From Phyllobacterium phragmitis (GTDB taxonomy: Bacteria > Pseudomonadota > Alphaproteobacteria > Rhizobiales > Rhizobiaceae): a stretch of DNA of 64,000 nucleotides. The stretch is from positions 1 through 64,000 of the forward strand of contig NZ_PVBR01000014.1 of NCBI RefSeq assembly GCF_002980495.1, given 5' to 3'. This document shows, in pieces, positions 1 to 64,000 of the stretch. Position numbers and translations under genes: made by a program. Under the pieces are notes generated by a model. The model searched no databases, was not told the DNA's origin, and worked only from the letters and a program-made list of their open reading frames with translations. Each line of letters opens with the position of its first letter. Position 1 is the stretch's first letter.

Positions 1-42
1 AAGCAGTTGGACCAGATGCAACTCAAGCTCTCGTCCTCCTGA
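1..42 (+). CDS. 3' end of an unidentified gene (partial)
   Basis: Reading frame 1 is open from the window edge to a TGA at 40-42 and gives the tail KQLDQMQLKLSSS. This could be the C-terminus of the gene upstream of the LysM/M23 gene. It is too short to identify, and I cannot exclude that it is non-coding. The hairpins downstream at 73-120 fit a gene end here. Confidence 0.3.
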   Translation, partial: KQLDQMQLKLSSS

Positions 43-72
43 AGTCCCATCTCTTGTCCCAAAATCCTTCAT

Positions 73-120
73 AACCGCCTATGGCGGTTCCCCGTCAAAC
101 CCCCAGCTCTGCTGGGGGTT
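73..120. terminator. Two consecutive perfect hairpins
   Basis: AACCGCC at 73-79 pairs with GGCGGTT at 83-89 around TAT. AACCCCCAGC at 98-107 pairs with GCTGGGGGTT at 111-120 around TCT. Neither has a clear T-run, so termination is only plausible. They lie between the partial upstream frame and the LysM/M23 gene. Confidence 0.35.
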
Positions 121-194
121 ATTGGCTCTCCCAGCGTATCGGCCCGAAAACCTGTTGCGGTTTCCGAAAAGCACGACGTGCCAGTTTAAACCTT

Positions 195-234
195 ACAGCG
201 TCCTTTATGCATCCCAGAGGACGCATGGCGCTGT
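195..234. repeat. Imperfect palindrome, copy A of the ACAGCG...CGCTGT family
   Basis: An ACAGCG...ATGCATCC arm faces a GGACGCATGGCGCTGT arm across a short loop. The same family occurs at 20242-20277 with the right arm GGACGCACAGCGCTGT. Such elements recur in rhizobial genomes. This copy lies in the 5' region of the LysM/M23 gene, so a leader or regulatory role is possible. Confidence 0.5.
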
Positions 235-333
235 TATGGTATCCGTTTGGTGAATCTTTCCGATAAAAATCCAGCGATTTTAACCAGCAAGTAAGATTAA
301 CGCGCTTTAATTCACATACTTCAAGTATCGAGT

Positions 334-1866
334 ATGGACGGGTTGAACATGCGTTTCAGGGTTTTGGACCAGACGTCCCAGCGGCTTTTGCGGAATGCCG
401 CGATTGTTGTGATCGCCGGATTTGGCGCTGGCTGCAGCGCTGATACGATGCGCTTCACGGACGGCATCTATACGGGATCGACATCCAATCAGCAGTCGGT
501 GATCAACAGGCCGGTATCACAGCCATATCCGCAAGCTGCGGCTCCCGCAAATGGTGGTTATGCCGGCTCCACCAGTCGTGGCGCGGTTACGCCTGTTACG
601 CAGAGCGCGAGCGTTCAGCGCAGCAATTTGCCGCCGGTATCGTCCGCGCCGGTTGCCGGCGCCTCCAATAATACATCCCAGCAGCCGGCGCCGGTTGCGG
701 CTGCGCCCCGCGTTGTTCGCCCGGCTGCAACAGGTCAGCAGGTGGCAGCCGCCGCTCCGGCAGCCATGAGTGCTTCGGGCGAAACCCAAATCATCGTGGA
801 GCCCGGCGAATCACTTTTCGGCATTGCCCGGCGCACAGGCGTTTCGCCCAATGCGATCATGCAGGCGAACGGCATAGAAGACGCCAATAAAATCCAGGCG
901 GGACAGAAGCTGAGAATCCCGGGGCAGGGCGCGGGTGGTGGGGTCATCGCCGCCAACGGGGTGCGGACATCAGGGCCAGCAACAGGCCGGGGTGAGCCTG
1001 AGAAGGTTCTGGGGCAATTGCCGCAGACCCCTCAAGCGCCTGGCAGCCGTCCTGCCAACAGCGGTGTGGCGGTCCTGCCGCAGACGCCGACGATCAGGGA
1101 AAAGCAGCCGGGCACGACAGCCTCGGCAGCGGCCGCATCGACCACCACCGCGCCGCCGTCGCCCGGCGGCAGCTACTCGGTGCAGAGCGGTGATTCGCTT
1201 TACGGAATCTCGCGGAAGACCGGCGTGCCGGTCGACGCCATCAAGAAGGCCAATGGACTGACCAATGGCGCCATCCGCGTCGGCCAATCGCTGGTCATTC
1301 CAGGTGCTGCGGGCGGCGCAACGCAGGTGGCCAGCGCCGGCAAGGTCGATCAGGTGAAAACCGGTTCGACGCCTCCGGCGACGCAACCCGTCTCCCAGGG
1401 AGCCAAGCCCTATACGCCGCCTGCGACGAGCAACAAGGTCATCGAGGATGCGGAAAAGGACGTGGCCGCAGCGCCGACGTCGACGGGCATTTCGCAGATG
1501 CGCTGGCCTGCACGCGGCCGCGTGCTGAGCGGCTTCGGCCAGCGTAATGGCGGCTCCATCAATGACGGCATCGACATCATGGTGCCCGAGGGGACGCCGG
1601 TAAAGGCGGCCGAAAACGGCGTCGTCATCTATGCCGGCGACGGGCTGAAGGAGTTCGGCAATACGGTGCTGGTCCGCCATGAAAACGGGCTGGTGACCGT
1701 CTATGGCCACAACAGCAAGATTCTGGTCCAGCGCGGACAGAAGGTGCGCCGCGGCGAGGAAATCGCCCGCTCCGGCATGAGCGGCAACGCCAAATCGCCG
1801 AAGCTGCATTTCGAGGTCCGCAAGAATTCCTCGCCGGTCAATCCGACGAAATATCTGGAATCGTAA
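334..1866 (+). CDS. LysM-LysM-M23 lipoprotein, NlpD/DipM-like amidase activator
   Basis: The product is a 510-residue envelope protein. It has a hydrophobic N-terminus with a lipobox-like GAGC near residue 34, an Ala/Pro/Thr-rich linker, LysM domains at about 150-197 and 278-321, and a C-terminal M23 (LytM) domain at about 388-507. Two zinc ligands of active M23 enzymes are absent: the HxxxD site reads N410-D-G-I-D414 and the HxH site reads K490-L-H492, while H459 remains. E. coli NlpD has the same pattern and activates amidases instead of cutting peptidoglycan itself. A division-related amidase activator is therefore inferred; the amidase at 27606 is a candidate partner. ATG 349 is an alternative start. 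A terminator follows directly. Confidence 0.85.
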   Translation: MDGLNMRFRVLDQTSQRLLRNAAIVVIAGFGAGCSADTMRFTDGIYTGSTSNQQSVINRPVSQPYPQAAAPANGGYAGSTSRGAVTPVTQSASVQRSNLPPVSSAPVAGASNNTSQQPAPVAAAPRVVRPAATGQQVAAAAPAAMSASGETQIIVEPGESLFGIARRTGVSPNAIMQANGIEDANKIQAGQKLRIPGQGAGGGVIAANGVRTSGPATGRGEPEKVLGQLPQTPQAPGSRPANSGVAVLPQTPTIREKQPGTTASAAAASTTTAPPSPGGSYSVQSGDSLYGISRKTGVPVDAIKKANGLTNGAIRVGQSLVIPGAAGGATQVASAGKVDQVKTGSTPPATQPVSQGAKPYTPPATSNKVIEDAEKDVAAAPTSTGISQMRWPARGRVLSGFGQRNGGSINDGIDIMVPEGTPVKAAENGVVIYAGDGLKEFGNTVLVRHENGLVTVYGHNSKILVQRGQKVRRGEEIARSGMSGNAKSPKLHFEVRKNSSPVNPTKYLES

Positions 1867-1888
1867 TTCCAGCAATCGATCAACGAGA

Positions 1889-1916
1889 AAAAAGCCCGCA
1901 TCGTCGCGGGCTTTTT
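1889..1916. terminator. Bidirectional rho-independent terminator
   Basis: GCCCGC at 1894-1899 and GCGGGC at 1906-1911 form a stem with loop ATCGTC, flanked by A-run and T-run. It sits between the convergent LysM/M23 gene and the DUF815 ATPase gene and can serve both strands. Confidence 0.85.
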
Positions 1917-1931
1917 GCTTTTTCGGCTATC

Positions 1932-2795
1932 TCAGATGGCTTTTCCGAGCCGTCCGGCCAGATCCTGGATGAACTGCCAGGCGACACGGCCGGAACGGTT
2001 ACCGCGTGTGGTTGCCCATTCCAGCGCTTCCGCACGCAGCCTGGGCTCCTCATAATCGAGGCCGAAATATTTCGCATAGCCATCGACCATCGAGAGGTAA
2101 TCATCCTGGCTGCATTTATGGAAACCGAGCCAGAGGCCGAAACGATCCGAAAGCGAAACCTTTTCCTCCACCGCCTCCGACGGATTGATCGCGGTCGAGC
2201 GTTCGTTCTCGATCATGTCGCGCGGCAGGAGGTGGCGGCGGTTCGAGGTGGCGTAGAAGATCACATTCGACGGACGGCCTTCGACGCCGCCTTCAAGGGC
2301 TGCCTTCAGCGATTTGTAGGAGGTGTCGTCATGATCGAAGGAAAGATCATCGCAGAACAGAATGAAACGGTACTCGGCATCCTTGATGCTGCTCATCAGC
2401 GCGGGAAGGCTGTTGATGTCCTCGCGGTGGATTTCGATCAGCTTGAGCGGCGGACGGCCGGGGTTTTCCGCGTTGATGGCGGCCTGCACCGCTTTTACCA
2501 GGGATGATTTGCCCATGCCGCGCGCGCCCCAGAGGAGCACGTTGTTGGCGGAAAGGCCGTCGGCAAAACGGCGGGTATTGTCGACGAGGATATCGCGGAC
2601 GTTGTCGACGCCCTGAATGAGCGAGATATCGACGCGATTGACCTTGATGACGGGATCGAGCATCAGGCGTGCGGGATCCCAGACGAAGCAATCGGCAGCG
2701 GTCAGATCGGCTGGCTGGGCCGCAGGCGGCGCGATACGCTCCAGGGCGGCGATCAGCCGGTCCAGCTTTTGCGACAGCATATCTTCAGTTGTCAT
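1932..2795 (-). CDS. DUF815 family AAA-type ATPase
   Basis: A P-loop ATPase of 287 residues with Walker A GARGMGKSS near residue 88 and Walker B FILFCDDLSFD near 145. A 'RGNRSGR' arginine-containing element near the C-terminus is typical of AAA-like folds. The family is widespread in proteobacteria and its cellular role is not established. I chose ATG at 2795 (MTTEDML) because AAGGGG precedes it. The frame stays open to 2918, but that extension looks non-conserved. It is convergent with the LysM/M23 gene and divergent from yajC. Confidence 0.8.
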   Translation of the reverse strand: MTTEDMLSQKLDRLIAALERIAPPAAQPADLTAADCFVWDPARLMLDPVIKVNRVDISLIQGVDNVRDILVDNTRRFADGLSANNVLLWGARGMGKSSLVKAVQAAINAENPGRPPLKLIEIHREDINSLPALMSSIKDAEYRFILFCDDLSFDHDDTSYKSLKAALEGGVEGRPSNVIFYATSNRRHLLPRDMIENERSTAINPSEAVEEKVSLSDRFGLWLGFHKCSQDDYLSMVDGYAKYFGLDYEEPRLRAEALEWATTRGNRSGRVAWQFIQDLAGRLGKAI

Positions 2796-2974
2796 ACGGT
2801 GCCCCTTGGTCTCTAGCCCTGGATAATCGCGCTTCGGCGCCGATGGCTTATCACGCGCTTTAGGGAGCGAAAAGTGTGCGGCAGTTTTTTGTCCGGTTGC
2901 TTTTGAGACGGTAACCATTGTATTGCGCTGAACTAATTATGCTTGCACGATGAATTTCCACGAGGAGTTTTCGC

Positions 2975-3310
2975 ATGTTTGTTACCCCGGCCTACGCTCA
3001 AGCCTCCGGCACGCCTTTCGGCCCGGATGTCCTGATGAGCATCCTGCCCTTCATCCTGATCTTCGTGATCATGTATTTCCTCATCATCCGGCCGCAGCGC
3101 ACGCAGATGAAGAAACGCGAGGAGATGCTGAAGGCCATCCGTCGCGGCGACAGCATCGTGGCCGGTGCGCTGCTCGCCAAGGTGACGAAGGTTGTCGACG
3201 ACAATGAGCTCGAAGCCGAGATTGCCGAAGGCGTGAAGGTGCGCGTGCTGCGCTCGATGGTCACAGACGTGCGGGTGAAGGGCGAACCCGTCGCCGACAA
3301 CAAGAAGTGA
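2975..3310 (+). CDS. yajC: Preprotein translocase subunit YajC
   Basis: A 111-residue single-pass membrane protein of the Sec holo-translocon. It has a short periplasmic N-terminus, one membrane segment at about 19-41 ending in IIRPQRTQMKKR, then a soluble domain with GDSIVAGALLAKV. The length matches the family. GAGGAG upstream of ATG 2975 is a strong ribosome site. It is followed by secDF, the usual yajC-secD-secF order, so the products probably act together at SecYEG. Confidence 0.95.
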   Translation: MFVTPAYAQASGTPFGPDVLMSILPFILIFVIMYFLIIRPQRTQMKKREEMLKAIRRGDSIVAGALLAKVTKVVDDNELEAEIAEGVKVRVLRSMVTDVRVKGEPVADNKK

Positions 3311-3396
3311 CCGCACGGTTTCATTTTCTTTGAAGGCGCATGCCGCATCCAGGTGAGTTCATCTGGACGCGGCAGCGTCGGACTGATTGGCCCTTG

Positions 3397-5655
3397 ATGC
3401 TCTATTTCTCGCGCTGGAAGTCGGTTCTTATCTGGTTGATCGTGGCGGCGGGTGTCATTCTGGCGCTCCCCAACCTGTTCTCGCAGAACCAACTCGCAGC
3501 CTTGCCCGACTGGCTGCCGAAGCGCCAGATGGCGCTCGGGCTCGATCTGGCGGGCGGATCACGATTGCTTCTGCAATTGCCGCCCGAGAAAGCCGCCACG
3601 ACCGATGCGACGATCGCGGTGATGAAGCGGCGCCTTAGCGAGCTTGGTTATGACAATCCGCTGATCGAGAAGCAGGGCAGGGATCAGATCAGGGTCGAGG
3701 TTCCCGGTCTTTATGACGCCCAGCTCCTGAAAGATATCCTGAGCCTGGAGGGTAATTTCTCCATTCAACTGGTCGATCAATCGGTGCCGGTGAATCAGGC
3801 GATTGCGGGCACCCCACCCGAGGGCTCCGAAATCGTCTATTCCGCCGATGATCCGCCAGTCGGATATCTCGTGCGCAAGGACGCAATCGTCTCCAGCAAG
3901 AATATCATCGACGCAGAGGCCGGGGTCGATACCGGCACGCAGGATGGTATCATCACAATAACGCTCGATGCCGCCGGTAATCAGAACTTTGCCGAAACGA
4001 CGGAAGCCAATATCGGCAAGCCCATAGCCCTGGTCATTGACGATCAGGTGATCTCTGCGCCAGTTATCAGGGAGCGGATAGATGGCGGGCAGCTGCAGAT
4101 ATCAGGTGGTTTCGACATCCAGGCCGCGAGCAATCTTGCCGTGGTGCTGCGTGCCGGCGCGCTTCCTGCTCCCGTGACGGTGCTCGAGGAGCGCACGGTC
4201 GGTTCCGGCCTTGGTGAAAACCAGGCCAGCACCGGCGGGATCGCCATCGTCATCGCCGCGCTGCTGGTTGCGGTGTTCATGGTGCTGTCCTACGGCCTTC
4301 TCGGGCTCATTGCCGATATCGCGTTGGTGGTCAATGTCGCGCTGATCGTGGCGGCGCTGTCGATCATCGGCGCACCGCTCAGCCTCGCCGGTATCGCCGG
4401 CATCGTGCTCACCATCGGCATGGCGGTCGATTCCAGCATATTGATCTATGAGCGCATCCGCGAAGACAGCCGCAACGGCGCTCCGGTCCAGCAGGCGATC
4501 GAATCCGGTTTCTCGCGGGCGGTTTCCACGATTGTCGACGCCAATCTGACGACGCTGATCGCGGCGCTGGTGCTGTTCCTGCTGGGCAGCGGCGCGGTGC
4601 ATGGCTTTGCGCTTACCGTCGCCATCGGCATCGTCACGACGCTCTTCACGACATTCACCTTCACCCGGCTGATGGTTTCGGAATGGTTCCGGGCGGCAAA
4701 GCCGACGCGGGTCCCTGGCCGGTTCCTGAGGCTCGTGCCATCACGTACGAACATTCCGTTCATGCGCCTGCGCCGCCTGACGCTCGGCGTCTCGACGCTG
4801 GCGAGCATCGCGGTGATCGCTCTTTTCGCCATTTTCGGCATGAATTACGGTATCGATTTCCGCGGCGGGGCGCTGGTCGAGCTTCAGGCGCGGCAGGGAA
4901 ATGCCGATATCGCCGATATCGAGAACCGCCTGGCGGAGCTCAATATCAGCGAGGCCAAGGTCGAACCGCTCTCGCCCCGTTCGGTGCTGATCACCGTCGG
5001 CAGCCAGGAAGGCGGCGAGGATGCCGAGCAGACCGTCGCCGTCAAACTGCGCGGCGAACTGGAGGAGGATTACAGCTTCCAGCGCGTGGACGTGGTCGGG
5101 CCGACGGTTTCGTCGCAATTGTCGCGGGCAGGAACGCTTGCCATTATCCTGTCGCTGCTGGCGATCTTCGCCTATGTCTGGCTGCGCTTCCAATGGCAGT
5201 TCGCGCTCGGCGCAGTGCTGGCGACGATCCACGACGTCATCCTTCTCGGCGGCGTCTTCATCGTGTTCGGGCTCGAATTCAATCTGTGGAGCGTTGCCGC
5301 GATCCTGATCGTGATCGGCTATTCGCTGAACGATACGGTGGTGGTCTATGATCGGGTGCGTGAAAATCTGAAGCAAAACAATGTGGTGTCGCGAACAGCG
5401 CTTGTCGACGCCTCGATCAACCAGACGCTGTCGCGCACGATCCTGACCTCGGTCGTAACGCTGCTGGCGCTTATAGCGCTTTATATCTTCGGCGGCGCCG
5501 ATATGCGTTCGTTTGCGTTGACGCTCGGCATCGGCATCGTCGTTGCGACCTATTCGTCCATCTTCATTGCCGGGCCACTTCTGGTCATCCTGGGCGTGAA
5601 GACACGTTCAGGGCCGCAAGGTGGCACGGCGCAGCCAGCCGCGCCGGAAATCTGA
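3397..5655 (+). CDS. secDF: SecD-SecF fusion, Sec translocon RND accessory protein
   Basis: One polypeptide of 752 residues joins SecD (about 1-450) and SecF (about 455-752). Both halves show the RND pattern: an N-terminal helix, a large periplasmic domain ([14 protein letters not shown] in Sec[15 protein letters not shown] in SecF) and a five-helix block. SecDF uses the proton gradient to pull exported proteins out of SecYEG. The chosen start gives MLYFSRWK. The frame opens at ATG 3340, which has GAAGG just upstream, so the true start is uncertain. The 3' end lies 3 bp from the next gene, which suggests one transcript with the NDUFAF3-like gene. Confidence 0.95.
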
Positions 5656-5658
5656 TCT

Positions 5659-6048
5659 ATGGCTAAGGGCATCGAATTTCGCGACGCGCATTTCCCGGGA
5701 CGTGTACCGATTGACGCCTATGGCAATGGGGGTTTTCGCTTTGCCGACATGTCGCATCGCGGCTCGATCCTTTGCCTGCCGTCCGGCATCTATGGCTGGG
5801 AGCCGGTGACGCCGCCGGTGCCGGGCCTCGGTGATATCGGCAAGATCATGGAGGAGGCGGATCAGATCGAAATCCTGCTGGTGGGAACAGGAACCGATCT
5901 GCGCCGGCTGCCGGAAGACCTGCGCGCCGTGTTGCGTGAACATCGTATTTCCGCTGATCCGATGAGCACGGGGGCTGCGGTGCGCACCTATAATGTGCTG
6001 CTCGCCGAAGACCGGGCAGTCGCTGCGGCTCTGATCGCTGTCGATTAA
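5659..6048 (+). CDS. Mth938/NDUFAF3-like protein
   Basis: A 129-residue protein of the Mth938 (DUF498) fold. Hallmarks are the glycine-rich segment YGNGGFRF, the LLVGTGTDLRRLP strand-loop near residues 74-86, and MSTGAAVRTYNVLL near the end. The human homologue NDUFAF3 is a mitochondrial complex I assembly factor. In alphaproteobacteria the gene sits beside secDF, as here. A role in assembly of membrane-bound NADH dehydrogenase is inferred from family and context. It starts 3 bp after secDF and is followed by the NDUFAF6-like gene. Confidence 0.85.
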   Translation: MAKGIEFRDAHFPGRVPIDAYGNGGFRFADMSHRGSILCLPSGIYGWEPVTPPVPGLGDIGKIMEEADQIEILLVGTGTDLRRLPEDLRAVLREHRISADPMSTGAAVRTYNVLLAEDRAVAAALIAVD

Positions 6049-6072
6049 GACAGTTTGCTGTAAGCTTTCCCG

Positions 6073-6915
6073 ATGGATGCCAACGAAACCCACTGCATGG
6101 ATTTTTTGCGCGATGCAGACCGCGACCGCTACCTCTCGGTGCTTTATGCGCCTGAGGAAAAGCGTGGGGGACTTGCCGCGCTCTACGCCTTCAATGCGGA
6201 GGTGGCGCGCATCCGCGATCTGGTGCACGATCCGCTGCCCGGCGAGGTGCGGCTGCAATGGTGGCGCGATCTCGTCAACGGTACCGAACATGGTGCGGCG
6301 GCGGGGCACCCGATTGCCGCTGCCCTGTTGAAGACGATCGACCATTATCAATTGCCGCGCACGGCATTCGACAATTATTGCGAAGCACGGATATTCGATC
6401 TCTATGACGATCCGATGCCGAGCGGCAACGATCTGGAAGGCTATTGCGGCGAGACCGCATCGGCATTGATCCAGCTTGCAGGCCTCGTCCTGGACGGCGA
6501 GGCAGCACCGCGCTTCGCCGAGCTTGCCGGGCATGCGGGTGTTGCCCAGGGCGTGACGGGGCTGTTGCGGCTGTTGCCGTTGCACCGCCGGCGAGGCCAG
6601 GTTTTCGCGCCGGCGGATTTGCTGAAAGCTGTCGGCGCGAGCCCGGAGGCGCTATTGGCCGGTACCGACAAAGATGCTCTCAATCGGGTCGTGGCGGCGA
6701 TGGCCGCGCTGGCGCAGGAGCATCTCGCCGCATTCGACAAGGCTAAGGGTGTGCTGCCCGCCGCACTCAAGCCGGCCTATCTGCCGGTTGCGGTCGTACC
6801 GGCCTATCTCAAGGCGGTCATGCGCAAAGGGGAAGACGCAGCAACGCAGATTGTCGAGATATCGCCGATACGGCGGCAGTGGATCATGTTTCGCGCGGCT
6901 ATTGGCGGGGTGTGA
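6073..6915 (+). CDS. Squalene/phytoene synthase-family protein, NDUFAF6-like
   Basis: A 280-residue isoprenoid-synthase fold. The family core is visible (YAFNAEVARIRDLV, LQWWRDLV, GYCGETASALIQL, GVTGLLRLLP). However, the first Asp-rich DxxxD site of true phytoene or squalene synthases is replaced by NAEVARIRD, so prenyl transfer is doubtful. The human relative NDUFAF6 is a complex I assembly factor. Next to the NDUFAF3-like gene, complex I assembly is the better call than carotenoid or hopanoid synthesis. No strong ribosome site precedes ATG 6073. Its stop abuts the stop of convergent trmFO. Confidence 0.8.
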   Translation: MDANETHCMDFLRDADRDRYLSVLYAPEEKRGGLAALYAFNAEVARIRDLVHDPLPGEVRLQWWRDLVNGTEHGAAAGHPIAAALLKTIDHYQLPRTAFDNYCEARIFDLYDDPMPSGNDLEGYCGETASALIQLAGLVLDGEAAPRFAELAGHAGVAQGVTGLLRLLPLHRRRGQVFAPADLLKAVGASPEALLAGTDKDALNRVVAAMAALAQEHLAAFDKAKGVLPAALKPAYLPVAVVPAYLKAVMRKGEDAATQIVEISPIRRQWIMFRAAIGGV

Positions 6916-8325
6916 TCACTCCGCCGCCACAGCCACCGCGGGCAGGCCGAGCCAGGCGCGACAATCGGCAAGCGCGCGGGCGCTCAGTGCGCGTTTCTTG
7001 GCGCTGGTCTTTTCCTTGCCGCGCAGGCGCTTTCCCTCGGTTTTCGGTGTTTCAATCGGCGGAAACAGGCCGAAATTGACGTTCATCGGCTGGAAGGAAC
7101 GCTTGCCCGGTTCGTCCTGGGAAACAAGGTGGCCTCCGGTGATGTGGCCGAGCAGCGCGCCGAACGCCGTCGTTACCGGCGGCAGCGAAGGCTCATTGCC
7201 GAAATGTTCGGCGACCGCGAAACGCCCGGCAAGAAGGCCGATGGCTGACGATTCCACATAACCTTCGCAACCGGTGATCTGTCCGGCGAAGCGCAGGCCC
7301 GGCCGCGATCTGAGTTGCAGCGATGCGTCGAGCAGCACCGGCGAGTTGAGATAGGTGTTGCGGTGCAGACCGCCAAGCCTTGCGAATTCAGCGTTTTCAA
7401 GACCCGGGATAAGCCGGAAGATCGCGGTCTGCGCGCCATATTTCAGCTTGGTCTGGAATCCGACCATATTGTAGAGCGTGCCAAGCGCATTGTCCTGGCG
7501 AAGCTGCACCACGGCATAGGCTTTCACCGCAGGATTATGGGCGTCGGTCAGCCCCATCGGCTTCATCGGCCCATGACGCAATGTTTCGGGGCCGCGCTCG
7601 GCCATGATCTCGATCGGCAGGCAGCCGTCGAAATAGGGCGTGCCTTCCCATTGCTTGAATTCGGTCTTTTCGCCATCGATCAGCGCCTGGACGAAGGTTT
7701 CATACTGCTCCTTCGTCATCGGGCAATTGATGTAGTCCTTGCCGGTGCCGCCCGGTCCCACCTTGTCGTAGCGCGACTGGAACCAGCAGACATTCATGTC
7801 GATGCTGTCGAAATGGACGATGGGGGCGATGGCATCGAAGAAGGCCAGCGCATCGGCGCCTGTCTCGGCGCGTATGGCCTCGGCGAGATCGGGCGCGGTC
7901 AGCGGGCCGGTCGCAACGATGGTGGCGCCCCAATCGGCGGGCGGCAGGCCGGTGATTTCGCCGCGCTCGATGGTGATCAGCGGATGGGCCTCAAGCTTGG
8001 CGGTGACGCCTTGCGAAAAACCGTCACGGTCGACCGCCAGCGCACCGCCGGCGGGCACCTGATGCGCATCGGCGCTCGCCATGATCAGCGATCCGGCCAA
8101 CCGCATCTCGGCATGCAGCACGCCGACGGCATTGGTTTCGGCGTCATCGGAGCGAAACGAGTTGGAACATACCAGTTCGGCCAGCCCATCCGTCTTGTGC
8201 GCATCCGTTCCGCGCACCGGCCGCATCTCATGCAGGACAACAGGAATTCCGGCCTGCGCGATCTGCCAGGCGGCCTCGGAGCCCGCAAGGCCGCCGCCAA
8301 CGATATGTATCGGCTGTTTCGACAT
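6916..8325 (-). CDS. trmFO: Folate-dependent tRNA (uracil-54-C5)-methyltransferase TrmFO
   Basis: A flavoprotein that makes ribothymidine at position 54 of tRNA using methylenetetrahydrofolate and NAD(P)H. The N-terminus has the FAD-binding motif [11 protein letters not shown], then the family blocks [11 protein letters not shown] and [12 protein letters not shown]; the latter Cys is the likely uridine-attacking residue. The lysine-rich C-terminal tail is short. From ATG 8325 (MSKQPIHI) the protein has 469 residues, near family size. In-frame upstream starts exist at 8337 (ATG), 8358 (ATG) and 8367 (GTG). It is divergent from the exported unknown at 8405. Confidence 0.93.
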
Positions 8326-8397
8326 TGAATTCGACATATTTGCTTTTGAAATCGACATGGGCTTCACTTAACGCCTTATCGCTCGGGCTTCAACGGC

Positions 8398-8415
8398 GAA
8401 CCGCATGTGCGGTTC
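8398..8415. repeat. Hairpin GAACCGCA-TG-TGCGGTTC
   Basis: Eight-base arms with a two-base loop in the trmFO/exported-protein divergent region. It overlaps the first ATG (8405) of the plus-strand frame. It could be an operator or an mRNA hairpin; the function is unknown. Confidence 0.4.
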
Positions 8416-9040
8416 TGCCATTTTGCTATTCGTCAGGGGTTATAGAACCAGGAGGCGAACACTGTCTGAACGGGCACGGATCGGGCTGTTTGCCGCGGCG
8501 GTGATTTTTGCCGGCGGCGCGGACATTGCGGAAGCACAAGGGGCGAGCTTCAGGGTGTGTCATGGCTATGATTGCTACCGTTCGACGCGCGTAACGCTGA
8601 CCGCAGGTGATTTGAAAAGAATTGCGGCGGCGATGGCGCAGGGCATGAAATCCGCGGAAGCCGAACGCTCCGCCGTGCGCCGTGCGGTAGCAATCTTCGA
8701 AGAACGGAGCACTGCCGTCATCGGCGTTCGCGATAAAGCAAAAATGCAATTCGGCAGGGCGCGTATCAAGGGCCAGATGGATTGTATCGACGAATCCACC
8801 AACACCGACCATTTCCTGAAATTCCTGCAGAGCACGGGATGGCTCAGACATCACCGGATGGCGCGCAAGACATCGCGCGGCTTCTTCCTCGACGGGCGGT
8901 ATCCACATTGGACGGCGGTTCTGAAGGATGAACACGGCGTGCTCTGGGCAGTCGATTCCTGGTTCGAGCCCGGCGGCGGACTACCTGACGTGATGAAGCT
9001 GTCGGAATGGAAGCAAAGAGGTGTCGGCGGCCAGCGTTGA
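8405..9040 (+). CDS. Exported protein of unknown function
   Basis: No family recognised. The frame encodes up to 211 residues. A signal peptide (ARIGLFAAAVIFAGGADIAEAQG) starts about 20 residues in. The mature part has two close Cys (VCHGYDC) and a third (MDCIDE), a Trp-rich end (HWTAVLKDE, WAVDSWFEPGG), and is otherwise globular. The first ATG at 8405 lies in a hairpin and puts a charged stretch before the signal peptide. A perfect AGGAGG at 8450-8455 lies six bases before an in-frame CTG at 8462, which would give a textbook signal peptide, so CTG 8462 may be the real start. The downstream hairpin array is on the other strand. Confidence 0.65.
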   Translation: MCGSAILLFVRGYRTRRRTLSERARIGLFAAAVIFAGGADIAEAQGASFRVCHGYDCYRSTRVTLTAGDLKRIAAAMAQGMKSAEAERSAVRRAVAIFEERSTAVIGVRDKAKMQFGRARIKGQMDCIDESTNTDHFLKFLQSTGWLRHHRMARKTSRGFFLDGRYPHWTAVLKDEHGVLWAVDSWFEPGGGLPDVMKLSEWKQRGVGGQR

Positions 9041-9060
9041 GCGAAAAGGGCCTTACAAAA

Positions 9061-9308
9061 ACAACACCCGCCGCGGGAGGAGGTGCGGCGGGTGTCGTTT
9101 GGTAAAGGCCGACTGGGAGGAGGAGTGCCGGCCTTCGATCGCTTGGGCCTGGGAGGAGGATAGGCCCTCGCGATATTCTTTATTTTTCGGAGTTAACGGC
9201 ACTCGCTGTGGGAGGAGGTACAGCGAGTGCCATTAGGTAAGGCCGGCTGGGAGGAGGAGTGCCGGCCTTCGATCGCTCAAGCTCGGGAGGAGGATAAGCT
9301 TTCGCGAT
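9061..9308 (-). ncRNA. Array of six CCUCCUCCC-loop hairpins (cuckoo/CcsR-type sRNAs)
   Basis: Read on the minus strand, six stem-loops each expose CCTCCTCCC in the loop. Arms are 9064-9074/9085-9095 (11 bp), 9105-9111/9129-9135, 9145-9150/9162-9167 with outer ATCGC/GCGAT at 9138-9142/9170-9174, 9198-9209/9220-9231 (12 bp), 9239-9247/9261-9269 (9 bp), and 9279-9283/9297-9301 with outer arms 9272-9276/9304-9308. The last hairpin in the minus direction is followed by TGTTTTTGT, a terminator. The DUF1127 gene ends 35 nt upstream. Alphaproteobacterial sRNAs with this loop motif downstream of DUF1127 genes are known (CcsR in Rhodobacter, the cuckoo family). The loop can pair with Shine-Dalgarno sequences. 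Confidence 0.82.
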
Positions 9309-9342
9309 ATTCGTTAAGGCGCTCGACGCGTCGTTTGGTTCC

Positions 9343-9489
9343 TTAGCGGGCGCCGGACTGGCGAGCCACGTAAGGGATGTCGGCGCGGGAAATGCCGAGG
9401 TCGCTCAGTTCGCGGTTCGAAAGGCGGTTCAGTTCGCCGACGGTGTCACGGTAACGGCGCCAATTGCTGTAAGAGCGGATCAGGTTCAT
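9343..9489 (-). CDS. DUF1127 small protein
   Basis: A 48-residue, arginine-rich protein. The DUF1127 core (RELSDLGISRADI) is followed by PYVAR. The frame is open further upstream, but ATG 9489 (MNLIRSYSNW) has AGAAGG eight bases before it and matches family size. DUF1127 proteins are small RNA-binding or phosphate/stress-linked proteins. The Rhodobacter relative CcaF1 is encoded upstream of CCUCCUCCC-loop sRNAs and affects their maturation. The same arrangement here, with the array 35 nt downstream, suggests a shared transcript. Confidence 0.85.
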   Translation of the reverse strand: MNLIRSYSNWRRYRDTVGELNRLSNRELSDLGISRADIPYVARQSGAR

Positions 9490-9601
9490 GTCAGTCAACC
9501 TTCTGTTCGATATCTCGATGATCGCTGTCTCGATCGTTGAACTGGATATAGTCCAGGATTCCCCGGGGTTGCAGACCCAAGTTTGCATAGCTGACCTGCA
9601 A

Positions 9602-9644
9602 TTGCTGCAATGCATCATCAATCGATTTTATTTGCTGCGATGCA
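9602..9644 (-). promoter_or_regulatory. Direct repeat upstream of DUF1127, 30-bp period
   Basis: On the minus strand TGCATCGCAGCAA (9644-9632) and TGCATTGCAGCAA (9614-9602) lie exactly 30 bp apart, about three helical turns. They are 113 to 155 bp upstream of the DUF1127 start. This looks like a paired activator site, for instance for a LysR-type regulator; the protein is unknown. Confidence 0.4.
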
Positions 9645-9748
9645 CAAATTCGGAATGACTTTGGGCCCGCCGAATCTTGGCGTTTTTGATCTGCCGATCT
9701 TGCGGTAGTGTGTGCCGATTTTGCAGCGGCACGAATCAGGAGTTCAGC

Positions 9749-10861
9749 GTGGCATTTCCCATCCCTGTCCGGGCCTATATAGCCCGCTGGCAAAAGAAGG
9801 GCCTTATCGATGACGATACGGCCGAAGCGCTTCTCTCCGATCTCAAAAGCCAGGGCGGCGGATTTGGCCTCGGCAATACGCTGGCCGTTCTCGGGGCCGT
9901 TCTTCTTGGCGTTGCCATCATCACGCTCATCGCCGCCAATTGGGAGGCGATGCCGCGCCTGCTGCGGGTTGCGCTGATCTTCGCGGTGATCTGGGGCGGT
10001 TACCTCGGTGGCGCCTGGCGTCAAAGCCGCGGCGATACGGTGTTTTCGCCGGCGCTCTATCTCGTTGCGGCCATCGCTTTCGGTGCCGGGATCGCCCTGA
10101 TCGGGCAGATGTATCATCTCTCGGGCGATGCGGCGTTTGCCGCGCTGGTCTGGACGGGCGGCGTCATGGTCGCTGCCTTCCTGCTCAGATCGGGGACGCT
10201 GGCGATAGCCAGCATGGCGATTGCGGGCTTTTACCTTTTTTCCTTTTTGAGCGACGGTTTTTATCCCGACAGGCAGTATCTGTTGATCGCGCCGTTGCTG
10301 GCGGCGCTTGGGGCGGGGCTTGCCTGGTACACGAAAAGCCGTGCCGCGGCGGATCTGGTGGCGTTGTTCCTGATCGCCTTCTTCCTGGTCAGCTATTTCG
10401 ATTTCGACTCACTCATGGTGCTCTGGCTGACCGCCGCAGTTGGGCTTGCGCTTTTTCTTCTCGACGGCTTTCGTCCTGATCTGTCGGGCAGGATCGGCAG
10501 CTTCGGTCCGGCGCTCGCAGCCTATGGCCTTGCGGCAGCCCTGCTGGCGCTGTCGGTGATGCAGTTCGAAGACATCATGCGGGACGCTGCCGGACGGGTT
10601 ATTTTCGGCGTCGTCATTCTCGGGCTTTCAATTGGCGCGCTGGTGCTTTCGGGACGCAGAAACCCATCCGTGCGGTGGATCGCCTATGTCGCGTTCTCGC
10701 TCGAGGTGCTCTATCTGGCCTTCGTGACCGTCGGTACGCTGATCGGCACATCGGGTTTTTTCCTCACCGCAGGTATTCTCCTGCTTCTGCTGGCAGTTTT
10801 CGTGGCGCGCATGGAGCGGCGGCTTCATGAAAAGAATCCGAAGGCGGTGGCAAGCATATGA
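9749..10861 (+). CDS. DUF2157 multi-pass membrane protein
   Basis: The product (370 residues) starts with a soluble DUF2157 segment (YIARWQKKGLIDDDTAEALLSDL) at about 10-40, followed by some ten or more hydrophobic helices to the end. GTG 9749 is chosen because CAGGAG lies seven bases upstream and the protein then begins AFPIPVRAYI; the frame itself is open from 9677. Function is unknown. The stop overlaps the ATG of the GDYXXLXY gene as ATGA, so the two are translationally coupled and probably act as a pair, as seen in other genomes. Confidence 0.85.
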   Translation: MAFPIPVRAYIARWQKKGLIDDDTAEALLSDLKSQGGGFGLGNTLAVLGAVLLGVAIITLIAANWEAMPRLLRVALIFAVIWGGYLGGAWRQSRGDTVFSPALYLVAAIAFGAGIALIGQMYHLSGDAAFAALVWTGGVMVAAFLLRSGTLAIASMAIAGFYLFSFLSDGFYPDRQYLLIAPLLAALGAGLAWYTKSRAAADLVALFLIAFFLVSYFDFDSLMVLWLTAAVGLALFLLDGFRPDLSGRIGSFGPALAAYGLAAALLALSVMQFEDIMRDAAGRVIFGVVILGLSIGALVLSGRRNPSVRWIAYVAFSLEVLYLAFVTVGTLIGTSGFFLTAGILLLLLAVFVARMERRLHEKNPKAVASI

Positions 10862-11442
10862 AAAACAAGCGTATATGGCTTTTCGCCCTGGCGACGCTCG
10901 CCGCACTTTTCCAGTCCGGCATTCTCTATGCCAGCATAGAGAAGCGCGCCTCGGTCCTGCGTGATGGCAGACAAGTGGTGCTTTTGACGCAACCGGTGGA
11001 CCCGCGCGATCTGATGCGCGGCGATTACGTCACTCTCGGCTATGCCATTTCCTCAATCAAACGTTCCGATATTACCGGCACGCCCGATAATGGAAATTGG
11101 GAAAACGGAAATCCGGATGTCTACGTGACGGTGAAACCGGCGGCAGACGGAAACTGGCAGCTTGCGCGCGCCTCATTCCAGCCGATCGAGGATATCGCCC
11201 CCGACGAGGTCATGCTCAAAGGACGGACCCGCTACGCCGCGCCATCGCAGCCCAATGCTCTCGTCAGCGTTGATTATGGCATAGAGCGGTACTATGTTCC
11301 GGAGGGTGAAGGCGGCGCCGTCGACGATGCGCAACGGCAGCAGAATATCCAGGCCGTCATCGCCGTTTCCGCATCCGGGCAAGCGCAGATCAAGGCGCTG
11401 AAGGAGAACGGGAAACCGCTTTACGAAGAGCCACTGTACTGA
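10858..11442 (+). CDS. GDYXXLXY domain protein
   Basis: A 194-residue protein with an N-terminal membrane anchor (WLFALATLAALFQSGILYA) and the name-giving motif GDYVTLGY at about residues 56-63, preceded by DPRDLMR. The remainder is predicted periplasmic, including the RYYVPEGEG segment. Biochemical function is unknown. It overlaps the DUF2157 gene by four bases, the standard arrangement for this pair. Confidence 0.88.
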   Translation: MKNKRIWLFALATLAALFQSGILYASIEKRASVLRDGRQVVLLTQPVDPRDLMRGDYVTLGYAISSIKRSDITGTPDNGNWENGNPDVYVTVKPAADGNWQLARASFQPIEDIAPDEVMLKGRTRYAAPSQPNALVSVDYGIERYYVPEGEGGAVDDAQRQQNIQAVIAVSASGQAQIKALKENGKPLYEEPLY

Positions 11443-11573
11443 AAGTGCGGACATTTGCCGAAAAACGGGAGGCGAGGGCTTATTCTCGCCGAAATGGACG
11501 GCTTTTTTCCTTTGAACACTGAAAATTGGATGATATAGAGACGCGCGCTTTCGGGGGTGGTTCAGGCTCAGAA

Positions 11574-11656
11574 GCGGATGTGGCGAAATTGGTAGACGCA
11601 CCAGATTTAGGTTCTGGCGGGAGACCGTGGGGGTTCGAGTCCCTCCATCCGCACCA
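11574..11656 (+). tRNA. tRNA-Leu (anticodon UAG)
   Basis: Acceptor arms GCGGATG (11574-11580) and CATCCGC (11646-11652) pair fully. The anticodon loop TTTAGGT between CCAGA and TCTGG carries TAG. A long class II variable arm (GCGGGAGACCGTG) and the T-loop GGTTCGAGTCC are present. CCA is encoded at 11654-11656. It lies just upstream of tig. Confidence 0.97.
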
Positions 11657-11750
11657 GCGAAAGGCCACGAAGGCAAACAGTTTTTCTCCCGCTTACGAAG
11701 GCAAAAGGGCCGGTGACGGCGGGACAATGCAAAGAAGTGAAGGTTTGGAC

Positions 11751-13166
11751 ATGCAGGTTACCGAAACGCTCAATGAAGGGCTGAAGCGCGAGATCAAAGT
11801 CGTGGTTCCGGCCAAGGATCTCGAGGCGAAGCTTTCCGAGCGCCTCGAGAATGCCCGGTCGCGGGTACGCATCAACGGCTTCCGTCCGGGCAAGGTACCG
11901 CCGGCGCATCTGCGCAAGGTCTACGGCAAGTCCTTCATGGCCGAAGTGGTCAATGAGATCCTTACCGATACGCCGCGCTCGGTTCTGTCGGATCGCAACG
12001 AGAAATCGGCGACCCAGCCCGAGATCGTCATGAGCGAAGACGAGAAAGAGGCCGAAAAGGTTCTCGACGGCGAGGCCGATTTCGTCTTCTCGCTGAATTA
12101 CGAAGTCCTGCCGAAGATCGAGGTCAAGGATGTATCGGGCATGTCCGTGACGCGCGAGATCGTCGACGTTTCGGATGAAGAGATCGAGGAGCAGGTCAAG
12201 CGCGTCGCCTCGTCCGCCCGCAGTTTTGAGCCGAAGAAGGGCAAGGCCGAAGACGGCGACCGCGTCACCGTCGACTATCTGGGCAAGCTCGACGGCGAGC
12301 CTTTCGAGGGCGGCGCCGATACGGACGCACAGCTGGTGCTTGGTTCGGGGCAGTTCATCCCGGGCTTCGAGGAACAACTCGTCGACGTCAAGGCCGGTGA
12401 CGAAAAGCAGATCAAGGTGACCTTCCCCGAGAATTACGGCGCCGAGAAGCTGGCCGGCAAGGAAGCGACCTTCGACATCACCGTCAAGGAAGTCGCCAAG
12501 CCGGGCGAACTCGAACTCAATGATGAGACCGCCAAGCAGCTCGGTATCGAATCGATGGACCGTCTGCGTGAGGTGATCCGCGAGCAGATCGAGAGCCAAT
12601 ACGGCTCCTTCACCCGTCAGAAGGTGAAGCGGCAGATTCTCGATGCACTGGACGGCGAATATCAGTTCGAAGCGCCGCAGAAGCTGGTCGATGCGGAGTT
12701 CAACAATATCTGGGCGCAGATCAACAATGATCTGCAGGAAGCCGGACGCACCTTCAAGGATGAAGATACGACCGAGGAAGCCGCGCGTGAGGAATACCGC
12801 AAGCTGGCCGAGCGCCGCGTGCGTCTTGGCCTGGTCCTCTCCGAGATCGGCGAAAAGGCCGGTCTCGAAGTGACCGAGGATGAATTGCAGCGCGCCCTTT
12901 ACGATCAGGTCCGCCGCTATCCGGGTCAGGAACAGCAGATCTACGAATTCTTCCGCCGGACGCCTGACGCCGTTGCCAATCTGCGTGCGCCGATCTTCGA
13001 GGAAAAAGTCGTCGATCATCTGCTGTCGACGATCCAGGTGACCGACAAGAAGGTCAGCAAGGAAGAGCTGATGGCCGAGGACGAGGCAGCGGAGACTGAC
13101 ACAAAGCCCGCAAAGAAAGCCGCGCCGAAGAAGAAGGCGGTGGCGAAGAAAAAAGACGCTGAATGA
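11751..13166 (+). CDS. tig: Trigger factor, ribosome-associated chaperone and prolyl isomerase
   Basis: The 471-residue chaperone binds nascent chains at the ribosome exit. The N-terminal ribosome-docking signature is [17 protein letters not shown] at about 43-59. The FKBP-type isomerase domain starts at [14 protein letters not shown] (about 171), and the C-terminal helical cradle follows. The tail is very Lys/Ala-rich. The frame is open upstream through tRNA-Leu, which rules out the longer form. ATG 11751 has GAAGG in front and gives the conserved start [18 protein letters not shown] 11727 is possible but less likely. A terminator follows. Confidence 0.96.
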
Positions 13167-13185
13167 TCAGCTCATTCAAATCATC

Positions 13186-13212
13186 AAAAGGCCGCCCTCG
13201 GGGCGGCCTTTT
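13186..13212 (+). terminator. Rho-independent terminator after tig
   Basis: AAAAGGCCGCCC and GGGCGGCCTTTT form a perfect 12-bp stem with loop TCG, followed by CATTTT. Confidence 0.9.
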
Positions 13213-13347
13213 CATTTTGAGAGACATGAGCTTCCTGTAAAAGTTTGGAGGCGGGCAGTACTGCGGCTCAATTGCCGTTTCGGCTCTTGCCTCCGCCGAT
13301 GCTTTGCACTAGCGAATAAAAGACAAATCCAGCAATGACGAGCCAGC

Positions 13348-14895
<1,548 letters not shown>

Positions 14896-14896
14896 G

Positions 14897-15397
14897 ATGT
14901 GGCTGAGAACCGCTACCAAGGACGATATTCCAGCCGTTCGGGATCTTCTGGTCGCGACATGGCACGCGGCCTTCGACGATGTCCTGGGCGTCGAGACGGT
15001 GAATGCCATTACCAATAAATGGCATTCGCTCGATGCGTTGAAGAAGCAATTGTCGAAGCCCTATTCGGAATTCGTTCTCGCCGATGACGGGTCCGACCTC
15101 TACGGGATGGCGTTTGCGAGCCAGACCGACCAGACACTCGCCAATCTGCACCAGCTCTATGTAAGGCCGGAAAAGCAGGCGCAGGGTATCGGCACCTTGC
15201 TTCTCATCGAAATGGAAAGCGCTTTTCCGAATGCGCGCCGGCTGCGGCTTGATGTGATCGAGAAGAACGGCAAAGCCGTGCAGTTCTACGAAGGCAAGGG
15301 ATATGCCCGCACCGCCCGTACGGAGAACTGGGGCGATCCGGATTCCGGCATCGCGGTGCTGACGCTCGAAAAGGCACTGGCCGATTGGCCTCTATAG
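14897..15397 (+). CDS. GNAT family N-acetyltransferase
   Basis: A 166-residue acetyltransferase. The acetyl-CoA-binding motif A is LYVRPEKQAQGIGTLLL (Q-x-x-G-x-G) near residues 92-108. The downstream motif is LDVIEKNGKAVQFYEGKGY, typical of RimI-like enzymes that modify an amine. The substrate is unknown. ATG 14897 lies one base after the gatB stop. A co-transcribed acetyltransferase does not by itself show a link to translation. Confidence 0.85.
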   Translation: MWLRTATKDDIPAVRDLLVATWHAAFDDVLGVETVNAITNKWHSLDALKKQLSKPYSEFVLADDGSDLYGMAFASQTDQTLANLHQLYVRPEKQAQGIGTLLLIEMESAFPNARRLRLDVIEKNGKAVQFYEGKGYARTARTENWGDPDSGIAVLTLEKALADWPL

Positions 15398-15546
15398 GCC
15401 CGATTGCCCCGATCTGCCCATATCAGCGTCAACTTGACCCTTGCCTTGACCGGACGATGCGGCCATAAGCAGGGATATTCTTCTCATCGAACTCTCATGG
15501 AAGATCATATTTTCGCGAGAGATAACGGTTTGGATTTGGATGCACC

Positions 15547-15957
15547 ATGAAGAGTTTTCTGCTTCAGTTTTTCACCTGGTGGAACGGCCAGACGCTCGGC
15601 ACGCGCTTTCATACATGGCGCAAGGGCCAGCATGTCGGCGAAGATGAATTCGGCAATGTCTATTATCAGGGCGGAACCGATTCCGAGGGGCGGACACGCC
15701 GCTGGGTGATCTATAAGGGCTATGCCGAGGCATCCGCCATTCCCGCCGGTTGGCATGGCTGGATGCACCATCGTGTCGATACGCCGCCGACGCAAGAGGA
15801 TTACAAGCCGCGCGAGTGGCAGAAGCCGTTTCAGCCCAATCTGACCGGCACGCCTTATGCCTACAGGCCGAAGGGTTCGATTGCCAATGTGGGCGCCAAT
15901 CTGGGCGAACGCCCGAAGGTAACGGGCGATTACGACGCCTGGACGCCCGGCAGCTGA
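15547..15957 (+). CDS. NDUFA12-family complex I accessory subunit
   Basis: A 136-residue protein with the family pattern VGEDEFGNVYYQGG, RRWVIYKGYAEASAIPAGWHGWMHH and PRPEWQKP-like EDYKPREWQKP. In mitochondria and alphaproteobacteria this is a supernumerary subunit (N17.2/B17.2) of NADH:quinone oxidoreductase. It is encoded away from nuo, as usual. With the NDUFAF3- and NDUFAF6-like genes at 5659 and 6073 it makes three complex I-related genes within about 10 kb. It is followed by a DUF2155 gene. Confidence 0.93.
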   Translation: MKSFLLQFFTWWNGQTLGTRFHTWRKGQHVGEDEFGNVYYQGGTDSEGRTRRWVIYKGYAEASAIPAGWHGWMHHRVDTPPTQEDYKPREWQKPFQPNLTGTPYAYRPKGSIANVGANLGERPKVTGDYDAWTPGS

Positions 15958-16100
15958 TTTCGGCAGGGCAGGATGATTTTGCCAGCCGACCGCCTTGATC
16001 AGCCACATTCCTGGTTTAAAGATATGCTGGCTTGGTTTAAAGACATGTTGGCGATCGGGTTGCTACAAGACCCACCCATCGAGATTATGCGGAAGCTGAT

Positions 16101-16544
16101 TTGACAATGATCCGCCATGCGACGCGAAGCTTCGGCACCCGGATTTTTTCCGGTTCTGCCGCTATCCTGTGCATTCTGGCTTCTCTCATCGTTCCTGCTG
16201 TTGCCGAACGCATATCAAATCCGATCGCCGAGTTTTCCGGCCTCGACAAGATCACCGGACGGATAACCACCTTCGACGTCTATATCGACGAAACGGTGCA
16301 GTTCGGGGCTTTGCAGGTCACGCCACGGGTTTGCTATTCGCGCACAGAAGACGAGGCGCCGAAGACCGACAGCTTCATCGAAGTCGATGAGATCACCTTG
16401 AACAGGAAAATCCGCCGGATCTTTTCGGGTTGGATGTTCGCCGACAGTCCCGGCCTCAACGCCATCGAGCATCCAGTCTATGACGTCTGGCTAAAGGACT
16501 GCAAGCAGAGGTCGGAAGTACCCGCGCCAGGCCGGACGAATTGA
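16101..16544 (+). CDS. DUF2155 exported protein
   Basis: A 147-residue secreted protein: signal peptide ending near VPAVA-ER (about residue 35), then the conserved core LDKITGRITTFDVYIDETVQFG and GWMFADSPGLNAIEHPVYDVWL, with two Cys (CYS and DCK) that could form a disulphide. The family is alphaproteobacterial and of unknown function. It is often next to the NDUFA12 gene, as here. GGAAG at 16091-16095 favours TTG 16101; ATG 16107 is the alternative. Confidence 0.85.
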   Translation: MTMIRHATRSFGTRIFSGSAAILCILASLIVPAVAERISNPIAEFSGLDKITGRITTFDVYIDETVQFGALQVTPRVCYSRTEDEAPKTDSFIEVDEITLNRKIRRIFSGWMFADSPGLNAIEHPVYDVWLKDCKQRSEVPAPGRTN

Positions 16545-16670
16545 GCGCTACTGCCTCATTTCGCTAGATCAGTTCACTTTCAGACGGAAACGATGCGTTC
16601 AGGCGTTCCTCAATCTTGACGGCGGCAAACGCCCTATTCCAACCATAGCAACAGCGGCATTGTGGAGGCA

Positions 16671-16817
16671 TGGATTCCTGTGACAAGCACAGGAATGACG
16701 GAAATGGGGATTTCGCCCCTATGACAACTGTTCTGCAGCGGAAACGCTGGCGATTGACTACCAACACCTAAACTGCCGTCATTCCTGTGCCCGGGCCTGT
16801 GCTTGTCACAGGAATCC
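16671..16817. repeat. Pair of ATTCCTGTG/CACAGGAAT palindromes
   Basis: At 16671-16700 ATTCCTGTGACAAGCACAGGAAT forms a hairpin followed by GACGG. At 16775-16817 CCGTCATTCCTGTG and CACAGGAAT enclose CCCGGGCCTGTGCTTGT. The two units are in opposite orientation, like halves of the composite element next to them. Confidence 0.6.
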
Positions 16818-16901
16818 CCTCGCCATCTCCACAGTTCCGGCGGTGCAGAATGGTGTATGGCTAGAGTCTGTCAGGACTAGCTTGAAACAGCTTCCACCTG
16901 G

Positions 16902-17010
16902 CCGTCATTCTCGGGCTTGTCCCGAGAATCTACCGCAGTCTGATCTGTTCGTACGGTAATTGCTTTTCTTTTTACTTATGGCAGATTCTCGGGACAAGCC
17001 CGAGAATGAC
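16902..17010 (+). repeat. RIME-like composite repeat, copy 1
   Basis: Two inverted palindromes (GTCATTCTCGGG/CCCGAGAATCT, then AGATTCTCGGG/CCCGAGAATGAC) flank a 50-bp core with TGATCTG, ACGGTAATTGC and TTTCTTTT. The same core occurs in reverse orientation at 39188-39295. This resembles the mosaic intergenic elements (RIME) described in rhizobia. Confidence 0.75.
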
Positions 17011-17101
17011 GACGAGACAAGACCCCTTGTCGTATCAACGATTCAATTAATCCATGACAGACTCTAGACGATTCCATCAAAACAGGAACGCTTTAGATCA
17101 G

Positions 17102-17716
17102 TTAGAAACGCGCCAGGCCGAGCAGTGCTTCCTCCAGCATCCGCTCATATTTCTTTCGCGGCACTTCGATTGCTCCGAAGCGCTCCAGATGCGATGTGGT
17201 GAACTGCGTGTCCAGCAGGATGAAGCCGCGCTCGATCAGGTGCTCGGCGAGAAAGGCAAGGCAGACCTTCGAGGCATCGCGTTCCCTCGAAAACATGCTT
17301 TCTCCGAAAAACGCCCGGCCGAGCGTCACGCCGTAGAGCCCGCCAACCAAATTGTCCTCGCGCCAGGCTTCGACGGTATGGCAGTGCCCGCGCTGAAAGA
17401 GAGCAGCATAGGCCTCGCGAATCGGTTGGTTGATCCATGTGCGCGCGCGTTTGCCGGTTCCGCTTGCGCAGCCTTCGATAACACCGTTGAAATCGGTGTC
17501 GAACCGGATCTCGAAGCGACCCTGCCGGATGGTTTTTTTCAGGCTGCGCGGAAGATGGAAGTGGTCGAGCGGTATAACGCCGCGCTTTTCCGGCCTGACC
17601 CAGAAAACTTCCGGGTCATCGGCATCTTCGGCCATCGGAAAAACGCCGGTGGCATAGGCGCGCAAAAGGAGATCTGGCGAAATATGATCGTCGTTCGCAG
17701 GCGTCCTCCGCGCCAC
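17102..17716 (-). CDS. aat: Leucyl/phenylalanyl-tRNA-protein transferase
   Basis: The 204-residue enzyme adds Leu or Phe to proteins with N-terminal Arg/Lys, marking them for ClpS/ClpAP. Signatures are [74 protein letters not shown] and [15 protein letters not shown]. Length fits the family. It lies six bases after accC on the same strand, so it is probably the last gene of the aroQ-accB-accC-aat transcript. Confidence 0.96.
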
Positions 17717-17721
17717 CCCAG

Positions 17722-19083
17722 TCAGTCTCCCAAATTATCGGCGGCCTGGCTGGCGAGATATTTCTCAAGCCAGTGGATATCGTAATCACCATTGGCGATA
17801 TCAGGGTTGCCGATCAAGTCTTGAAACAGCGGCAGGGTCGTCTTGATGCCGTCGACGACGAATTCATCGAGTGCACGGCGCAAACGCATCATGCATTCCA
17901 CGCGATTGCGGCCATGCACGATCAGCTTGCCGATCAGGCTGTCATAATAGGGCGGGATCCTGTAGCCGGAATAGACGCCCGAATCGACGCGAATGCCGAG
18001 GCCGCCCGGCGTGTGAAAATGCGTGATGACACCGGGCGAGGGCGTGAAGGTGCGCGGGTCCTCGGCATTGATGCGGCATTCGATGGCATGGCCCGAGAAA
18101 CGGATATCCTTCTGCGTTACGGACAATCCGGCGCCGGAAGCGATACGGATCTGCTCATGCACGAGATCGATGCCGGTGATCGCCTCGGTCACGGGATGTT
18201 CGACCTGCAGGCGCGTGTTCATTTCGATGAAATAGAACTCGCCGTTCTCATAGAGGAACTCGATCGTGCCTGCGCCACGGTAGCCAAGCTCGGCGCAGGC
18301 ATTGGCGACGATCATGCCGATCTTGTCGCGGGCCTCGGCGTTGAGCGCCGGCGAGTTCGCCTCTTCCCAGACCTTCTGGTGGCGGCGTTGCAGCGAACAG
18401 TCGCGCTCGCCCAGATGCACGGCATTGCCGGCGCCATCGCCCATCACTTGAACTTCGATGTGGCGCGGCTTTTCCAGATATTTCTCGATATAGACGGCGT
18501 CATCGCCGAAGGCTGCGCCTGCCTCGGAGCGGGCGGTGGAGAGCGCTACGGAAAGCTCTTCGAGCGAGCGCGCCACCTTCATGCCGCGGCCGCCACCGCC
18601 GGCAGACGCCTTGATGATGACGGGATAACCGATCTCGGCGGCGATGCGAGCTGCTTCGGTATCGTCGGTGACGCCGCCGTCCGATCCGGGAACGACCGGG
18701 ATACCCAGGCGCTTGGCGGTCCGCTTGGCTTCGATCTTGTCGCCCATAATGCGGATGTGCGCGGCGGTCGGACCGATGAACGTTATGTCATGCGCTTCGA
18801 GGATTTCGGCGAATTTGGCATTTTCCGAAAGGAAGCCATAGCCGGGATGGATGGCATCCGCGCCGGTGATCTCGCAGGCGGCGACGATCTGATGGATGTT
18901 CAGATAGCTGTCGCGCGAGGGTGGCGGTCCGATGCACACGCTTTCGTCGGCAAGGCGCACATGCATCGCATCGGCATCGGCGGTCGAGTGCACCGCCACC
19001 GTCTGGATGCCGAGCTCCTTGCAGGCACGCAGCACCCTGAGAGCGATTTCGCCGCGATTGGCGATGAGGATTTTCTGAAACAT
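17722..19083 (-). CDS. accC: Biotin carboxylase subunit of acetyl-CoA carboxylase
   Basis: AccC (453 residues) carboxylates the biotin of AccB with ATP and bicarbonate in the first step of fatty acid synthesis. It starts [15 protein letters not shown]. The ATP-grasp glycine loop is [12 protein letters not shown] near residue 160, with further signatures [36 protein letters not shown] and [13 protein letters not shown]. Length and order are normal. accB lies 16 bp upstream and aat follows. Confidence 0.97.
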
Positions 19084-19099
19084 CGTGTCCTATCCGCCC

Positions 19100-19606
19100 T
19101 TATTCGATGACGACCAGCGGCTCGCCAAATTCGACGGGCTGGCTGTCTTCGATAAGGATGGCCGTCACTGTTCCCGAACGGGGGGCCGGGATCTGGTTCA
19201 TCGTCTTCATTGCCTCGATGATCATCAGGGTCTGGCCATCCGTGACCTTCTGGCCGACTTCGATAAAGGGCCGGGCACCGGGCGCAGGCGACAGATAGGC
19301 TGTGCCGACCATGGGCGAGGGAACGGCATTCTTGGAGACGTCTGCGGGCTTGGCCGCTTCCGCCGCGGCAGGGGCTGCCAGCGGAGCCGGGGCGGCGGCC
19401 ATTTGAGCCTGCGGGGCCGTTCCGTGAACGACGGTGATCTGCCGCGAAACGCGAATGCGCAGATCGCCCTGCTCGACCTCGATATCGGTCAGGTCTGTCT
19501 GGTTCAGTATCTCCGCAAGATCACGGATGATCTCCTTGTCGATACCTGCGTTTCTGTTTGCCATCTTCCTGGCCCCTTTACCGCTTTGCCCGTTATTGTT
19601 CGTCAT
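19100..19606 (-). CDS. accB: Biotin carboxyl carrier protein of acetyl-CoA carboxylase
   Basis: A 168-residue carrier. It has an N-terminal interaction segment, an Ala/Pro-rich linker ([21 protein letters not shown]) and the C-terminal biotinyl domain. The biotinylated lysine is in [10 protein letters not shown]; the usual motif is EAMKM or EAMKL, so Thr here is a mild variant. ATG 19606 overlaps the aroQ stop as ATGA, which supports coupling. ATG 19564 (MANRNAG) is an alternative start. Confidence 0.95.
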
Positions 19607-20073
19607 GTCTGGGTTTTTCCGGCCTGGGCATCGTCTCGTCCGGCGAATGCCGCAAGCGCGCGCAGCCCCATCACGTATCCGTCCGCGCCGAAGCCGCAGA
19701 GGACACCTCTGGCGACGGCCGAGACGAACGAATTGTGCCGGAAGGCTTCCCGTGCATGAATGTTTGAAAGATGCACCTCGACGACCGTGACCTTCGCGGC
19801 GCGGATCGCATCTTGAAGCGCGATCGATGTATGCGTGTAGGCGGCAGGATTGATCAGGACCAATGCGCCGCGCTCTCCGGCTTCCTGTATCCAGGTCACC
19901 AGATCGCCCTCATGGTTCGATTGCCGGAACTCCAGGCCGAAGCCCAGCGCCGCCGCTTCCTGGCGGCAAGCGGCTTCGATATCGGCCAGCGTTGCGGCGC
20001 CATAGATCCCAGGCTCACGCTTTCCCAGCATGTTGAGATTGGGGCCATTGAGGACAAAAATCGTTTGGGTCAT
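19603..20073 (-). CDS. aroQ: Type II 3-dehydroquinate dehydratase
   Basis: A 156-residue shikimate pathway enzyme that dehydrates 3-dehydroquinate. The N-terminal block [19 protein letters not shown] includes the flexible lid with catalytic Arg and Tyr. [33 protein letters not shown] and [18 protein letters not shown] carry the conserved active-site residues, with His in the last block. It is first in the run aroQ-accB-accC-aat and overlaps accB by four bases. Confidence 0.96.
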
Positions 20074-20241
20074 TCCTGGTTACTGTACGGCCTGATCTAC
20101 GCGTGAAGGATTGCCGGCATTCCGGGATATCGAATGAGGATGCGCATCCCATATAGAGGGGATGCACGCAAGGTAAAAGCCTGAAAATGGCGGAGAAAGC
20201 AGGATTCCAACCTGTTTCCCCACCGAATTTTCGATCATTTT

Positions 20242-20277
20242 ACAGCGCCGTGCATTCTTCAGGACGCACAGCGCTGT
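20242..20277. repeat. Imperfect palindrome, copy B of the ACAGCG...CGCTGT family
   Basis: ACAGCGCCGTGCATTC faces GGACGCACAGCGCTGT. It is related to copy A at 195-234 and lies between the aroQ and dsbA-like genes. Confidence 0.55.
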
Positions 20278-20293
20278 CAGTTATTGAATCTGC

Positions 20294-20338
20294 GCATGCC
20301 GTCACCCCGAAGCCGGTTCCCACTTTCGGGCGACATGC
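20294..20338. repeat. GCATGYCG...CGACATGC intergenic repeat
   Basis: GCATGCCGTCACCCCGAAG and CTTTCGGGCGACATGC form an imperfect hairpin across CCGGTTCCCA. The CCCGAAA...TTTCGGGCGACATGC form is very common between genes in rhizobial genomes. It starts one base beyond the stop of the dsbA-like gene and might act in 3'-end formation. Confidence 0.65.
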
Positions 20339-20339
20339 T

Positions 20340-21155
20340 TTAGCCATTGGCATCGCGCTGTTCGGCGATTTTCTGAGCAAGCCCATCGAGCCCGATCGCA
20401 CCTGGAACAACTTCCTCGCCGATGATGTAGGAAGGCGTGCCGGTGATGTTGAGCGCGTTGGCGATCTGGTAATTGTCCTGGAAGGCCGTTGCGATTTCCG
20501 GCGCCTGCATCTTTTCACGCAATTGTGTTTCATCCGCGCCGAGCTTTACCGCCGTATCGATGGCCGTCTGTTCCGTGGCGCGGCCCTGCTGGCCGAGAAG
20601 CGCTCGGTGGAATTCGAGATATTTGCCGGGCATCAGCGACTGGAAGGCTTTCGCGACCATATGGGCCTTGACCGAATCCGGGCCGAGGATCGGGAACTCC
20701 TTCATGACGAAACGGACATTCGGGTCGCTTTTCAAGAGCGCATCCATGTCGGGCAGGGCGTGCTTGCAGTAACCGCAATTGTAATCGAAGAACTCGACGA
20801 CCGTGACGTCACCATCGGGATTGCCGAAAACCGCATCCATCGGCGAGCTGAACAGCTTGTCGGCATTGGCGGTGATCGCCGCACGTTGCCCGGTCCGGGC
20901 CGCCGCCGCCTGCTTCGTCTCGAGCGCATTTTGCACGTCGAGCATGATTTCCGGATTGCTGATCAGATAATCCTTGACGATCGCCTCGATGGCCGAGCGG
21001 TCGGGAGCGGTATTTGCTGTCTGTGTCGAGGCCATTTGCACCGGAGCTTCGGAAATATCCTGAGATGTGCGTGCGGTCCCTGCATGATAGCCCAGGAAAA
21101 GGGCGCCGAGCCCGACCACGCCGCTGGCGATCGTTATGGTGATTGCGTTCTTCAT
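20340..21155 (-). CDS. DsbA-family thioredoxin-fold oxidoreductase
   Basis: A 271-residue periplasmic protein. An N-terminal membrane segment (TITIASGVVGLGALFLGY) is followed by a helical stretch (about 50-105) and a DsbA-like domain. The active site is FFDYNCGYCKHALP (CxxC with GY) and the cis-Pro loop is NITGTPSYIIG. The CGYC site and N-terminal region resemble ScsC/Com1-type thiol oxidoreductases. ATG 21155 (MKNAITI) is chosen because it puts the signal anchor at the start; the frame is open to 21209. It lies downstream of the M48 protease gene and may share its transcript. Confidence 0.88.
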   Translation of the reverse strand: MKNAITITIASGVVGLGALFLGYHAGTARTSQDISEAPVQMASTQTANTAPDRSAIEAIVKDYLISNPEIMLDVQNALETKQAAAARTGQRAAITANADKLFSSPMDAVFGNPDGDVTVVEFFDYNCGYCKHALPDMDALLKSDPNVRFVMKEFPILGPDSVKAHMVAKAFQSLMPGKYLEFHRALLGQQGRATEQTAIDTAVKLGADETQLREKMQAPEIATAFQDNYQIANALNITGTPSYIIGEEVVPGAIGLDGLAQKIAEQRDANG

Positions 21156-21233
21156 CGTTTTTCCAATCCGGGGCCGATGTTCAAAATATCTGTCTGTTGT
21201 ATTGATCAACGAGGCGCGTTGCCAGACAAGAAC

Positions 21234-22658
21234 TCAGGGTCGCGGCTTTTTGCTGTTGATGATATCCTGCGCGCGGACCCATTCCGGCGAGCCGCGCTTC
21301 AGTTTCTGTTGTGCTCGTGTGGCGAAGATTCTGGCCTCCTGGATGTTACCAGAATAATAATGCATGTCTGCCGTCGCGAGTTCGGCTTCTCCGATATCAC
21401 CCATCTGTCCATAGGCTTGCGCGAGATACCCGTAGCCGGCCGGGAACTCGGGATCGCGGGCTATGCCCGCCTTGAGCTCGCGAATGGCGGAAGGCATGTT
21501 GCTCCGCGCGCCCGTCAGCATCAGTGCGCGGCCATAGCTCATCCGGATCAGGCTGGATTTGTGCGGATCGAGTGCTGCGGCACGCTGGAAGGCTTTGGCT
21601 GCGCCCGCCGCATCATTGGCTTTCAGGAGAATTTCACCGCGCATCTCCTGAAAATACGGGTTTTTCGGCTGCTCCTTGATGAGCGTGTCTATCTTCGGCA
21701 GGGCGGCTTTGGAAGATCCGTTGAGAAAAGTGGAGATCGCATTGCCATAACGCGCGGCGACGCCACGCGGATTGTTGCGGAAGAGGCGCGAAACACCCCC
21801 CGGACCAGCGGTATAGGCGGCGATCTTCGCCCGCATCATGTCATGGCGCAGCTGCAGCGCTTCTGGATCCTTCTTGTCGAAATAGCGGCTTTCATGGGCA
21901 AGCGTTTCCAGATTGGCAATACGCTCGCGCGGCATTGGATGGCTGATGCGATAGGGATCGACCCGCGTTCCCGTCAGCGACAAGGCGTTGGCGAAGCGCT
22001 CGAATGTCGACAGCATGCCCTTTGCCGATTGGCCGGTCCGCTCGAGATAGGTGATGGCGGAGCGATCGGCGGTGATCTCTTCGGTGCGCTGATAGCTCAA
22101 AAGATTGCGCATCGCCATTTCCGTGCCGCCAAGCGCGATGCCGCCGCCCGCACCGGCAACAGAGCGATTGCCGGACGCTGCTCCCGCCGCGGTGGCGCCC
22201 ATGCCCAACAACATCCCGATGACGGCCATGGTCTGCGCGCGGCGCAACTGTTCGCGCAGGCGATGTTGGTGCCCGCCCGCCAGATGGCCGGATTCATGCG
22301 CGATGACGCCGATGACTTCGTTCGGCGTTTCGGCCTGGAGGAGCGTACCTGTGTTGATGAAGATGCGCCTGCCGTCGACAAAGGCGTTGAAGCTGTCGTT
22401 GTTGACCAGAACGATGCGGATGCCGCGGCTCTTGAGGCCCGCTACCTTGAAGATCGGCGTCGCATATTCGGAAATGAGCGCTTCGATTTCGGCATCGCGG
22501 ACGATCGGCAGCGATTTGGACTGCGCGGAAGCCTGGACGACGGGCAACAACCCGACGGCTGCAGCCGTCACGGCGGCGACGAGCTTTCGCGGTATGGCTA
22601 AAAACGGACGGGGGACGGAAGATGTCGAAATAGCTGTAAGGCCCATGGTTCGGATCAT
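21234..22658 (-). CDS. M48 metalloprotease with TPR repeats, BepA-like
   Basis: A 474-residue secreted protease. The signal peptide ends near VVQASAQ (about 46). The M48 zinc site is VIAHESGHLAGGHQHR (HExxH near residue 120), with the third ligand region EITADRSAITYLERTG. TPR-like repeats fill about 310-470 (FQEMRGEILLKANDAAGAAK and following). E. coli BepA is built the same way and checks outer-membrane protein assembly. A similar role is inferred. A thioredoxin-fold partner is encoded just downstream. Confidence 0.9.
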   Translation of the reverse strand: MIRTMGLTAISTSSVPRPFLAIPRKLVAAVTAAAVGLLPVVQASAQSKSLPIVRDAEIEALISEYATPIFKVAGLKSRGIRIVLVNNDSFNAFVDGRRIFINTGTLLQAETPNEVIGVIAHESGHLAGGHQHRLREQLRRAQTMAVIGMLLGMGATAAGAASGNRSVAGAGGGIALGGTEMAMRNLLSYQRTEEITADRSAITYLERTGQSAKGMLSTFERFANALSLTGTRVDPYRISHPMPRERIANLETLAHESRYFDKKDPEALQLRHDMMRAKIAAYTAGPGGVSRLFRNNPRGVAARYGNAISTFLNGSSKAALPKIDTLIKEQPKNPYFQEMRGEILLKANDAAGAAKAFQRAAALDPHKSSLIRMSYGRALMLTGARSNMPSAIRELKAGIARDPEFPAGYGYLAQAYGQMGDIGEAELATADMHYYSGNIQEARIFATRAQQKLKRGSPEWVRAQDIINSKKPRP

Positions 22659-22790
22659 TGGGTTCGGATCACAGAGTCGGATGGCTGAAGCATCTTATAG
22701 CGCGAATGTTGTGAAGCACATAGTAATCGGGCAATTGTGCGGCGTGGACCGGCGGCGGGGATTCGCCGGTTTCTATTCCGGAGGTATGTT

Positions 22791-23942
22791 TTGACCGCAT
22801 TTTCACGCCGCAGCGCCGTCGAGCCGTTCCATGCGATGGATGTCCTGGCGCAGGCGAACCGCAGGCGTTCCGCCGGCCATCCGGTGATTTCCATGGCCGT
22901 CGGCCAGCCGGCCGATCCGGCTCCCGCTGCCGTACGCGAAGCGGCCGAACGGGCATTGCGTGACGGGCGGATCGGTTACACCGATGCGCTTGGACTGGCG
23001 GTTCTGCGCGAGGCGATTTCCGGTCACTATCACGATCATTATGGTGTGAGTGTCGATCCCGCACGCATTGCCGTGACGACAGGGTCATCGGCTGCCTTCA
23101 ATCTGGCGTTCCTCGTCTATTTCGATCCGGGGGACCGGGTGGCGATCACCCGCCCGGGCTATCCCGCCTATCGCAATATTCTTGGCGCGCTCGGCCTGGA
23201 CGTCGTCGAAATCGCAACCGGCGGCAGCGCTGATGCTTCGCTGACGGCGGACGCCTTGCGCGCCGCGCATGCGGAAAAGCCGCTGAAGGGCGTGCTTTTC
23301 GCAAGTCCGGCCAATCCGACGGGAGCGGTCATCGCGCCTGATGCGCTACGCGATATCGTCGAAACGGCGCGGGAGCTCGGCATCAGGGTCATTTCCGACG
23401 AGATCTATCACCGGCTTTGCTATGATAGTGAAGATGTCAGCGCGTTATCGTTTGCCGACGATGTCACCGTGATCAATTCCTTTTCCAAATATTACTGCAT
23501 GACCGGCTGGCGCATCGGCTGGATGGTGCTGCCGGAAAATGCCGTGCGGCCCATAGAGCGGATGGCGCAGAGCCTCTATATCTCTGCGCCCGAGCTTTCC
23601 CAGATCGCGGCGGTCGAAGCCTTCGGCGCAACGGCGCAATTGGAGGCGGTCAAATCGCGTTACCGCCGCAGCCGGGATATTTTGATGCGGCGCCTGCCGC
23701 AGATCGGCCTGACGCTGGCCGCGCCGATGGATGGCGCGTTCTATGCCTATTGCGATGTCTCACGCTTCACCAATGACAGCATGGATTTTGCCCGGCGGAT
23801 GATCGCCGAGACGAATGTGGCGGCGACACCCGGCCATGATTTCGATCCGGTCGAAGGGCATCGCACGATGCGGTTTTCCTATGCCGGCAAGGTCGAGGAC
23901 ATGGAAGAAGCTCTGGAAAGGCTGGCAAACTGGCTGCCGTGA
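22791..23942 (+). CDS. PLP-dependent class I/II aminotransferase
   Basis: A 383-residue fold-type I aminotransferase of the aspartate/aromatic group. The PLP-phosphate and stacking region is TTGSSAAFNLAFL, the conserved Asn/Pro block is FASPANPTGAVI, the cofactor Asp/Tyr is ISDEIYHRLCYD, and the Schiff-base lysine is in NSFSKYYCMTGWRIGWM. The substrate is not evident. TTG 22791 is chosen because GGAGG lies six bases upstream; the frame is open from 22737. A strong terminator follows. Confidence 0.9.
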   Translation: MTAFSRRSAVEPFHAMDVLAQANRRRSAGHPVISMAVGQPADPAPAAVREAAERALRDGRIGYTDALGLAVLREAISGHYHDHYGVSVDPARIAVTTGSSAAFNLAFLVYFDPGDRVAITRPGYPAYRNILGALGLDVVEIATGGSADASLTADALRAAHAEKPLKGVLFASPANPTGAVIAPDALRDIVETARELGIRVISDEIYHRLCYDSEDVSALSFADDVTVINSFSKYYCMTGWRIGWMVLPENAVRPIERMAQSLYISAPELSQIAAVEAFGATAQLEAVKSRYRRSRDILMRRLPQIGLTLAAPMDGAFYAYCDVSRFTNDSMDFARRMIAETNVAATPGHDFDPVEGHRTMRFSYAGKVEDMEEALERLANWLP

Positions 23943-23972
23943 CGCCGGCTGCCATAACCGGAAAACATAAAC

Positions 23973-23998
23973 AAAAACCGGCGTTTCCGCCGGTTTTT
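23973..23998. terminator. Rho-independent terminator shared with rne
   Basis: AAAAACCGGCG and CGCCGGTTTTT form a perfect 11-bp stem with loop TTTC. A-run and T-run flank it on both sides, so it can terminate the aminotransferase gene and the convergent rne gene. Confidence 0.9.
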
Positions 23999-24023
23999 GC
24001 ATTTTCTATCTAGCTACGGATTC

Positions 24024-26927
24024 TCAAAAGAAACCCTTTTTCTGCCACCAGCCGGCACGTTTCGGCTTGGGCTTGTCTTTTTCCTCGGCAGAGTTTGACG
24101 TAACGACCGGCTTGCTCGGCTCTGGCGGTGTGATGGCCGGTTCGGTCGGGACGGGTGTCTCCTCCGCCTTTTCCTCTGGCTTTTCTTCGCTCCGGGGCGC
24201 TTCCGCCGTCACATCGCTCTTAACGGCTTCGGGGACCTCTGCCACAGGGACGACCTTCTTCCGGCTCTTGCGAGCCGGCTTGGCCGGTTTTTCCTGCGGG
24301 GCGGGTTCTTCGGCTAGCGGCGCGTCGAGATCCTCGACAGCCTCCGCAACCACTACTTCTTCCACCGGCTTTGCCTTGGGCGTGCGCCGGCGAACCGGCT
24401 TCTTGACGGGCTTGCCCTCGACGGTTGCAGCGGCTTCGGCGTCTTCCTCGGCGGCGGGCAGAGCAGCAGCGGGCACTTCGTCTGGAACCGGCGTCAGGTC
24501 GGCAACCGGAGCGGTCGCGCCTTCATCCGTTTTGCTGCGCGCTTCACCATCGGACGAGGCTTCGATGTTATCGTTGGTCTCGTCGTCATTGCGGCGGTTC
24601 TTGCGTCCGCCACGACGGCCACGGCGGCGTTTCTTCCGGCGCTCTTCCTCGGCTGCCTCGGCCGACAGATCGGCCTGCTCGCCATCTTCCTGCGATATGT
24701 CGCCGGCTTCGCCAACGACGCGTTCGTCGCCGGATGCTGCATCGGCGGCGACAGCGTTTTCCTGGCTGTCACGGTCGCGGCCACCGCGACGACGACGACG
24801 GCGGCGGCGTTTGCGTCCGCTCTCGTCGGAATGTTCATCCTTTGCGGCCGAAGTGTCGTCAGCTTCGAATTCCTCGTCCTCGGCAGGAATGTCCGGTTCG
24901 TCCAGCGGCTCTTCATCAATGGTGAGGTCGGGATAGGGCAGGGTGACCGGTGCGGGGCTCACAGGGCCGAGCGCAGGCGTTCCCTTGTCGATGGCAAGAT
25001 GTTGCGAACCGACGCTGTCATCGGCCTCGATATCGATCGTCAGGCCAAAGCGGAGTTCCAGGTCAGCAAGGTTCTTACGCTTGTGGTTGAGCACATAGAG
25101 CGCGGTCGAAACCGGCGTGCGCACGATGATATTGTTCTGCGAATGACGCAGCAGATATTCCTCGATGGAACGAATGACATGCAGCGCCACGGAGGAGGCG
25201 GAGCGGATATAGCCGGTCCCGCCGCAATGGGCGCAGACCTGCATCGTGCTTTCGAGAACCGATGCGCGGATACGCTGACGCGACATTTCGAGCAGGCCGA
25301 AATGTGAAATGCGTCCGACCTGGATGCGGGCGCGATCGTCCTTCAGGCAATCCTTCATCCGTTTTTCAACGGCGCGGTTGTTGCGCTTTTCCTCCATGTC
25401 GATGAAGTCGATCACGACCAAACCGGCCAGATCGCGCAGGCGCAATTGCCGCGCCACTTCCTCGGCTGCTTCCAGATTGGTCTGGAGCGCGGTGTCCTCA
25501 ATGGAGTGTTCACGGGTCGAGCGGCCGGAATTGACGTCGATGGCGACGAGCGCTTCCGTCTGATTGATGATGATGTAGCCGCCGGATTTCAGCGTGACCT
25601 GTGGCTGCAGCATACGGTCGAGCTGCGCTTCGATGCCGTTGCGGGCGAATATCGGCACCTGATCGCGATAGGGCTGCACCACCTTGGCATGGCTCGGCAT
25701 GAGCATGCGCATGAAATCCTTGGCCTCGCGATAGCCATCTTCACCGGCGACGAGGATCTCGCCGATATCCTTGTTGTAGAGATCGCGGATCGAACGCTTG
25801 ATCAGGCTGCCTTCCTCGTAGACGAGGGCGGGCGCGGTCGATTGCAGCGTCAAAGCGCGGACATTTTCCCAAAGCCGCATGAGATATTCATAATCGCGCT
25901 TGACCTCCGCCTTGGTGCGGTTGGCGCCGGCTGTACGCAGGATCACGCCCATGCCCTTCGGCACTTCGAGTTCCTTGACGATTTCCTTCAGGCGCTTGCG
26001 GTCCACCGGGCTGGTGATCTTGCGGGAAATGCCGCCGCCGCGTGCCGTGTTGGGCATCAGCACCGAATAACGCCCGGCGAGCGACAGATAGGTCGTCAGC
26101 GCGGCGCCCTTGTTGCCGCGCTCTTCCTTGACCACCTGGACCAGCAAGATCTGGCGACGCTTGACGACTTCCTGGATCTTGTACTGACGACGCTGGGTAC
26201 GCTGGTGGGTCGGCACTTCCTCTAGCGCGTCTTCGGCGCCGACCGATTCGACGATATCGGATTCGTCATGCGATCCATCATTGTCGTCGTCGGCATCCTT
26301 GCGGCGGCGTCTCGACGATGGGCGTTTGGCGCGCTCACGAGACGAGGGGGCTTCATCCGAGGTATCCGCTTCGTCCTCCGCCAGGTCGACGCTATCAGGT
26401 ATATCTTCGGAGATGACGTCGCCTTCGACCGCAGCGGCGATCGTCGTGCCTTCCGGACCGTCGTCATCCTCCTCGTCCGAGCTTGCCTGGTATGGAGCGC
26501 CGTCTTCGCCGTCTTCGGCTTTCAAGCCTTCATCTTCGGACCGGCTACGCTTTCCGCGACGCTTGCCGCGGCGAGACTTGTCGCCGCCTCGCTCGCTGCG
26601 GCCGCCATTGCCTTCGTCGTCCTCGTCCTCTTCGCTCGCAGCCTGGGCTTCGGCTTCGAGGAGGGCGATACGGTCTGCCACCGGGATCTGATAGTAGTCG
26701 GGGTGGATTTCACTGAAGGCAAGGAATCCATGGCGATTGCCGCCATATTCGACAAAAGCGGCCTGAAGCGAAGGTTCTACACGTGTCACACGCGCCAGAT
26801 AGATATTTCCCTTGAGCTGCTTCTTGTGCTCGGATTCGAAGTCGAATTCTTCAATACGGTTGCCGCGAACCACGACAACGCGGGTCTCCTCCTGGTGGGA
26901 GGCATCGATAAGCATTTTGTTTGACAT
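24024..26927 (-). CDS. rne: Ribonuclease E/G
   Basis: A large endonuclease of 967 residues that processes rRNA and tRNA and starts mRNA decay. The S1 domain (GNIYLARVTRVEPSLQAAFV) near residues 39-75 is split from the rest by a long acidic/basic insert (about 95-240). The catalytic DNase I-like part has VAIDVNSGRSTRE near 460 and the metal-binding GLVVIDFIDMEE near 503. The Zn-link is CAHCGGTG near 563. The C-terminal 300 residues are low-complexity with Arg-rich (KRRRRRRRRGGRDR) and Lys/Pro-rich tracts, the usual degradosome and RNA-binding scaffold. The final WWQKKGFF is conserved in alphaproteobacteria. Confidence 0.96.
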   Translation of the reverse strand: MSNKMLIDASHQEETRVVVVRGNRIEEFDFESEHKKQLKGNIYLARVTRVEPSLQAAFVEYGGNRHGFLAFSEIHPDYYQIPVADRIALLEAEAQAASEEDEDDEGNGGRSERGGDKSRRGKRRGKRSRSEDEGLKAEDGEDGAPYQASSDEEDDDGPEGTTIAAAVEGDVISEDIPDSVDLAEDEADTSDEAPSSRERAKRPSSRRRRKDADDDNDGSHDESDIVESVGAEDALEEVPTHQRTQRRQYKIQEVVKRRQILLVQVVKEERGNKGAALTTYLSLAGRYSVLMPNTARGGGISRKITSPVDRKRLKEIVKELEVPKGMGVILRTAGANRTKAEVKRDYEYLMRLWENVRALTLQSTAPALVYEEGSLIKRSIRDLYNKDIGEILVAGEDGYREAKDFMRMLMPSHAKVVQPYRDQVPIFARNGIEAQLDRMLQPQVTLKSGGYIIINQTEALVAIDVNSGRSTREHSIEDTALQTNLEAAEEVARQLRLRDLAGLVVIDFIDMEEKRNNRAVEKRMKDCLKDDRARIQVGRISHFGLLEMSRQRIRASVLESTMQVCAHCGGTGYIRSASSVALHVIRSIEEYLLRHSQNNIIVRTPVSTALYVLNHKRKNLADLELRFGLTIDIEADDSVGSQHLAIDKGTPALGPVSPAPVTLPYPDLTIDEEPLDEPDIPAEDEEFEADDTSAAKDEHSDESGRKRRRRRRRRGGRDRDSQENAVAADAASGDERVVGEAGDISQEDGEQADLSAEAAEEERRKKRRRGRRGGRKNRRNDDETNDNIEASSDGEARSKTDEGATAPVADLTPVPDEVPAAALPAAEEDAEAAATVEGKPVKKPVRRRTPKAKPVEEVVVAEAVEDLDAPLAEEPAPQEKPAKPARKSRKKVVPVAEVPEAVKSDVTAEAPRSEEKPEEKAEETPVPTEPAITPPEPSKPVVTSNSAEEKDKPKPKRAGWWQKKGFF

Positions 26928-27605
26928 TATTGTTTTTCCCTCCGGCGTAAGGGCGCACGACGAAAGGTCTCGTGGACGCTTCCATAGCGTCCGACCGCAT
27001 TTCTCTGCGCTTGCCGGATAATTTGGGGCTCGCCGGGACAGTCAGGTCAGCCTTCACGCGCAACTGCCTGTCGGCGATCGCGGTATTTAGGCTGGTACTG
27101 GTCAATTCTGCATGACCCATAACTGTTCCGAACGAAACGACCTCATATATGGCCCGGAAACGCCGGACCGACCTTTATGCTCTCATGGAGCAGATGAAGG
27201 CGTCTGATCGGCGCTTCATCTTTTTACTGAGCGGAGATGATAAAGATGTTCACCTTCCGCCAAATTCTGTGCCGGTTACCGGACGGCGTTCAGACCGTCC
27301 TTGCCGTTCCCTCGCAAAACCTGTGCAACAGATCCCGATCTTTCGAGCGTTGCCGGAATTGATTCCGACGGCAAATTTGTAACCCGACTTCGCTTTTATG
27401 ACCTGATATGGTCAATGACAAGGCCGAATGTTGCAGAGACGGGGAATGCCGTCGACGGCATGGGCGATGATACCAGACGGGAAAGGCTTCATTAACCGTG
27501 ACGCATTACTTCTCGTTTACGAATTGCGCTACGATAAGGGTGTGTCGGACGGGCTTGCAGCCGAACAAAAGGGATATGCCGGCATTATTCGTGACGTTGG
27601 AGAAA
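26928..27605. other. 678-bp divergent region between rne and the amidase gene
   Basis: No gene is supported here; the short frames at 27149 and 27301 have no ribosome site or family resemblance. It contains a hairpin GGACGC/GCGTCC at 26972-26990 close to the rne start. A long leader for rne is plausible because RNase E genes often have long self-regulated 5' UTRs. Promoters for both genes should lie here, but I could not locate them convincingly. Confidence 0.5.
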
Positions 27606-28829
27606 ATGAAGATTTTTAGCCGATTTTGGCATTTGCCGGCCGCCTTTTTGCCTTTTCTGCTTGCGCTGACCGTTGTCGCGCAGGCGAGCGGCACGCTTTC
27701 GGCCCTGACTTTCCGGATGGCCGGCGACGAATTGCGCACGCGAATCGTCGTCATGTTCGACCGCGAGCCGGAATTATCGACGCTTCTCCTGCAGCATCCG
27801 CACCGGCTGGTGATCGATCTTCCCAAGGCGAGTTTCGGTTTCGACAAGAAATCCCTTGAGCCGCGGGGGCTCGTAACACATGTGCGTTACGGTCTGATCG
27901 GCGAAGACAGGTCGCGGATGATCCTGGCGCTGCGGGGGCCTTTCAAGGTCGAAGGGTTGCGGGTCCTGAAAAATGAAAACGCGCCGGGCTACCGTATGGT
28001 GGCCGATATGGTTGCGACATCCGACCGGGAATTCGCGGAGGCCATCAAGGCGCAGAATGCCAGTACTGGCTCGACGCAAGCTGCATCGAAGGGCGACCGT
28101 CTCGGCAAGAACGAGGATCCCGTGCCGCCACATGTCTTCACCGTCATGATCGATCCGGGCCATGGCGGCATCGATGCTGGAGCGGAAAGCCGCAGCGGGA
28201 TCAAGGAGAAGGATGTGACGCTGGCCTTCGCGCGGGATCTGCGCGACGTCCTTTCCAGGAATACCGGCATGCGGGTGCTGATGACCCGCGACGACGACAC
28301 GTTCCTGCGGCTTGGCGAGCGGGTACGCATCGCGCGGCAACATGAAGCCGATCTCTTCATCTCGATCCATGCCGATACGATCAATCTGCACAATGTTCGC
28401 GGCGCGACCGTCTATACCATCTCGGACAAGGCGTCGGACAGTGTGGCCCGCGCCATGGCTGAGCGTGAAAACAAGTCGGACGCGATTGCCGGTGTCGTCC
28501 AGGAGGAGCCGCCCGAGGTGACCGACATCCTGCTCGACCTCACGCGCCGCGAAACGCATGCCTTTTCGCTTAATTTCGCGAGCAAGGTGGTTCATGCGCT
28601 TCAGGGCGAGGTCAACCTCATCAACAATCCGCACCGCTCGGCCGGATTTCAGGTCCTGCGGGCGCCCGATGTGCCGTCCGTTCTGGTCGAGATGGGTTAT
28701 CTGTCGAATCGTGAAGACGAAAAGCTGATCACCGATCCGGCATGGCGAGCGCGTCTCGCCGGCAGGCTAGCCGAGGCGATCAAGAGTTTTGCAGTGTTGA
28801 AGACCGGCCATGTTGCCACCAAAGGGTGA
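27606..28829 (+). CDS. N-acetylmuramoyl-L-alanine amidase (AMIN + Amidase_3)
   Basis: A 407-residue periplasmic amidase that removes the stem peptide from peptidoglycan. It has a signal peptide (MKIFSRFWHLPAAFLPFLL), an AMIN localisation domain at about 30-140, then Amidase_3. Zinc ligands and catalytic Glu appear intact: IDPGHGGIDAGA, GIKEKDVTLAFARDL, FISIHADT and VLVEMGYLSNREDE. The AmiA/B/C type usually needs an activator, and the NlpD-like protein at 334 is a candidate. ATG 27606 follows GGAG and gives the signal peptide at once; the frame is open from 27498. PBP1A is the next gene. Confidence 0.93.
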   Translation: MKIFSRFWHLPAAFLPFLLALTVVAQASGTLSALTFRMAGDELRTRIVVMFDREPELSTLLLQHPHRLVIDLPKASFGFDKKSLEPRGLVTHVRYGLIGEDRSRMILALRGPFKVEGLRVLKNENAPGYRMVADMVATSDREFAEAIKAQNASTGSTQAASKGDRLGKNEDPVPPHVFTVMIDPGHGGIDAGAESRSGIKEKDVTLAFARDLRDVLSRNTGMRVLMTRDDDTFLRLGERVRIARQHEADLFISIHADTINLHNVRGATVYTISDKASDSVARAMAERENKSDAIAGVVQEEPPEVTDILLDLTRRETHAFSLNFASKVVHALQGEVNLINNPHRSAGFQVLRAPDVPSVLVEMGYLSNREDEKLITDPAWRARLAGRLAEAIKSFAVLKTGHVATKG

Positions 28830-29083
28830 GCTTCCGATGCAACACAACGTTCTATTTCGCGTGGCGAATCCCCTGTTATCGTGCTTAAATCTTGAATTAC
28901 GGCGAAATGACCTTGCCTTTGTCGCATTTGGTTGGTCAGTAGCCTTAATGCGGGGAGGCAATATGCGAGGCGGCATATGGCGTTGTTTCGTAGAATGTGC
29001 TCCTGCTCACATGCCGCAACGAGCATTCGTTTCGGCGCGCGAATTGACACACGGATAATCTGAAGGCAGGAATCCGAACACAC

Positions 29084-31549
29084 ATGATACGGCTTATCGG
29101 ATATTTCTTCGGAATCGGCGCGGTGCTCTTCCTGCTGGTTGCAGGTGGAATTGCCCTCTATGTCGGCAATATCAACAAGGATGTGCCGAATTACGAGGTT
29201 CTTGCGAAATACGAGCCTCCGGTGACGACCCGTATTCACGCCGCGGATGGCAGCCTGATGGCCGAGTTTGCCAGGGAGCGGCGTCTCTATCTTCCAATTC
29301 AGGTCATTCCTGATCGCGTCAAGGCGGCGTTCATTTCCGCTGAAGACAAGAATTTCTACGAGCACCCCGGCATAGACCCCAGCGGACTTGCGCGCGCGGT
29401 GATCACCAATCTGCGGAATATAGGCACGGGCCGCCGTCCGGTCGGCGCCTCGACGATCACCCAGCAGGTGGCGAAGAACTTCCTGCTTTCGTCGAACCAG
29501 ACCTACGACCGCAAGATCAAGGAAGCGATCCTGGCGCTGCGCATCGAGCAGGCCTATTCGAAAGACCGCATCCTGGAATTGTATCTCAACGAGATTTTCT
29601 TCGGCCTCGGCGCCTACGGCATCGCCGGTGCAGCACTCACCTATTTCGACAAAGCGGTGCCGGAACTGACCATTTCGGAGGTGGCCTATCTCGCGGCCCT
29701 GCCAAAGGGACCATCAAACTATCATCCCTTCCGCCAGACAGGGCGCGCTATCGGGCGCCGCAACTGGGTCATCGACCGCATGGTGGAAAACGGCTACGTG
29801 ACAGAGGAAGAGGGGACTGCGGCAAAGGCGGAACCACTCGGTGTCACGCCGCGCGCCAACGGCAATTATCTCTTCGCTTCCGAATATTTCACCGAGGAAG
29901 TGCGCCGCCAGATCATCGCGAAATACGGTGTCGACGCGCTCTATGAGGGTGGTCTTTCGGTACGCACGACGCTCGATCCGAAGCTTCAGGTCATGGCGCG
30001 CGCCTCGCTGCACAGGGGCCTCATCAAATATGACGAGAACAGGGGATATCGCGGCCCGGTGAAGCATATCGAGATCGGCGGCGACTGGGGCGTGCCGCTG
30101 AGCGAGATCGAAGCTTTCAAGGATGTGCCGGAGTGGCAGTTGGCGGTCGTGCTCGACGTCAGCAGGGAAGGCGCCGATATCGGCCTCCAGCCATCGCACG
30201 AGATTTCCGGTGCGCTCAGCAAGGAGCGTAAGAAAGGTTTCATCGCGGCTGCCGACATGAAATGGGCCATGCGGCTTCTCAGCGAAGATGACAAGCGGAG
30301 TTCTGTCAAATCGCCGGAGGGCGTACTGAATGTCGGTGACGTCGTCTATGTCGAGAAGAAAGACGGAAGCGACAGCGCCTACAGACTGCGCCAGCCGCCG
30401 AAAGTAGAAGGTGCGGTGGTCGCCATGGATCCGCATACCGGGCGCGTACTCGCGATGGTCGGCGGCTTCTCCTATTCGGAATCGGAATTCAATCGCGCCA
30501 CGCAGGCCTATCGCCAGCCCGGCTCGTCCTTCAAGCCGTTCGTCTATGCCGCCGCGCTCGACAATGGCTATACGCCGGCATCCGTTGTCCTGGATGGCCC
30601 GATCGAGGTGGATCAGGGCGGTTCACTCGGTATCTGGGCTCCCAAGAACTATTCGGGAAAGTTCGCCGGTCCGTCGACGCTTCGCTACGGTATCGAGCAG
30701 TCGCGCAATCTGATGACCGTGCGGCTTGCCAAGGATATGGGCATGAAGCTGGTCGCCGAATATGCCGAGCGGTTCGGCCTCTACGACAAGATGCTGCCGG
30801 TCCTCGCCATGTCGCTCGGTTCGGGCGAGACGACCGTGCTGCGCATGGTCACCGCCTATTCGATCATCGCCAATGGCGGGCGCAGCATCGTGCCGTCGAT
30901 GATCGACCGTATTCAGGATCGCTATGGCAAGACGGTCTTCAAACATGATGAGCGCAAATGCGACAGCTGCACCGCGACGGCCTGGGTCAACCAGCCGGAG
31001 CCGGAACTGATCGACGATCGCGATCAGGTTCTCGATCCGATGACGGCCTATCAGATCACCTCGATGATGGAAGGCGTGGTCCAGCGCGGCACGGCACAGA
31101 TCCTGAAGAGCCTCGACCGTCCGCTTGCCGGCAAGACCGGAACCACCAATGACGAAAAGGATGCCTGGTTCGTCGGCTTTACGCCCGATCTCGTGGTCGG
31201 CGTCTTCATGGGCTTCGATACGCCGGCGCCGCTTGGCCACGGCTTTACCGGCGGCGGACTTGCCGCGCCGGTGTTCAAGGACTTCATGCAGCAGGCATTG
31301 GTCGACAAGCCGAAGGCTGATTTCCGCGTGCCGGAAGGCATGAAACTGATCGCCATCAACCGCCGCAGCGGAATGCGCGCCGATCCGGGCGGGGCGGATG
31401 TTTTCATGGAAGCATTCAAGCCAGGCACCGGCCCCGCCGATTCCTATTCCGTCATCGGCATGGACAGCTTCCGTGAAGGGGCTCCGGTACGGCCGCAATC
31501 GCCGCAGGCAACCCGCGCGATCACATCGGGTTCCGGCGGGCTTTACTGA
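29084..31549 (+). CDS. mrcA: Penicillin-binding protein 1A, bifunctional peptidoglycan synthase
   Basis: An 821-residue class A PBP. It has an N-terminal membrane anchor (about 4-28). The glycosyltransferase domain carries its catalytic Glu in ISAEDKNFYEHPGID (about 86) plus GASTITQQVAKNF and LNEIFFGLGAYG. An OB-like insert covers about 300-430. The transpeptidase has the active Ser in PGSSFKPF (about 480), SRN in EQSRNLMT and KTGTTND near 683. The amidase gene lies upstream and prfB downstream; pairing of PBP1A with prfB is common in alphaproteobacteria. Confidence 0.96.
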   Translation: MIRLIGYFFGIGAVLFLLVAGGIALYVGNINKDVPNYEVLAKYEPPVTTRIHAADGSLMAEFARERRLYLPIQVIPDRVKAAFISAEDKNFYEHPGIDPSGLARAVITNLRNIGTGRRPVGASTITQQVAKNFLLSSNQTYDRKIKEAILALRIEQAYSKDRILELYLNEIFFGLGAYGIAGAALTYFDKAVPELTISEVAYLAALPKGPSNYHPFRQTGRAIGRRNWVIDRMVENGYVTEEEGTAAKAEPLGVTPRANGNYLFASEYFTEEVRRQIIAKYGVDALYEGGLSVRTTLDPKLQVMARASLHRGLIKYDENRGYRGPVKHIEIGGDWGVPLSEIEAFKDVPEWQLAVVLDVSREGADIGLQPSHEISGALSKERKKGFIAAADMKWAMRLLSEDDKRSSVKSPEGVLNVGDVVYVEKKDGSDSAYRLRQPPKVEGAVVAMDPHTGRVLAMVGGFSYSESEFNRATQAYRQPGSSFKPFVYAAALDNGYTPASVVLDGPIEVDQGGSLGIWAPKNYSGKFAGPSTLRYGIEQSRNLMTVRLAKDMGMKLVAEYAERFGLYDKMLPVLAMSLGSGETTVLRMVTAYSIIANGGRSIVPSMIDRIQDRYGKTVFKHDERKCDSCTATAWVNQPEPELIDDRDQVLDPMTAYQITSMMEGVVQRGTAQILKSLDRPLAGKTGTTNDEKDAWFVGFTPDLVVGVFMGFDTPAPLGHGFTGGGLAAPVFKDFMQQALVDKPKADFRVPEGMKLIAINRRSGMRADPGGADVFMEAFKPGTGPADSYSVIGMDSFREGAPVRPQSPQATRAITSGSGGLY

Positions 31550-31677
31550 AAAATTCCGGCCAGGGTCAGGAGCAGACCAACAGGTTTTGTCCCTGGAGCC
31601 TTTACACGCGGCGGGCCCGTCACTATGTTCCGCCGCAACCTCAATCCGCAAATATGACCTGAAGGAACGGATAGCGA

Positions 31678-32806
31678 ATGCGAGCCGAAATCGAGACGCT
31701 TGTCGACGAAATCAAGCAGGGCGTAGGCCTGCTGAGGAGGCATCTTTGACTGGGATCAATCCCTGAAAAGGCTGGGATATCTCAACCAGCAAGCCGAAGA
31801 TCCCAATCTGTGGAATGACGCGCAGGAAGCCCAGAAGCTGATGCGCGAGCGTCAGCAGCTCGAGGACAGCATCGCGGAAATCCACCGCCTGATGCAGTCG
31901 CTGGATGAAAGCGTCGAACTCATTGCCCTCGGTGAAGAAGAGGGCGACAAATCCATCGTCGCGGAAGCCGAGGAAGCCATCCGCAGCTTGAAGCGCGACA
32001 TCGACAAGCGCCAGATCGATACGCTGCTGTCGGGCGAGGCCGATGCCAACGACGCCTATCTCGAAGTGCATTCTGGAGCCGGCGGCACCGAGAGCCAGGA
32101 TTGGACCTCGATGCTCCTACGCATGTATACGCGCTGGGCCGAGCGCCGCGGCATGAAGGTCGACGTGCTCGAGGTGCATGATGGCGAAGAGGCGGGCATC
32201 AAATCCGCGACCATCCAGGTCAAGGGGCACAATGCTTATGGCCTGCTCAAGACCGAATCGGGCGTGCACAGACTTGTGCGCATATCGCCTTACGATTCCA
32301 ATGCCAGGCGCCATACGTCTTTCGCCAGCATCTGGGTCTATCCCGTCATCGACGACAATATCGAGGTGGCCGTAACGGAAGCAGATGTGCGCATCGACAC
32401 CTACCGGGCTTCCGGCGCCGGCGGTCAGCACATCAACACGACCGATTCGGCGGTACGCATCACGCATATCGCGACGGGCATCGTCGTGCAGTGTCAGGCC
32501 GAACGATCACAGCACAAGAACCGTGCCACGGCGTGGTCGATGTTGCGCGCGCGTCTCTATGAGGAAGAGCTGAAAAAGCGTGAGGAAGCAGCCGACGCCG
32601 TTGCCGCTTCCAAGACGGATATCGGCTGGGGGCATCAGATACGCTCCTATGTGCTGCAACCCTATCAGCTGGTGAAGGATCTGCGCACGGGCGTGGAAAG
32701 CACCAGCCCGCAAGACGTTCTCGATGGTTCGCTCGACCCATTCATGGAAGCAGCCCTTGCGCATCGCGTCCATGGCGGCGACGTACAGGTCGAGAATATC
32801 GCCTGA
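31678..32806 (+). CDS. prfB: Peptide chain release factor 2 with programmed +1 frameshift
   Basis: Coding is join(31678..31746, 31748..32806), giving 375 residues. The first frame ([13 protein letters not shown]...) ends at CTT-TGA (31744-31749). AGGAGG at 31735-31740 lies three bases before CTT, the spacing that stimulates the shift. A +1 slip at CTT then reads GAC TGG GAT and the rest of RF2. RF2 recognises UGA and UAA, so its own level decides how often the UGA is bypassed. The catalytic motif is [16 protein letters not shown]. The codon-recognition SPF motif of E. coli is SPY here ([14 protein letters not shown]). A terminator follows. Confidence 0.97.
31735..31749 (+). promoter_or_regulatory. 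RF2 programmed frameshift site
   Basis: AGGAGG-CAT-CTT-TGA-C: an internal Shine-Dalgarno three bases from the slippery CTT and the in-frame UGA. This is the autoregulatory signal of prfB. Confidence 0.97.
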
Positions 32807-32812
32807 TACATG

Positions 32813-32839
32813 AAAAGGCCGACTTCGGTCGGGCTTTTT
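32813..32839. terminator. Terminator after prfB
   Basis: AAAAG-G-CCGAC and GTCGG-G-CTTTTT pair around TTCG, followed by ATTT. It lies between prfB and the convergent M23 gene. Confidence 0.85.
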
Positions 32840-32872
32840 ATTTCCATGATGTCGGTAGCGCGAGCGCTTGTT

Positions 32873-34180
32873 TCAGAGCAGCTTTTCGATTTGGCGGCCC
32901 GTCTTCAGGAAATTCGCCGGATTGACGGCCTTGCCGTTGCGGCGGACTTCATAATGCAGATGCGGGCCTGTCGAACGCCCGGTGCTGCCGGCCGCTCCGA
33001 TGACCGTGCCGAACGAGACTTTCTGGTTTTCACTCACCAGAACCCGGCTCAGATGGGCATAACGGCTGGTGAAGCCGTTGCCATGATCGATCTCCACCAT
33101 GTTTCCATAGCCGCCATTGCGGCCTGCCTTGGTGACGATGCCGCCGGCCGTCGCCGTCACGCGCTGTCCGATATGTGCGCGAAAATCGATGCCGGCATGA
33201 AAAGCCGGCGTTCCGAGCAGCGGGTCGCGTCTCACGCCGAAAAGGCTGGTGACGGGCATTCCGGGCGCGGGATTGGCGAGCGGCAGGGTGCGAACCCTTT
33301 TTTTTAGCCGGTCGAGCCGGTCCAATGCCGAATCGAGATCCTGTAGCCGCATCTCGAAATTCTCGACGCTTTCAGCCGGCGAATCCGGTGTGATGAGAGG
33401 CCCGCCCATGCCCGTCTCGTCATTCCGATCCTCGACCTTCAGCCCGGCCGCATTGAGCGTATCGGTGATATTGTCGGCCGTTTCAAAGGCGCTTTCCGTC
33501 AGATTGCGGACCTTGTGGATCTGTTCGGTCTCTATCTGATGCAGCGAGCGGTTGATGGTTCGAAAAATCTTTTCGGCTTTCTCAGCCGCCGATTCGCCTG
33601 AAAGCCCTTCCGATGGGCGCAGTGAATTGGTTTCGGTTTTGGCGGGACCGGTTGGCCCGGTGATGATCGGATCGATGCCGACAAAAACCGCGTCGGCCGG
33701 ATCATCCGTCGGCAGGAGTTGGGTCTGCTGCTCTAATGCCTCTGGTTTTGCCTGCGGTACGGGCACGCCGCCTGCACGTTTCAACAGGGGAGCCAGCCGT
33801 CCGCTGCGCCGGCTCAGCGTCTTTTGCCGCTCGATCAGATCGGCGACCTTGTTTTCCATCGCCCGCTGGTCGAGCAACTGGCGGCTGGTGATCCTGTCCA
33901 CCTGCGCGCGCAGCGTCGATATCCTGTCTTCATAGAGCTGCTGCATGCGTGCCTGGCGGGCGACGCTCGCCCCGATCAGATCGTCACGTATGACCAAATA
34001 GGATGTCGCAAGCAGGTATCCGATCGCAGCAGCGGCGCAGAGCGAACCGCCTATGGCGAGCACCCAGGGACGAATGGTGAAATGGCTGATCGCATCACCA
34101 CGCGCTATGATGATCGTATGCGGCTCTTTTCGCTTTCCGAAAATAGGGAGGCGGCTTTCATCAGTCACGGGTCTAGCCAT
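32873..34180 (-). CDS. M23 peptidoglycan endopeptidase with coiled coil
   Basis: A 435-residue envelope hydrolase. Cytoplasmic start, one membrane segment at about 41-64 (VLAIGGSLCAAAAIGYLLA), a long heptad-rich region at about 75-150 and again 195-300, then the M23 domain from about 310. Zinc ligands are intact: FHAGIDF (HxxxD), RYAHLSR and GPHLHYEV (HxH). This contrasts with the degenerate M23 domain of the protein at 334, so this one should be catalytic, cutting peptide cross-links. It is convergent with prfB. Confidence 0.9.
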   Translation of the reverse strand: MARPVTDESRLPIFGKRKEPHTIIIARGDAISHFTIRPWVLAIGGSLCAAAAIGYLLATSYLVIRDDLIGASVARQARMQQLYEDRISTLRAQVDRITSRQLLDQRAMENKVADLIERQKTLSRRSGRLAPLLKRAGGVPVPQAKPEALEQQTQLLPTDDPADAVFVGIDPIITGPTGPAKTETNSLRPSEGLSGESAAEKAEKIFRTINRSLHQIETEQIHKVRNLTESAFETADNITDTLNAAGLKVEDRNDETGMGGPLITPDSPAESVENFEMRLQDLDSALDRLDRLKKRVRTLPLANPAPGMPVTSLFGVRRDPLLGTPAFHAGIDFRAHIGQRVTATAGGIVTKAGRNGGYGNMVEIDHGNGFTSRYAHLSRVLVSENQKVSFGTVIGAAGSTGRSTGPHLHYEVRRNGKAVNPANFLKTGRQIEKLL

Positions 34181-34277
34181 ACTTCAATGAATGAGAATTT
34201 GTGTGATCATTACACTCCGTTAGGGTTAATAAAGCATTGCGTCCAGTACCGGCAGCCCCCCTAAAATTCAGGCGATA

Positions 34278-35126
34278 TCAGGTGGAAAGGGAAGAGAGTG
34301 CGCGATAGAAAGACGGCGTGAGACCGGCTTCGGCGCGGGCCAGATCGTTGAAGGGTGGTTTCAGGTCGCCGCGGAAATTGACCCTCACCAGTTCCTGGAA
34401 ACGTGCGACCGGATCAACCCTGTTGCGCGCGCAGAAGAAGCGGAACCATTTCGCGCCGACGGCGACATGCCTTTTCTCATCATTGTAGATGATGTCGAGA
34501 ATGGCGACGGTGTCGGTATCGCCGGTTTCCAGCATCTTATCGATCAGGGAAGGCGTGACGTCGAGGCCACGCGCTTCCAGAATGAGCGGCACAACGGCTA
34601 GCCGTGCTTCAAGGTTGTTCCGCGTCTGATGAGCCGCCTGCCATAGCCCGTCATGGGCCGGGAGATCGCCATAATCGGCGTTCAGGGCGCGCAGGCGGTT
34701 GCGCAGGAGCGTGAAATGACGCGCCTCGTCGTCCGCCACTCTCATCCAGCCGTCGAAGAAGCTGCGCGGTACCGGTTGCCCCGCGAAGCGGGCGACGATG
34801 TCGAGCGCAAGATCGATGGCATTGAGCTCGATATGCGCCAATGCGTGCATGAGCGCGATGCGGCCGGCCTGCGTATTGAGCGACCGCTTCTTGAGCATGC
34901 GCGGTGGCACGAGCTGCGGCTTTTGCGGTCTGCCGGGCCTTTCCGGGATGGGGGGATCGAGGGGGCTGCGCACTGAAAGCGTGCGCGCGAACCAGCGAGT
35001 GGCCGTTTCGCGCGTCAGGCGGACCTTGAGATCAAGGTCGTCCGCGAGGATCGCCCGGATGGCGCCGCCGCGCAGACTTGTCCCTCCGCTGGCCTCCACA
35101 GGTTTTCCTTCGGAATTCATCGACAT
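34278..35126 (-). CDS. DUF455 ferritin-like protein
   Basis: A 282-residue protein of the ferritin-like DUF455 family. Helical carboxylate/His motifs suited to a di-metal site are ALAHIELNAIDLALD, VADDEARHFTLLRNRL and IYNDEKRHVAVGAKWF, each on a predicted helix. MiaE-like tRNA hydroxylases share the fold, but this family has no firmly known activity. It starts one base after bcp on the same strand, so a co-transcribed oxidative or iron-related role is possible but unproven. Confidence 0.85.
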   Translation of the reverse strand: MSMNSEGKPVEASGGTSLRGGAIRAILADDLDLKVRLTRETATRWFARTLSVRSPLDPPIPERPGRPQKPQLVPPRMLKKRSLNTQAGRIALMHALAHIELNAIDLALDIVARFAGQPVPRSFFDGWMRVADDEARHFTLLRNRLRALNADYGDLPAHDGLWQAAHQTRNNLEARLAVVPLILEARGLDVTPSLIDKMLETGDTDTVAILDIIYNDEKRHVAVGAKWFRFFCARNRVDPVARFQELVRVNFRGDLKPPFNDLARAEAGLTPSFYRALSSLST

Positions 35127-35127
35127 A

Positions 35128-35595
35128 TCACAGGGCTTTTGCTGCTTGCAGCACTTCGGCGGCGTGTCCGGGGACTTTCACCTTGCGCCAGACACGGGCG
35201 ATCCTGCCGTCGGCGCCGATCAGGAAGGTGGTTCGCTCGACGCCCATATATTTGCGTCCATACATGCTCTTTTCCGCCCATACGCCATAGGCCTGAAGCA
35301 CCGTCTTCTCCTCGTCCGCGGCGAGATCGACGCTCAGCTGGTGTTTTGTCTTGAACTTGTCGTGCTTCTTGACGCTGTCGGGCGACATGCCGATGACGGT
35401 CGCGCCGATCTCGTCGAAATCGCTCTTCAACCCGGAGAATTCTATGGCCTCCTGCGTGCAACCGCTGGTATCATCCTTGGGATAGAAGTAGAGGATGACC
35501 GGCTTGCCCCTGAGGGCCGAAAGCGAAAGTGTTCCGCCGCCATCTCGGGGAAGGGAAAAATCGGGTGCGTTGTCGCCAATATCAGGGGCAGCCAT
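35128..35595 (-). CDS. bcp: Thioredoxin-dependent thiol peroxidase (Bcp/PrxQ)
   Basis: A 155-residue peroxiredoxin that reduces hydroperoxides. The peroxidatic Cys46 is in YPKDDTSGCTQEAIEF with the conserved P..T..C geometry, and the catalytic Arg is in GVERTTFLIG. It is the only Cys in the protein. The resolving Cys five residues later in E. coli Bcp is missing, so it should work as a 1-Cys enzyme with an external thiol. It probably heads a two-gene unit with the DUF455 gene. Confidence 0.94.
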   Translation of the reverse strand: MAAPDIGDNAPDFSLPRDGGGTLSLSALRGKPVILYFYPKDDTSGCTQEAIEFSGLKSDFDEIGATVIGMSPDSVKKHDKFKTKHQLSVDLAADEEKTVLQAYGVWAEKSMYGRKYMGVERTTFLIGADGRIARVWRKVKVPGHAAEVLQAAKAL

Positions 35596-35753
35596 ATCAA
35601 TGCCTTTCTTTTGTGGATGTGCGTAGCGTGTTTGATGGTCGCCTCGACAGCGGGGCGCCGTCAGGCTCTATCTTCTGAACGGGTGCAATATATGATGATT
35701 GCGGGAATCGTCCATGGTGTCCCGGCAAGGTTCTGATCTATCGGCATGGGAAT

Positions 35754-38700
35754 TTGACTGCGAAGCCCGAAAAAATCCGCTTCAACAAGCGCGATATAAA
35801 AGAGTTGCACCTTTATCCCTCGGCTTGCGAACAGGCGGCGCCTCCTGTTCACGGTCCGCGCAAGCGCTCGCTTGTCTGGCTGACCTGCCGTTCCATGCTG
35901 TCGATCCTGATTCTCATCGGTATTCTGGCCGCAGCGAGCTTTGCGCTGTTACGCGGCGGCATCAGCGGCGAAATGCTGACGCGGGAGGCGCAAACGGCAC
36001 TTCAGTCGGTTGTCGGCAGTGATGCGGTAGCCTCGCTTTCCGGCGCCCGCATTGCGCTTGACCAGAACCACCGCATTGCGCTTGGCGCCGAAGACGTCTC
36101 CATCTCAAACCGCGAAAGCGGCTTTTCCGTCGATGGAATTCGATCGGTTCGCCTCGGCCTGGCGCCGATGGCGCTTTTGGCGGGAGAAGTCCGCGTCGTG
36201 CAGGTGGAAGTCGACGGTGCGGATATAAAGCTGCCGGAAACGAAGCGGGGGCTTCTTGCCTCGCTGCCGCGCGATTCCCGCGGATTGATCAATTTGGGCG
36301 CGACTTCGCAATTGTTGTTCGACGTGATGACACAGGGTGTGGCGCTTCTCGATCAACGTTCGACGCGTTCGATCGTCGTCTTGAATACATCCATTCGCTT
36401 CAAACTCATGGATGAAGAAAAAACGCTGGATGTCAAAAAGGCGAGCCTGACCGAGAAGAATGGAAGAATAGCGCTGCAGGGAACCTTCAACTGGGAGGGC
36501 GAGGCGATCGCGCTGAGCGGCGAGGTGGTGCGCGACGGTGATGGCGGCATTTCCGTCTTCAGCATGAACATCGACGGCATTCCGCTGCATATCGATCCTC
36601 CGCCGGAGATCACGGAGGAGCTTGCCGGAGGACGGGTCAACCCAGCCCTTTTCCGGTTTCGCGGCGATGCAAATCTGCGGTTGACCGGCAAAGCCGATGC
36701 CGGAGAGCCGGTGCAGATCACCGGCCGGCTGGGCGTCGCGGACGGCAAGATGGATCTTGGCCGCAATGAAGACGTCCCGGCTGGCGCGGTTCTGAATTTC
36801 GAGCAGGTAGCGGGTAGTGGAAAGATCGAACTTCAACCGTCGACATTGTCGCTTGGCGGAATGGAGGCGCAGTTCGACGGCGCTATCGGCCCGGAGCCGG
36901 CGGATGCCTCGGCGGAGCCTGGCTATCGTTTCGAGATCGTCACCAGTTCTGCGATCTCCGCACCGCAAAATTCAACGGAACCGGCCTTGCCGTTCGGCGT
37001 CCGTATCGCGGGCCGCTATCTTGCTGACAAGAATCGTCTTGATTTCAATGATTTGAATGTAAAGACCTCGGGCGGTGAACTCTATGGCCAGGGCCGCATG
37101 ACCTTCGGCAATGGGACGCCGGAGACGATTTTCGTGCTGCGGATTCCTGAAATGCCAGTGGCGCACGCCAAACAGCTCTGGCCGATCGATGTGGCGGATG
37201 GCGCCCGCTTGTGGGTGCTCGCCAATCTCTATGGCGGCAAGCTGACGAACAGCCAGATCGATATCGCGTTTCCCGGCGGACGTTTCAACGGTCCGGGAAG
37301 GCCGCCGCCACTGACGCAGGACGAGATAAAAGCCGATTTCTTCATCACGGAAACGCGTTTCGACGTGGTCGGCGATCTGCCGCCGGTGCGCGATGCGACC
37401 GGCGCCGTTACCGTTCGCGGAGCACACACCACGGTGACGCTCGAAAAAGGCACGGCCTATACGCCCAGCAACAGGCGGGCGGATGTCTCCAACGGCACTT
37501 TGATCATTCCATGGGGGCCGCAACGGCCGGTGTTGGCGGATCTGGATATCACGGTGAAGGGGGATGCGGCGGCCATTGCCGAGATCATCAACTACAAGCC
37601 GATCGACGCGCTGAAGCATGCGCCGTTCACGCCGGAGGAAGTGGCCGGTGACGTCTCGTCGCGCATTTTCGTGACGTTTCCGGTGACCAAAAATGCTCCC
37701 GCCGGCAGCCTCAAATGGAACGCCGACATCGATTTTTCGGATCTCGACATCAGCAGACCGATCGATGGCCAGACTGTAACGGATGCCAAGGGCACCTTGC
37801 ACATCACGCCCGCTGTCGCGCTGATCAAGGCGAACGCCAGATTGAACGGCATTCCGGCGACGATCGGCATTACCGCGCCAATCGGCGACAAGACGGTCAA
37901 ACGGCAGCAGACGGTGAGACTTGAAATCGACGACAAGATACGCGCCAGCGTGTTGCCCGGGCTTAACAGCATTTTTTCGGGCACGATGTATGTGGATTTG
38001 GGAATGCCCGTGGGCAATCAGCGTTCCGTGACCGCCGATTTGACCAAAACGGAAATCAACGTTCCCTGGGTCGGTTGGAAAAAAGGCGCGGGCGTTCCTG
38101 CGAAGGCCACGCTGACGCTTGTGGCGGACAAGCTGAATGATGATGATATTCAGATCAAGAATCTCGACATATCAGGCGATGCCTTCCGTCTGCAGGGCGA
38201 TCTCTCGCTTTCCAAGGGGGATCTGCGCGCGGCGACATTCAGGCAGGTGCGCTTCAACCGATCGGATGATATGGCGGTCAAGATCAGCAGGATCAGCGGC
38301 GGCGGCTATTGGGCCGACATCAACGGTTCTTCCTTCGATGGGCGCGCGCTTCTCAAGCAGGTTACCTCGAATGGCAGCACCATGGACGCAGATGGAAGCA
38401 GCAAGACCCGTACCGTGGTCAATGCCGAGCTTGATCGGATAACCGGCTTCAATTCCGAAACGCTGCACAATGTGTCGGTGTCTTATGAAGGTGCCGGCTC
38501 GAGTGTTTCCAGCCTGTCGATCAACGCGAAAACCTCTTCCGGCAAGGCTTTCACCGCGACGAGCAGTGCTCAGAGCGGCGCCAAATCCGTTTCGCTCCAG
38601 TCTTCGGATGCGGGAGCGATGCTGCGCTTCTTCGATTATTACGACAAGATGCAGGGTGGGGCAATCAACGTCAATCTGACGGCGCAGGGCGATGGGCCAT

Positions 38701-39179
38701 TGCGCGGGCAGGTTGCCGCAAGGGATTTTGCCATCGTCAACGAGCCGCGCCTGTCGAAGATCGTCTCGAGCCCGCCGCCGAGCGGCGGCACCAGCCTCAA
38801 TCAGGCGGTCCGCAAGGATATCGATGTCTCCCGCGTCCAGTTCGACCGCGGTTATGTCCAGATCGAAAAAGGCAAAGGCTATGTCTCATTGGAACGCGGC
38901 GTAGTCCGCGGTCCGCTTATTGGTACGACTTTTCAGGGAATGCTCTACGACAAGAACGGAAATATGTCGATTACGGGAACATTCATGCCCGCCTATGGAC
39001 TAAACCGGCTCTTCGGCGAATTGCCCATTCTCGGCATATTTCTCGGCAACGGACGGGATCGCGGCCTGATCGGCATCACTTACAAGCTCACCGGCAGCGC
39101 CAAGCAGCCGCAAATCATCATTAACCCGATCTCCGTCATGGCGCCGGGCATTTTCCGCTCGATCTTCGAGTTCCAGTGA
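35754..39179 (+). CDS. Giant AsmA/YhdP-like protein (DUF3971)
   Basis: A 1141-residue envelope protein. A cytoplasmic N-terminus of about 45 residues is followed by one membrane helix (MLSILILIGILAAASFALL). Then comes a very long beta-rich periplasmic part with alternating short hydrophobic strands, including the DUF3971 region and a C-terminal AsmA-like end (GTFMPAYGLNRLFGELPILG, NPISVMAPGIFRSIFEF). Relatives such as YhdP form bridges that move phospholipid to the outer membrane. That role is inferred. The start is TTG at 35754; no better ribosome site was found. The RIME-like copy 2 follows the stop. Confidence 0.88.
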   Translation: MTAKPEKIRFNKRDIKELHLYPSACEQAAPPVHGPRKRSLVWLTCRSMLSILILIGILAAASFALLRGGISGEMLTREAQTALQSVVGSDAVASLSGARIALDQNHRIALGAEDVSISNRESGFSVDGIRSVRLGLAPMALLAGEVRVVQVEVDGADIKLPETKRGLLASLPRDSRGLINLGATSQLLFDVMTQGVALLDQRSTRSIVVLNTSIRFKLMDEEKTLDVKKASLTEKNGRIALQGTFNWEGEAIALSGEVVRDGDGGISVFSMNIDGIPLHIDPPPEITEELAGGRVNPALFRFRGDANLRLTGKADAGEPVQITGRLGVADGKMDLGRNEDVPAGAVLNFEQVAGSGKIELQPSTLSLGGMEAQFDGAIGPEPADASAEPGYRFEIVTSSAISAPQNSTEPALPFGVRIAGRYLADKNRLDFNDLNVKTSGGELYGQGRMTFGNGTPETIFVLRIPEMPVAHAKQLWPIDVADGARLWVLANLYGGKLTNSQIDIAFPGGRFNGPGRPPPLTQDEIKADFFITETRFDVVGDLPPVRDATGAVTVRGAHTTVTLEKGTAYTPSNRRADVSNGTLIIPWGPQRPVLADLDITVKGDAAAIAEIINYKPIDALKHAPFTPEEVAGDVSSRIFVTFPVTKNAPAGSLKWNADIDFSDLDISRPIDGQTVTDAKGTLHITPAVALIKANARLNGIPATIGITAPIGDKTVKRQQTVRLEIDDKIRASVLPGLNSIFSGTMYVDLGMPVGNQRSVTADLTKTEINVPWVGWKKGAGVPAKATLTLVADKLNDDDIQIKNLDISGDAFRLQGDLSLSKGDLRAATFRQVRFNRSDDMAVKISRISGGGYWADINGSSFDGRALLKQVTSNGSTMDADGSSKTRTVVNAELDRITGFNSETLHNVSVSYEGAGSSVSSLSINAKTSSGKAFTATSSAQSGAKSVSLQSSDAGAMLRFFDYYDKMQGGAINVNLTAQGDGPLRGQVAARDFAIVNEPRLSKIVSSPPPSGGTSLNQAVRKDIDVSRVQFDRGYVQIEKGKGYVSLERGVVRGPLIGTTFQGMLYDKNGNMSITGTFMPAYGLNRLFGELPILGIFLGNGRDRGLIGITYKLTGSAKQPQIIINPISVMAPGIFRSIFEFQ

Positions 39180-39187
39180 TTTCCATC

Positions 39188-39295
39188 CGTCATTCTCGGG
39201 CTTGTCCCGAGAATCTGCGACATGAAAAGAAACGCAATTACCGTTCTGGCAGATCATGCCGCCGTAGATTCTCGGGACAAGCCCGAGAATGACGG
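39188..39295 (-). repeat. RIME-like composite repeat, copy 2 (reverse orientation)
   Basis: Both GTCATTCTCGGG-type palindromes and the internal GCAATTACCGT and CAGATCA stretches match copy 1 (16902-17010) as reverse complement. It sits between the 3' ends of the AsmA-like gene and tyrS. Confidence 0.75.
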
Positions 39296-39334
39296 TGGAG
39301 GGGAGTTCGAGGAGGACGAGTGGTGGAAACGCCC

Positions 39335-40588
39335 TCAAACCGGCCGGACGAGAACGATTCTCTTCTTTCCGAATTGAACTCTAAAGGCGCCAGTCTCGCT
39401 TTCAATCTCACTATACGGGAGCTTTGTATCCGGATCTTTGATGATCTCACCATTTATACGAATGGCTCCCTCAGCAAATTTGCGCCGCATTTCCGATTTG
39501 GAGGAAAACAAACCAGTCGCAAATGCAATGACTTGAGCAGATCGCTTTTCCCAATCTGCCTTTAATAGATCTACGGTCGGCAGTGATTCGGTCGTAGCGC
39601 CTTTCTCGAAGAACGCTTCCGCCGCTTGCTTGGCCTCTTCGGCAGCCTTGCGGCCATGCAGAAGTGCGGTCACTTCCGTGGCCAATATCTTCTTCGTCTC
39701 GTTGATTTCAGTGCCACCTAGCGCCGAAAGCCGCGCGATCTCGTTGAGCGGCAATGTCGTGTAGAGCTTCAGGAAGCGCTCGACATCGGCATCTTCGGTG
39801 TTGCGCCAGTATTGCCAGAAATCATAGGGGCTGACGAGATCGGCATTGAGCCAGACCGCGCCCGACATGGATTTGCCCATCTTGGCGCCGGATGCGGTGG
39901 TCAGCAGCGGCGATGTCAGCGCATAGAACTGGGCATCGAGCATACGGTGGCCGAGATCGATGCCGTTGACGATATTGCCCCATTGATCCGAACCGCCCAT
40001 CTGCAGCTTGACATCGAAGCGCTGGTGCAGCTCGACGAAATCATAGGCCTGGAGGATCATGTAGTTGAATTCGAGGAACGACAGCGATTGCTCGCGGTCG
40101 AGACGCTGCTTGACCGAATCGAATGAGAGCATGCGGTTGACCGAGAAATGGCGACCGACATCGCGCAGGAATTCGAGATAGTTCAAATCGCGCAGCCAGT
40201 CGGCATTGTTGACCATGATGGCGTCCTTCGGACCGTCTCCAAAGGTCAGATATTGGCTGAAGCAGCGCTTGATGCCGGCGATGTTGTTCTCAATGGTTTC
40301 GGGCGTCATCAACTGACGCGCCTCATCCTTGAAGGAGGGGTCGCCGACCATGCCTGTGCCGCCGCCCATCAGCGCGACGGGGCGGTGGCCGGTCTGCTGC
40401 ATCCAATGGAGCATCATGATCTGGATGAGGCCGCCGACGTGCAGGCTCGAGGCCGTGGGATCGAAGCCGATATAGCCGGTGACGATCTCCTTCTGGAACA
40501 GCGTGTCGAGGCCGGATTCATCAGAAATCTGATGGATAAAACCGCGCTCGGAAAGCGTGCGAAGAAAATCGGATTTAAAGCCGGACAT
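39335..40588 (-). CDS. tyrS: Tyrosyl-tRNA synthetase
   Basis: A 417-residue class I aminoacyl-tRNA synthetase. The HIGH-type motif is HVGGL near residue 51, the tyrosine/tRNA region is LGGSDQWGN-like [16 protein letters not shown], and the KMSKS-type loop is [11 protein letters not shown] near 238. A C-terminal S4 RNA-binding domain covers about 350-417. The last 80 to 90 codons (39335-39600) use many more A/T-ending codons than the rest, a possible sign of recombination. It is divergent from anmK across the paired palindromes. Confidence 0.95.
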
Positions 40589-40652
40589 CGTCCTTTTTCC
40601 TGTCTTGTCTGAAAGTGCGCGCCTAGCTGTCGCGCTAGCTGTATTGAATGGG

Positions 40653-40729
40653 GCTGGTGCCCCGATTCTGAAATTCGTATCATTCGATATCGATCTCGCG
40701 ATGAATTTCAGAATCGAAAGGACACCAGC
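40653..40729. repeat. 77-bp palindrome, unit 1
   Basis: Outer arms GCTGGTG/CACCAGC and perfect 13-bp inner arms GATTCTGAAATTC (664-676) and GAATTTCAGAATC (703-715) enclose a TATCATTCGATATCG-type loop. It has the same length and layout as unit 2 at 40742-40818. Confidence 0.7.
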
Positions 40730-40741
40730 AACTTTTTGATT

Positions 40742-40818
40742 CTAGTGTCGTTTCGATTTCGAAATTCGCTCTCGAGGCCGATATCAAAACTATGCGAATT
40801 TCGAAATCACGACACTAG
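40742..40818. repeat. 77-bp palindrome, unit 2
   Basis: Outer arms CTAGTGTCG/CGACACTAG and perfect 15-bp inner arms GATTTCGAAATTCGC (755-769) and GCGAATTTCGAAATC (794-808). It starts 89 bp after unit 1. Both lie in the tyrS/anmK divergent promoter region. Confidence 0.75.
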
Positions 40819-40863
40819 GGCGCTTTAACATCATTCCGGGTCGAATCACAAGAAAGCAGCGTC

Positions 40864-41991
40864 GTGGCAGATATAAAACGGGCGATCGGGCTGATGAGCG
40901 GCACCTCGATGGATGGAATCGATATCGCGCTGATCAGGACCGACGGACATTCCTTCGTGGAACGAGGGCCGTCATCGAGCGTCGCCTATTCGGATGGGTT
41001 CCGCACCCGGCTGAAGCAAGGGCTTGTCGACGCCCGCGCCATCCGCTTGCGTGAAGAACGCCCCGGCATCCTGGCGCTCCTGGAGCGGGATCTGACGCTT
41101 CACCACGCCATCGCCGTGCATGATTTCCTGCATATCCACGGGATCGAGCACGAAGCGGTCGACCTCATCGGTTTTCATGGCCAGACGGTGCTGCACCGTC
41201 CCGACGAGGGGTTGACGGTGCAGATCGGCGACGGTCCGCTTCTGGCGACCGAAGCCGGCATTCCGGTCATTCATGACATGCGCGCCAATGACATGGCGCA
41301 TGGCGGGCAGGGGGCGCCACTGATCCCCGCCTATCACGCCGCTCTTGCCACTGGCCTTACAAACAAATGCGAAGCCCCGGTGGTCTTCGTCAATATCGGC
41401 GGCATCTCGAACCTGACCTATGTGGGTGCGGACGGGACGCTTGCCGCCTTCGACAGCGGCCCCGGCAACATGCTGATCGACCAATGGGTGGAGGCGCATA
41501 CAGGGGCCGCTTTTGATGCGGACGGCGCGATTGCTGGGAGCGGTGTCGTGGACGAGGTGTTGGCGCGGCGATATCTGGCGCATGCGTTTTTCACCGCCAA
41601 TGTGCGCCGTTCGCTCGACCGGGGCGATTTTCTGCCGCCGGAAAAGGGCGAGATATCGCTTGCCGACGGCGCACGGACGCTGGCCTTTGTCAGCGCCGCG
41701 GCGATTTTGAAGTCCGCCGCGCATCTGTCGCAAAGGCCGAAAACCTATGTGGTGAGCGGCGGCGGGCGCAAGAACACCGCCATCATGAAGACGCTGGAGG
41801 AACTGGCGGCCGGGCAAGGCGCTGATGTGGTGAGTGCTGAGGCTGTGGGACTGGAGGGCGATGCCATGGAGGCGGAGGCCTGGGCCTATCTCGCGGTACG
41901 CTCATTCAAGGGATTGCCGCTCAGCTATCCCTCGACAACGGGCTGTGATGCCCCCGTCAGCGGGGGCATCCTGGCGCATCCCGGCGCGTGA
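40864..41991 (+). CDS. anmK: Anhydro-N-acetylmuramic acid kinase
   Basis: A 375-residue sugar kinase of peptidoglycan recycling. It opens and phosphorylates anhydroMurNAc to MurNAc-6-phosphate. The ATP-phosphate motif is [16 protein letters not shown] at the N-terminus, with [39 protein letters not shown] and VSGGGRKN. The start is GTG 40864. A perfect 10-bp hairpin lies inside the last 50 bases of the gene (41947-41970). Confidence 0.94.
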
Positions 41992-42000
41992 TCGAGATGA

Positions 42001-42675
42001 TCAGCGCAGCCGCTTCGGCTTTGCCTCGACCAGTTCGCCATTCAGCCGCCGATCGAGATAATCGGAGCACTCGGTGATGAGTTCGTCGCCCATCCCGGTG
42101 AAGAAATGGTTGGCGCCGGGGAGCGTCTTCTGCGTGATGGTGATGCCCTTCTGGGTCTTCAATTTGTCGACCAGGACCTGGACATCCTTCGGCGGCGCCA
42201 CCTTATCCTGATCGCCATGGATGATGAGACCGGAGGACGGGCAGGGTGCGAGGAAGGAGAAATCATAGGTATTGGGCTGCGGCGCGACCGAAATGAAACC
42301 TTCTATCTCCGGGCGGCGCATCAAAAGCTGCATGCCGATCCATGAGCCGAAGGAATAGCCGGCGACCCAGCAGGTCTTGGAATCGGGATGCAGCGACTGC
42401 ACCCAGTCGAGCGCGCCAGCCGCATCGGACAATTCGCCTGAACCATGGTCGAATTCGCCCTGGCTGCGGCCGATGCCGCGGAAATTGAAGCGCAGCGTGG
42501 TGAAATTGCGCTGCTGGAACATATAGAACAGATCGTAGACGATCTTGTTGTTCATCGTGCCGCCGAACTGCGGGTGCGGGTGAAGGACGATGGCGATCGG
42601 AGCATTCTTTTCGCTGGAAGGCTGATATCGGCCCTCGAGGCGTCCGGCTGGTCCGTTGAAAATGACTTCAGGCAT
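42001..42675 (-). CDS. Alpha/beta hydrolase
   Basis: A 224-residue serine hydrolase fold. The nucleophile elbow is AGYSFGSWIG, with the oxyanion region LHPHPQFGGTM, the acid in IIHGDQDKVAPP and the His in PGANHFF. The substrate is unknown. ATG 42675 (MPEVIFNGPAGR) has GGAG six bases upstream; the frame is open to 42744. It is divergent from the suf operon and could share the iron-responsive region. Confidence 0.88.
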   Translation of the reverse strand: MPEVIFNGPAGRLEGRYQPSSEKNAPIAIVLHPHPQFGGTMNNKIVYDLFYMFQQRNFTTLRFNFRGIGRSQGEFDHGSGELSDAAGALDWVQSLHPDSKTCWVAGYSFGSWIGMQLLMRRPEIEGFISVAPQPNTYDFSFLAPCPSSGLIIHGDQDKVAPPKDVQVLVDKLKTQKGITITQKTLPGANHFFTGMGDELITECSDYLDRRLNGELVEAKPKRLR

Positions 42676-42757
42676 GTGTACTCCACTCTTGGCCGCATCG
42701 TCGGGAGATTCTGTCTGCGCGGTCTTGACGGGTCCGCGCATCACTCATAAAACCGAC

Positions 42758-42774
42758 TTTAGAACATTTCAAAA
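42758..42774. promoter_or_regulatory. Iron-control element (Irr box) upstream of the suf operon
   Basis: TTTAGAA-CAT-TTCAAAA differs from the rhizobial Irr consensus TTTAGAAnnnTTCTAAA at one base. It lies 115 bp before sufS2. In Rhizobium leguminosarum the sufS2BCDS1XA operon is controlled by RirA and Irr. A near match to the RirA pattern TGA-N9-TCA (ending CCA) is at 42776-42790. Confidence 0.6.
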
Positions 42775-42888
42775 CTGAACATGCTGTCCAGTAGGAGTGG
42801 CTTAATAGGCTGTTCCGGGTTCGAATTTCAAGAAAATAGCGTTTGTGATAGCGTGGTGACGACGAAGCGAAGGAAAGAGCTGCAGGAT

Positions 42889-44064
42889 ATGAGCGCCAGC
42901 CGCATCTATCTTGACTACAATGCAAGCGCGCCGCTGCTCAATGCAGCGCGTGACGCTGTCGTGGCTGCTCTTTCCATCACCGGAAATCCTTCCTCGGTGC
43001 ATCAGGAGGGACGTGCGGCGCGTGCCCTCGTCGAAGCCGCACGCAGGGAGGTGGCGTCCCTGGTCAATGCCCGGCCAGATCATGTGTTCTTCACCTCCGG
43101 GGCCACCGAGGCGGCATCGATGCTGCTGACGTCGCATTACACGATGGGGCGAGCCAGTTTGCGGCTTTCGCAGCTTTATGTCGGGGCGACGGAACACCCT
43201 TGTATTCTTTCCGGCGGCCAGTTCGCAGCCGAGCGTGTTTGCGTTGTGCCTGTCGATGCGAATGGGTTGCTGGATCTCGCCGCGCTGAAGGCCGTGCTTG
43301 CGGCGCACGACAGATCGGAGGGGCTGCCGCTCGTCGCGGTGCAGGCGGCCAACAATGAAACCGGAATCATCCAGCCGATTGCTGAAGTGGCGGGAATCGT
43401 CAAGGATGCGGGCGGTCTTCTGGTGGTCGATGCAGTGCAGGCCGCAGGACGTATTCCACTCGATATTACAAAAACTTGCGGTGATTATCTCATCCTTTCA
43501 TCGCACAAGATCGGCGGGCCGAAAGGCGTTGGTGCCATCATTGCCCAATCCGATCTGGTCATGCCGCGGGCGCTGGTTCGCGGCGGCGGACAGGAAAAGG
43601 GCCATCGTGCCGGCACGGAAGCCTTGCCGCTGATCGCCGGCTTCGGCGCGGCGGCGAAAGTGGCGCGCGCGAGGCTCGATGCCGGGGGGTGGCCGGCGGA
43701 TGCGCGTAACATGATGGAAGCCGGTATCAGGCGCATCGCGGCCGATGCGATCATCTATGGCGCCGATGCTCCGAGGCTGCCCAACACCATTTTCTTCTCG
43801 CTTGCCGGGATGAAGGCGGAAACCGTGCAGATCGCCTTCGATCTTGCGGGGATAGCACTTTCGGCCGGATCCGCCTGCTCGTCGGGAAAGGTCGGCGCGA
43901 GCCATGTGCTGGCGGCGATGGGTTATGAGGAAAATGTCGGCGGGCTGCGGGTATCGGTTGCGCCTGACATGGACGAGAACGAAGTCGGCCGTTTTCTGGA
44001 TGTCCTGCGGATGATCGTGGAGCGCCGTGATCGCGCAAAAGTGAATCCGGGCAAAGCGGCATGA
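42889..44064 (+). CDS. sufS2: Cysteine desulfurase, IscS/NifS class (first gene of suf operon)
   Basis: A 391-residue PLP enzyme that takes sulfur from cysteine. Signatures are YLDYNASAPL, GNPSSVHQEGRAAR, VQAANNETGIIQPI and the PLP lysine in LSSHKIGGPKGVG. The active Cys sits in a long loop SAGSACSSGKVG, the class I (NifS/IscS) type, unlike the class II SufS encoded later. ATG 42889 (MSASRIYLDYN) is chosen from alignment of the N-terminus; the frame opens at 42781. It heads the operon, as in rhizobia where it is called sufS2. Confidence 0.93.
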   Translation: MSASRIYLDYNASAPLLNAARDAVVAALSITGNPSSVHQEGRAARALVEAARREVASLVNARPDHVFFTSGATEAASMLLTSHYTMGRASLRLSQLYVGATEHPCILSGGQFAAERVCVVPVDANGLLDLAALKAVLAAHDRSEGLPLVAVQAANNETGIIQPIAEVAGIVKDAGGLLVVDAVQAAGRIPLDITKTCGDYLILSSHKIGGPKGVGAIIAQSDLVMPRALVRGGGQEKGHRAGTEALPLIAGFGAAAKVARARLDAGGWPADARNMMEAGIRRIAADAIIYGADAPRLPNTIFFSLAGMKAETVQIAFDLAGIALSAGSACSSGKVGASHVLAAMGYEENVGGLRVSVAPDMDENEVGRFLDVLRMIVERRDRAKVNPGKAA

Positions 44065-44221
44065 AATATAAGCATGCCGTATCAAAACGGCGTGTGGGTT
44101 GTTTGAATTTCCGGCACGTCCGGTTTTAAAAGCGCGAAAGCGCACTACATATAGACAGTAAATTGCTGTCTTGACGTTTCGAACTGTCGGGCCTTGACCC
44201 CGACTTGGATGGAGAACGCCA

Positions 44222-45748
<1,527 letters not shown>

Positions 45749-45835
45749 TCGCCGGCGCGCCTCTCGCCGCTGCCCAGATGATTTTCTCTTTTCCCGGAGC
45801 CGATTTTCTCCGGTCCGTAAACAAGGTTGGATGAA

Positions 45836-46591
45836 ATGCTAGAAATCAAGAACCTCCATGCGCGCATCGCCGAAGACGGCACGGAAATCATCCGTGGCCT
45901 GAACCTGTCTGTGAAGGCCGGCGAAGTCGCTGCGATCATGGGCCCGAACGGTTCGGGCAAATCGACGCTTTCCTACATCCTCGCCGGTCGCGAGGACTAT
46001 GAGGTGACGGAAGGCGACATTCTCTACAATGGCGAATCGATTCTCGGCCTCGACCCGGCGGAACGCGCGGCGAAGGGCATCTTCCTGGCATTCCAATATC
46101 CGATGGAGATCCCCGGCGTCGCCACGATGGAATTCCTCAAGGTGGCCATAAACGCGCAGCGCAGGGGGCGCGGCGAGGACGAGCTGAAGATTCCGGAACT
46201 GCTGAAGCGCGTGAAGGAAGCGGCAGGCCTCCTGTCGATGGATATGGCGATGCTGAAGCGTCCGCTCAATGTCGGCTTCTCCGGCGGCGAGAAGAAGCGT
46301 GCCGAGATCCTGCAGATGAAGCTGCTCGAACCGAAGCTCTGCGTGCTCGATGAAACCGATTCAGGCCTCGACATCGACGCCTTGAAGATCGTTTCGGAAG
46401 GCGTGAACGCGCTTCGTTCACCGGATCGCGCCATTGTCGTGATCACGCACTATCAGCGTCTTCTCGATTATATCGTGCCTGATAGCGTGCATGTTCTCTA
46501 CAAGGGCCGCGTCATCAAGTCGGGCGACAAGACCCTGGCGCAGCGTCTGGAAGAAAACGGTTATGCCGAAATCATCGGCGAAGCGGCTTGA
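45836..46591 (+). CDS. sufC: SufC ATPase of the Fe-S assembly complex
   Basis: A 251-residue ABC-type ATPase that drives SufBCD. Walker A is GPNGSGKST near 36, the signature is NVGFSGGEKKRAEIL and Walker B with the family insertion is LCVLDETDSGLDIDAL. ATG 45836 follows AAGG; an in-frame TTG at 45827 is less likely. sufD begins 12 bases beyond the stop. Confidence 0.97.
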   Translation: MLEIKNLHARIAEDGTEIIRGLNLSVKAGEVAAIMGPNGSGKSTLSYILAGREDYEVTEGDILYNGESILGLDPAERAAKGIFLAFQYPMEIPGVATMEFLKVAINAQRRGRGEDELKIPELLKRVKEAAGLLSMDMAMLKRPLNVGFSGGEKKRAEILQMKLLEPKLCVLDETDSGLDIDALKIVSEGVNALRSPDRAIVVITHYQRLLDYIVPDSVHVLYKGRVIKSGDKTLAQRLEENGYAEIIGEAA

Positions 46592-46602
46592 GGACAGCGG
46601 TG

Positions 46603-47874
46603 ATGAACATCCACACCTCACAACCAAGAACGCCGGCGGAAACGGCACTGATCGACGCTTTCAGCGAGCGGGTCGGTGATCTGCCCGGTAATGCCGATGT
46701 CGCCATTGCGCGCGACACGGCGATCGAGGCGCTGAAGATCCAGGGGCTGCCGTCACGGCGCATCGAAAGCTGGCACTACACCGATTTTCGCACCCTGTTC
46801 CGTTCGGTCGCTCCATTCGACGCTGCGGCTGGTTCGCAGCCTGTCGCGCCCTTGATCGCGGGTTCGACTGTTGCGGCCGTTTCGAACGGCACTGCCATGT
46901 CGGCGGGACAAGCCGATGGCGTCACGTTTGAAAAACTGAGCGAAAAGCTTGTCGATGGTACATTCGCGCCGGCGCTTGCAACGCGTAGCACGGATGATCT
47001 GATCGGCCAGATCAACGCCGCCTATGTGACTGATGGCTGGCATGTCGACATCGCCGATGGCGCAGAACTCGAAGCGCCTCTCGAATTGCAGAATTTGCAG
47101 CAATCGGGGCAGGGCCATGTGCGTTTTCCAGTTCGGGCCGGCAGGCAAGCCAAGGCGACCATCATCGAGCGCCAGAGCGGCGGCGAGGGCGAGGCATTTT
47201 CCTCCTCCATCAGCCATCTGACGGTGGCCGATGGCGCCGAGATCATCTGGATCATCCTGCGCCAGCACGGCGATACATCTGTTCAACTCGGGCAGTTCAA
47301 CGCCTGGCTCGGCAAGGATGCCAAGCTCACGCTTTTCATCGTCAATGCAGGCGGCAAGCTGGTGCGCCAGGAAGTGCACGTGCTGGCAAAGGGTGAGGGC
47401 TCGGATTTCCAGCTGCGCGGCATCAATCTGCTGGGCGGCGACAGCCATACCGATGTCACCATGACCGTCGGTCATGTCGTGGAAAACACCACATCGACCG
47501 AGATCGTGCGCAATGTCGTCACTGGCCGGGCGCGCGGCGTCTTCCAGGGCATGATCCGCGTCGCCAAGATCGCGCAGAAGACCGATGCGCGCATGGCATG
47601 CAACACGCTGCTTCTCTCCGACGATGGCGAATTCGACGCCAAGCCGGAGCTTGAGATCTTCGCCGATGACGTGGCCTGCGGCCATGGCGCGACGGTGGCG
47701 GAAATTTCTCAGGACCATCTGTTCTACCTGATGGCGCGCGGCATACCCGAGAAGGAGGCACGCGGACTTCTGGTGAAGGCGTTTGTGGCCGAGGTCATCG
47801 AGGAACTGGAAAACGAGACGCTGGTCGAGGCGTTGGAAGACATATTGGAAGACTGGCTTTCGGCGCACGGGTGA
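46603..47874 (+). CDS. sufD: SufD subunit of the Fe-S assembly complex
   Basis: A 423-residue partner of SufB. The N-terminal helical part has RRIESWHYTDFRTLFR, the beta-helix follows, and ELEIFADDVACGHGATV carries the conserved His used for cluster formation at the SufB-SufD interface. The C-terminal FYLMARGIPEKEARGLLVKAF is shared with SufB. ATG 46603 has GAGGAC eight bases upstream. A palindromic repeat pair separates it from sufS. Confidence 0.95.
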   Translation: MNIHTSQPRTPAETALIDAFSERVGDLPGNADVAIARDTAIEALKIQGLPSRRIESWHYTDFRTLFRSVAPFDAAAGSQPVAPLIAGSTVAAVSNGTAMSAGQADGVTFEKLSEKLVDGTFAPALATRSTDDLIGQINAAYVTDGWHVDIADGAELEAPLELQNLQQSGQGHVRFPVRAGRQAKATIIERQSGGEGEAFSSSISHLTVADGAEIIWIILRQHGDTSVQLGQFNAWLGKDAKLTLFIVNAGGKLVRQEVHVLAKGEGSDFQLRGINLLGGDSHTDVTMTVGHVVENTTSTEIVRNVVTGRARGVFQGMIRVAKIAQKTDARMACNTLLLSDDGEFDAKPELEIFADDVACGHGATVAEISQDHLFYLMARGIPEKEARGLLVKAFVAEVIEELENETLVEALEDILEDWLSAHG

Positions 47875-47886
47875 GGGGTAGTGCGC

Positions 47887-47937
47887 TGACCCTCGTCCTT
47901 CGAGGGTCGCTTCGCTCCCACCTCAGGATGAGGGTCA
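47887..47937. repeat. CCCTCGTCCTTCGAGG...CCTCAGGATGAGGG repeat, copy 1
   Basis: TGACCCTCGTCCTTCGAGG and CCTCAGGATGAGGGTCA form the arms, with GGTCGCTTCGCTCCCA between. This is a common rhizobial intergenic repeat. The second unit (47979-48039) is in reverse orientation. Confidence 0.7.
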
Positions 47938-47978
47938 GGAGATTCGCTTCCGTCTCAAGATGAAGGGTAGCGGGGCTA

Positions 47979-48039
47979 GGCCCTCATCCTGAGGTGCGAC
48001 GTGGAGCGAAGCGGAACGGAGCCTCGAAGGACGAGGGCC
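47979..48039. repeat. CCCTCATCCTGAGG...CCTCGAAGGACGAGGG repeat, copy 2
   Basis: Reverse-oriented relative of copy 1. The arms are GGCCCTCATCCTGAGG and CCTCGAAGGACGAGGGCC, enclosing TGCGACGTGGAGCGAAGC. It is inside the suf operon, upstream of sufS. Confidence 0.7.
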
Positions 48040-48062
48040 GGATTCCAGGAAACGGATCGAAC

Positions 48063-49304
48063 ATGGACCAAAAAGTCGAGAATGCCCCCTACGACATAGA
48101 AGCAGTCCGCCGTGACTTTCCCATTCTTTCGCGGGAAGTCCATGGCAAGCCGCTCGTCTATCTCGACAATGGCGCGTCGGCGCAAAAGCCGCAGGCCGTC
48201 ATCGATGCGGTGAGTTACGCCTATTCCAACGAATATGCCAATGTTCATCGCGGCCTGCATTTCCTGTCGAATGCGGCAACCGATGCCTATGAGAAGGCGC
48301 GCGGCAGCGTGCGCCACTTTCTCAATGCCGTTTCCGTGGATGAGATCGTCTTCACCAAATCGGCGACCGAGGCGATCAACACCGTCGCCTATGGCTATGG
48401 AATGCCCAATATCGGCGAGGGCGACGAGATCGTCCTTTCGATCATGGAGCATCATTCCAATATCGTGCCGTGGCATTTCATCCGCGAAAGGCAAGGGGCG
48501 AAGCTGGTTTTCGCGCCTGTTGACGATGAGGGCGTGTTCCACATCGAGGAATTCGAGAAGCGGCTAACGGAGCGCACAAAACTCGTCGCCATCACCCATA
48601 TGTCGAACATGCTGGGCACGGTGACGCCGATCAAACGGATCGTCGAGATTGCACACGCGCGGGGCATTCCGGTCCTGGTCGATGGCAGCCAGGGTGCGGT
48701 GCATCTGCCCGTCGATGTGCAGGATCTGGGCTGCGACTGGTATGTCTTCACCGGCCATAAGGTCTATGGGCCTTCGGGTATCGGGGTTCTTTATGGCCGC
48801 GCCGAAATGCTGGAAAAGATGCGCCCGTTCCAAGGCGGCGGCGAAATGATCGAGGAGGTGACGGAGGAAACCGTCACCTACAATCATCCGCCACATCGTT
48901 TCGAAGCGGGCACGCCGCCGATCGTTCAGGCGATCGGTCTTGGCGTGGCGCTTGATTATATGGAGCGGATCGGCCGGCAGGCCATTTTCGCGCATGAGGA
49001 AAGCTTGCGCGATTATGCCCACGAACAGCTGGGCAAGGTCAATTCACTGCGCATTTTCGGCAATGCGCCCGACAAGGGGGCGATCATATCCTTCGAGCTG
49101 CAAGGAATCCACGCCCATGACGTGTCGATGGTGATCGACCGGGCAGGGGTGGCGGTGCGGGCCGGAACCCATTGCGCGCAGCCGCTTCTCAAACGGTTCG
49201 GCGTCACCTCGACATGCCGCGCTTCCTTCGCCATGTATAATACAAAGGCCGAAGTCGATGCGCTCGCAGAGGCGCTGGAAAAGGCCAGAAAGTTTTTCGG
49301 ATGA
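48063..49304 (+). CDS. sufS: SufS cysteine desulfurase, class II
   Basis: A 413-residue PLP desulfurase. Signatures are VYLDNGASAQKPQAVIDAV, NVHRGLHFLS, FTKSATEAINTVAYG, EHHSNIVPWHF and the PLP lysine in FTGHKVYGPSGIGVLYG. The active Cys is in the short class II loop RAGTHCAQPLL. ATG 48063 (MDQKVENAPYD) is preferred, because the upstream open frame to 47994 runs through the repeat. The stop overlaps the sufT start as ATGA. Confidence 0.96.
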   Translation: MDQKVENAPYDIEAVRRDFPILSREVHGKPLVYLDNGASAQKPQAVIDAVSYAYSNEYANVHRGLHFLSNAATDAYEKARGSVRHFLNAVSVDEIVFTKSATEAINTVAYGYGMPNIGEGDEIVLSIMEHHSNIVPWHFIRERQGAKLVFAPVDDEGVFHIEEFEKRLTERTKLVAITHMSNMLGTVTPIKRIVEIAHARGIPVLVDGSQGAVHLPVDVQDLGCDWYVFTGHKVYGPSGIGVLYGRAEMLEKMRPFQGGGEMIEEVTEETVTYNHPPHRFEAGTPPIVQAIGLGVALDYMERIGRQAIFAHEESLRDYAHEQLGKVNSLRIFGNAPDKGAIISFELQGIHAHDVSMVIDRAGVAVRAGTHCAQPLLKRFGVTSTCRASFAMYNTKAEVDALAEALEKARKFFG

Positions 49305-49711
49305 CGAGCATGGAAGATAAAGCTGACATGACTGAGACTGACGCGCCGGAAACGACAAGCGAGGCGGAGCAGGTTTTCTCCGCTTCCGCCATTCCACAAG
49401 AAGAACTGGCGCGGCTGACCGACGATATCATTGCGGCGCTCAAGACGGTGTACGATCCGGAGATCCCGGCCGACATCTACGAACTCGGGCTCATCTACAA
49501 GATCGATATCGAGGACGACAGGACCGTCAAGATCGATATGACGCTGACAGCGCCCGGCTGCCCCGTTGCCGGCGAAATGCCGGGCTGGGTGCAAAACGCC
49601 GTCGGCACCGTCGAGGGCGTATCGCATGTCGAGGTCACCATGACGTTCGATCCGCCATGGACGCCCGACCGGATGTCGGAAGAAGCGCAGGTCGCGGTCG
49701 GCTGGTATTGA
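49301..49711 (+). CDS. sufT: SufT/MIP18-family Fe-S maturation protein (DUF59)
   Basis: A 136-residue protein with an acidic N-terminal extension and a DUF59 domain: YDPEIPADIYELGLIYKID, LTAPGCPVAGEMPGWVQNAV and MTFDPPWTPDRMSEEAQ. SufT and MIP18 relatives help deliver Fe-S clusters to target proteins. This gene corresponds to sufX in the R. leguminosarum operon. It overlaps sufS by four bases, so it is translationally coupled. Confidence 0.92.
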   Translation: MTSMEDKADMTETDAPETTSEAEQVFSASAIPQEELARLTDDIIAALKTVYDPEIPADIYELGLIYKIDIEDDRTVKIDMTLTAPGCPVAGEMPGWVQNAVGTVEGVSHVEVTMTFDPPWTPDRMSEEAQVAVGWY

Positions 49712-49875
49712 TTGCTTGCCGAGTGTGCCCGATTACGACGTCTCGTAATTTAGTTCAATCATCTAGCCTTTACACCATTTTGGACTGCCGGAACTGCGGA
49801 GATGCCTCAACGAGGCCGCTTTCGCACCGGTTGGAACATGGTGGTTGACACGGTAAAGATTGAACGCGAACCTCT

Positions 49876-50451
49876 CTATGGCGTTTCGCAACGCTCGGGC
49901 ACGCTTTCCTCCAGCGGCTTTTGCGATGGGGTCAGCGATCCAGTCATGATCGACATGGGCTGATAAGGCGGAATTTCCTGCATTGCGGGATTTGCCATCC
50001 GGATCGTGTAGCAGCCGGTGAACACCTCCTCCTTGCCATCATTGGATATGGATTTGACGGCGAGCGGCAGGCTCCAGTAGATCGAGCCGGCGGCACCTTC
50101 GGGTTCTGTCCTGCCGAGGGCGACGGTGACGGATTTGGTGTTTTCATAACCCTTGGCATATTTTTCGAAGTCGGGCTCGCGTCCTTCCTCGGAATAATAG
50201 CCGTAGGCGCGGGCGTATTCCTGGCGATTGACGGCGTTGTAATAGGAACGGATCAGCGCCTCGGGCGAACTGCGGTCGTCCAGATAACCGGAAAGCGGGC
50301 CGGCGGCTTCTTCCTGAACTGCGGAATTGTTCTGCGCGTCGGGCGCCGGTGTTTCCTGTGCGAGGACCGGGTATTGCAGGGCCATGAATAGAATGGCCGC
50401 AAACCTCAGGGCCGGAACCTGCGAAATGCCGGCATTGATGCGTTTCGCCAT
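49876..50451 (-). CDS. Exported protein of unknown function
   Basis: No named family recognised. A 191-residue protein with signal peptide (ALRFAAILFMALQYPVLAQ), then a Pro/Gln-rich stretch. The middle SSPEALIRSYYNAVNRQEYARAY suggests an NTF2-like helix, and two Cys (TGCYTI, ERCETP) may form a disulphide. It lies antisense between sufT and sufA and so interrupts the suf gene order. Confidence 0.8.
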   Translation of the reverse strand: MAKRINAGISQVPALRFAAILFMALQYPVLAQETPAPDAQNNSAVQEEAAGPLSGYLDDRSSPEALIRSYYNAVNRQEYARAYGYYSEEGREPDFEKYAKGYENTKSVTVALGRTEPEGAAGSIYWSLPLAVKSISNDGKEEVFTGCYTIRMANPAMQEIPPYQPMSIMTGSLTPSQKPLEESVPERCETP

Positions 50452-50591
50452 TTCTTCCTCCTGAACAGGCGGCTAGGCCATGACCCTAGTTGGTCTCTTG
50501 CGGCAATGGTGTTACAACACTACCTATAATTCAAGGCAGGGCGATGATCTTTTGAGGATCATGCCCGAGAGTCGAACAGACGAGGCATAAA

Positions 50592-50972
50592 ATGGGTCGT
50601 TTTGCAGTCATCACCGTTTCCGACGCCGCCGCTGCCCGCGTGCGCGAGATCGTGGGCAATCGCGAGGGTGCGCAAGGCATCCGCGTCGGCGTGAAAAAGG
50701 GCGGTTGCGCCGGCATGGAATATACGATCGATCTGGTGACCGAGGCCAAGCCGGGCGACGACGTTGTCGAGAAGGACAGTGCGAAAGTGTTCGTTGCGCC
50801 GGAGGCTGCGCTGTTCCTGCTGGGAACGCAGATGGATTTCGAGACCACGATGCTGCGTACCGGATTCGTCTTCAACAATCCGAACCAGACATCCGCTTGC
50901 GGCTGTGGCGAATCGGTGGAATTGCAGGCCGCTTCACCCGAGGCCCTGCAGCAGGCACAGAACGCGGCCTGA
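50592..50972 (+). CDS. sufA: A-type Fe-S carrier SufA/IscA
   Basis: A 126-residue carrier. The three cluster-binding cysteines are in KKGGCAGMEY and TSACGCGES. The fold core has VSDAAAARVREI and FNNPNQTSACGCG. It accepts clusters from SufBCD and passes them to apo-proteins. It is on the same strand as the suf operon but 880 bp beyond sufT, with an antisense gene between, so it must have its own promoter. Confidence 0.94.
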   Translation: MGRFAVITVSDAAAARVREIVGNREGAQGIRVGVKKGGCAGMEYTIDLVTEAKPGDDVVEKDSAKVFVAPEAALFLLGTQMDFETTMLRTGFVFNNPNQTSACGCGESVELQAASPEALQQAQNAA

Positions 50973-50995
50973 CACACTCATCCTGAGAGACCGCC

Positions 50996-51319
50996 ATGGA
51001 TGATGACGATATCCGCGATCTTTTCTCGTCGCTCGGACCAATCGTCATCAAGCGGCTCTTCGGCGGCAAAGGCATCTATCACGATGGCCTTATCATCGCC
51101 ATCGAATACCGCGACGAAATCCTCCTGAAAGCCGACGAGATCAGCGCTCCTTTTTTCGAGGAGGCGGGATGCGTGCAGTGGACCTATGCCGGCAAGAACC
51201 GGTCAAAGCCGGTCGCCATGCCCTATTGGAGCATCCCGGGCGACGCGCTCGATGATCCCGATATCATGGCTGAATGGGCCCGCCGCGCCTATGAAGCGGC
51301 GATGCGAAGCCGGAAGTAG
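50996..51319 (+). CDS. TfoX/Sxy N-terminal domain protein
   Basis: A 107-residue protein with only the TfoX N-terminal domain: VIKRLFGGKGIYHDGLIIAI and MPYWSIPGDALDDPD. In gamma-proteobacteria full-length Sxy/TfoX promotes competence. Short forms such as this are widespread and of unclear role. It starts 23 bases after sufA, so co-transcription is possible. Confidence 0.85.
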   Translation: MDDDDIRDLFSSLGPIVIKRLFGGKGIYHDGLIIAIEYRDEILLKADEISAPFFEEAGCVQWTYAGKNRSKPVAMPYWSIPGDALDDPDIMAEWARRAYEAAMRSRK

Positions 51320-51351
51320 TTCAACCCGGGAAATTTTCGGCCCGGAAATAT

Positions 51352-51759
51352 TCAGCTAAGACCACGCTCGGATAAAAACTGGACCGCATGGCGCGTCGGA
51401 AGTGTTACGCGATCCGGCATTTCGGCCAGCCTGAACCAACCGATGCCGCCATGTTTGTCAGGCTCGAGTAGTTTCGGTTCGCCAGTGAACCGATCGGCAT
51501 GAAATATAGGGGAGAACCAGTGCTGCTGTTCGTCATGGAAGAGCTGTTCACTCATTCCGATGACGGAAAGGGAAATGGCATCGAGGCCGGTTTCCTCCAG
51601 CGCCTCGCGCCGGGCAGCCATTTCTGCCGTTTCCAGAAAATCAACTTTGCCGCCCGGGATACCCCAAATGCCTGCTTCAGGAGATTTCTTGCGCTGAAGC
51701 AGCAGGATGCGGCCTTCTTTCAAAAAGACGATGCCACATCCGACTCCAGGCCGCTGCAT
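51352..51759 (-). CDS. NUDIX hydrolase
   Basis: A 135-residue pyrophosphohydrolase. The Nudix box GX5EX7REUXEEXGU is complete: GGKVDFLETAEMAARREALEETGL. The substrate is not determined; LLLQRKKSPEAGIWGIPGG is the usual MutT-like entry strand. It lies 14 bases after rhlE on the same strand, so co-transcription is likely. Confidence 0.9.
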   Translation of the reverse strand: MQRPGVGCGIVFLKEGRILLLQRKKSPEAGIWGIPGGKVDFLETAEMAARREALEETGLDAISLSVIGMSEQLFHDEQQHWFSPIFHADRFTGEPKLLEPDKHGGIGWFRLAEMPDRVTLPTRHAVQFLSERGLS

Positions 51760-51773
51760 AGGCGAAACGGCCC

Positions 51774-53336
<1,563 letters not shown>

Positions 53337-53362
53337 GCCAATCCTGTCAAGGCGACAATCTC

Positions 53363-53401
53363 AAAGCAGTGACAGAGCTGTCAAAAGCAGTGACAGAGCT
53401 G
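53363..53401. promoter_or_regulatory. Direct repeat AAAGCAGTGACAGAGCTG upstream of rhlE
   Basis: The 18-base sequence occurs at 53363-53380 and 53384-53401, a 21-bp period (two helical turns). The first copy runs into TGACAG-AG-CTGTCA, an inverted repeat at 53370-53383. It starts 27 bases upstream of the rhlE start codon and looks like an operator or leader element. Confidence 0.45.
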
Positions 53402-53585
53402 CTGCAGACAAGAAAATCGCCAATCGATACGCTCAGCGTTTACTTGCAGGAACGCGTTACGTCGCAACAGCGAAAAAGTCAACCGAAATGGGCCAAACTT
53501 TCCGAAAATACCCGCCATTGGCGAATAAGTTGTAAAAGCGGAGTTCCAGTTTGGAAACATTCCACTATCGACGCGCATTCGACCT

Positions 53586-54359
53586 TCAATAGAGGAATTG
53601 TTCGGTGAGAATTCGCTCGTTCCAGGAATGGTCCTTGTCGAACAGAATGGTGGCGGTTTTATCAGGCGCCTCGCTGATGATCACGGAGGAAACGGATTTG
53701 ACTTCCGTATGGTCGGCCACGGCATTTACCGGCCGCTTGTCACCTTCCAGAATGTCTAGACGCACCGTCACATCCTTCGGCAGGAGCGCCCCGCGCCAGC
53801 GCCGGGGACGGAAAGGACTGACCGGCGTCAGGGCGAGAAGCGGTGAATCGAGCGGCAGGATTGGCCCCTGCGCCGACAGATTGTAAGCGGTCGATCCGGC
53901 GGGCGTCGCCACCATCACGCCGTCGCAGATCAGTTCTTCCAGCCTGACCGTGTCGTCTATGCTGATCCTGATCTTGGCCGCCTGATAGGATTGCCGCAGG
54001 AGCGATACCTCGTTGATCGCCAAAGCGATAACTGTGCCCCACAGCTCTGATTCCGCCTGCATCATCAGCGGCCTTATGGTTTCGGCATGGGCCGCCTCGA
54101 TGCGTTCGCGCAGGCCCTCCTCATGATAGGCATTCATGAGGAAACCGACGGAGCCGCGGTTCATGCCGTAGATAGGCTTTCCGGAATTCATGAAATCATG
54201 CAGCGTCTGGAGCATGAGGCCATCGCCGCCGAGCGCCACGATCACGTCGGCATTCTCCGGTTTCTCCTGGCCGTAGAGCACAGCCAGACGGCGGGCGGCC
54301 TCCACCGATTCCTCTGCGTCCGACGATATGAAGGAAAAGGCGTTGATCTTCCGGTTCAT
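53586..54359 (-). CDS. nadK: NAD kinase
   Basis: A 257-residue ATP-NAD kinase that makes NADP. The catalytic GGDG is in [16 protein letters not shown] near residue 44. Family blocks [44 protein letters not shown] (the glycine-rich NAD loop) and the C-terminal beta region follow. It is the last core gene before the tRNA and the prophage. Confidence 0.95.
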
Positions 54360-54483
54360 GTTTTTCCGTGGGACAGGTTTCGCGGAGTGTATTGGCTATC
54401 ACAGAGAAATCTCCGTGACCATTCCTCCTCCCATACGAATTTTTATTTTACAGATCGATCGATTATGCTAATTCGGCGTCAGT

Positions 54484-54559
<76 letters not shown>

Positions 54560-54591
54560 AAAATCAATGACTTAGCAGCTTTTTCAAAATT

Positions 54592-54622
54592 GCCGTTTAC
54601 AGGTCTGGATCGCCGTTTACAG
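54592..54622. repeat. Direct repeat GCCGTTTACAG at the prophage end
   Basis: GCCGTTTACAG is present at 54592-54602 and again at 54612-54622, a 20-bp period, between the tRNA and the integrase stop codon. The spacing and location fit integrase arm-type sites at the attachment site. This is inferred only. Confidence 0.45.
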
Positions 54623-54623
54623 T

Positions 54624-55661
54624 TTATTCCTCAACTGTTCTCTTTTCCAGTTTGGAAATCACGGTGTCGCCGGCCAGATAATGAGCCCGAATGATGCGCT
54701 CCGCTTCCGTTTCTGAGTGGCCGGACGCCTCCGCGATTTCCTTGAATGAAGCACCGCTTCGATAGGCGAGGGTGCAGAACGTGCCGCGCAGATCATGGAA
54801 CGTTTTTCCGCTGATTTTCGCCTTCGCCACCATTTTGCGCCATGCGCCCTTGAACCCGGTTTTCCATGGCTTGCCTGATGCCGTAGTGAGTATCGTGGTG
54901 GCGGGAACCTCCCGCTTTTCATTCTCGGTTTTTGCAGCATCAAGAACGGCCTTCAGTTCCTTCGCGATCTTAATTCTGACGTTTCGCCGGGTCTTTGATT
55001 GCCGCAGTCGGATATGCTGCCCGTCATATGCGCTCCATGAGAGCCGCAACAAGTCTCCCTGCCGCTGCCCGGTCCAAAGCGCCAGCATCAGCGCGCGAAC
55101 CATATATTCGGGCGCGATGGTCTTGAACGTGGCGATTTCCTTATCCGTCCAGATTTCCTCTCGTCGCGTTCCCTCGGCAAGCTCCTCGACGCGCTCAACA
55201 GGGTTGCGCGTGATCCATTCCCTATCCAGGGCAAATGAGAGCATCCGCCGCAGGACCGCCATTATCAGGTCGGCCCGGCGAGGGGTCGCGGCATATCGGT
55301 CGCGGAAGGTGACAAATTCTGATCGCATCCCAACATCCCCCACGATTGACAGCGGGAGATCGTGGAACTCGGCTTCAATTTCTATCATGTGGCGCTCGTA
55401 GTCAGAGCGCGAACGATCAGCGAGGCCGAGAAATGCTTGTGATTTCCGATATTCGCGAATGAGCCATCGAATTGTACGAATGTCGCTCGTTTTTGTGTCT
55501 TCTCTATCTCGCGTCAGACGGATGAATTCTTCGGTGAATCGGCGCGTATCTGGCTCTGCGTCGATCTTTGGACCGCCCCTCCATGCGTAATAGTGGATTC
55601 GAACGGTCCCATCGCTGAGCTTTCGTTTTACCTTATGAATGCCCACGAGCTTTGTCCGCAT
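54624..55661 (-). CDS. Tyrosine-type site-specific integrase
   Basis: A 345-residue phage integrase. The N-terminal SAM-like DNA-binding part spans about 50-150. The catalytic domain has the first Arg in LWTGQRQGDLLRLSW, Lys in RQSKTRRNVR, HxxR in TFHDLRGTFCTLAY, His in SGHSETEAERI and the nucleophile Tyr in IIRAHYLAG. ATG 55661 (MRTKLVGIHKVKRK) has an AGAGG-type site; the frame opens at 55790. Its position next to tRNA-Thr marks one prophage end. Confidence 0.95.
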   Translation of the reverse strand: MRTKLVGIHKVKRKLSDGTVRIHYYAWRGGPKIDAEPDTRRFTEEFIRLTRDREDTKTSDIRTIRWLIREYRKSQAFLGLADRSRSDYERHMIEIEAEFHDLPLSIVGDVGMRSEFVTFRDRYAATPRRADLIMAVLRRMLSFALDREWITRNPVERVEELAEGTRREEIWTDKEIATFKTIAPEYMVRALMLALWTGQRQGDLLRLSWSAYDGQHIRLRQSKTRRNVRIKIAKELKAVLDAAKTENEKREVPATTILTTASGKPWKTGFKGAWRKMVAKAKISGKTFHDLRGTFCTLAYRSGASFKEIAEASGHSETEAERIIRAHYLAGDTVISKLEKRTVEE

Positions 55662-55854
55662 TGCGATGCCTCTTCCACTGCTCAAGTGCAGAAGGGGCGG
55701 CGTCAGGGATGGCGTCAAGCCGTGGCACCCTGTGATTATCGGGGAAAACGAGGATAGAACCATCCGGTTCAAGCTTAACGGAAACGCCATGCTCGCGAGC
55801 GATCAATGCGGCGTTCGCCAATTCAGCCTTGGTGAACCGGAGGGGCTTGGTCAT
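55633..55854 (-). CDS. Small phage protein, unknown
   Basis: No family recognised. 73 residues: an N-terminal helix (TKAELANAALIAREHGV), then a short beta unit (VKLEPDGSILVFPDNHRV), with a basic tail. It overlaps the integrase start by 29 bases. ATG 55854 overlaps the previous stop as ATGA and has AGAAGGGCGG upstream. It could be a small DNA-binding or excision-related protein by position only. Confidence 0.65.
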   Translation of the reverse strand: MTKPLRFTKAELANAALIAREHGVSVKLEPDGSILVFPDNHRVPRLDAIPDAAPSALEQWKRHRNADKARGHS

Positions 55855-56081
55855 TCGTTGCCGCCCTTCTCTTGGCGCAGGGCTTCGCGACCGGCTTCGA
55901 GTCGATCCATGCGCGCGATCAGCTTGTCTATTTTGCCTTCTAATCGTTCGGCTGTTGTTTGCGCGCCGCCCTTGCAGTGACATTCAGCATTATCGCCGTA
56001 TACGGCTCGGCTCCAGCATCCGGGGACGAGATAGCGGCCACCCGGGACTTCACGGTCTATAATCCATCGGCATCGACTCAC
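55851..56081 (-). CDS. Small phage protein with coiled-coil end
   Basis: No family recognised. 76 residues from GTG 56081, which overlaps the DUF551 stop as GTGA and has AGGTGG upstream. The middle has three Cys, and the C-terminal 35 residues (TTAERLEGKIDKLIARMDRL onward) form a strong heptad pattern. The ending EKGGNE is encoded by the ribosome site of the next gene. Confidence 0.6.
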   Translation of the reverse strand: MSRCRWIIDREVPGGRYLVPGCWSRAVYGDNAECHCKGGAQTTAERLEGKIDKLIARMDRLEAGREALRQEKGGNE

Positions 56082-56311
56082 TCCCCACCTTCCTTTCCTG
56101 CTTGGCGGGGTGCTGGAGGCAACGGCATCCAGTGGGTGGGCTGGATTGCGAAGGTCAAAAACCATCCATCAACCGTCCTCGGAAAATCAGGATCGGCTTG
56201 CGCCCACTGCGCTACGGCATAGTAATGTTCGCCAGAGCTAAAGGAGCCCTTGGCATAGGCAAGGATTTGAGTCCCATCCCTCGGAGCCGTCTCTATCGGT
56301 TGCCGGTCCAT
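56078..56311 (-). CDS. DUF551 family phage protein
   Basis: A 77-residue protein with the DUF551 pattern PIETAPRDGTQILAY near the start and PTHWMPLPPAP at the end. DUF551 is common in prophages, function unknown. It ends GKEGGE, the codons of which form the ribosome site for the following GTG start. Confidence 0.8.
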   Translation of the reverse strand: MDRQPIETAPRDGTQILAYAKGSFSSGEHYYAVAQWAQADPDFPRTVDGWFLTFAIQPTHWMPLPPAPRQAGKEGGE

Positions 56312-56312
56312 A

Positions 56313-56546
56313 TCACTCGCCCTTTCCGGCGCGGGAACTGTCAGTTACAGCGCCGCGATATACAGCCCACTTGTCCCAATGAATTGAGCTTTCGCGACCG
56401 GTCTCTTTTTCCATCCAGAAAAAATGGGAGCCATCAGCATTGAGCAGTAGGTGATAGCCGTCCGGCATCTTCTGAATGCCAAGCGTATGGTCCATCACCT
56501 CGCAACCATTCTCTAGGTAATAGTCGAAATCATCGGGGTGCGGCAT
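56313..56546 (-). CDS. Small phage protein, unknown
   Basis: No family recognised. 77 residues, acidic N-terminus (PHPDDFDYYLENGCEVMD), then beta-strand-like YHLLLNADGSHFFWMEKETG. ATG 56546 is chosen; the frame is open to 56624. It lies between two genes of the same strand with no gap for another. Confidence 0.6.
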   Translation of the reverse strand: MPHPDDFDYYLENGCEVMDHTLGIQKMPDGYHLLLNADGSHFFWMEKETGRESSIHWDKWAVYRGAVTDSSRAGKGE

Positions 56547-56550
56547 ATCA

Positions 56551-56820
56551 CTAGCCCTCCTTTGCAAGCGGCGATGCGGCGAGCATGGCGCGCCATAGTG
56601 TTGACTGTTTACGTTCTGGATCATCCAGAAATGCGTTAATGCCGCCAGTCAACATGTCTAGCGTCGGCTCCTCCACCGCTGCGTAGACTTCGGAGATGGC
56701 GGCTTCGGCTGTCTTTTGCGACACTCTCTGTCTAATCGCCATTGACGGATCGGACCATGCGTACGGATCAATCCGCCGTGCCACGCGCTCTACCAACTCC
56801 TGATGTGTCTTAGGCGTCAT
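56551..56820 (-). CDS. Small phage protein, unknown
   Basis: No family recognised. 89 residues, mostly helical (THQELVERVARRIDPYAW, QKTAEAAISEVYAAVEEP). ATG 56820 (MTPKTHQEL) lies inside the end of the previous gene. Small helical proteins of this kind are frequent in rhizobial prophages. Confidence 0.6.
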   Translation of the reverse strand: MTPKTHQELVERVARRIDPYAWSDPSMAIRQRVSQKTAEAAISEVYAAVEEPTLDMLTGGINAFLDDPERKQSTLWRAMLAASPLAKEG

Positions 56821-57163
56821 GGCTGGCTCCGTGGCCTTTGAGGGTAGCGATAAGGAGGGCGATTGGGACGCTGGGTGCGTTGTTGACTGAGACTTCAACG
56901 CCGGTTTCATCGCACTCGATTTCGGCGTGATGAAGTTTGCCGCCTATCATTGTCCCGATGTTGACGAATGCCCCCGGCAGCAGTCGTTCCGCTAGCGCTA
57001 TGGCCGCGTCGATGGATTCCGTTAACCGATATGAGTCGAGGTCGTACTTCTCATGAAGGTGTGCCTCTCCGTCGCTGATAAACGTGCGGACGATGGCCAG
57101 ATCTATATCCTTATCCGGCCCCGTCGCCGCTTCCAGCTTTGCAATTAGGTCAGCGTATTTCAT
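56810..57163 (-). CDS. Phage protein, KYADLIAKLE type
   Basis: 117 residues starting MKYADLIAKLEAATGPDKDID, a start seen in many rhizobial phage hypothetical proteins, sometimes described as an ABA-sandwich fold. The C-terminus is PIALLIATLKGHG. Function is unknown. ATG 57163 overlaps the previous stop as ATGA. Confidence 0.7.
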   Translation of the reverse strand: MKYADLIAKLEAATGPDKDIDLAIVRTFISDGEAHLHEKYDLDSYRLTESIDAAIALAERLLPGAFVNIGTMIGGKLHHAEIECDETGVEVSVNNAPSVPIALLIATLKGHGASHDA

Positions 57164-57819
57164 GATTTCTCGCTCTCCTTCTGCGCGAGGGCGGCGTCCA
57201 CGCCGTCAGCGAAGAGATATTCGGATAGATCATCGAGCGCGGATTTCGTCTGCTCGTTTTGGATGGCGGGAACGCCGACATCCTCCCATAGTATTCGAGA
57301 GCAGATGCTGTGGAGCCGGGTGAAGCGAGCCGCTATTGCTGGATATTGCGCTTCCCGCAACTCCGCCGCTCTGGCTTCGGCTGTCTCGGCGCGACCTTCC
57401 CATTTGACAATCTCGCTGGCGCTGTTTTGCAACACGCCGATCTGCTTCAAGATTTCCAAGCCTTGGCGCTTCACGGTCTCGTTTGCTATCGCGAGTTGAG
57501 CCTCCAGCGCCGCTATCCGCTCGGCGGCTTCGGGGCCGTAAAGGGGGATGTCGACTGTCCCACTCGGCACACCAAAAATAAAGCTTGATACGTGATCCTT
57601 ACCTTTGAGATGATCAAGGGTGGCCTTTGTCGTATATGCCACCGGCACCAAGTCGGCGGGGGCTTTGTCCGCCGGGGTGGCGGGGGAGATTGCCGCATTG
57701 TGCCATTGCACTATCGCATCAGCTATTTCTTGACTGGCGCAATCGGCAACCCATATCGTGCCTGCGGGATCGGCCCATATTTCGTCGTCATTGATGGTGT
57801 GCCATTTAAGCGCCTGCAT
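57160..57819 (-). CDS. Phage protein with central coiled coil
   Basis: No family recognised. 219 residues: an N-terminal domain (WADPAGTIWVADCASQEIAD), a Pro-rich linker, then a coiled coil at about 120-180 (AAERIAALEAQLAIANETVK). ATG 57819 (MQALKWHT) has GGGAGGC nearby, inside the 3' end of the previous gene. Confidence 0.65.
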   Translation of the reverse strand: MQALKWHTINDDEIWADPAGTIWVADCASQEIADAIVQWHNAAISPATPADKAPADLVPVAYTTKATLDHLKGKDHVSSFIFGVPSGTVDIPLYGPEAAERIAALEAQLAIANETVKRQGLEILKQIGVLQNSASEIVKWEGRAETAEARAAELREAQYPAIAARFTRLHSICSRILWEDVGVPAIQNEQTKSALDDLSEYLFADGVDAALAQKESEKS

Positions 57820-58048
57820 CGTCGCCTCCCTCTGCCAGTGCTGCGCGGGCGGACCCATAATTCCAGTCCACAGCACGGGTGTCCGGTGTAGCAAATGCAA
57901 CTCTATCGGATGAAAACACCTTCATCAGCAGCTGTGACCTATGCACTTGCATATTCCAATCGCGCGCGTTCAGGTCGCTGTCCTCCCCGTAGACGACACG
58001 AATTTTGACAAGATCGCCGGGGCGCATATAAATGGTTTTCGTCGTCAT
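57806..58048 (-). CDS. Small phage protein, unknown
   Basis: No family recognised. 80 residues with an N-terminal beta-rich part (KTIYMRPGDLVKIRVVYG). The tail ARAALAEGGDDAGA closely matches the tail of the protein ending at 58861 (APRAAMAEGGNDA). In both cases the DNA supplies the ribosome site for the next gene. Confidence 0.6.
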   Translation of the reverse strand: MTTKTIYMRPGDLVKIRVVYGEDSDLNARDWNMQVHRSQLLMKVFSSDRVAFATPDTRAVDWNYGSARAALAEGGDDAGA

Positions 58049-58058
58049 CTGTCGTTCC

Positions 58059-58688
58059 TCAATCCTCAACGGGCCGGAATGAGGAAGGCGCCGGGGCACC
58101 CCCACCAAGACCGGGGGTGAATGCGCCTGAAATCCCCGGCGGCGCGGCGGTCGGCCGCAATCCGCGGCCTGCAATTTCGTCGTAGAGCTTTTTGAGTGGA
58201 TCGCTGACGTCGTGCTCCACCTTGTCGCGGAAGGCATTGACGGTGATGTGCTTGCCGATCAACTCGATGATGCGGGTTTTGTTCTCCCACTTCACTTCCT
58301 TGACGTAGCCGACCAGTTCGCGTTCGTCGTCGACGGTCTGGAACTCTTCGCGGGTTTTGATCGAGACGACGCCGAGCCTGGTGAAGAACGCCGGCCATTC
58401 ATGGATAGGTTTGAGCGTGTCGTTTTCGTTGTAGATCTGGCGAATGTCGGCGTCGCGATATTCGAGCAGATCTCGGAGCACCATGTCGGAGTCGGCCTCG
58501 ACGCGCTTGATCCTCTCGGCCTTCAGCTGCTCGATGAGCGCGGCCACCTGCGGATCCTTGAGCAGCTCGGCCGCCTCGACCGAGGCTCGCTTCTCCGAAA
58601 ACCCCGCGCGGATGGCCGCCTTCGTCCCGTTCAGGTCGATCAGGTATTCATGCGCGAAGAGGCGTCGTCTTGCCGTCAGATTGCCCAT
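58059..58688 (-). CDS. Phage terminase small subunit
   Basis: A 209-residue DNA-packaging protein of the Terminase_2 type. The N-terminus RRRLFAHEYLIDLNGTKAAIRAGFSEK is the helix-turn-helix that recognises phage DNA, followed by AELLKDPQVAALIEQL and the oligomerisation helices. It recruits the large subunit, which is not in this stretch. Its place among integrase-proximal small genes is unusual. Confidence 0.85.
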   Translation of the reverse strand: MGNLTARRRLFAHEYLIDLNGTKAAIRAGFSEKRASVEAAELLKDPQVAALIEQLKAERIKRVEADSDMVLRDLLEYRDADIRQIYNENDTLKPIHEWPAFFTRLGVVSIKTREEFQTVDDERELVGYVKEVKWENKTRIIELIGKHITVNAFRDKVEHDVSDPLKKLYDEIAGRGLRPTAAPPGISGAFTPGLGGGAPAPSSFRPVED

Positions 58689-58697
58689 CGGAGTTTC

Positions 58698-58868
58698 CTA
58701 CCTTTCGCTACCTTCTGCGCCGCTTGCGGTTACCGTCCCGATTCCATCGCAGTCCGGGCAATCCGCGACAGCTTCATCGCCGACGTCGCCGTCGTTCGGA
58801 TGCATGTAACGGTCCCAATCGGTGATGATCTCCCCGTTGCCCTGGCACGTTTTGCAGGTGTCACGCAT
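58698..58868 (-). CDS. Small zinc-ribbon phage protein
   Basis: 56 residues with two CxxCxGxG-like knuckles, CKTCQGNGEI and CPDCDGIGTV, as in DnaJ zinc fingers. It is probably a structural zinc-binding protein of unknown role. ATG 58868 overlaps the previous gene's end. Confidence 0.7.
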   Translation of the reverse strand: MRDTCKTCQGNGEIITDWDRYMHPNDGDVGDEAVADCPDCDGIGTVTASGAEGSER

Positions 58869-59235
58869 CGTTGCCCCCCTCTGCCATTGCCGCGCGGGGT
58901 GCGTCGATACACAATCCATGATCCAGACAGGGCCAGCCACCTGCACCTATGGCAATCCCATGAACGCCGATCATGCCGCCCTTCACATGGGTAAATTCGA
59001 CGGTGTAGTAGCGTTCGAGACGCGGAAGGTCGCCATCCATTGTGTAGACGTGGCATTGCCATTTACCGCTGCCGATCTCGAACCCGGCTTCAGTGAGGCG
59101 GCTGTGTCCAAATCGATGCAGTCGCTCCAGCAAGCCGGACGAGATCGTCTCGTCGGTATCGTGAAGAGTATAAGGCAGTTTGCGCCCGACCATATCGAAG
59201 CGTGCTGGTCCGCGTTTCAGGACTTCGCTCTGCAT
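58861..59235 (-). CDS. Phage protein, unknown
   Basis: No family recognised. 124 residues, beta-rich (KWQCHVYTMDGDLPRLERYY, GGMIGVHGIAIG). The ending APRAAMAEGGNDA matches the tail of the gene at 57806. ATG 59235 overlaps the previous stop as ATGA. Confidence 0.6.
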   Translation of the reverse strand: MQSEVLKRGPARFDMVGRKLPYTLHDTDETISSGLLERLHRFGHSRLTEAGFEIGSGKWQCHVYTMDGDLPRLERYYTVEFTHVKGGMIGVHGIAIGAGGWPCLDHGLCIDAPRAAMAEGGNDA

Positions 59236-60146
59236 CACGTCTGCCCCCCGATGCTTTCTAGCAGGGCACGAGCGGCGCGAAATCTGTTCGCATCTTTTGC
59301 GTATACCTGTTTGATATGCGCTGGGTGCTCGCCACTTTGTATCTCTTGATCGCAGACGGCTGCTCGATAATCTAACCACTCAATTAGGTCGATCTCCGGC
59401 ACTTGCGGCGCGGGGTCGATACGACCTTCCGATGAAGCAGCGGCGGCCAGTCGGTCGAGACGCTCGATTTCAGCGAGGATCAGAGCGCCAGCTTTAACCA
59501 AGCTGCGGCGGTAATTTGATGGTTTCCACCATTTAAGAGGCCACGGCCACCTGTCTACATGGCCTGTTGCGTAACAAGCCGCCGCCTTCGCTAGATCTCG
59601 ATGGACATAGGCGTCATCGTGTTCCGGCGTCCAGCCTTCAACATCGATCTGCCGGCGGCGCTCTGCTGAGATATCGTCGAGGGCTTTACTGCACACCTCG
59701 TCGCGGTCGATCTCCGGTACTTGCGGAGAGACATTCGCAACAATCTCCGCGCCAGACTTCCCAGATGACTCGGCGATTAGCCGAATTTCAGCGATCCCAA
59801 CGTGTTTCGAAAACTCCGCAGCATACGGTTTTACCGTTTCAAGCTCATCGATATCCGCTGCCCCAAGCTCTAAATTCCCATGATTGTCATGGTAGACGTT
59901 TGCGTACCCTAATAGCTCGGTGTTGTTTTGTACTTGCGGCGCGGGGGCTTGGGGTGTGGCAAGGGCGGCGGCTATGCCTGCCTGCCAATAATGCCAGCCA
60001 GCATTGATAACCTCGTCCTGATATCCGTCGCCACAGCGCACAAGCCCCTCGACGCGGATTTCTATTTCCAAAAGGCCGCTTTCTTTCAGCCTCTCGATGA
60101 CAGCCGTTTCATAAGCCGCGCGGCTATTTTCGATGGTGTCAGTCAT
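59235..60146 (-). CDS. Conserved phage protein with ERRRQ...WKPSN core
   Basis: 303 residues. The central segment DISAERRRQIDVEGWTPEHD, the region WPWPLKWWKPSNYRRSLVKA and ALILAEIERLDR is a block found in many phage hypothetical proteins. It resembles MazG-like helical proteins in layout, but I make no functional claim. The N-terminal 150 residues and the C-terminal 70 look variable. Confidence 0.7.
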   Translation of the reverse strand: MTDTIENSRAAYETAVIERLKESGLLEIEIRVEGLVRCGDGYQDEVINAGWHYWQAGIAAALATPQAPAPQVQNNTELLGYANVYHDNHGNLELGAADIDELETVKPYAAEFSKHVGIAEIRLIAESSGKSGAEIVANVSPQVPEIDRDEVCSKALDDISAERRRQIDVEGWTPEHDDAYVHRDLAKAAACYATGHVDRWPWPLKWWKPSNYRRSLVKAGALILAEIERLDRLAAAASSEGRIDPAPQVPEIDLIEWLDYRAAVCDQEIQSGEHPAHIKQVYAKDANRFRAARALLESIGGQT

Positions 60147-60441
60147 TGGTGCGGCCCTCCGCTTTGGCTATGATTTTCAGGTGTCGGAAGCACATTTCGC
60201 AGTCGTCGCAGAAGCAGGCAGACGTTTGCTCCTTGAGGGCACCTAGCAACTCCTTCACGCGCTCGGCCAGCCTGTCCCGCTCGGCTTGGAGGGAGCGGAG
60301 CGCGGTGGCGCAAGAAGCGGCGTAATTCGGATCAACCCAAGCCCTGACGGTATCGGGGGCAACATACTGACCGCTTCTCGCGATCCTCTCCAGCCATTCG
60401 AGCAAATCCGCCACTTCTGGCGCTGTAGGGGTGGGGGTCAT
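60139..60441 (-). CDS. Phage protein, Cys-rich end
   Basis: No family recognised. 100 residues, mostly helical (LLEWLERIARSG, SLQAERDRLAERVKELLGAL), with a Cys cluster CFCDDCEMC that could bind metal. AAGGAG precedes ATG 60441, which overlaps the previous stop as ATGA. Confidence 0.6.
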   Translation of the reverse strand: MTPTPTAPEVADLLEWLERIARSGQYVAPDTVRAWVDPNYAASCATALRSLQAERDRLAERVKELLGALKEQTSACFCDDCEMCFRHLKIIAKAEGRTND

Positions 60442-60731
60442 GACGACTCCTTGTCGTAGGTGAGGATGGCGGAGGCGATGCGTGCCGCAACGTTAGCTCT
60501 GTCCTTCGCAATGATCGGGCTTGTCTCAATTGGTAGGCTCAAGGACGAGGCGCGCAAACGATGATCCGCTGCGTTCTTCGCTATATCCGCCGCGCGCTGG
60601 TCGCGAGCCATGAGGGCGTCTGCAATGCGCCAAGCAAGGGTATCAAATTGACGCGTGTATTGATTCACGTGAAAACGCGCTATTTCCTGAGCCAGATGCA
60701 TAATCTCGTGTGGGATTTCGGTCGTGGTCAT
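60438..60731 (-). CDS. Phage protein, helical, unknown
   Basis: No family recognised. 97 residues, helical throughout (IMHLAQEIARFHVNQYTRQF, AWRIADALMARDQRAADIAK). ATG 60731 (MTTTEIPHEIM) overlaps the previous stop as ATGA. Confidence 0.6.
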   Translation of the reverse strand: MTTTEIPHEIMHLAQEIARFHVNQYTRQFDTLAWRIADALMARDQRAADIAKNAADHRLRASSLSLPIETSPIIAKDRANVAARIASAILTYDKESS

Positions 60732-61117
60732 GGCTTCTGCCTCGCGTTCCGGATGATAATTTCGGCCATGGTGTTGTCGCCCTTGACACCATAGATCGCC
60801 AAAGCAACTTGAAGCGGGTCGATGCCGACGCTTTGCCAATAGGCGCGCTCGTCCATGGAGTGCTGTTTGTCGTGTTCGGCGCGGCACAAGGGCACCGCCC
60901 AACGGTCATCGGCCTTTTCCGATTTCCCGCGTTCCCGCTTGCCGTATCGCGGGTCGGCGTAGGAGACGTGGGCCGGATCGACGGGACGCACGCCGGTGAC
61001 GACGCATGGCAGTTCATGCAGCCATTTCAGATAGTCGGCGTCTTTCTTGGCCGGGCGCTTCCGGTCGGTTGGCGACAGGCTGAAGGCGGTTGAGGGTCGG
61101 TTGACGGCAAATCCCAT
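60728..61117 (-). CDS. HNH-like phage protein (Ref/DUF968-like)
   Basis: 129 residues. The core YLKWLHELPCVVTG, DPAHVSYADPRYGKRE and WAVPLCRAEHDKQHSM is an HNH-type zinc nuclease layout, with Cys and His pairs, related in pattern to the RecA-dependent Ref and DUF968 phage proteins. A nuclease role in phage recombination is inferred. ATG 61117 has AAAGGAG upstream and overlaps the previous stop by one base. Confidence 0.7.
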   Translation of the reverse strand: MGFAVNRPSTAFSLSPTDRKRPAKKDADYLKWLHELPCVVTGVRPVDPAHVSYADPRYGKRERGKSEKADDRWAVPLCRAEHDKQHSMDERAYWQSVGIDPLQVALAIYGVKGDNTMAEIIIRNARQKP

Positions 61118-61587
61118 CAATTCGCTCCTTTCGGTGCAGGCAAAAGCGGCTGCATGTTTCCTGTCTCGTAGGCGGAAGCAATTCGCGGCTTTACATGCTC
61201 GGCAACGGTCATCCCGTCGGGCATTTGGATATGGGCGAGGAACGCATCTTCGAATGTCTCTATCCCGGCCTCGACGCTTTCAAGCTTGGCCTTTACGCAG
61301 AGATAGAATGCCCTCCAGCGTGCTCGGCATGCTTGCTCCCATGCGCGTTCCGCTTGTTGGTCGCTGCGCGCCCATCGCCCTGTAGGTGTCTCTGTGAACT
61401 CATTGGCGGTGCGGTCAGGTAGAGGTAGTTTCAACATCACGCGTCTGCCGCGCATCTCGAACGCAATCATCGCAGCAGTTCCGCTCTCGAAGGAAGCAAA
61501 GCTCGTCGCACCGTATTTGCGGATAACGGCTTTGATTTCACCTTCCGTCTTAGACACCGGCGCGGATGTTTCCTTGGCATACGCCAT
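61117..61587 (-). CDS. Conserved rhizobial phage protein
   Basis: 156 residues with blocks IRKYGATSFASFESG, MRGRRVMLKLPLP, AFYLCVKAKLESVEAGIETF and EDAFLAHIQMPDG. This set recurs in Hyphomicrobiales prophages, with unknown function. A perfect GGAGG lies upstream of ATG 61587 inside the previous gene. Confidence 0.7.
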   Translation of the reverse strand: MAYAKETSAPVSKTEGEIKAVIRKYGATSFASFESGTAAMIAFEMRGRRVMLKLPLPDRTANEFTETPTGRWARSDQQAERAWEQACRARWRAFYLCVKAKLESVEAGIETFEDAFLAHIQMPDGMTVAEHVKPRIASAYETGNMQPLLPAPKGAN

Positions 61588-61769
61588 CAAACTACCTCCG
61601 CCGGAAATTCATCCGTCAACACAACGTCGAGATGCGCGGCAAGCACGTCGCCCAAAATCTCATTCGTCGTCAGGTCGCGGTTAAGGCGCTCCAGCACCGT
61701 CCGCCCACGTGAGCGCGGCGGCATCGATTTGATATGACTAGTGATGTCTGTGCGGGTGAGGGCGATCAT
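61587..61769 (-). CDS. Small phage protein, unknown
   Basis: No family recognised. 60 residues with a basic N-terminal half and acidic C-terminal half (EILGDVLAAHLDVVLTDEF). GGAGAA precedes ATG 61769, which overlaps the previous stop as ATGA. The final AEVV codons carry GGAGG for the next gene. Confidence 0.6.
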   Translation of the reverse strand: MIALTRTDITSHIKSMPPRSRGRTVLERLNRDLTTNEILGDVLAAHLDVVLTDEFPAEVV

Positions 61770-61954
61770 TCGAATTTCTCCTCTCCGATAAACGTCAGAA
61801 GATGCTGGGCTGCGGCGCGGATTTCAGGCGCGAACTCCATGGCGCTGGGGATGCCGACGAGTTCGTGTTCGCCGATTGTCAGGATGCCACGCCCGAGGAC
61901 GTAAACGGTCACGTGCCATGGGCGGAGGGTTGGTGCTTCCTGGATCGCGCTCAT
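61766..61954 (-). CDS. Small phage protein, unknown
   Basis: No family recognised. 62 residues, beta-rich start (WHVTVYVLGRGILTIGEHEL) and helical end (PEIRAAAQHLLTFIGEE). It overlaps its neighbours by four bases on both sides. Confidence 0.6.
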   Translation of the reverse strand: MSAIQEAPTLRPWHVTVYVLGRGILTIGEHELVGIPSAMEFAPEIRAAAQHLLTFIGEEKFE

Positions 61955-62160
61955 GCGTCTTCACCGATGGAAAAGAGGATGCCTTCCGGGTCTTCGCAGT
62001 TTTCCCATTTGAAGAAATCGCTGTGCCAAACCTGCTTTTGCCAGCGTCCAGGCTTCTTCATCTGGCGAGCGCCGTCCGGCTTGTATGCCTTCCAGCGGTA
62101 GGCGGTGTGAACCTCTTTGACGGTGACGAAGGTTGATCCATCTTTCGGGTAATTGGTCAC
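61951..62160 (-). CDS. Small phage protein, unknown
   Basis: No family recognised. 69 residues, rich in Lys and Trp (YRWKAYKPDGARQMKKPGRW, VWHSDFFKWENCE). GTG 62160 overlaps the previous stop as GTGA. Confidence 0.6.
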   Translation of the reverse strand: MTNYPKDGSTFVTVKEVHTAYRWKAYKPDGARQMKKPGRWQKQVWHSDFFKWENCEDPEGILFSIGEDA

Positions 62161-63539
62161 TCCGCGCCCTCCACATCCTTCACGTCGATCCCGGCAATCC
62201 CGCACGCATATTCAACCGCGTCACCGCGTTCCATCGTGCCTTCACAGGCCGAGATAAACTGCTTGACGATGGTCTTTGCCTTGGCGGCCGCCAACTCGCT
62301 TAGCGGCCTTCCCTCGGCTTTGACGCCTTGCGCGGTGGCGATCACCACTTGCGGGTCAGGCCCGACCGATGCGTTTAGCCGCTTGATCAGATAGGCGAGG
62401 GACTTCCGGTCATCATCGGAAAGAGTTGCAGAGGATGGCGCGGCGCTACTGGTTACCTCGCCGGGGTTGTCGCCATCCTCTGCCGTCGCGGGGAGGTCAG
62501 TCGCCGTGGGTTGATCGTCGCCAGTTGAGGCGCTGGTGAGCGATGCGATCTGATTGCGCACATGGTCAGGGTCAAACCCTTCGCCTCTCTCTGTGGTCTC
62601 TGAAATCGATTTGGCGTGCGCGAGACGTTGGCCGGGATCACCGGCACCGACATCCATAAGATCGGACTTCATCTGGTCGGCGGCTTGCGCGACTGATTTC
62701 AGTGTATCCTTGATGCGCTCTAGTCTGGCTTTGCCGGGTTTATCTAGCGCGCTCCACCACTCGGAAAGCGCCCTGACGCCGTCATTCGCGGCTTTCATTC
62801 CTTCGCGCTTGGCTGCCTCGAAAGCCTCGTCAATCTCCTTGCCGATGTCGCTCCAAGTGCGAACAACTTCACCAACCTGGGGCGTGACGCGCTTGCCGTC
62901 TGGGAATGCATGAAGCATATCACCGGGGCATTTCAGAATGGTGGGGATGTGCGTGCCTTCGGCCAGCATCATGGAGATGGTCATCTCGTAGATGAAGCTT
63001 TTCTCCTGAACCGCGACAAAACCCTCATTGACGATCTCGGTCTTGCCGTTCGCTCCCTTGGCCTGAACAACCTTTTCCTTCACGCGGCAGCAGAAAATCA
63101 GATGGGCTCGGGTCTGCAAAAGCTCGTTCATCAGCTTCTTGTGACCACCCTTCGGCTTTGCCCAGCAATGCAGCCCGGCGCGTTTGGTGGCTTGTTCGAT
63201 AGCCTCGGCTTGCTCAAGAACGCCGCCGGTGCCTTCCCATTCGTGGGAAATGCTGTCGATGATGATTGCAGGATACCCGGCTTTCTCGAATTCCTTGATC
63301 GCCTCGATATATCGGCTCGACGTGAATGGCGGGTCAAGGTCGATCACGTCAAAGCCGCCTGCCACATCCGCATAGAAGCGGGAGCGCTTGTTCTCGGTAT
63401 CAATGAAGCCGATCTTTCCGTCCGGTCCAACCAAACCGCGCGCATAAAGGAGGGCGCTGTAGGTCTTGCCAGATCCAGATGGGCCGGCAATCGATGTCAA
63501 CGTGAATGTCTTTTCACGCACTGCTCGTTCAATCCGCAT
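62157..63539 (-). CDS. RecA-like phage ATPase (Sak4/AAA_24 type)
   Basis: A 460-residue protein. The first 230 residues are a RecA-like NTPase: Walker A IAGPSGSGKTYSALLYA near 18-34, IGFIDTENKRS, and Walker B PAIIIDSISHEWEG near 95. This is the Sak4 pattern of single-strand annealing proteins. The second half (about 235-460) is unusual for Sak4: a helical block ALSEWWSALDKPGKARLERI, an Ala/Thr/Pro-rich linker, and a final helical domain with SLAYLIKRLNASVG. The gene follows a RecE-like nuclease, so a phage recombination pair is likely. Confidence 0.8.
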   Translation of the reverse strand: MRIERAVREKTFTLTSIAGPSGSGKTYSALLYARGLVGPDGKIGFIDTENKRSRFYADVAGGFDVIDLDPPFTSSRYIEAIKEFEKAGYPAIIIDSISHEWEGTGGVLEQAEAIEQATKRAGLHCWAKPKGGHKKLMNELLQTRAHLIFCCRVKEKVVQAKGANGKTEIVNEGFVAVQEKSFIYEMTISMMLAEGTHIPTILKCPGDMLHAFPDGKRVTPQVGEVVRTWSDIGKEIDEAFEAAKREGMKAANDGVRALSEWWSALDKPGKARLERIKDTLKSVAQAADQMKSDLMDVGAGDPGQRLAHAKSISETTERGEGFDPDHVRNQIASLTSASTGDDQPTATDLPATAEDGDNPGEVTSSAAPSSATLSDDDRKSLAYLIKRLNASVGPDPQVVIATAQGVKAEGRPLSELAAAKAKTIVKQFISACEGTMERGDAVEYACGIAGIDVKDVEGAE

Positions 63540-63541
63540 GA

Positions 63542-64000
63542 TTATGCAGCCTCCGCCGGGATCGAGGGTTCGTTCTCGATCTGCTTTTCAAAGAAATCGG
63601 ATGGGGAAGCGGTGTACCCGCTGGAATAATAGGTGGGCCAAAAGCCCTTGCTCATGCAATCGGCGAAGATGTCGAGGGCTGCGCGGTTCTGGCGCGCGCC
63701 GTACCAGATGTATTGGTTATCGACCGGCTTGATATTGTAAGCGTATGGCCGCTTCGGCTCGATAAACAACAGAACATGGTCTGTGATCTGCCTGCCGTTC
63801 AGTATCTCGAGCGCGGTGCCGGCAAGCGCCAACTGCATATGATAGTTGTATTTCTTGATCGACGTCAGGCAGCCGCGCTCGCTGGCGTCAGCGGTCGTTT
63901 TCAGGTCCGCGATTGTGGTGTCTGCCGGGATCGCATCGGGGCGAGCCTTGATGAACAATCCCGTCTTCTGGTCACGAATGATCAAGGTGCGCTCAACTCG
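63542..64000 (-). CDS. RecE-like PD-(D/E)XK nuclease (partial, runs off window)
   Basis: The C-terminal 152 residues are visible and the frame is open to position 64000. RTLIIRDQKTGLFIKARPDAIP followed by TIADLKTTADAS gives the D-x(n)-DxK nuclease core of the YqaJ/RecE (DUF3799-like) group. Then come YNYHMQLALAGTALEIL and LLFIEPKRPYAYN, the usual QxxxY-type helix region. The enzyme is a 5'-3' exonuclease in phage recombination. It pairs with the Sak4-like gene three bases downstream. Confidence 0.8.
   Translation of the reverse strand, partial: RVERTLIIRDQKTGLFIKARPDAIPADTTIADLKTTADASERGCLTSIKKYNYHMQLALAGTALEILNGRQITDHVLLFIEPKRPYAYNIKPVDNQYIWYGARQNRAALDIFADCMSKGFWPTYYSSGYTASPSDFFEKQIENEPSIPAEAA

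Follow-up and report, generated by a model that had tools for sequence, protein, structure and literature searches.

What kind of RNA is formed by the six hairpins that follow a small DUF1127 gene in Phyllobacterium phragmitis, and how is it expressed? We analyzed a stretch of 64,000 nucleotides of this genome (the window), in which a sequence-only reading had described six consecutive stem-loops with a common loop nonamer at 9061–9308. We find six exact minus-strand copies of the nonamer there (DNA form, CCTCCTCCC), and the predicted minus-strand RNA folds into six stem-loops between 9307 and 9061, each with CCUCCUCCC exposed in its loop. Outside the array, the 64 kb contain one further CCTCCTCCC, at 54424 (plus strand). 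First-order Markov shuffling gives an expectation of 0.45 nonamers per window on both strands, and more than one nonamer within any 250 bases was seen in 0 of 200 shuffles. The fold energy of the minus-strand RNA is −133.5 kcal/mol, compared with −80.0 ± 4.7 for shuffled sequences (z = −11.4; 0 of 200 shuffles as stable). In the predicted ensemble, the mean unpaired probability of the six nonamers is 0.94–1.00 for the array alone and 0.92–1.00 when the sequence to 9545, DUF1127 included, is added. The flanking features were also as originally described: the DUF1127 gene has its stop codon at 9345–9343, 35 nt from the first array helix, and the last stem is followed by TGTTTTTGT, a U-run that fits termination in the minus direction.

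The proposed covariance-model search returned two adjacent full-length matches to Rfam family RF02344 (ar14), both on the minus strand and both above the gathering cut-off of 58.8 bits (Table 1). Thus, the six hairpins of the array represent a three-hairpin unit present twice. Kinship with the CcsR and cuckoo RNAs had been suggested from the sequence; this is correct, and the relationship is closer than suggested, with both halves scoring as ar14 members. The stems had also been described as differing, which is true of the hairpins inside one unit but not of the middle stems of the two units, which are almost identical because the unit is doubled. Both units have the three hairpins with CCUCCUCCC unpaired that are typical of ar14 (minimum free energy fold; probabilities 0.92–1.00), while the terminal U-run of the family is seen at unit 2 and is absent at unit 1. 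A stable, Hfq-independent RNA of about 120 nt is a further trait of the family. At E ≤ 0.001, ar14 has seven matches in the same genome, of which six exceed the cut-off; one of the seven, on contig 1, is a lone unit that follows a second DUF1127 gene. Across a same-family sample that includes this genome, ar14 is found at E ≤ 0.001 in 146 of 151 genomes and above the cut-off in 137. The array adds a member, as an ordinary double copy, to the anti-Shine-Dalgarno (anti-SD) sRNA system already described in rhizobia and Rhodobacter. We consider it very likely that it consists of tandem alpha-r14/cuckoo units in the 3′-UTR of a DUF1127 gene (CIN1-type), made as an LsrB/VtlR-driven precursor that is cut into anti-SD sRNAs.

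Table 1. Predicted features of the DUF1127 gene and its hairpin array, in window coordinates.
Feature	Position	Strand	Basis or remark
VtlR/LsrB box match, GCAT-N3-TG-N3-T	9585..9597	.	GCATAGCTGACCT on +; −96 to −108 from DUF1127 start (9489)
CTATAT, candidate −10 element	9546..9551	-	TATAT similarly spaced from box in loci of genus
DUF1127 small basic protein, 48 aa	9343..9489	-	Pfam PF06568, E 8.9e-16 (domain within 9346-9489)
Alpha-r14 (cuckoo) sRNA unit 1	9194..9312	-	RF02344, 95.6 bits; three hairpins, 3′ end without U-run
Unit 1 helices	9307-9273, 9267-9241, 9233-9196	-	Fold coordinates
Anti-SD loop 1, CCUCCUCCC	9285..9293	-	Exact nonamer and unpaired probability
Anti-SD loop 2, CCUCCUCCC	9249..9257	-	Exact nonamer and unpaired probability
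Anti-SD loop 3, CCUCCUCCC	9210..9218	-	Exact nonamer and unpaired probability
Alpha-r14 (cuckoo) sRNA unit 2	9059..9178	-	RF02344, 109.4 bits; three hairpins, last a terminator-like stem with U-run
Unit 2 helices	9173-9139, 9133-9107, 9098-9061	-	Fold coordinates
Anti-SD loop 4, CCUCCUCCC	9151..9159	-	Exact nonamer and unpaired probability
Anti-SD loop 5, CCUCCUCCC	9115..9123	-	Exact nonamer and unpaired probability
Anti-SD loop 6, CCUCCUCCC	9075..9083	-	Exact nonamer and unpaired probability

The stems covary among relatives. We aligned 21 of 36 listed matches from six genomes of the window's genus, mostly the stronger ones (L003 and weaker matches were excluded). Across the 30 consensus pairs, 98.4% of 629 cells are paired, and pairing falls to 34.7–52.7% when the partners are slid against each other as a control. 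Double changes occur at 13 of the 30 pairs (7.2 in shuffles) and in 61 cells (18.7 in shuffles). One covariation measure runs the opposite way, with 25 further pair types, below the 27.8 found in shuffles. These figures should not be read as probabilities: the alignment itself supplied the structure, and its sequences share ancestry. Missing stem conservation in related genomes had been named beforehand as grounds for refutation; with covarying stems, the original claim survives this check. The alignment indicates that the secondary structure of the array is under selection.

We find that the DUF1127 genes that precede such arrays are associated with matches to a published regulatory box. The consensus reported for the VtlR box is GCAT-N3-TG-N3-T (PMC7486931). 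This pattern matches five places in the window, so the weight of the match ahead of DUF1127 rests on its position and conservation. Within 200 nt before DUF1127-array genes, the box is present in 31 of 44 cases among loci L001–L096 (22 of 1393 control stretches) and in 72 of 122 among L097–L174 (114 of 4492 control stretches), two sets that share genomes and whose DUF1127 genes are not independent. All boxes of both sets start 94–116 nt upstream of DUF1127. The cases without a box include second DUF1127 genes of pairs (L117–L120). With TATAT at a comparable spacing from the box in loci of the genus, CTATAT is probably the −10 element of the operon promoter. VtlR and LsrB are described as two names for one Rhizobiales regulator (PMC11975290), which is reported to activate NfeR1 (PMC10746234), and DUF1127 genes of other Rhizobiales (PMC12595884), among them atu1667, termed a small hypothetical protein in another account (PMC7486931).

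Are the two units part of the DUF1127 transcript, or are they separate genes? The folded units are only 22 nt apart (9196 to 9173), and unit 1 is followed by GTTAACTCC, whereas five consecutive T follow the last stem. From this spacing and the position of the U-run after unit 2 only, we infer a single precursor that carries DUF1127 and both units, with the main terminator at its end. Among 49 tandem arrays composed purely of three-loop units, the last T-run exceeds every internal one in 35, ties with the longest of them in 11, and falls short in 3. It is unlikely that each unit is instead an sRNA gene in its own right, with a promoter and a terminator of its own and independent of DUF1127, as in Sinorhizobium meliloti NfeR1, which is described as driven by its own sigma-70/LsrB promoter (PMC10746234). 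A number of Mesorhizobium arrays, with inter-unit loop distances of about 75–113 nt and internal T-runs, would leave room for such genes. In the window, 22 nt and a unit 1 without a U-run speak against them, as does a VtlR-box match placed ahead of DUF1127. A generic sigma-70 scan of 8950–9750, including the region upstream of DUF1127, returned zero promoters and does not decide the matter. The accompanying terminator scan returned two terminator-like sites, both away from the array hairpins and on the plus strand; its rule admits loops of 3–8 only, which makes it blind to these hairpins. Many Mesorhizobium arrays have T-runs of 3–4 after internal units too, and in these arrays the internal units may end separately.

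Wobble pairs provide evidence on which strand carries the RNA. A G-U pair in a minus-strand RNA would read as A-C on the opposite strand. Read in the minus-strand sense, the interior stems of loci L001–L096 contain 138 G-U and 24 A-C wobbles (231 of 305 distinct loops, those whose stems form five or more Watson-Crick pairs). Counted locus by locus, G-U predominates in 49, A-C in 4, and the two are balanced in 22. This stricter count is the one quoted here; a looser first count gave 177 G-U and 74 A-C. Named loci L097–L174, whose genomes are partly shared with the first set, give 151 G-U and 26 A-C in 198 of 253 loops. This asymmetry, together with the U-run, favors a minus-strand RNA, as the sequence-only reading had it. 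The same reading had also raised the idea that the plus strand offers perfect ribosome-binding decoys. A plus-strand role, with GGGAGGAGG loops as ribosome decoys or the stems as a terminator for the convergent gene at 8405–9040, is very improbable. The hairpins are about equally stable on the other strand, and transcripts could enter the array from the convergent open reading frame (ORF), which ends at 9040. Fold energy is neutral: it favors the sense strand in 33 of 57 usable units (58 rows minus L091) and does not separate the strands. Against a plus-strand role stand the wobble asymmetry, a U-run on the minus side, Rfam scores on the minus strand only, and the placement of DUF1127, which in 73 of 74 chains from named relatives starts no more than 700 nt upstream of the CCTCCTCCC loops and shares their strand.

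Strong 3′ hairpins generally protect mRNAs, and the array does lie behind the DUF1127 gene; a 3′-end structure that mainly stabilizes the DUF1127 mRNA and does not pair with other mRNAs is nevertheless very improbable, since stabilization would not need a conserved single-stranded nonamer in variable stems and loop-seed mutations abolish silencing by NfeR1 (PMC10746234).

We prefer the reading of the array as the source of anti-SD sRNAs, and here it can be compared with known systems. The cuckoo family was reportedly named by Reinkensmeier and Giegerich in 2015, and is said to have two to four adjacent hairpins. Alpha-r14/NfeR1 (Smr14C2, SmelC397) shares the three hairpins in a unit of about 120 nt, the CCUCCUCCC loops, the variable stems, and an LsrB-type box in the promoter region; the units here are in tandem behind DUF1127, whereas descriptions of NfeR1 give it a promoter of its own. 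SmelA075 and SmelA099, with three and four hairpins, likewise repeat an anti-SD hairpin module in variable number and in several copies per genome, but the account in PMC3927594 gives two to four hairpins per RNA, compared with six here, arranged as two three-hairpin units. The same paper describes the family as a whole, including its varying number of hairpins and its anti-SD role. In Rhodobacter sphaeroides, ccaF1-CcsR1-4 has the same order of a DUF1127 gene, tandem anti-SD sRNAs, and an end terminator (PMC10253847, PMC8625941), but with four units and an RpoHI/RpoHII promoter there, and two units and a VtlR/LsrB box here. Each unit here has three stem-loops, compared with two in the CcsR homolog RS0680a (PMC3927594), and so differs in this respect from the CcsR1-4 type. 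The link to DUF1127 is that of the “CIN1 locus” (PMC10253847, PMC8625941), and here, too, the array immediately follows a short DUF1127 gene of the same strand. The reported VtlR/LsrB-activated DUF1127 genes and AbcR sRNAs (PMC7486931, PMC12595884) have in common with this locus the box consensus upstream of a small DUF1127 gene; the anti-SD array present here behind DUF1127 is unmentioned for VtlR/LsrB targets in the available text of these papers. In the available portions of the literature, we found no description of at least six anti-SD loops as tandem alpha-r14 units; we do not claim novelty.

The mechanism is likely to resemble that of NfeR1 and CcsR1-4, by analogy: processing of a 3′-UTR would yield anti-SD sRNAs, which in turn would occlude ribosome-binding sites. 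NfeR1 is reported to silence ntrB via its anti-SD seeds, a variant mutated in all three being inactive (PMC10746234), and silencing by its redundant loops is also covered in a review (PMC7143759). Co-transcription and RNase E processing are described for ccaF1-CcsR1-4 (PMC10253847). In our model, LsrB/VtlR would turn on a single transcript of DUF1127 and both units. RNase E, perhaps aided by the DUF1127 protein, would then cleave this precursor into one- or two-unit sRNAs, and each loop would pair with GGGAGGA-type Shine-Dalgarno sequences, blocking translation of many mRNAs. Doubling the unit would raise the yield of sRNA or of loops per transcript. General RNA binding by DUF1127 proteins is disputed (PMC12501420), and for another S. 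meliloti DUF1127 gene, uORF-dependent attenuation is reported (PMC12218461).

That the loop motif can pair with Shine-Dalgarno regions had been stated at the outset, and complementary start sites are frequent in the genome. GGGAGGA-N3-11-ATG has 194 matches, compared with 17 for the backward control, while a control Shine-Dalgarno sequence, AAAGGAG, has 101 compared with 49; a few matches are doubled in these counts where two ATGs follow. The loops thus fit a favored Shine-Dalgarno form. A transport-specific target set, as reported for NfeR1, received no specific support: among the matches listed, transport functions were assigned to 8 of 20 ORFs after GGGAGGA and 5 of 16 after AAAGGAG (Fisher P = 0.73), and we therefore make no such claim. 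These ORFs are the distinct ones of at least 100 aa from the first 30 of the 194 and of the 101 matches, and these listed matches lie on the first contigs throughout. Transport comprised solute-binding proteins and components of ABC, TRAP, or TTT systems, with a LysE exporter excluded. We also considered ntrB as a shared target, assigning the gene from its place before ntrC, with an uncertain start codon. By eye, we saw no stretch at its likely start in which six or more consecutive bases were complementary to the loop, so this established target of NfeR1 may not be shared by the genome studied here.

Array size varies among relatives. Using the neighboring DUF2157 gene, we collected 78 loci from named relatives, a sample rich in Mesorhizobium, and counted loop chains allowing one C/T change at either nonamer end. 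Longest chains of six loops were counted in 30 loci, of three in 26, and of nine in 12; chains of two, four, five, or seven loops make up 6 together, and 4 loci have no chain of at least two. Six loops, which had been taken for a high dose of the motif, are thus common. A tight-tandem pattern (exact nonamers, inter-unit loop distance 47–77 nt), which misses wider arrays, occurs across the wider family in 27 of 394 genomes and 10 of 109 genera. A broader pattern, found in 116 of 394 genomes, does not distinguish four-hairpin RNAs from tandem units and so does not serve to count tandem arrays. The plasmid search gave seven records, none covering 80% of the query. One locus (L061; G177:C1, ~878.3–879.3 kb) has seven alpha-r14 units with 21 CCTCCTCCC loops in a row behind DUF1127, and its near-identical listed stretches suggest recent expansion or homogenization. 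In another (L065, G156), 13 or more loops follow one another.

Within the window's genus, the locus has two units in the genome studied here (G000) and in G206, G260, and G305; G050 and G142 have one unit each. In G206, one of the six loops lacks the exact nonamer. Locus correspondence was established for G050, G206, G260, and G305 by loops that recur in named loci beside the DUF2157 gene, and for G142 by the DUF1127 protein and its upstream region only. First units share 84% identity between species, compared with 76% to the second unit of their own genome, in an alignment with two rows slightly misaligned in one loop. The difference is larger for the third hairpin (86% versus 69%) and absent for the second (77% in both comparisons), and second units are 87% identical to the single units. 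That first units are closer between species than to their own second unit points to one duplication before the four species split, in which unit 2 would have retained the old terminator. Loss of a unit in G050 and G142 is a possible alternative.

What remains most interesting about these loci is that they hold anywhere from one to seven units. It is a long shot that this number (3 to 21 loops) acts as an evolvable dose of an LsrB/VtlR-driven translation brake, with long arrays partly uncut and multivalent, able to hold several mRNAs together. In that case, phenotypes attributed to DUF1127 proteins under VtlR/LsrB control would in part stem from the RNA behind them. The natural series of 3, 6, 9, and up to 21 loops at DUF1127 loci offers a test of why one RNA carries several identical seeds. 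Our results place a previously unannotated stretch in a known type of posttranscriptional regulation, and suggest that DUF1127 genes reported as VtlR/LsrB targets deserve a check for regulatory RNA in their 3′-UTRs.

Several minor observations concern the surroundings of these arrays. In L117–L120 and other Mesorhizobium loci, two successive DUF1127 genes precede the array, with a box before one only. Two loci of the genus (L078 and L087, in G206 and G142) have an extra stretch containing palindrome-like segments between DUF1127 and the array, where the window has its 35 nt. The convergent ORF on the plus strand encodes 211 aa without a Pfam match, and stops 18 nt away from where unit 2 ends. 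The stray CCTCCTCCC lies ~50 nt ahead of a tRNA gene (54484–54556). Elsewhere in the same genome, two alpha-r14 units face each other ~170 nt apart (L003 and L005; G000:C3:134961–135368), and such facing pairs also occur in G050, G142, and G305 of the genus.
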